Positions 1 through 10,583 of a DNA stretch of 10,583 nucleotides are shown here, piece by piece. A model generated the notes under the pieces. It was not told the DNA's origin. It searched no databases and was given only the letters and a program-made list of their open reading frames with translations. The position numbers were made by a program, and so were the translations under genes. This DNA is from Oscillospiraceae bacterium. Its GTDB lineage: Bacteria > Bacillota_A > Clostridia > Oscillospirales > WRJC01. Every line of letters begins with the position of its first letter. Within the stretch, counting starts at the first letter, position 1. The stretch is taken from the NCBI GenBank assembly GCA_009785015.1, contig WQXD01000105.1:1-10583 (forward strand), given 5' to 3'.

Positions 1-19
1 CAGGGGCGCGTCCCCTACG
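1..19. repeat. Edge fragment of a GGGG/CCCC palindromic repeat
   Basis: AGGGG at 2-6 and CCCCT at 12-16 form a short inverted repeat around CGCGT, followed by ACG. Short intergenic repeats ending in CCCCTACG are, as I remember them, common in clostridial genomes, so this may be the right end of an element cut by the window edge. The rest of the element is not visible, so the identity is uncertain. Confidence 0.35.
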
Positions 20-105
20 ATAAACACCGCGTAAAATCGTCATAATTCATTGTTTTTCCCATCGAACTCACGTTTTTAATAAAATTAAAAATCTTTAGCC
101 TACAC

Positions 106-138
106 AGGACAAGGTTTTAACAGCCTTGTCCTTTTTTT
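106..138 (+). terminator. Rho-independent terminator of an upstream gene
   Basis: An uninterrupted 9-bp stem is formed by AGGACAAGG (106-114) and CCTTGTCCT (124-132), with a 9-nt loop. Seven T residues follow at 132-138. It presumably ends transcription of a + strand gene left of the window and insulates the next gene from read-through. Confidence 0.88.
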
Positions 139-251
139 ATGTCTAAAATGTAAATTCAACGAAAAATCCATAAAACACCTTGACAATATGCGCCTGACGC
201 TGCATAGTTTCTCTTTATATCCCCTATAACAATCTTGTATTGAGCCGCCGC

Positions 252-280
252 TTGACAAAAAAAGTATTGTATGGTATAAT
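252..280 (+). promoter_or_regulatory. Consensus sigma-A promoter with extended -10
   Basis: A perfect TTGACA (252-257) is separated by exactly 17 nt from a perfect TATAAT (275-280), and the TG at 272-273 adds an extended -10. Transcription should start near 287, leaving a leader of about 45 nt before the ATG at 332, too short for a large riboswitch. Such a promoter is expected to be strong and constitutive unless a repressor covers it. A second TTGACA at 180-185 has only a poor partner, CATAGT at 203-208, and I do not call it. The rest of 1-331 holds nothing else I can support. Confidence 0.88.
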
Positions 281-331
281 CATATACAGTAGCGGCCACA
301 GAGTACTGCAGAAATAAAGAGGGAAAATTTA

Positions 332-1507
332 ATGAGAACAACCGGGACACAAGCCGTCGGGATACGGACACCCATAATCCACGAGGGCGATAATCTGGCG
401 GAGATCGTCGTGAATTCTGTGATGGAATACAGCAAGGAAACCAAAGTTCCGATATGCGACCGCGATATAATCGGGGTGACTGAGGCGGTGGTGGCGCGCG
501 CCCAGGGAAATTACGCCGCAATCGGGCAGATCGCCGAAGATGTCAAAGGCAAATTCCCTTCGGGGACGGCGGGGGTCGTATTCCCGATTTTGAGCCGCAA
601 CCGTTTTTCAATACTTTTAAAAGGCATAGCGGCCGGTTTGAAAAAGGTATATATCCAGCTGAGTTATCCGATGGATGAAGTGGGAAACCACATCATAAGT
701 TCCGAGCGGATATATGAATCGGGGATAAATCCGTATACGGACGTTTTCGGCGAAGAGGAGTTCCGCCGCATTTTCGGCGACCTCAGGCATGAATTCACCG
801 CGGTGGATTACTTGGAGCTGTACCGCCAAATCGGCGGCGCCGAAATCATTTTGGCCAATGACCCCTGCGAGATACTCAAATACACCAAAAACGTGATCGC
901 CGCCGACATACACACGCGCAGCCAGACCAAACGCCGGCTGCTGGCAAACGGCGCCGAATCGGTGTACTGCTTGGACGAGATTTTAAACAAGAGCGTTTGT
1001 GGGAGCGGGTACAACGAAAATTTCGGCGTGCTCGGTTCCAATAAGGCGGGCGAGGAAAAAGTAAAACTGTTTCCGCACTCGTGCAAGGAATTCGTGACGG
1101 AAGTGAAAGGGCTTTTGTACAAAAAAACAAACGCGCACGCGGAAGTGCTCGTGTACGGCGATGGGGCATTCAAGGATCCTGTCGGGAAAATATGGGAATT
1201 GGCGGACCCGGTGGTATCGCCCGCCTTTACAGACGGACTGATAGGGGTTCCAAACGAAATCAAGCTGAAATACATCGCCGACAACGAATTCGCGGGCAAA
1301 CGCGGGGACGAGGCGAGGGAAGCCGTCGTGGAGCGCATAAAAAACAAGGATAAAAACCTGATGGGCAAAGATGAAGCCGAAGGCACCACTCCGCGCCGTT
1401 TTGTCGATTTGATCGGCAGTTTGTGCGATTTGATGGGCGGAAGCGGAGACAAAGGCACCCCCGTGATACTGATAAAGGGGTATTTTGACAATTACGCGAG
1501 CTTGTAG
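332..1507 (+). CDS. CofE-like (F420-0:L-glutamate ligase family) protein, long form
   Basis: This 391-residue soluble protein resembles the CofE family, which in F420-producing organisms adds glutamate to coenzyme F420-0. The CofE-like start is visible: GIRTPII near residues 10-16, then ICDRDIIGVTEAVVARAQGN (41-60), matching the conserved 'D-D-I-x-V-T/S-x-x-V-x-(A/S)-K/R-A-x-G' core. YGDGAFKDP (275-283) and a Gly/Asp-rich end, GSGDKGTPVILIKGYFDNYA (370-389), match the long version known from Clostridia. Characterised CofE proteins are about 250 residues, so this is clearly longer. Clostridia are not generally known to make F420 and no other F420 gene is nearby, so the real substrate may be a different gamma-glutamyl acceptor. 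The ATG follows AAAGAGGG (317-323) by 8 nt. The gene is monocistronic, between a strong promoter and a strong terminator. Family call fairly sure; function unsure. Confidence 0.8.
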   Translation: MRTTGTQAVGIRTPIIHEGDNLAEIVVNSVMEYSKETKVPICDRDIIGVTEAVVARAQGNYAAIGQIAEDVKGKFPSGTAGVVFPILSRNRFSILLKGIAAGLKKVYIQLSYPMDEVGNHIISSERIYESGINPYTDVFGEEEFRRIFGDLRHEFTAVDYLELYRQIGGAEIILANDPCEILKYTKNVIAADIHTRSQTKRRLLANGAESVYCLDEILNKSVCGSGYNENFGVLGSNKAGEEKVKLFPHSCKEFVTEVKGLLYKKTNAHAEVLVYGDGAFKDPVGKIWELADPVVSPAFTDGLIGVPNEIKLKYIADNEFAGKRGDEAREAVVERIKNKDKNLMGKDEAEGTTPRRFVDLIGSLCDLMGGSGDKGTPVILIKGYFDNYASL

Positions 1508-1526
1508 GCGGCAAGCCGCCAAAAAC

Positions 1527-1569
1527 AGGGCAGGGGAGATAAAAACTCCCCCGTCCTCAGTTTTTTTTT
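1527..1569. terminator. Two-way terminator between convergent genes
   Basis: A 12-position stem (1527-1538 with 1546-1557, one A/C mismatch and one G-T pair) encloses a 7-nt loop. On the + strand nine T residues follow at 1561-1569, ending the CofE-like gene. On the - strand the stem is followed by five T residues (complement of 1521-1525), so it can also end the HPt operon. A small GC-only palindrome, GGCGGC-AA-GCCGCC, lies at 1507-1520, right at the stop codon. Confidence 0.87.
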
Positions 1570-1593
1570 GCTCACAGGGCCAAAAATTCAACC

Positions 1594-1923
1594 TTATGAA
1601 CTTTCTGCAATCCACTTATCGATGGCTTCTTTTGTCAGAGCTACCGATTTTTTTATTTCAGAAGTATCGACGCTCAGATCCCCCGCCTTCAGCAGGATAT
1701 CGACTTCTTCGGCCCTGGCCCTCAGATCGGAAAGCGAAAGATTGGCGGCGAGCCCTTTTAAGGTATGCGCCGAAGCCTCGGCTCCGATTGCGTCTCCGCT
1801 TTGGATTTTACCCAACAGATCTTCGAGCATCGCTCCGCCGTCAAATTTTTTGAGCAGCATCGCGTATAATTTCTTGTTGTTGTTCAACCGGGCCATGGCG
1901 TCGTCTATATTGATATAATCCAC
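1594..1923 (-). CDS. Free-standing HPt (histidine phosphotransfer) protein
   Basis: This 109-residue, all-helical soluble protein carries the HPt signature AHTLKGLAANL (residues 52-62). His53 is the likely phosphorylated residue and K56-G57 complete the H-x-x-K-G motif. HPt proteins pass phosphate between receiver domains in multistep phosphorelays; no histidine kinase or receiver is present in the window. The length is that of a single HPt domain with nothing fused. The start is GTG: an in-frame TAG lies eight codons upstream with no ATG between, and AGAGAGAGAGG (1936-1946) precedes it at a rather long 12-nt spacing. An ATG at residue 10 is an alternative that would clip the first helix. It lies 45 nt downstream of the dehydrogenase gene on the same strand with no terminator between, so it is probably the last gene of that operon, an odd place for an HPt. 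Confidence 0.85.
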   Translation of the reverse strand: MDYINIDDAMARLNNNKKLYAMLLKKFDGGAMLEDLLGKIQSGDAIGAEASAHTLKGLAANLSLSDLRARAEEVDILLKAGDLSVDTSEIKKSVALTKEAIDKWIAESS

Positions 1924-1968
1924 GGTTTCGGTATACCTCTCTCTCTAACGATACACGATCCTTAGTTA

Positions 1969-3027
1969 TTATTTGTAATATCTGTCTATTTTTATGGATT
2001 CGCCCGTCGCGTCCGATTCGAATATCGCAGTCATGACCTGCAGCACTTTACGCGCTTCTTCGGGCTTTACGATCAACTGCTCTTTTCCGTCCAGAACGGC
2101 GAGCACATTGTGGTAATAGTCGGCCCAGTCGGTTTCCACTTCCGGCAGCGGCACTTCCTCAAGCGTCTCTTTCGGCCTGGGGGCCATCGTCCTGGTGGGG
2201 CCGCCTTCGGTCTGCACCACTTCCTGCGTCCATTCCATTTCAAAATCCTTGGCGTGAGTGAGCCTGCCTTTGCCGTCCATCCCATTGATCACAAGCGCGC
2301 CCCCGTCGCCGCATACATACCAGCGCGGCAGCCTTTCGAGGTTGTACGTGCCCACTTCGATCTGCGTCGAGAGCCCGCTGTCAAACCTTATGACGGCTTT
2401 GAAATAGTCGTCCACTTCGGGCGTTTTTACCATATGCAAATTGGCGTATACTTCCGCGACCGGTTCCTTGATCATCCAGAGCATCTGGTCGATCATGTGA
2501 ACGCCCCAGTCGAAAACCATCCCGCCGCCCGCGACTTTGTAGGCGCGCCAGCCGTGCATGACGCCGTTCTGGCCCATGATGCGCGACTCGATCGTGTAAG
2601 GCTTGCCCACGAGCCCCGTGTCAATCGCCTTCTTGACTATCAAAAAGTCCTTGTCCCAGCGCCTGTTCTGATGTACGGTGAAGAGTTTGCCTGTCTTTTT
2701 GGAAGTCTCGTACATTTCGTCGAAATCGTCGATATTCATCGCCACCGGTTTTTCGCATATCACGTTCTTTCCCGCTTCGAGCGCCGCGATTGTCATGGGT
2801 TTGTGGAAATTGTTCGGAGTCGCCACAAGTACCATGTCAAAACTCTCGTCAGCCAAAAAATCCTCGAGCTTTTCATAAGCTGTAAGCCCCCTGGCCTTGG
2901 CGGCAACTAACCTTTCCGGATTTATGTCATAAGCGGCCACCACTTCGAAGTCCCTTATCCTCTTTGAATTTTCGTGATGCCATCCGGCCATTCCGCCGTA
3001 ACCGATTATACCCATTTTATGTGCCAT
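1969..3027 (-). CDS. Gfo/Idh/MocA-family NAD(P)-dependent sugar oxidoreductase (second copy)
   Basis: A 352-residue cytoplasmic dehydrogenase of normal family length. The Rossmann glycine motif is GYGGMA (residues 9-14), and Asp34 at the end of the second strand favours NAD(H). TPNNFH (70-75) and the family hallmark EKP (92-94, catalytic Lys93) follow. The substrate-site motif DWGVHMID (173-180) supplies the conserved Asp and His177. Members interconvert sugar or polyol hydroxyls and ketones. Its start follows AGGGGTGA with about 8 nt spacing. It is third in the operon, 31 nt after the TIM-barrel gene. It differs clearly from the 366-residue paralogue at 4106-5206, so the two probably act on different substrates or in opposite directions. 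Family certain; substrate unknown. Confidence 0.93.
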   Translation of the reverse strand: MAHKMGIIGYGGMAGWHHENSKRIRDFEVVAAYDINPERLVAAKARGLTAYEKLEDFLADESFDMVLVATPNNFHKPMTIAALEAGKNVICEKPVAMNIDDFDEMYETSKKTGKLFTVHQNRRWDKDFLIVKKAIDTGLVGKPYTIESRIMGQNGVMHGWRAYKVAGGGMVFDWGVHMIDQMLWMIKEPVAEVYANLHMVKTPEVDDYFKAVIRFDSGLSTQIEVGTYNLERLPRWYVCGDGGALVINGMDGKGRLTHAKDFEMEWTQEVVQTEGGPTRTMAPRPKETLEEVPLPEVETDWADYYHNVLAVLDGKEQLIVKPEEARKVLQVMTAIFESDATGESIKIDRYYK

Positions 3028-3058
3028 TTAAAAATCACCCCTTTATTTTTTTATTATT

Positions 3059-4027
3059 TTACGCCCACGAAATTTCCGTGGGTTTGGCTTCGAAAATCAT
3101 CGCCTGTTTTAAGAAATAGATCGCCTTTTCAAGCCCTTCCTTGGGGCTCATCAGCGAATCCTCGTGCTCTATGCTCATCACGTGGTCATACCCCACAAGC
3201 CTGAGCGCGCTCACGATGTCGCGCCACACCTGCATATTGTGGCCGTAGCCGACGGTCCGGAATATCCATGAGCGGCCTATTTCGTCGGTGTAATGTTTTG
3301 TATCGAGCACGCCGTTTGAAGCGGCGTTGTAGGCGTCAACCGCCGAATCCTTCGCGTGGAAATGGAAAACCGCCGGCCCCAGGTCCTTGATGGCTTTTGC
3401 CGGGTCTATCCCCTGCCAGAACAGGTGCGAGGGGTCGAAGTTCGCGCCCATGGTCTTGCCGTCTACGGCTTCCCTGAGTTTCAGCATCGTTTCGGGGTTG
3501 TAGACGCAGAAGCCGGGGTGCATCTCGAGCGCGATTTTTGTGACGCCGTGGTTGTTGGCGAATTCCGCCGTTTTTTTCCAGTACGGTATCAAAACGTCGT
3601 TCCACTGATATTCCAAAATATCCAAAAAGTCCGGCGGCCAGGGACAGGTCACCCAGTTGGGGTATTTCGCGCCGTCGAAGTCCCCCGGGCAGCCCGAAAA
3701 GGTTATCACCGTGTCCAAATTCAACTTTTCGGCCAGGAGCACCGCTTTTTCAAAATCATCGTGGAAACTTTTGGCCAGCGCCTTGTCGGGGTGCACGGGG
3801 TTCCCGTGGCAGGACAGCGCGCTTATTATCATGCCGTTGTCCGCTATCATGTTTTTGAAATCCTTTAATTTGGCCCCGTCCGCCAGCAGAAGGGAGGGGT
3901 CGCAGTGTTTGGTCCCGGGGTAGCCTCCGCAGCCGAGCTCGACCGCCTGCACGCCCAAACCGGAAAGGTATTTCAGCGCCTGCTCGACCGGTTCGCTCAG
4001 TATCACCGTTAATACGCCTAATTTCAT
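3059..4027 (-). CDS. Sugar phosphate isomerase/epimerase-like TIM-barrel protein (xylose isomerase-like)
   Basis: A 322-residue cytoplasmic protein of the AP_endonuc_2 / xylose-isomerase-like fold. Likely divalent-metal ligands are spaced as in the family: Glu168 (in ALEMHP), Asp198 (in NFDPSH), His224 (in HFHAKD) and Glu287 (in SIEHED). His201 and Lys226 sit in the usual active-site positions. Relatives include inosose dehydratase and inosose isomerase, tagatose epimerases, and lyases that split 3-keto-glycosides by elimination. Lying between two Gfo/Idh/MocA genes, it could act on a keto-sugar made by one of them; this is inference. The ATG is preceded by AAGGAG at 8 nt. The upstream dehydrogenase gene is 78 nt away, and that gap holds a GC-rich hairpin (4068-4088). 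Fold sure; reaction not determinable from sequence. Confidence 0.9.
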   Translation of the reverse strand: MKLGVLTVILSEPVEQALKYLSGLGVQAVELGCGGYPGTKHCDPSLLLADGAKLKDFKNMIADNGMIISALSCHGNPVHPDKALAKSFHDDFEKAVLLAEKLNLDTVITFSGCPGDFDGAKYPNWVTCPWPPDFLDILEYQWNDVLIPYWKKTAEFANNHGVTKIALEMHPGFCVYNPETMLKLREAVDGKTMGANFDPSHLFWQGIDPAKAIKDLGPAVFHFHAKDSAVDAYNAASNGVLDTKHYTDEIGRSWIFRTVGYGHNMQVWRDIVSALRLVGYDHVMSIEHEDSLMSPKEGLEKAIYFLKQAMIFEAKPTEISWA

Positions 4028-4067
4028 ATGAAAATCTCCTTATTTAAATCATTTGGAATTTCGTTTC

Positions 4068-4088
4068 GGGGCGGCTTTTCGCCGCCCC
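4068..4088. other. Intercistronic GC-rich hairpin
   Basis: GGGGCGGC (4068-4075) and GCCGCCCC (4081-4088) form a perfect 8-bp stem with a 5-nt loop between the first and second genes of the minus-strand operon. On the coding (-) strand no T run follows, so it should not stop the operon fully. On the + strand five T residues follow (4090-4094), so it would terminate antisense transcription. A role in mRNA processing, 3'-end protection or partial attenuation is possible. Confidence 0.6.
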
Positions 4089-4105
4089 CTTTTTCGACAA
4101 TTGCG

Positions 4106-5206
4106 TCAATTCGAGAAATAGAAAGGTTTGCCCGTTTTTGCGGATTCGTATATGCCCTCTAAAATCAAAGACACCGCATACGCCTGCTCAGGCAGCACAA
4201 ACGGCGCCGTATCGTTGATCACGGCGTCAATCCAGAGTTTTGCCTCCCTGTCCGAAGGATTGTCCGCCGCTCCGTCGTAAAAAGCCACGCCGCCCGCGTC
4301 GAGCCCCGGGGTCAAAACGTACTGCCTGTTGTTTTTTACGCCGTTCAGCCTGATTTTGCCCTGGTCGGGCATATCGCCGCCCCCCAAGGTGCCGCAGACC
4401 GAAGTGACTGCTTCCCTCACATCCAACGAGTTCAGCGCCCACGAGGATTCAAGATAAATCGTCGCGCCGTTTTCCATCACGATGAAGCCGAAAGCGGAAT
4501 CCTCGACTGTGAATTTGGCGGGATCCCAGTCGCCCCAGGCGTTGCCGGACTGGGTCTGGTTGTTCAATTTGTGGTAGGTGGTGCCCACGCAGTATTTGGG
4601 CTTATAGTTGTCCATGATCCAGAGCGTCAGATCGAGCGCGTGGGTGCCGATGTCTATGAGCGGCCCGCCGCCTTGTTTTTCACCGTCCAAGAACACCCCC
4701 CACGTGGGGACGGCTCTTCTTCTGATGGCGGTGGCTTTGGCGTAGTAGATATCGCCGAAAGTCCCGGCGTCGGCTTCCGCTTTGAGGAACAGGGAATCGC
4801 CCCTGTGGCGGTTCTGGTACCCGATGGAGAGTTTTTTGCCGGATTTAGCCGCCGCTTCGACCATTTTTTTGGCTTCTTTGGCCGACGCCGCCATGGGTTT
4901 TTCGCACATGACATGTTTGCCCGCCGCAAGGGCGTCGCAGGTTATGGGCGAGTGCATGTTGTTGGGGGTCAGCACATGGACGACGTCTATCGCTTTATCC
5001 TCCAACAGTTTTTTATAGCTGTCCGCGCCCACATAGAGCTTGGCGTCCGCGGAGCCGTATTTTTTGGCGGCCGCCTTGACTTTTTCCTCCTCCAGGTCGC
5101 AGAAGGCGACCATTTCGACGTTTGGGAGCTTGGCGAGTGACGGCATGTGTTTTCCGTTTGCGATGCCTCCGCAGCCTATGATACCGATTTTGAGTTTTTC
5201 TGCCAT
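4106..5206 (-). CDS. Gfo/Idh/MocA-family NAD(P)-dependent sugar oxidoreductase (first gene of operon)
   Basis: A 366-residue cytoplasmic dehydrogenase. The N-terminal Rossmann part has GCGGIA (residues 11-16), Asp37 ending the second strand (NAD preferred), TPNNMH (80-85) and EKP (102-104, catalytic Lys103). The C-terminal alpha/beta part carries DIGTHALD (185-192), with the conserved Asp185, His189 and Asp192 of the substrate site. ATG and a strong GGAGG with 9 nt spacing fix the start. It is the first gene of the operon and faces the divergent carbohydrate-binding gene across 265 nt. A likely role is oxidising a sugar or glycoside (or reducing a keto-sugar) in the pathway shared with the next two genes. 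Relatives include inositol, glucose-fructose and levoglucosan dehydrogenases; I cannot choose among them. Family certain, substrate unknown. Confidence 0.93.
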   Translation of the reverse strand: MAEKLKIGIIGCGGIANGKHMPSLAKLPNVEMVAFCDLEEEKVKAAAKKYGSADAKLYVGADSYKKLLEDKAIDVVHVLTPNNMHSPITCDALAAGKHVMCEKPMAASAKEAKKMVEAAAKSGKKLSIGYQNRHRGDSLFLKAEADAGTFGDIYYAKATAIRRRAVPTWGVFLDGEKQGGGPLIDIGTHALDLTLWIMDNYKPKYCVGTTYHKLNNQTQSGNAWGDWDPAKFTVEDSAFGFIVMENGATIYLESSWALNSLDVREAVTSVCGTLGGGDMPDQGKIRLNGVKNNRQYVLTPGLDAGGVAFYDGAADNPSDREAKLWIDAVINDTAPFVLPEQAYAVSLILEGIYESAKTGKPFYFSN

Positions 5207-5280
5207 AAAATTTTACCTCCAAAAATAAAAAAATAGATGATATTAAAGTTTTTTATCTCAAATATTGATTCTTCAATTAT

Positions 5281-5309
5281 ATAATAATCGATTATTTTGT
5301 ATTTTGCAA
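5281..5309 (-). promoter_or_regulatory. Likely promoter of the dehydrogenase operon
   Basis: Read on the - strand, TTGCAA (5309-5304) and TATTAT (5286-5281) are 17 nt apart, matching sigma-A elements at four and five of six positions. Transcription would start near 5274, about 70 nt before the ATG at 5206. The palindrome at 5283-5296 overlaps its -10 and spacer. Another TATAAT on this strand (5281-5276) has no good -35. The region is very AT-rich, so chance matches are possible. Confidence 0.5.
5283..5296. promoter_or_regulatory. Candidate operator: 14-bp perfect palindrome
   Basis: AATAATCGATTATT is perfectly self-complementary around a central CG. It overlaps the -10 and spacer of the proposed minus-strand promoter, where a bound repressor would block initiation. 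Palindromes with a central CG are typical of LacI/GalR-family operators, which often control sugar operons. No such regulator is encoded in the window, so this rests on pattern and position only. Confidence 0.4.
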
Positions 5310-5323
5310 GTCTAAATTATTAA

Positions 5324-5345
5324 ATTTTTCAATTCGCTGAAAAAT
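5324..5345. promoter_or_regulatory. Candidate operator: 8-bp inverted repeat, 6-bp spacer
   Basis: ATTTTTCA (5324-5331) and TGAAAAAT (5338-5345) are exact inverted repeats around ATTCGC. The site lies between the two divergent promoters, 15 nt upstream of the minus-strand -35 and about 45 nt upstream of the plus-strand -35. An activator or a shared regulator could use it. The region is AT-rich, which weakens the case. Confidence 0.35.
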
Positions 5346-5390
5346 AAGTCGGAAATTTTGTCAAAAATATAAAAAAATTTTGCCTGGCGC

Positions 5391-5419
5391 TTGCATTTTT
5401 TTTACATACATGATACAAT
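5391..5419 (+). promoter_or_regulatory. Promoter of the CBM6-like surface protein gene
   Basis: TACAAT (5414-5419) is preceded by TG at 5411-5412 (extended -10) and, 17 nt upstream, by TTGCAT (5391-5396), a weak -35. Start would be near 5426, about 45 nt before the ATG. The opposite promoter also has a TTGCA-type -35. Because the TTG at 5391 sits in this promoter, it cannot be the start codon of the gene, although the frame is open from there. Confidence 0.55.
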
Positions 5420-5458
5420 TGCGGTAAGTATGCAAAACAAATATTTTCATATTTTTTT

Positions 5459-5465
5459 GGAGGAG
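5459..5465 (+). promoter_or_regulatory. Ribosome-binding site fixing the start at 5472
   Basis: GGAGGAG at 5459-5465 ends 6 nt before the ATG at 5472. It decides the start against the upstream in-frame TTG at 5391, and the resulting N-terminus is a clean signal peptide. Confidence 0.85.
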
Positions 5466-5471
5466 TTTTTT

Positions 5472-6752
5472 ATGAAATTCACAAAATTCTCAGCAGGCCT
5501 ATGCGCGACAGTTTTAATTTTTATGCTCATCCCCGCTATCACCGCGAGCGCGGAGCCGTTCGCCGAGATCAAAATCGCGCCCAACGTCCAGTCGGTTATC
5601 AAAGCGGTGGAATTTGACTCAAACCCCGATTACAACTGGAAACCGGATTGCGACGGCGGCAAGGGCGTCAGGCCCGACGAGCTCGTGGACACGGAAACCG
5701 GCGCCGGCGTTGCCGAAGATTTCGACGGCAATATCGGCTGGACCGATCACGGCACATGGGTGCAATGGACGGTAAACGTCGAGGCTGACGGCGATTACCG
5801 GTTTGAAGCGTGGTGCGCTTCGGACAACGGCTCCAACGAAGGGCTTTCGCTGCTGTACGACGACGCCCCGATCGGCAGTATCGATCATGTGGAACAGGAA
5901 GGCTGGCAGGAATATTCGCTCTATAAGTTCGGCGATATCGCGATGACGGCGGGAACGCACGTCATAAAAGCCGAATGGCCGGCCGTCGGCGGTTTCAATA
6001 TAACCGCGATCATAGTCACCCCGCTTGTCAACGGCTATCCCCTTTGGATCCCCGTAGAGCACAAAATCGCCTCAAGCGGCACAAACAGGATCGGAGCGGT
6101 GGATTTCGACCCGGGGGTCAACGGTTTTTCATTCGATGAAGGCGGCGCATCCGCGGTCAGGCCGGACGAAAAAGTCAACACCGAATTCGGAAATGAAACA
6201 AGCGGCGCCACATACAGCGGATATACCGGCAATATCGGCTGGATAAGCGCGGGCGACTGGGTGCAGTACACCGTATCCGTGGCGCGCGAGGGCATGTACA
6301 ACTTTGAGACCTGGCTCGCCTCCGACGCGGACCCCACGGGCGGAATCAAAGTATATGTGGGCGAAAATGAAATCGGGACTTCGCCCGATTCGGCCAAAGA
6401 CGGCTGGCAGTCCTATGCCAAATATCCCGTGGGCGAAGCGGCGATGGCCGCGGGCGACTATGTGATAAAAGTCGAGTTCACCGGCGGGTGCAATTTCGCC
6501 GCCTTGGAAATAACGAGAACGGGCAATATACCCGAAGAGGCTCCTCCGGCAACCGAAGCCGAAGCTCCGGCAAAGGGAGATGAGACAGACGCCGCCGCGA
6601 CCGGCGAAGGCGATTCGAATACCGCCGTCGACGAAGAGGAAAGCGGCAGCAACCTGGTGCTGATTATCATAATAGCCGCCGCGATAGTCGTGGTCGTGGT
6701 GGTTATAGTGGTCATAATGGTCGCGGGCAAAGGCAAAAAAGCAAAAGAATAG
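5472..6752 (+). CDS. Exported, membrane-anchored protein with two CBM6-like modules
   Basis: A 426-residue surface protein. Residues 1-27 are a Sec signal peptide with two Lys, a hydrophobic core and ASA before the likely cut after Ala27. Two homologous beta-rich modules follow, about 44-185 and 208-350. Each has NIGW (87-90; 254-257), a W-V-Q-W/Y-T strand (96-100; 263-267), GWQ-x-Y (144-148; 311-315), a T/A-A-G-x-(H/Y)-V-I-K strand and a C-terminal F-N/A strand, the pattern of CBM6-type carbohydrate-binding domains. Residues 351-394 are an acidic Pro/Ala/Glu/Thr linker. Residues 395-418 are an unbroken Leu/Ile/Val helix followed by GKGKKAKE, anchoring the protein with the modules outside. 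There is no catalytic domain. It is divergent from the dehydrogenase operon, suggesting shared control and a role in holding glycan at the cell. The CBM family and ligand are inferred from pattern only. Confidence 0.82.
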   Translation: MKFTKFSAGLCATVLIFMLIPAITASAEPFAEIKIAPNVQSVIKAVEFDSNPDYNWKPDCDGGKGVRPDELVDTETGAGVAEDFDGNIGWTDHGTWVQWTVNVEADGDYRFEAWCASDNGSNEGLSLLYDDAPIGSIDHVEQEGWQEYSLYKFGDIAMTAGTHVIKAEWPAVGGFNITAIIVTPLVNGYPLWIPVEHKIASSGTNRIGAVDFDPGVNGFSFDEGGASAVRPDEKVNTEFGNETSGATYSGYTGNIGWISAGDWVQYTVSVAREGMYNFETWLASDADPTGGIKVYVGENEIGTSPDSAKDGWQSYAKYPVGEAAMAAGDYVIKVEFTGGCNFAALEITRTGNIPEEAPPATEAEAPAKGDETDAAATGEGDSNTAVDEEESGSNLVLIIIIAAAIVVVVVVIVVIMVAGKGKKAKE

Positions 6753-6784
6753 GCGTATTTTTAAAAACAGACAAAACAAAAGAT

Positions 6785-6864
6785 CCGCTCAAAACGGGCG
6801 GAATGTCGCAAAAAAACGTTATTGATGGAAAACGGTGCAGTGTCATGCTATGCCGTTTTCCGTC
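6785..6864. other. Two hairpins downstream of the surface-protein gene
   Basis: CCGCTC/GGGCGG (6785-6790 with 6796-6801, one G-T pair) forms a 6-bp stem. GATGGAAAACGG/CCGTTTTCCGTC (6824-6835 with 6853-6864, one G-T pair) forms a 12-bp stem with a 17-nt loop. Neither is followed by a T run on the + strand, so neither is a standard terminator. They may protect or weakly end the mRNA, or the second may be a remnant of a small repeat. No gene is seen in 6753-7018. Confidence 0.45.
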
Positions 6865-6949
6865 CGCTTTGGTCGGGTTTGGTTTGCGCCGTCGCCGCTT
6901 CAAATAAATTATCGTGCGAAAAATAAATAAAAATATTTCCAACAAACCC

Positions 6950-6979
6950 AACCTTTCGCTTTTCGATTTCGTCTATATA
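6950..6979 (+). promoter_or_regulatory. Possible ECF-type promoter before the sigma-factor fusion
   Basis: AAC at 6950-6952 is followed after 17 nt by CGTC (6970-6973) and TATA, resembling the AAC / CGTC pattern of promoters read by many ECF sigma factors. Transcription would start about 40 nt before the ATG at 7019. A sigma-A alternative uses TATAGT (6976-6981) but lacks a good -35. Autoregulation is common among ECF factors. The match is short, so chance is a real possibility. Confidence 0.3.
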
Positions 6980-7002
6980 GTAAAAGGCAAAAAAACCAAG
7001 GA

Positions 7003-7012
7003 TGAAGGGGGG
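7003..7012 (+). promoter_or_regulatory. Ribosome-binding site fixing the start at 7019
   Basis: The purine run GAAGGGGGG ends 6 nt before the ATG at 7019. The frame is open back to a GTG at 6914, but no ribosome site precedes that codon, and the residues it would add do not belong to the sigma domain. Confidence 0.75.
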
Positions 7013-7018
7013 TTAAGC

Positions 7019-10000
7019 ATGTATGGGAGCTGCACAGCCGAAGAAACAGACGAAGCTCTAATAGAATCCACTCTGTATGGTGACAACGACGCTTTTAACC
7101 AGCTTGTGCTGCGTTATCAGCGTACTGTTTTCTCTGCGGCTTATTCTGTGTTGAGAAACGTCCATTTGGCAGAGGACATAGCGCAGGACGCATTTTTAGC
7201 CGCGTGGCAAAAACTCAATACCTTAAAAGAACCGGATAAATTTGGTTCATGGGTTTATCATGTTGCTTCAAACAAAGCCAAAGACTATCTCAAAAAACAT
7301 AGAGAAAGCATTAGCCTTGAACATATGGAACACACGGTTGCAGATAACGCCTATAATCCGGAAAGCCTGTTCTTTCCCGGCACTTACGACAGTCTGCACG
7401 AAGCTGTTGAAAACTTGTCCGAAAAGCTCAGAATCGCAATAAAACTCCATTACTTTGAAGCTTCATCTATTGAAGAAATTGCCCGACAATTGAAAATATC
7501 CGCCGGAACAGTAAAATGGCGGCTTCATGAAGGGCGCGAAAAAATAAGAAAGGGTATGATGCAAATGTCAAAACAAGCTAAAAAAATCACCGCCGAGTTA
7601 TTGGGTGAAATGGCGCAAATCCGAGAACGGTATAACCGTTCAAACGAGGGTTTTGAATCAGACTACAAAGCTATACTGGCAAAAATCAACGATATGCCGG
7701 AAACGCCGGAAGTGCACTACTGCCTTGCCGAATGGTTGGAGCAGGGGTATATCCGCTTACCGCTATGGAAAAAGCCGGGTATAGACGAAATAGCGGAAAC
7801 AGCTGAAAAAGGCAATCATACTGCGTTACTGGGGCGTATGTGGGAAAAAGAGTGTGAAAAACTCTACGGAAGCCAACTAAGGGATTATTTCAAAGACAAG
7901 CTGATACCTCGCATGGAAGAAGCGGGTATGACGGAATCTTTGGGGCGTATGTGGATTAGAGTCGGGGACGGTCACCGTTGGGACAACGAATATGACAAAA
8001 GCTATGAAGCCTTTCAAAAAGCCCTTGAACTCCTGCCCCCACACAGCACCGACAGAGCGGAAGCGGCAGCCGTTATGGGTATGTGGGAACTGTTCAAGGA
8101 GCATGGCTATAGTTGGACAAAAACGAGGACAATCAACATCGGCATACCGTTAATAGTGCGCGACGGCCGGCTCATTGTTAAAAACGGTACTCAAAGTGCG
8201 TCCGATGAGGAAGCGAATCCATTTATCCACGCCGCATTGTGCGACAGTATATTATTCGACAACCGATTAAAAATAGGCGAATCCATCATCAGTCACGACG
8301 GTACCGTGACTTTGACTTATGACAGCCAAACCGCCGACGGTTGCGCGCTCTGGATTACCAAAGGCTTGAACGTCGACGTTTCCGCATACTACAAATCTGG
8401 TATCGGATTGGTTGCCATAAACGTTTTGGCAAAGGGCTATAAAATGCACTTAAAGCTGAAATCCCACACAATCGTAGGCGGCGAAGGACTGATGCCGCTC
8501 CATGAAGGCAACGTATGGGAATATGATGACGGACGCAACCCCGAACACTTTGCTTTACATAATCGCTATGAAATAATTAGCACGAGCGAAAATGAAGCCA
8601 TTGTGTCTGCCGCTTACTTCCGGCAAAGACTATCATATGACCAAAATAGCTGGGATGACAATATACTTGAAATGCGTTATGGATATAACAACGAAAACAA
8701 GCTGATTGATGTATCGGAAAGCATGAACCGCGCCGCGAAACTGGCAGCTACTCCTTACCAAAAACTACATACGCAAGTGGCAAATGAAGTAATGGAGCGC
8801 ATTTTCAAAGGCGATACCAATTATACGCCGGACGGGGATTTTTCGGGGCATTGGAATTTTTTCAGCACTTTCAAGCCTTATATCCAAAATGACAAAATTT
8901 TATGTTCAGGCGGTTGGGGAGCATATTCATTTGAATGGAAAAACTTGGACAGCAGTGACGCGGCATATCCGCTTCTGGGGACGTTTATGCTGGATATGTT
9001 CAAAAGTGCCGTAGGTTGTTTTTGGTGCTATGACTGGAAGCCGGGCGTTAAAATGACGATGGAGGGTAATGTACATAATAATAAAACCGTAACCGAAGTA
9101 ATCGTGGAAGATGCCGGAATGATTGAAACCGCCGCAGGCAGATTCGGTAATTGCCTGAAAGTTTTCCTCGATGTAAAACAAAACGGACGTTATACTTCGG
9201 ATTATTTCACGGGTGAAAAAGAGTATTACTTCGCTCCCGGAATCGGCATCGTAAGGAGCGTCCATCATTTTAAGCAAGGTAAAATCAACACCGTATATGA
9301 CCTTACAGCTTATACGGGAGCGGGGAGCGGTTATATGCCCATCGAAGCGGGCTTATTCCGCCGCTATGAAGCTCAAAACCTCACCGGCGGATATGTCGGT
9401 AAAGTTGAATTGACCTTTTGCGACGACGATAACAGGGCGCGCAAAATTCTTGAAAACAAAACAGGCATAAGAAGCCCAAGAAAATCGTTCTCGGAGTTGG
9501 ATTGGGACGACAATATAATTCAATTGGCGCAAGAATATTGTGACGGCAACAGCTTAAAAGATGTAAGCGCCACTATGAAGCGCGTAGAAGCATTGGCAAA
9601 CACACCATACCGCAAACTATACGCCGACGCCGCCATTGATTATATGAACCGTATTTTTGAAGGTGATGCCGGATATACAAATAACGGCAGATTCTCCGGG
9701 CATTGGGACTTCTTTCAGCCTCGTGATATAACCATAGAAAACGGAAAAATCCAATTATCCGAGTATGACGGCACTTATGCCTTCGAGTGGAAAAGTGTAA
9801 ACAGTGACATTGACGGCTGTTATTCACTCCTCGGAAACAATTTATTGGATTTTCTGATGTATGGAACCGGCTCTATATGGCGCGATGAATGGAAGCCCGG
9901 CGTAACCATGACTATGGAGGGCAATGATTATTGGCAGATAACCGCGCAAATAACCGTTACCAAAGCGGGTACGGTTGAAACCGCCGCCGGAAGGTTTGAA

Positions 10001-10354
10001 AATTGCATAATGCTTTCACTCGACGCAAAAGGGGCTAATGTCAGCGGATTCGTTGAATATCTTGTCGGTAAAAAAGATTACTGCTTCGCTCCCAAAATCG
10101 GGATAGTCAAGTTAGTCAATCATTTCAAAGACGGTAAACTGCAAACCATTTATGAATTGACGGGCTACGAAGGCACGGGGGAAGGCTATATGCCTGTAAA
10201 TCCGGGCTTGTTCCGTCGCTATGAAGCCATTGGATTAACGGGTGGTTATGCGGGTAAAACGGAGTACACTTTCTGTGAAGATGACAGCGGGCAATTAAAA
10301 GTCATTGAAAACCGCACAGGGATTAGAATATTCGATTCCGCTTTGGCTGAATAA
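7019..10354 (+). CDS. ECF sigma factor fused to a large C-terminal region with a duplicated beta-rich module
   Basis: An 1111-residue soluble protein; ordinary ECF sigma factors are about 160-220 residues. Residues 24-95 are sigma region 2, with the AEDIAQDAF helix (51-59) and GSWVYHVASNKAKDYL (76-91). Residues 124-179 are region 4, a helix-turn-helix around IEEIARQLKISAGTVKWRLH. It should therefore bind RNA polymerase and promoter DNA. Residues 185-365 are helical, with a TPR-like stretch near 320-360. Residues 370-486 look beta-rich. Residues 490-1111 contain a module repeated twice with a 284-285 residue offset. I see no signal peptide or membrane helix, so the whole protein should be cytoplasmic. 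No anti-sigma gene adjoins it. It is AT-richer than the upstream genes (23 G+C in 7201-7260 against 38 in 5701-5760), hinting at separate origin. Sigma call firm; the role of the C-terminal part is unknown. Confidence 0.85.
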   Translation: MYGSCTAEETDEALIESTLYGDNDAFNQLVLRYQRTVFSAAYSVLRNVHLAEDIAQDAFLAAWQKLNTLKEPDKFGSWVYHVASNKAKDYLKKHRESISLEHMEHTVADNAYNPESLFFPGTYDSLHEAVENLSEKLRIAIKLHYFEASSIEEIARQLKISAGTVKWRLHEGREKIRKGMMQMSKQAKKITAELLGEMAQIRERYNRSNEGFESDYKAILAKINDMPETPEVHYCLAEWLEQGYIRLPLWKKPGIDEIAETAEKGNHTALLGRMWEKECEKLYGSQLRDYFKDKLIPRMEEAGMTESLGRMWIRVGDGHRWDNEYDKSYEAFQKALELLPPHSTDRAEAAAVMGMWELFKEHGYSWTKTRTINIGIPLIVRDGRLIVKNGTQSASDEEANPFIHAALCDSILFDNRLKIGESIISHDGTVTLTYDSQTADGCALWITKGLNVDVSAYYKSGIGLVAINVLAKGYKMHLKLKSHTIVGGEGLMPLHEGNVWEYDDGRNPEHFALHNRYEIISTSENEAIVSAAYFRQRLSYDQNSWDDNILEMRYGYNNENKLIDVSESMNRAAKLAATPYQKLHTQVANEVMERIFKGDTNYTPDGDFSGHWNFFSTFKPYIQNDKILCSGGWGAYSFEWKNLDSSDAAYPLLGTFMLDMFKSAVGCFWCYDWKPGVKMTMEGNVHNNKTVTEVIVEDAGMIETAAGRFGNCLKVFLDVKQNGRYTSDYFTGEKEYYFAPGIGIVRSVHHFKQGKINTVYDLTAYTGAGSGYMPIEAGLFRRYEAQNLTGGYVGKVELTFCDDDNRARKILENKTGIRSPRKSFSELDWDDNIIQLAQEYCDGNSLKDVSATMKRVEALANTPYRKLYADAAIDYMNRIFEGDAGYTNNGRFSGHWDFFQPRDITIENGKIQLSEYDGTYAFEWKSVNSDIDGCYSLLGNNLLDFLMYGTGSIWRDEWKPGVTMTMEGNDYWQITAQITVTKAGTVETAAGRFENCIMLSLDAKGANVSGFVEYLVGKKDYCFAPKIGIVKLVNHFKDGKLQTIYELTGYEGTGEGYMPVNPGLFRRYEAIGLTGGYAGKTEYTFCEDDSGQLKVIENRTGIRIFDSALAE
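8636..9472 (+). repeat. First copy of the duplicated module (residues 540-818)
   Basis: This coding repeat carries, in order, WDDNI (545-549), TPYQKL (578-583), FSGHW (608-612), WKPG (673-676), ETAAGRF (703-709), FAPGIGIV (738-745), MPIEAGLFRRYEA (773-785) and NKTGIR (813-818). All recur in the second copy. Only this copy has C-x-x-C (Cys667, Cys670). The E-T-A-A-G-R-F-x-N-C and F-A-P-G-I-G-I-V pattern recalls beta-sheet domains seen in exported proteins, which would be unexpected in a cytoplasmic protein. Confidence 0.85.
9488..10327 (+). repeat. Second copy of the duplicated module (residues 824-1103)
   Basis: The same ordered motifs return: WDDNI (829-833), TPYRKL (862-867), FSGHW (892-896), WKPG (958-961), ETAAGRF (987-993), FAPKIGIV (1023-1030), MPVNPGLFRRYEA (1058-1070) and NRTGIR (1098-1103). 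The protein ends eight residues later. The DNA copies have diverged clearly, so the duplication is not recent. The C-x-x-C of copy one is absent here. Confidence 0.85.
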
Positions 10355-10450
10355 AATTTATATAATGCAACGCTCCGTTGAGTGCAACTATCTTTTAAGT
10401 CGCTTCAAATGACTGAAAATAAAGACTATAATAACGTAAGTTCGACAAGA

Positions 10451-10480
10451 GAAATGACGGGAAATGACGGGAAATGATGG
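10451..10480 (+). repeat. 10-bp tandem repeat, three units
   Basis: GAAATGACGG occurs twice, followed by a third unit GAAATGATGG with one change. It lies about 100 nt after the sigma-fusion gene in non-coding DNA. Probably a small slippage repeat; no function is evident. Just after the stop codon, CAACG-CTC-CGTTG (10368-10380) is a weak hairpin without a T run, so I see no clear terminator for the gene. Confidence 0.8.
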
Positions 10481-10498
10481 ATAAATGGGGCTTTTCTT

Positions 10499-10583
10499 AG
10501 CCTCCCTTGCTAAAGGGAGGGGGACCGCCGCGGCGGTGGGGGGATTGGGAACCTGATTCCGAAATGGTAATTCTACAAATGCG
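10499..10583. repeat. Left part of a palindromic intergenic repeat element
   Basis: CCTCCCTT/AAGGGAGG (10501-10508 with 10513-10520, loop GCTA) is a perfect hairpin, followed by the 14-bp palindrome ACCGCCGCGGCGGT (10524-10537) and GGGGGGATTG. From memory this layout resembles the non-coding 'CCTCCCT...AGGGAGG...GGAGGGATTG' repeats found many times in clostridial gut genomes, usually with a mirrored right half. The window ends before that half. Confidence 0.6.

What the first reader, a model, noticed from the sequence alone, without database searches (positions are those of the whole stretch)
7019..10354. A sigma factor with a very large built-in C-terminal region: candidate one-protein signalling system
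Regions 2 and 4 of an ECF sigma factor (residues 24-179) are followed by more than 900 residues in one uninterrupted frame: a helical TPR-like part, a beta-rich part and a duplicated module. No anti-sigma gene adjoins it and no membrane helix is seen. ECF groups with C-terminal extensions (SnoaL-like or TPR) are known to be controlled by them, but the extension here is far larger and of a type I do not recognise. It may sense a cytoplasmic ligand or protein state directly.
Basis: partly seen in the sequence, partly recalled or inferred. Interest (0 to 1): 0.72.

Follow-up and report, generated by a model that had tools for sequence, protein, structure and literature searches.

The report
Sigma factor fused to sensor-like repeats
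This bacterial gene encodes one long protein that joins a gene-switching sigma factor to a large soluble tail of helical repeats and three pocket-like domains, a conserved combination that probably lets the switch sense its signal by itself without a separate inhibitor protein.

Summary
One ORF (7019-10354, +) encodes 1111 residues: ECF sigma regions 2 and 4, ten helices of TPR-like type, then three DUF3108-like beta modules. It is no assembly fusion: 30 sigma-fused proteins, the window's included, keep this order. No membrane helix is seen. The tail type is identifiable: DUF3108_like above Pfam cut-off, a profile match to 4fvs and 3fzx, and a weak fold match to YmcC/LolA-type half-barrels. 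I read it as an ECF sigma factor with a built-in soluble sensor, of a composition not named in the review sections read. An AACC-N16-CGTC element before the gene suggests autoregulation. Unexpected: the only Met kept in 30 of 30 lies at the end of the sigma domain, behind a Shine-Dalgarno-like stretch here, and a sigma-less relative (P0042) starts at that Met; the tail may also be made alone. Signal, ligand and inhibition are inferred, not shown.

The parts
6950..6975 (+). ECF-type promoter-like element AACC-N16-CGTC(TA), candidate for autoregulation
   Evidence: consensus recalled; only match of CAAC-N15..18-CGTC in the window (1.28 expected on both strands), 45 nt before the ATG
7005..7014 (+). 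Shine-Dalgarno-like stretch of the gene
   Evidence: duplex -15.6 kcal/mol with a recalled 16S tail, the best of 60 in-frame start-type codons
7019..10354 (+). sigma-sensor fusion gene, 1111 aa
7019..7564 (+). ECF sigma domain (residues 1-182; region 2 at 29-95, region 4 at 124-176)
7565..7567 (+). Met183, kept in 30 of 30; possible internal translation start
   Evidence: P0042 starts at the aligned Met
7571..8104 (+). TPR-like helical part (residues 185-362)
   Evidence: TPR_2 below Pfam cut-off here
8123..8476 (+). short DUF3108-like module 1 (residues 369-486)
8480..9328 (+). DUF3108-like module 2 with helical insert (residues 488-770)
9329..10183 (+). DUF3108-like module 3 with helical insert (about residues 771-1055)
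10184..10351 (+). C-terminal half-module (about residues 1056-1111)

Best explanation
A one-component ECF sigma factor. The N-terminal sigma2-sigma4 domain recruits RNA polymerase to ECF-type promoters, probably including its own. The soluble tail is its regulator: a TPR-like helical adaptor sits next to sigma4 and carries tandem DUF3108-like modules of the YmcC/LolA type, half-barrels that in their best-studied relatives hold hydrophobic ligands. Ligand or partner binding to the modules would move the adaptor against sigma2/sigma4 and so allow or block polymerase binding. Shown: fusion, order of parts, conservation, no TM segment, domain type. Inferred: cytoplasmic place of the tail, ligand, conformational switch, its direction (inhibition or activation), autoregulation.
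Confidence: 0.5

Rival explanations
1. The gene makes two products (compatible with the best explanation): the full sigma-tail protein and, from Met183, the tail alone. The free tail would act in trans, for instance as a decoy sensor or anti-sigma-like inhibitor, setting the level of active sigma.
For: Met183 is kept in 30 of 30 although the top residue of the other columns 174-210 averages 15.4 of 30; the next best Met column (of columns with 25 or more residues) is 25 of 30. In 28 of 30 it stands three residues after [RK][KE][EGD], codons that can spell an SD (counted). The Met183 ATG has the second strongest upstream duplex of 31 in-frame ATGs (-12.4, against -15.6 for the true start; the six other genes' starts in the window -6.9 to -14.6). 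P0042, 870 aa and 58 member sequences, begins at the aligned Met and has no sigma part. 0 of 16 other extended ECF proteins have Met in that column, nine of these being near copies of one another.
Against: The core SD pairing is -9.2 and shared with M180/M181; the rest of the -12.4 comes from extra pairs after a small loop. A control against it: Met773, inside a module motif and the next best kept Met (25 of 30), has the third best duplex (-11.2), so a kept Met with an SD-like stretch can arise without a start. No Val or Leu (GTG/TTG starts) among 30, which a start site would be expected to allow now and then. Relatives' DNA could not be read. P0042 may be a frameshifted or miscalled gene.
Confidence: 0.2
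2. The tail is a docking platform: TPR-like part and modules bind partner proteins (as proposed for ECF42), and the signal comes from a partner and not from a small molecule.
Against: TPR score is below Pfam cut-off in the window protein; most of the tail is beta modules of a fold known for pockets.
Confidence: 0.3
3. The tail does not regulate: the sigma is controlled by its own transcription, and the tail has another job, such as tethering.
For: An ECF-type promoter element lies upstream; transcriptional control of ECF factors is known (PMC8999054 table).
Against: The fusion is kept across highly diverged members with correlated trees.
Confidence: 0.12
4. Assembly or annotation fusion of separate genes.
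For: One sigma-less relative (P0042).
Against: 29 other fused proteins in separate 90%-identity clusters (27-88% identity to the window protein for the 23 aligned); open frame with one strong start; P0042 nests inside the fused clade, grouping with P0018, support 0.909.
Confidence: 0.01

Closest known systems
ECF42 (ECF sigma with C-terminal TPR extension)
   Same: ECF sigma followed directly by TPR-type helices; tail thought regulatory
   Different: ECF42 tail is about 200 residues (PMC8999054); here the helical part is followed by about 740 residues of beta modules; no PF20239 match
ECF41 (ECF sigma with SnoaL-like extension)
   Same: tail in cis, no anti-sigma, conformational control (PMC8999054)
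   Different: no SnoaL match, no WLPEP motif in residues 1-320 of 30 members
DUF3108_like (PF21347) and the proteins 4fvs (putative lipoprotein) and 3fzx (putative exported protein)
   Same: core of the module by sequence profile and, weakly, by fold
   Different: those two are short chains of about 215 residues, said to be exported or lipoprotein, without a sigma factor
RseB/MucB
   Same: weak fold similarity; a half-barrel that feeds lipid signals into an ECF sigma pathway (PMC7400510 passages)

Membership tests
ECF sigma factors | regions 2 and 4 only, both recognisable | tested here: met
   r2 60.9 bits, r4_2 47.8 bits; TIGR02937 100.1 bits over cut-off 42.9
ECF41 | WLPEP motif in the sigma2-sigma4 linker | tested here: not met
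   absent from residues 1-320 of 30 of 30 members; motif from PMC3426412 passage
ECF41 | SnoaL-like extension | tested here: not met
   no SnoaL model among the 15 families at E up to 1
ECF42 | TPR-rich extension | tested here: inconclusive
   TPR_2 17.4 bits, cut-off 27; TPR-like helices in model
ECF42 | PF20239 (DUF6596) region (recalled as an ECF42 mark) | tested here: not met
   no PF20239 at E up to 1 in the window protein
ECF42 | DGGR-type motif (recalled; no paper found) | tested here: inconclusive
   absent from residues 1-320 of 30 members, but also from P0039, the one PF20239-bearing protein at hand
ECF238/CorE | CxC motif and cysteine-rich tail after sigma4 | tested here: not met
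   no CxC in residues 1-320 of 30 members; the rest of the tail was not scanned for it
ECF48/52/53 (fused membrane anti-sigma) | transmembrane helix in the tail | tested here: not met
   maximum 19-residue Kyte-Doolittle mean 1.26 in the window protein; highest in the family 1.96 (P0023)
ECF262 (Ruminococcus albus, extension of a kind not stated in the table read) | group profile and extension | not testable with these tools
   named in PMC8999054 table; classification paper not held
DUF3108_like (PF21347) | profile score over cut-off | tested here: met
   37.5 bits, cut-off 27, two stretches
LolA/LolB/RseB-type half-barrels | same fold | tested here: inconclusive

The most novel reading that the evidence does not exclude
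A sigma factor that carries its own cytoplasmic RseB/LolA-like sensor array in cis, and that also releases the array as a separate protein from a conserved internal start, so that one gene encodes sigma, sensor and trans-acting inhibitor or buffer.
Probability: 0.13. Interest if true: 0.8.

Novelty: new variant of a known kind. Interest (0 to 1): 0.52.

Why it matters
ECF sigma factors are usually held by membrane anti-sigma factors; tails that take over this role are known in some groups, and those whose size the review part read gives are 120 to about 400 residues. A conserved tail of about 930 residues with repeated pocket-type modules would be a ready-made one-protein switch whose sensing part varies in number and end between relatives. 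The conserved internal Met gives a simple test of whether sigma and sensor can also be made apart.

Tried and rejected
Assembly fusion: rejected (30 fused proteins). L001 (Chlamydiae MAG) is a spurious 15-residue match: its ORFs are an FtsH-like ATPase (my reading of its motifs) and an unrelated protein. Viral contigs: one match in the sigma part alone, L002, and none for the tail or P0042. Plasmids: no match to P0042. PF21347 in G001 and in 14 control genomes rang nowhere, so that answer shows nothing. NCBIfam gave no named family over cut-off for the tail pieces or P0042. Foldseek alone gave no match under 1e-3 for module 2. The whole-model fold search was filled mostly by sigma structures. 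The strict promoter pattern was written after seeing the sequence, so its 0.04 expectation is not a fair test; the looser pattern is expected 1.28 times in the window, or about 0.006 in any 100 nt of one strand (my arithmetic), and it too was chosen after seeing the site. Papers: 8 of 10 searches used; 'DUF3108' gave 4 papers, none on sigma factors by title and abstract start; 'ECF42' with 'DGGR' gave none. That I know of no paper on this fusion rests on the listings; subscription papers are mostly not held, and the main ECF classification paper was not.

Full report
OBSERVATION. The frame 7019-10354 on the + strand is open and gives 1111 residues. Its ATG has the best Shine-Dalgarno-like stretch of all 60 in-frame start-type codons. 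The sigma regions are beyond doubt. Behind them the AlphaFold model (mean pLDDT 82.6, pTM 0.55) has ten helices at 185-362 and then beta modules; the links at 95-123 and 179-187 are under pLDDT 50, so the placing of the tail relative to the sigma domains is not known.

FAMILY. Three protein searches gave 22, 25 and 16 rows; only about 8000 candidates were scored, so counts are lower bounds. Thirty distinct rows, the window's own included, carry sigma plus this tail. The other rows of the first two searches (P0022, P0026-P0040) cover 5-18% of the query and carry sigma domains with other tails or none named. Of the 16 rows, eight are sigma-fused (two known before), one is a sigma-less tail of 870 aa (P0042), and seven are partial tails, of which five lie on contigs under 2.3 kb, one (P0050) on a 17 kb contig and one (P0043) has no contig given. 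The fused proteins fall into forms with module 1+2, with modules 1+2+3, and with modules 1+2 plus a helical end; one (P0004) ends in a TPR array (the letters of P0047 were aligned but not read by eye). P0005, P0012 and P0024 are cut shorter or lie on short contigs. Identity to the window protein is 27-88% for the 23 relatives. Source names, where given, are Oscillospiraceae and Eubacteriales MAGs; the window's own organism is not known. Trees of the sigma part and the tail (29 fused rows, P0024 left out) share 13 of 26 splits, against at most 3 in 500 shuffles. No relative's DNA could be read, so gene neighbourhoods other than the window's are unknown.

THE CONSERVED METHIONINE. In the alignment of 30, Met183 is the only Met column kept in all; the next best, Met773, has 25 of 30. 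It lies in the link after sigma4, where the commonest residue of the other columns 174-210 averages 15.4 of 30, and at a fixed distance from an [RK][KE][EGD] triplet in 28 of 30. P0042 starts at this very Met and groups inside the fused clade with P0018 (support 0.909), so the sigma-less form looks derived. In the window AGAAAGGG stands 10 nt before that ATG. Against it: Met773, which sits in a module motif, also has a strong SD-like duplex (-11.2, third of 31), so the pairing of kept Met and SD-like stretch is not proof; there are no GTG or TTG variants; only one DNA sequence was seen; and the -12.4 leans on pairs outside the usual SD core. I hold internal translation at about one in five.

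PROMOTER AND NEIGHBOURS. CAAC-N17-CGTC lies at 6949-6973, before the gene; this is the ECF type of promoter as I recall it. Upstream on the same strand is a carbohydrate-binding (CBM6) protein with a C-terminal hydrophobic stretch, 266 nt away; further off lies an oppositely directed set of GFO/IDH oxidoreductases and a TIM-barrel gene. Downstream the contig ends after 229 nt without a convincing ORF.

MECHANISM. By analogy with ECF41, where removing the end of the tail raised promoter output and removing all of it abolished it (PMC3426412 passages), and with ECF42, where TPR tails are thought to take a partner's signal (PMC8999054, first part of section 3.5), the tail is most likely the regulator. 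The module type suggests a pocket. MucB, whose half-barrel is of the LolA-like kind, binds lipid A and feeds this into the AlgU pathway (PMC7400510 passages). That analogy is of fold only, and weak; a cytoplasmic ligand here is a guess.

PLACE AMONG KNOWN SYSTEMS. It is an ECF sigma factor by the defining regions. It fails the tested marks of ECF41, CorE and the membrane-fused groups, and the recalled PF20239 mark of ECF42; the recalled DGGR mark proved no use, as the PF20239-bearing P0039 lacks it too. PMC8999054 speaks of at least 26 groups with extensions; ECF262 from Ruminococcus albus could be near but could not be tested, as the classification paper is not held. I therefore call it a new variant of a known kind.

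Noticed in passing
5472-6752 +: Protein with CBM6 matches in two stretches (and a CBM35-type match), a signal-like N-terminus and a C-terminal hydrophobic stretch (by eye), on the same strand upstream of the sigma gene.
   Followed up: partly
1969-5206 -: Two GFO/IDH/MocA oxidoreductases around a xylose-isomerase-like TIM-barrel gene, likely one sugar-type operon.
   Followed up: no
1594-1923 -: Lone Hpt phosphotransfer domain protein; none of the other five neighbours scanned is a kinase.
   Followed up: no
332-1507 +: F420-0:gamma-glutamyl ligase family protein in what may be a Clostridia contig, judged by the names of relatives of the sigma protein.
   Followed up: no
10497-10540: G-rich stretch with an inverted repeat (ctcccttgctaaagggag) followed by ccgccgcggcgg after the gene, possibly a dispersed repeat.
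   Followed up: no
P0029-P0035: ECF sigma proteins of about 620 aa with PF03793 (PASTA, name recalled) and PF13308 matches; in P0029 a hydrophobic stretch lies between sigma and tail: another fused-sensor design.
   Followed up: no
P0022 and P0026: ECF sigma domains at the head of a 1377-aa and a 974-aa protein with several repeat-type Pfam matches.
   Followed up: no
L002: 4.5 kb IMG/VR contig with an ECF-like sigma match of 31% identity.
   Followed up: no
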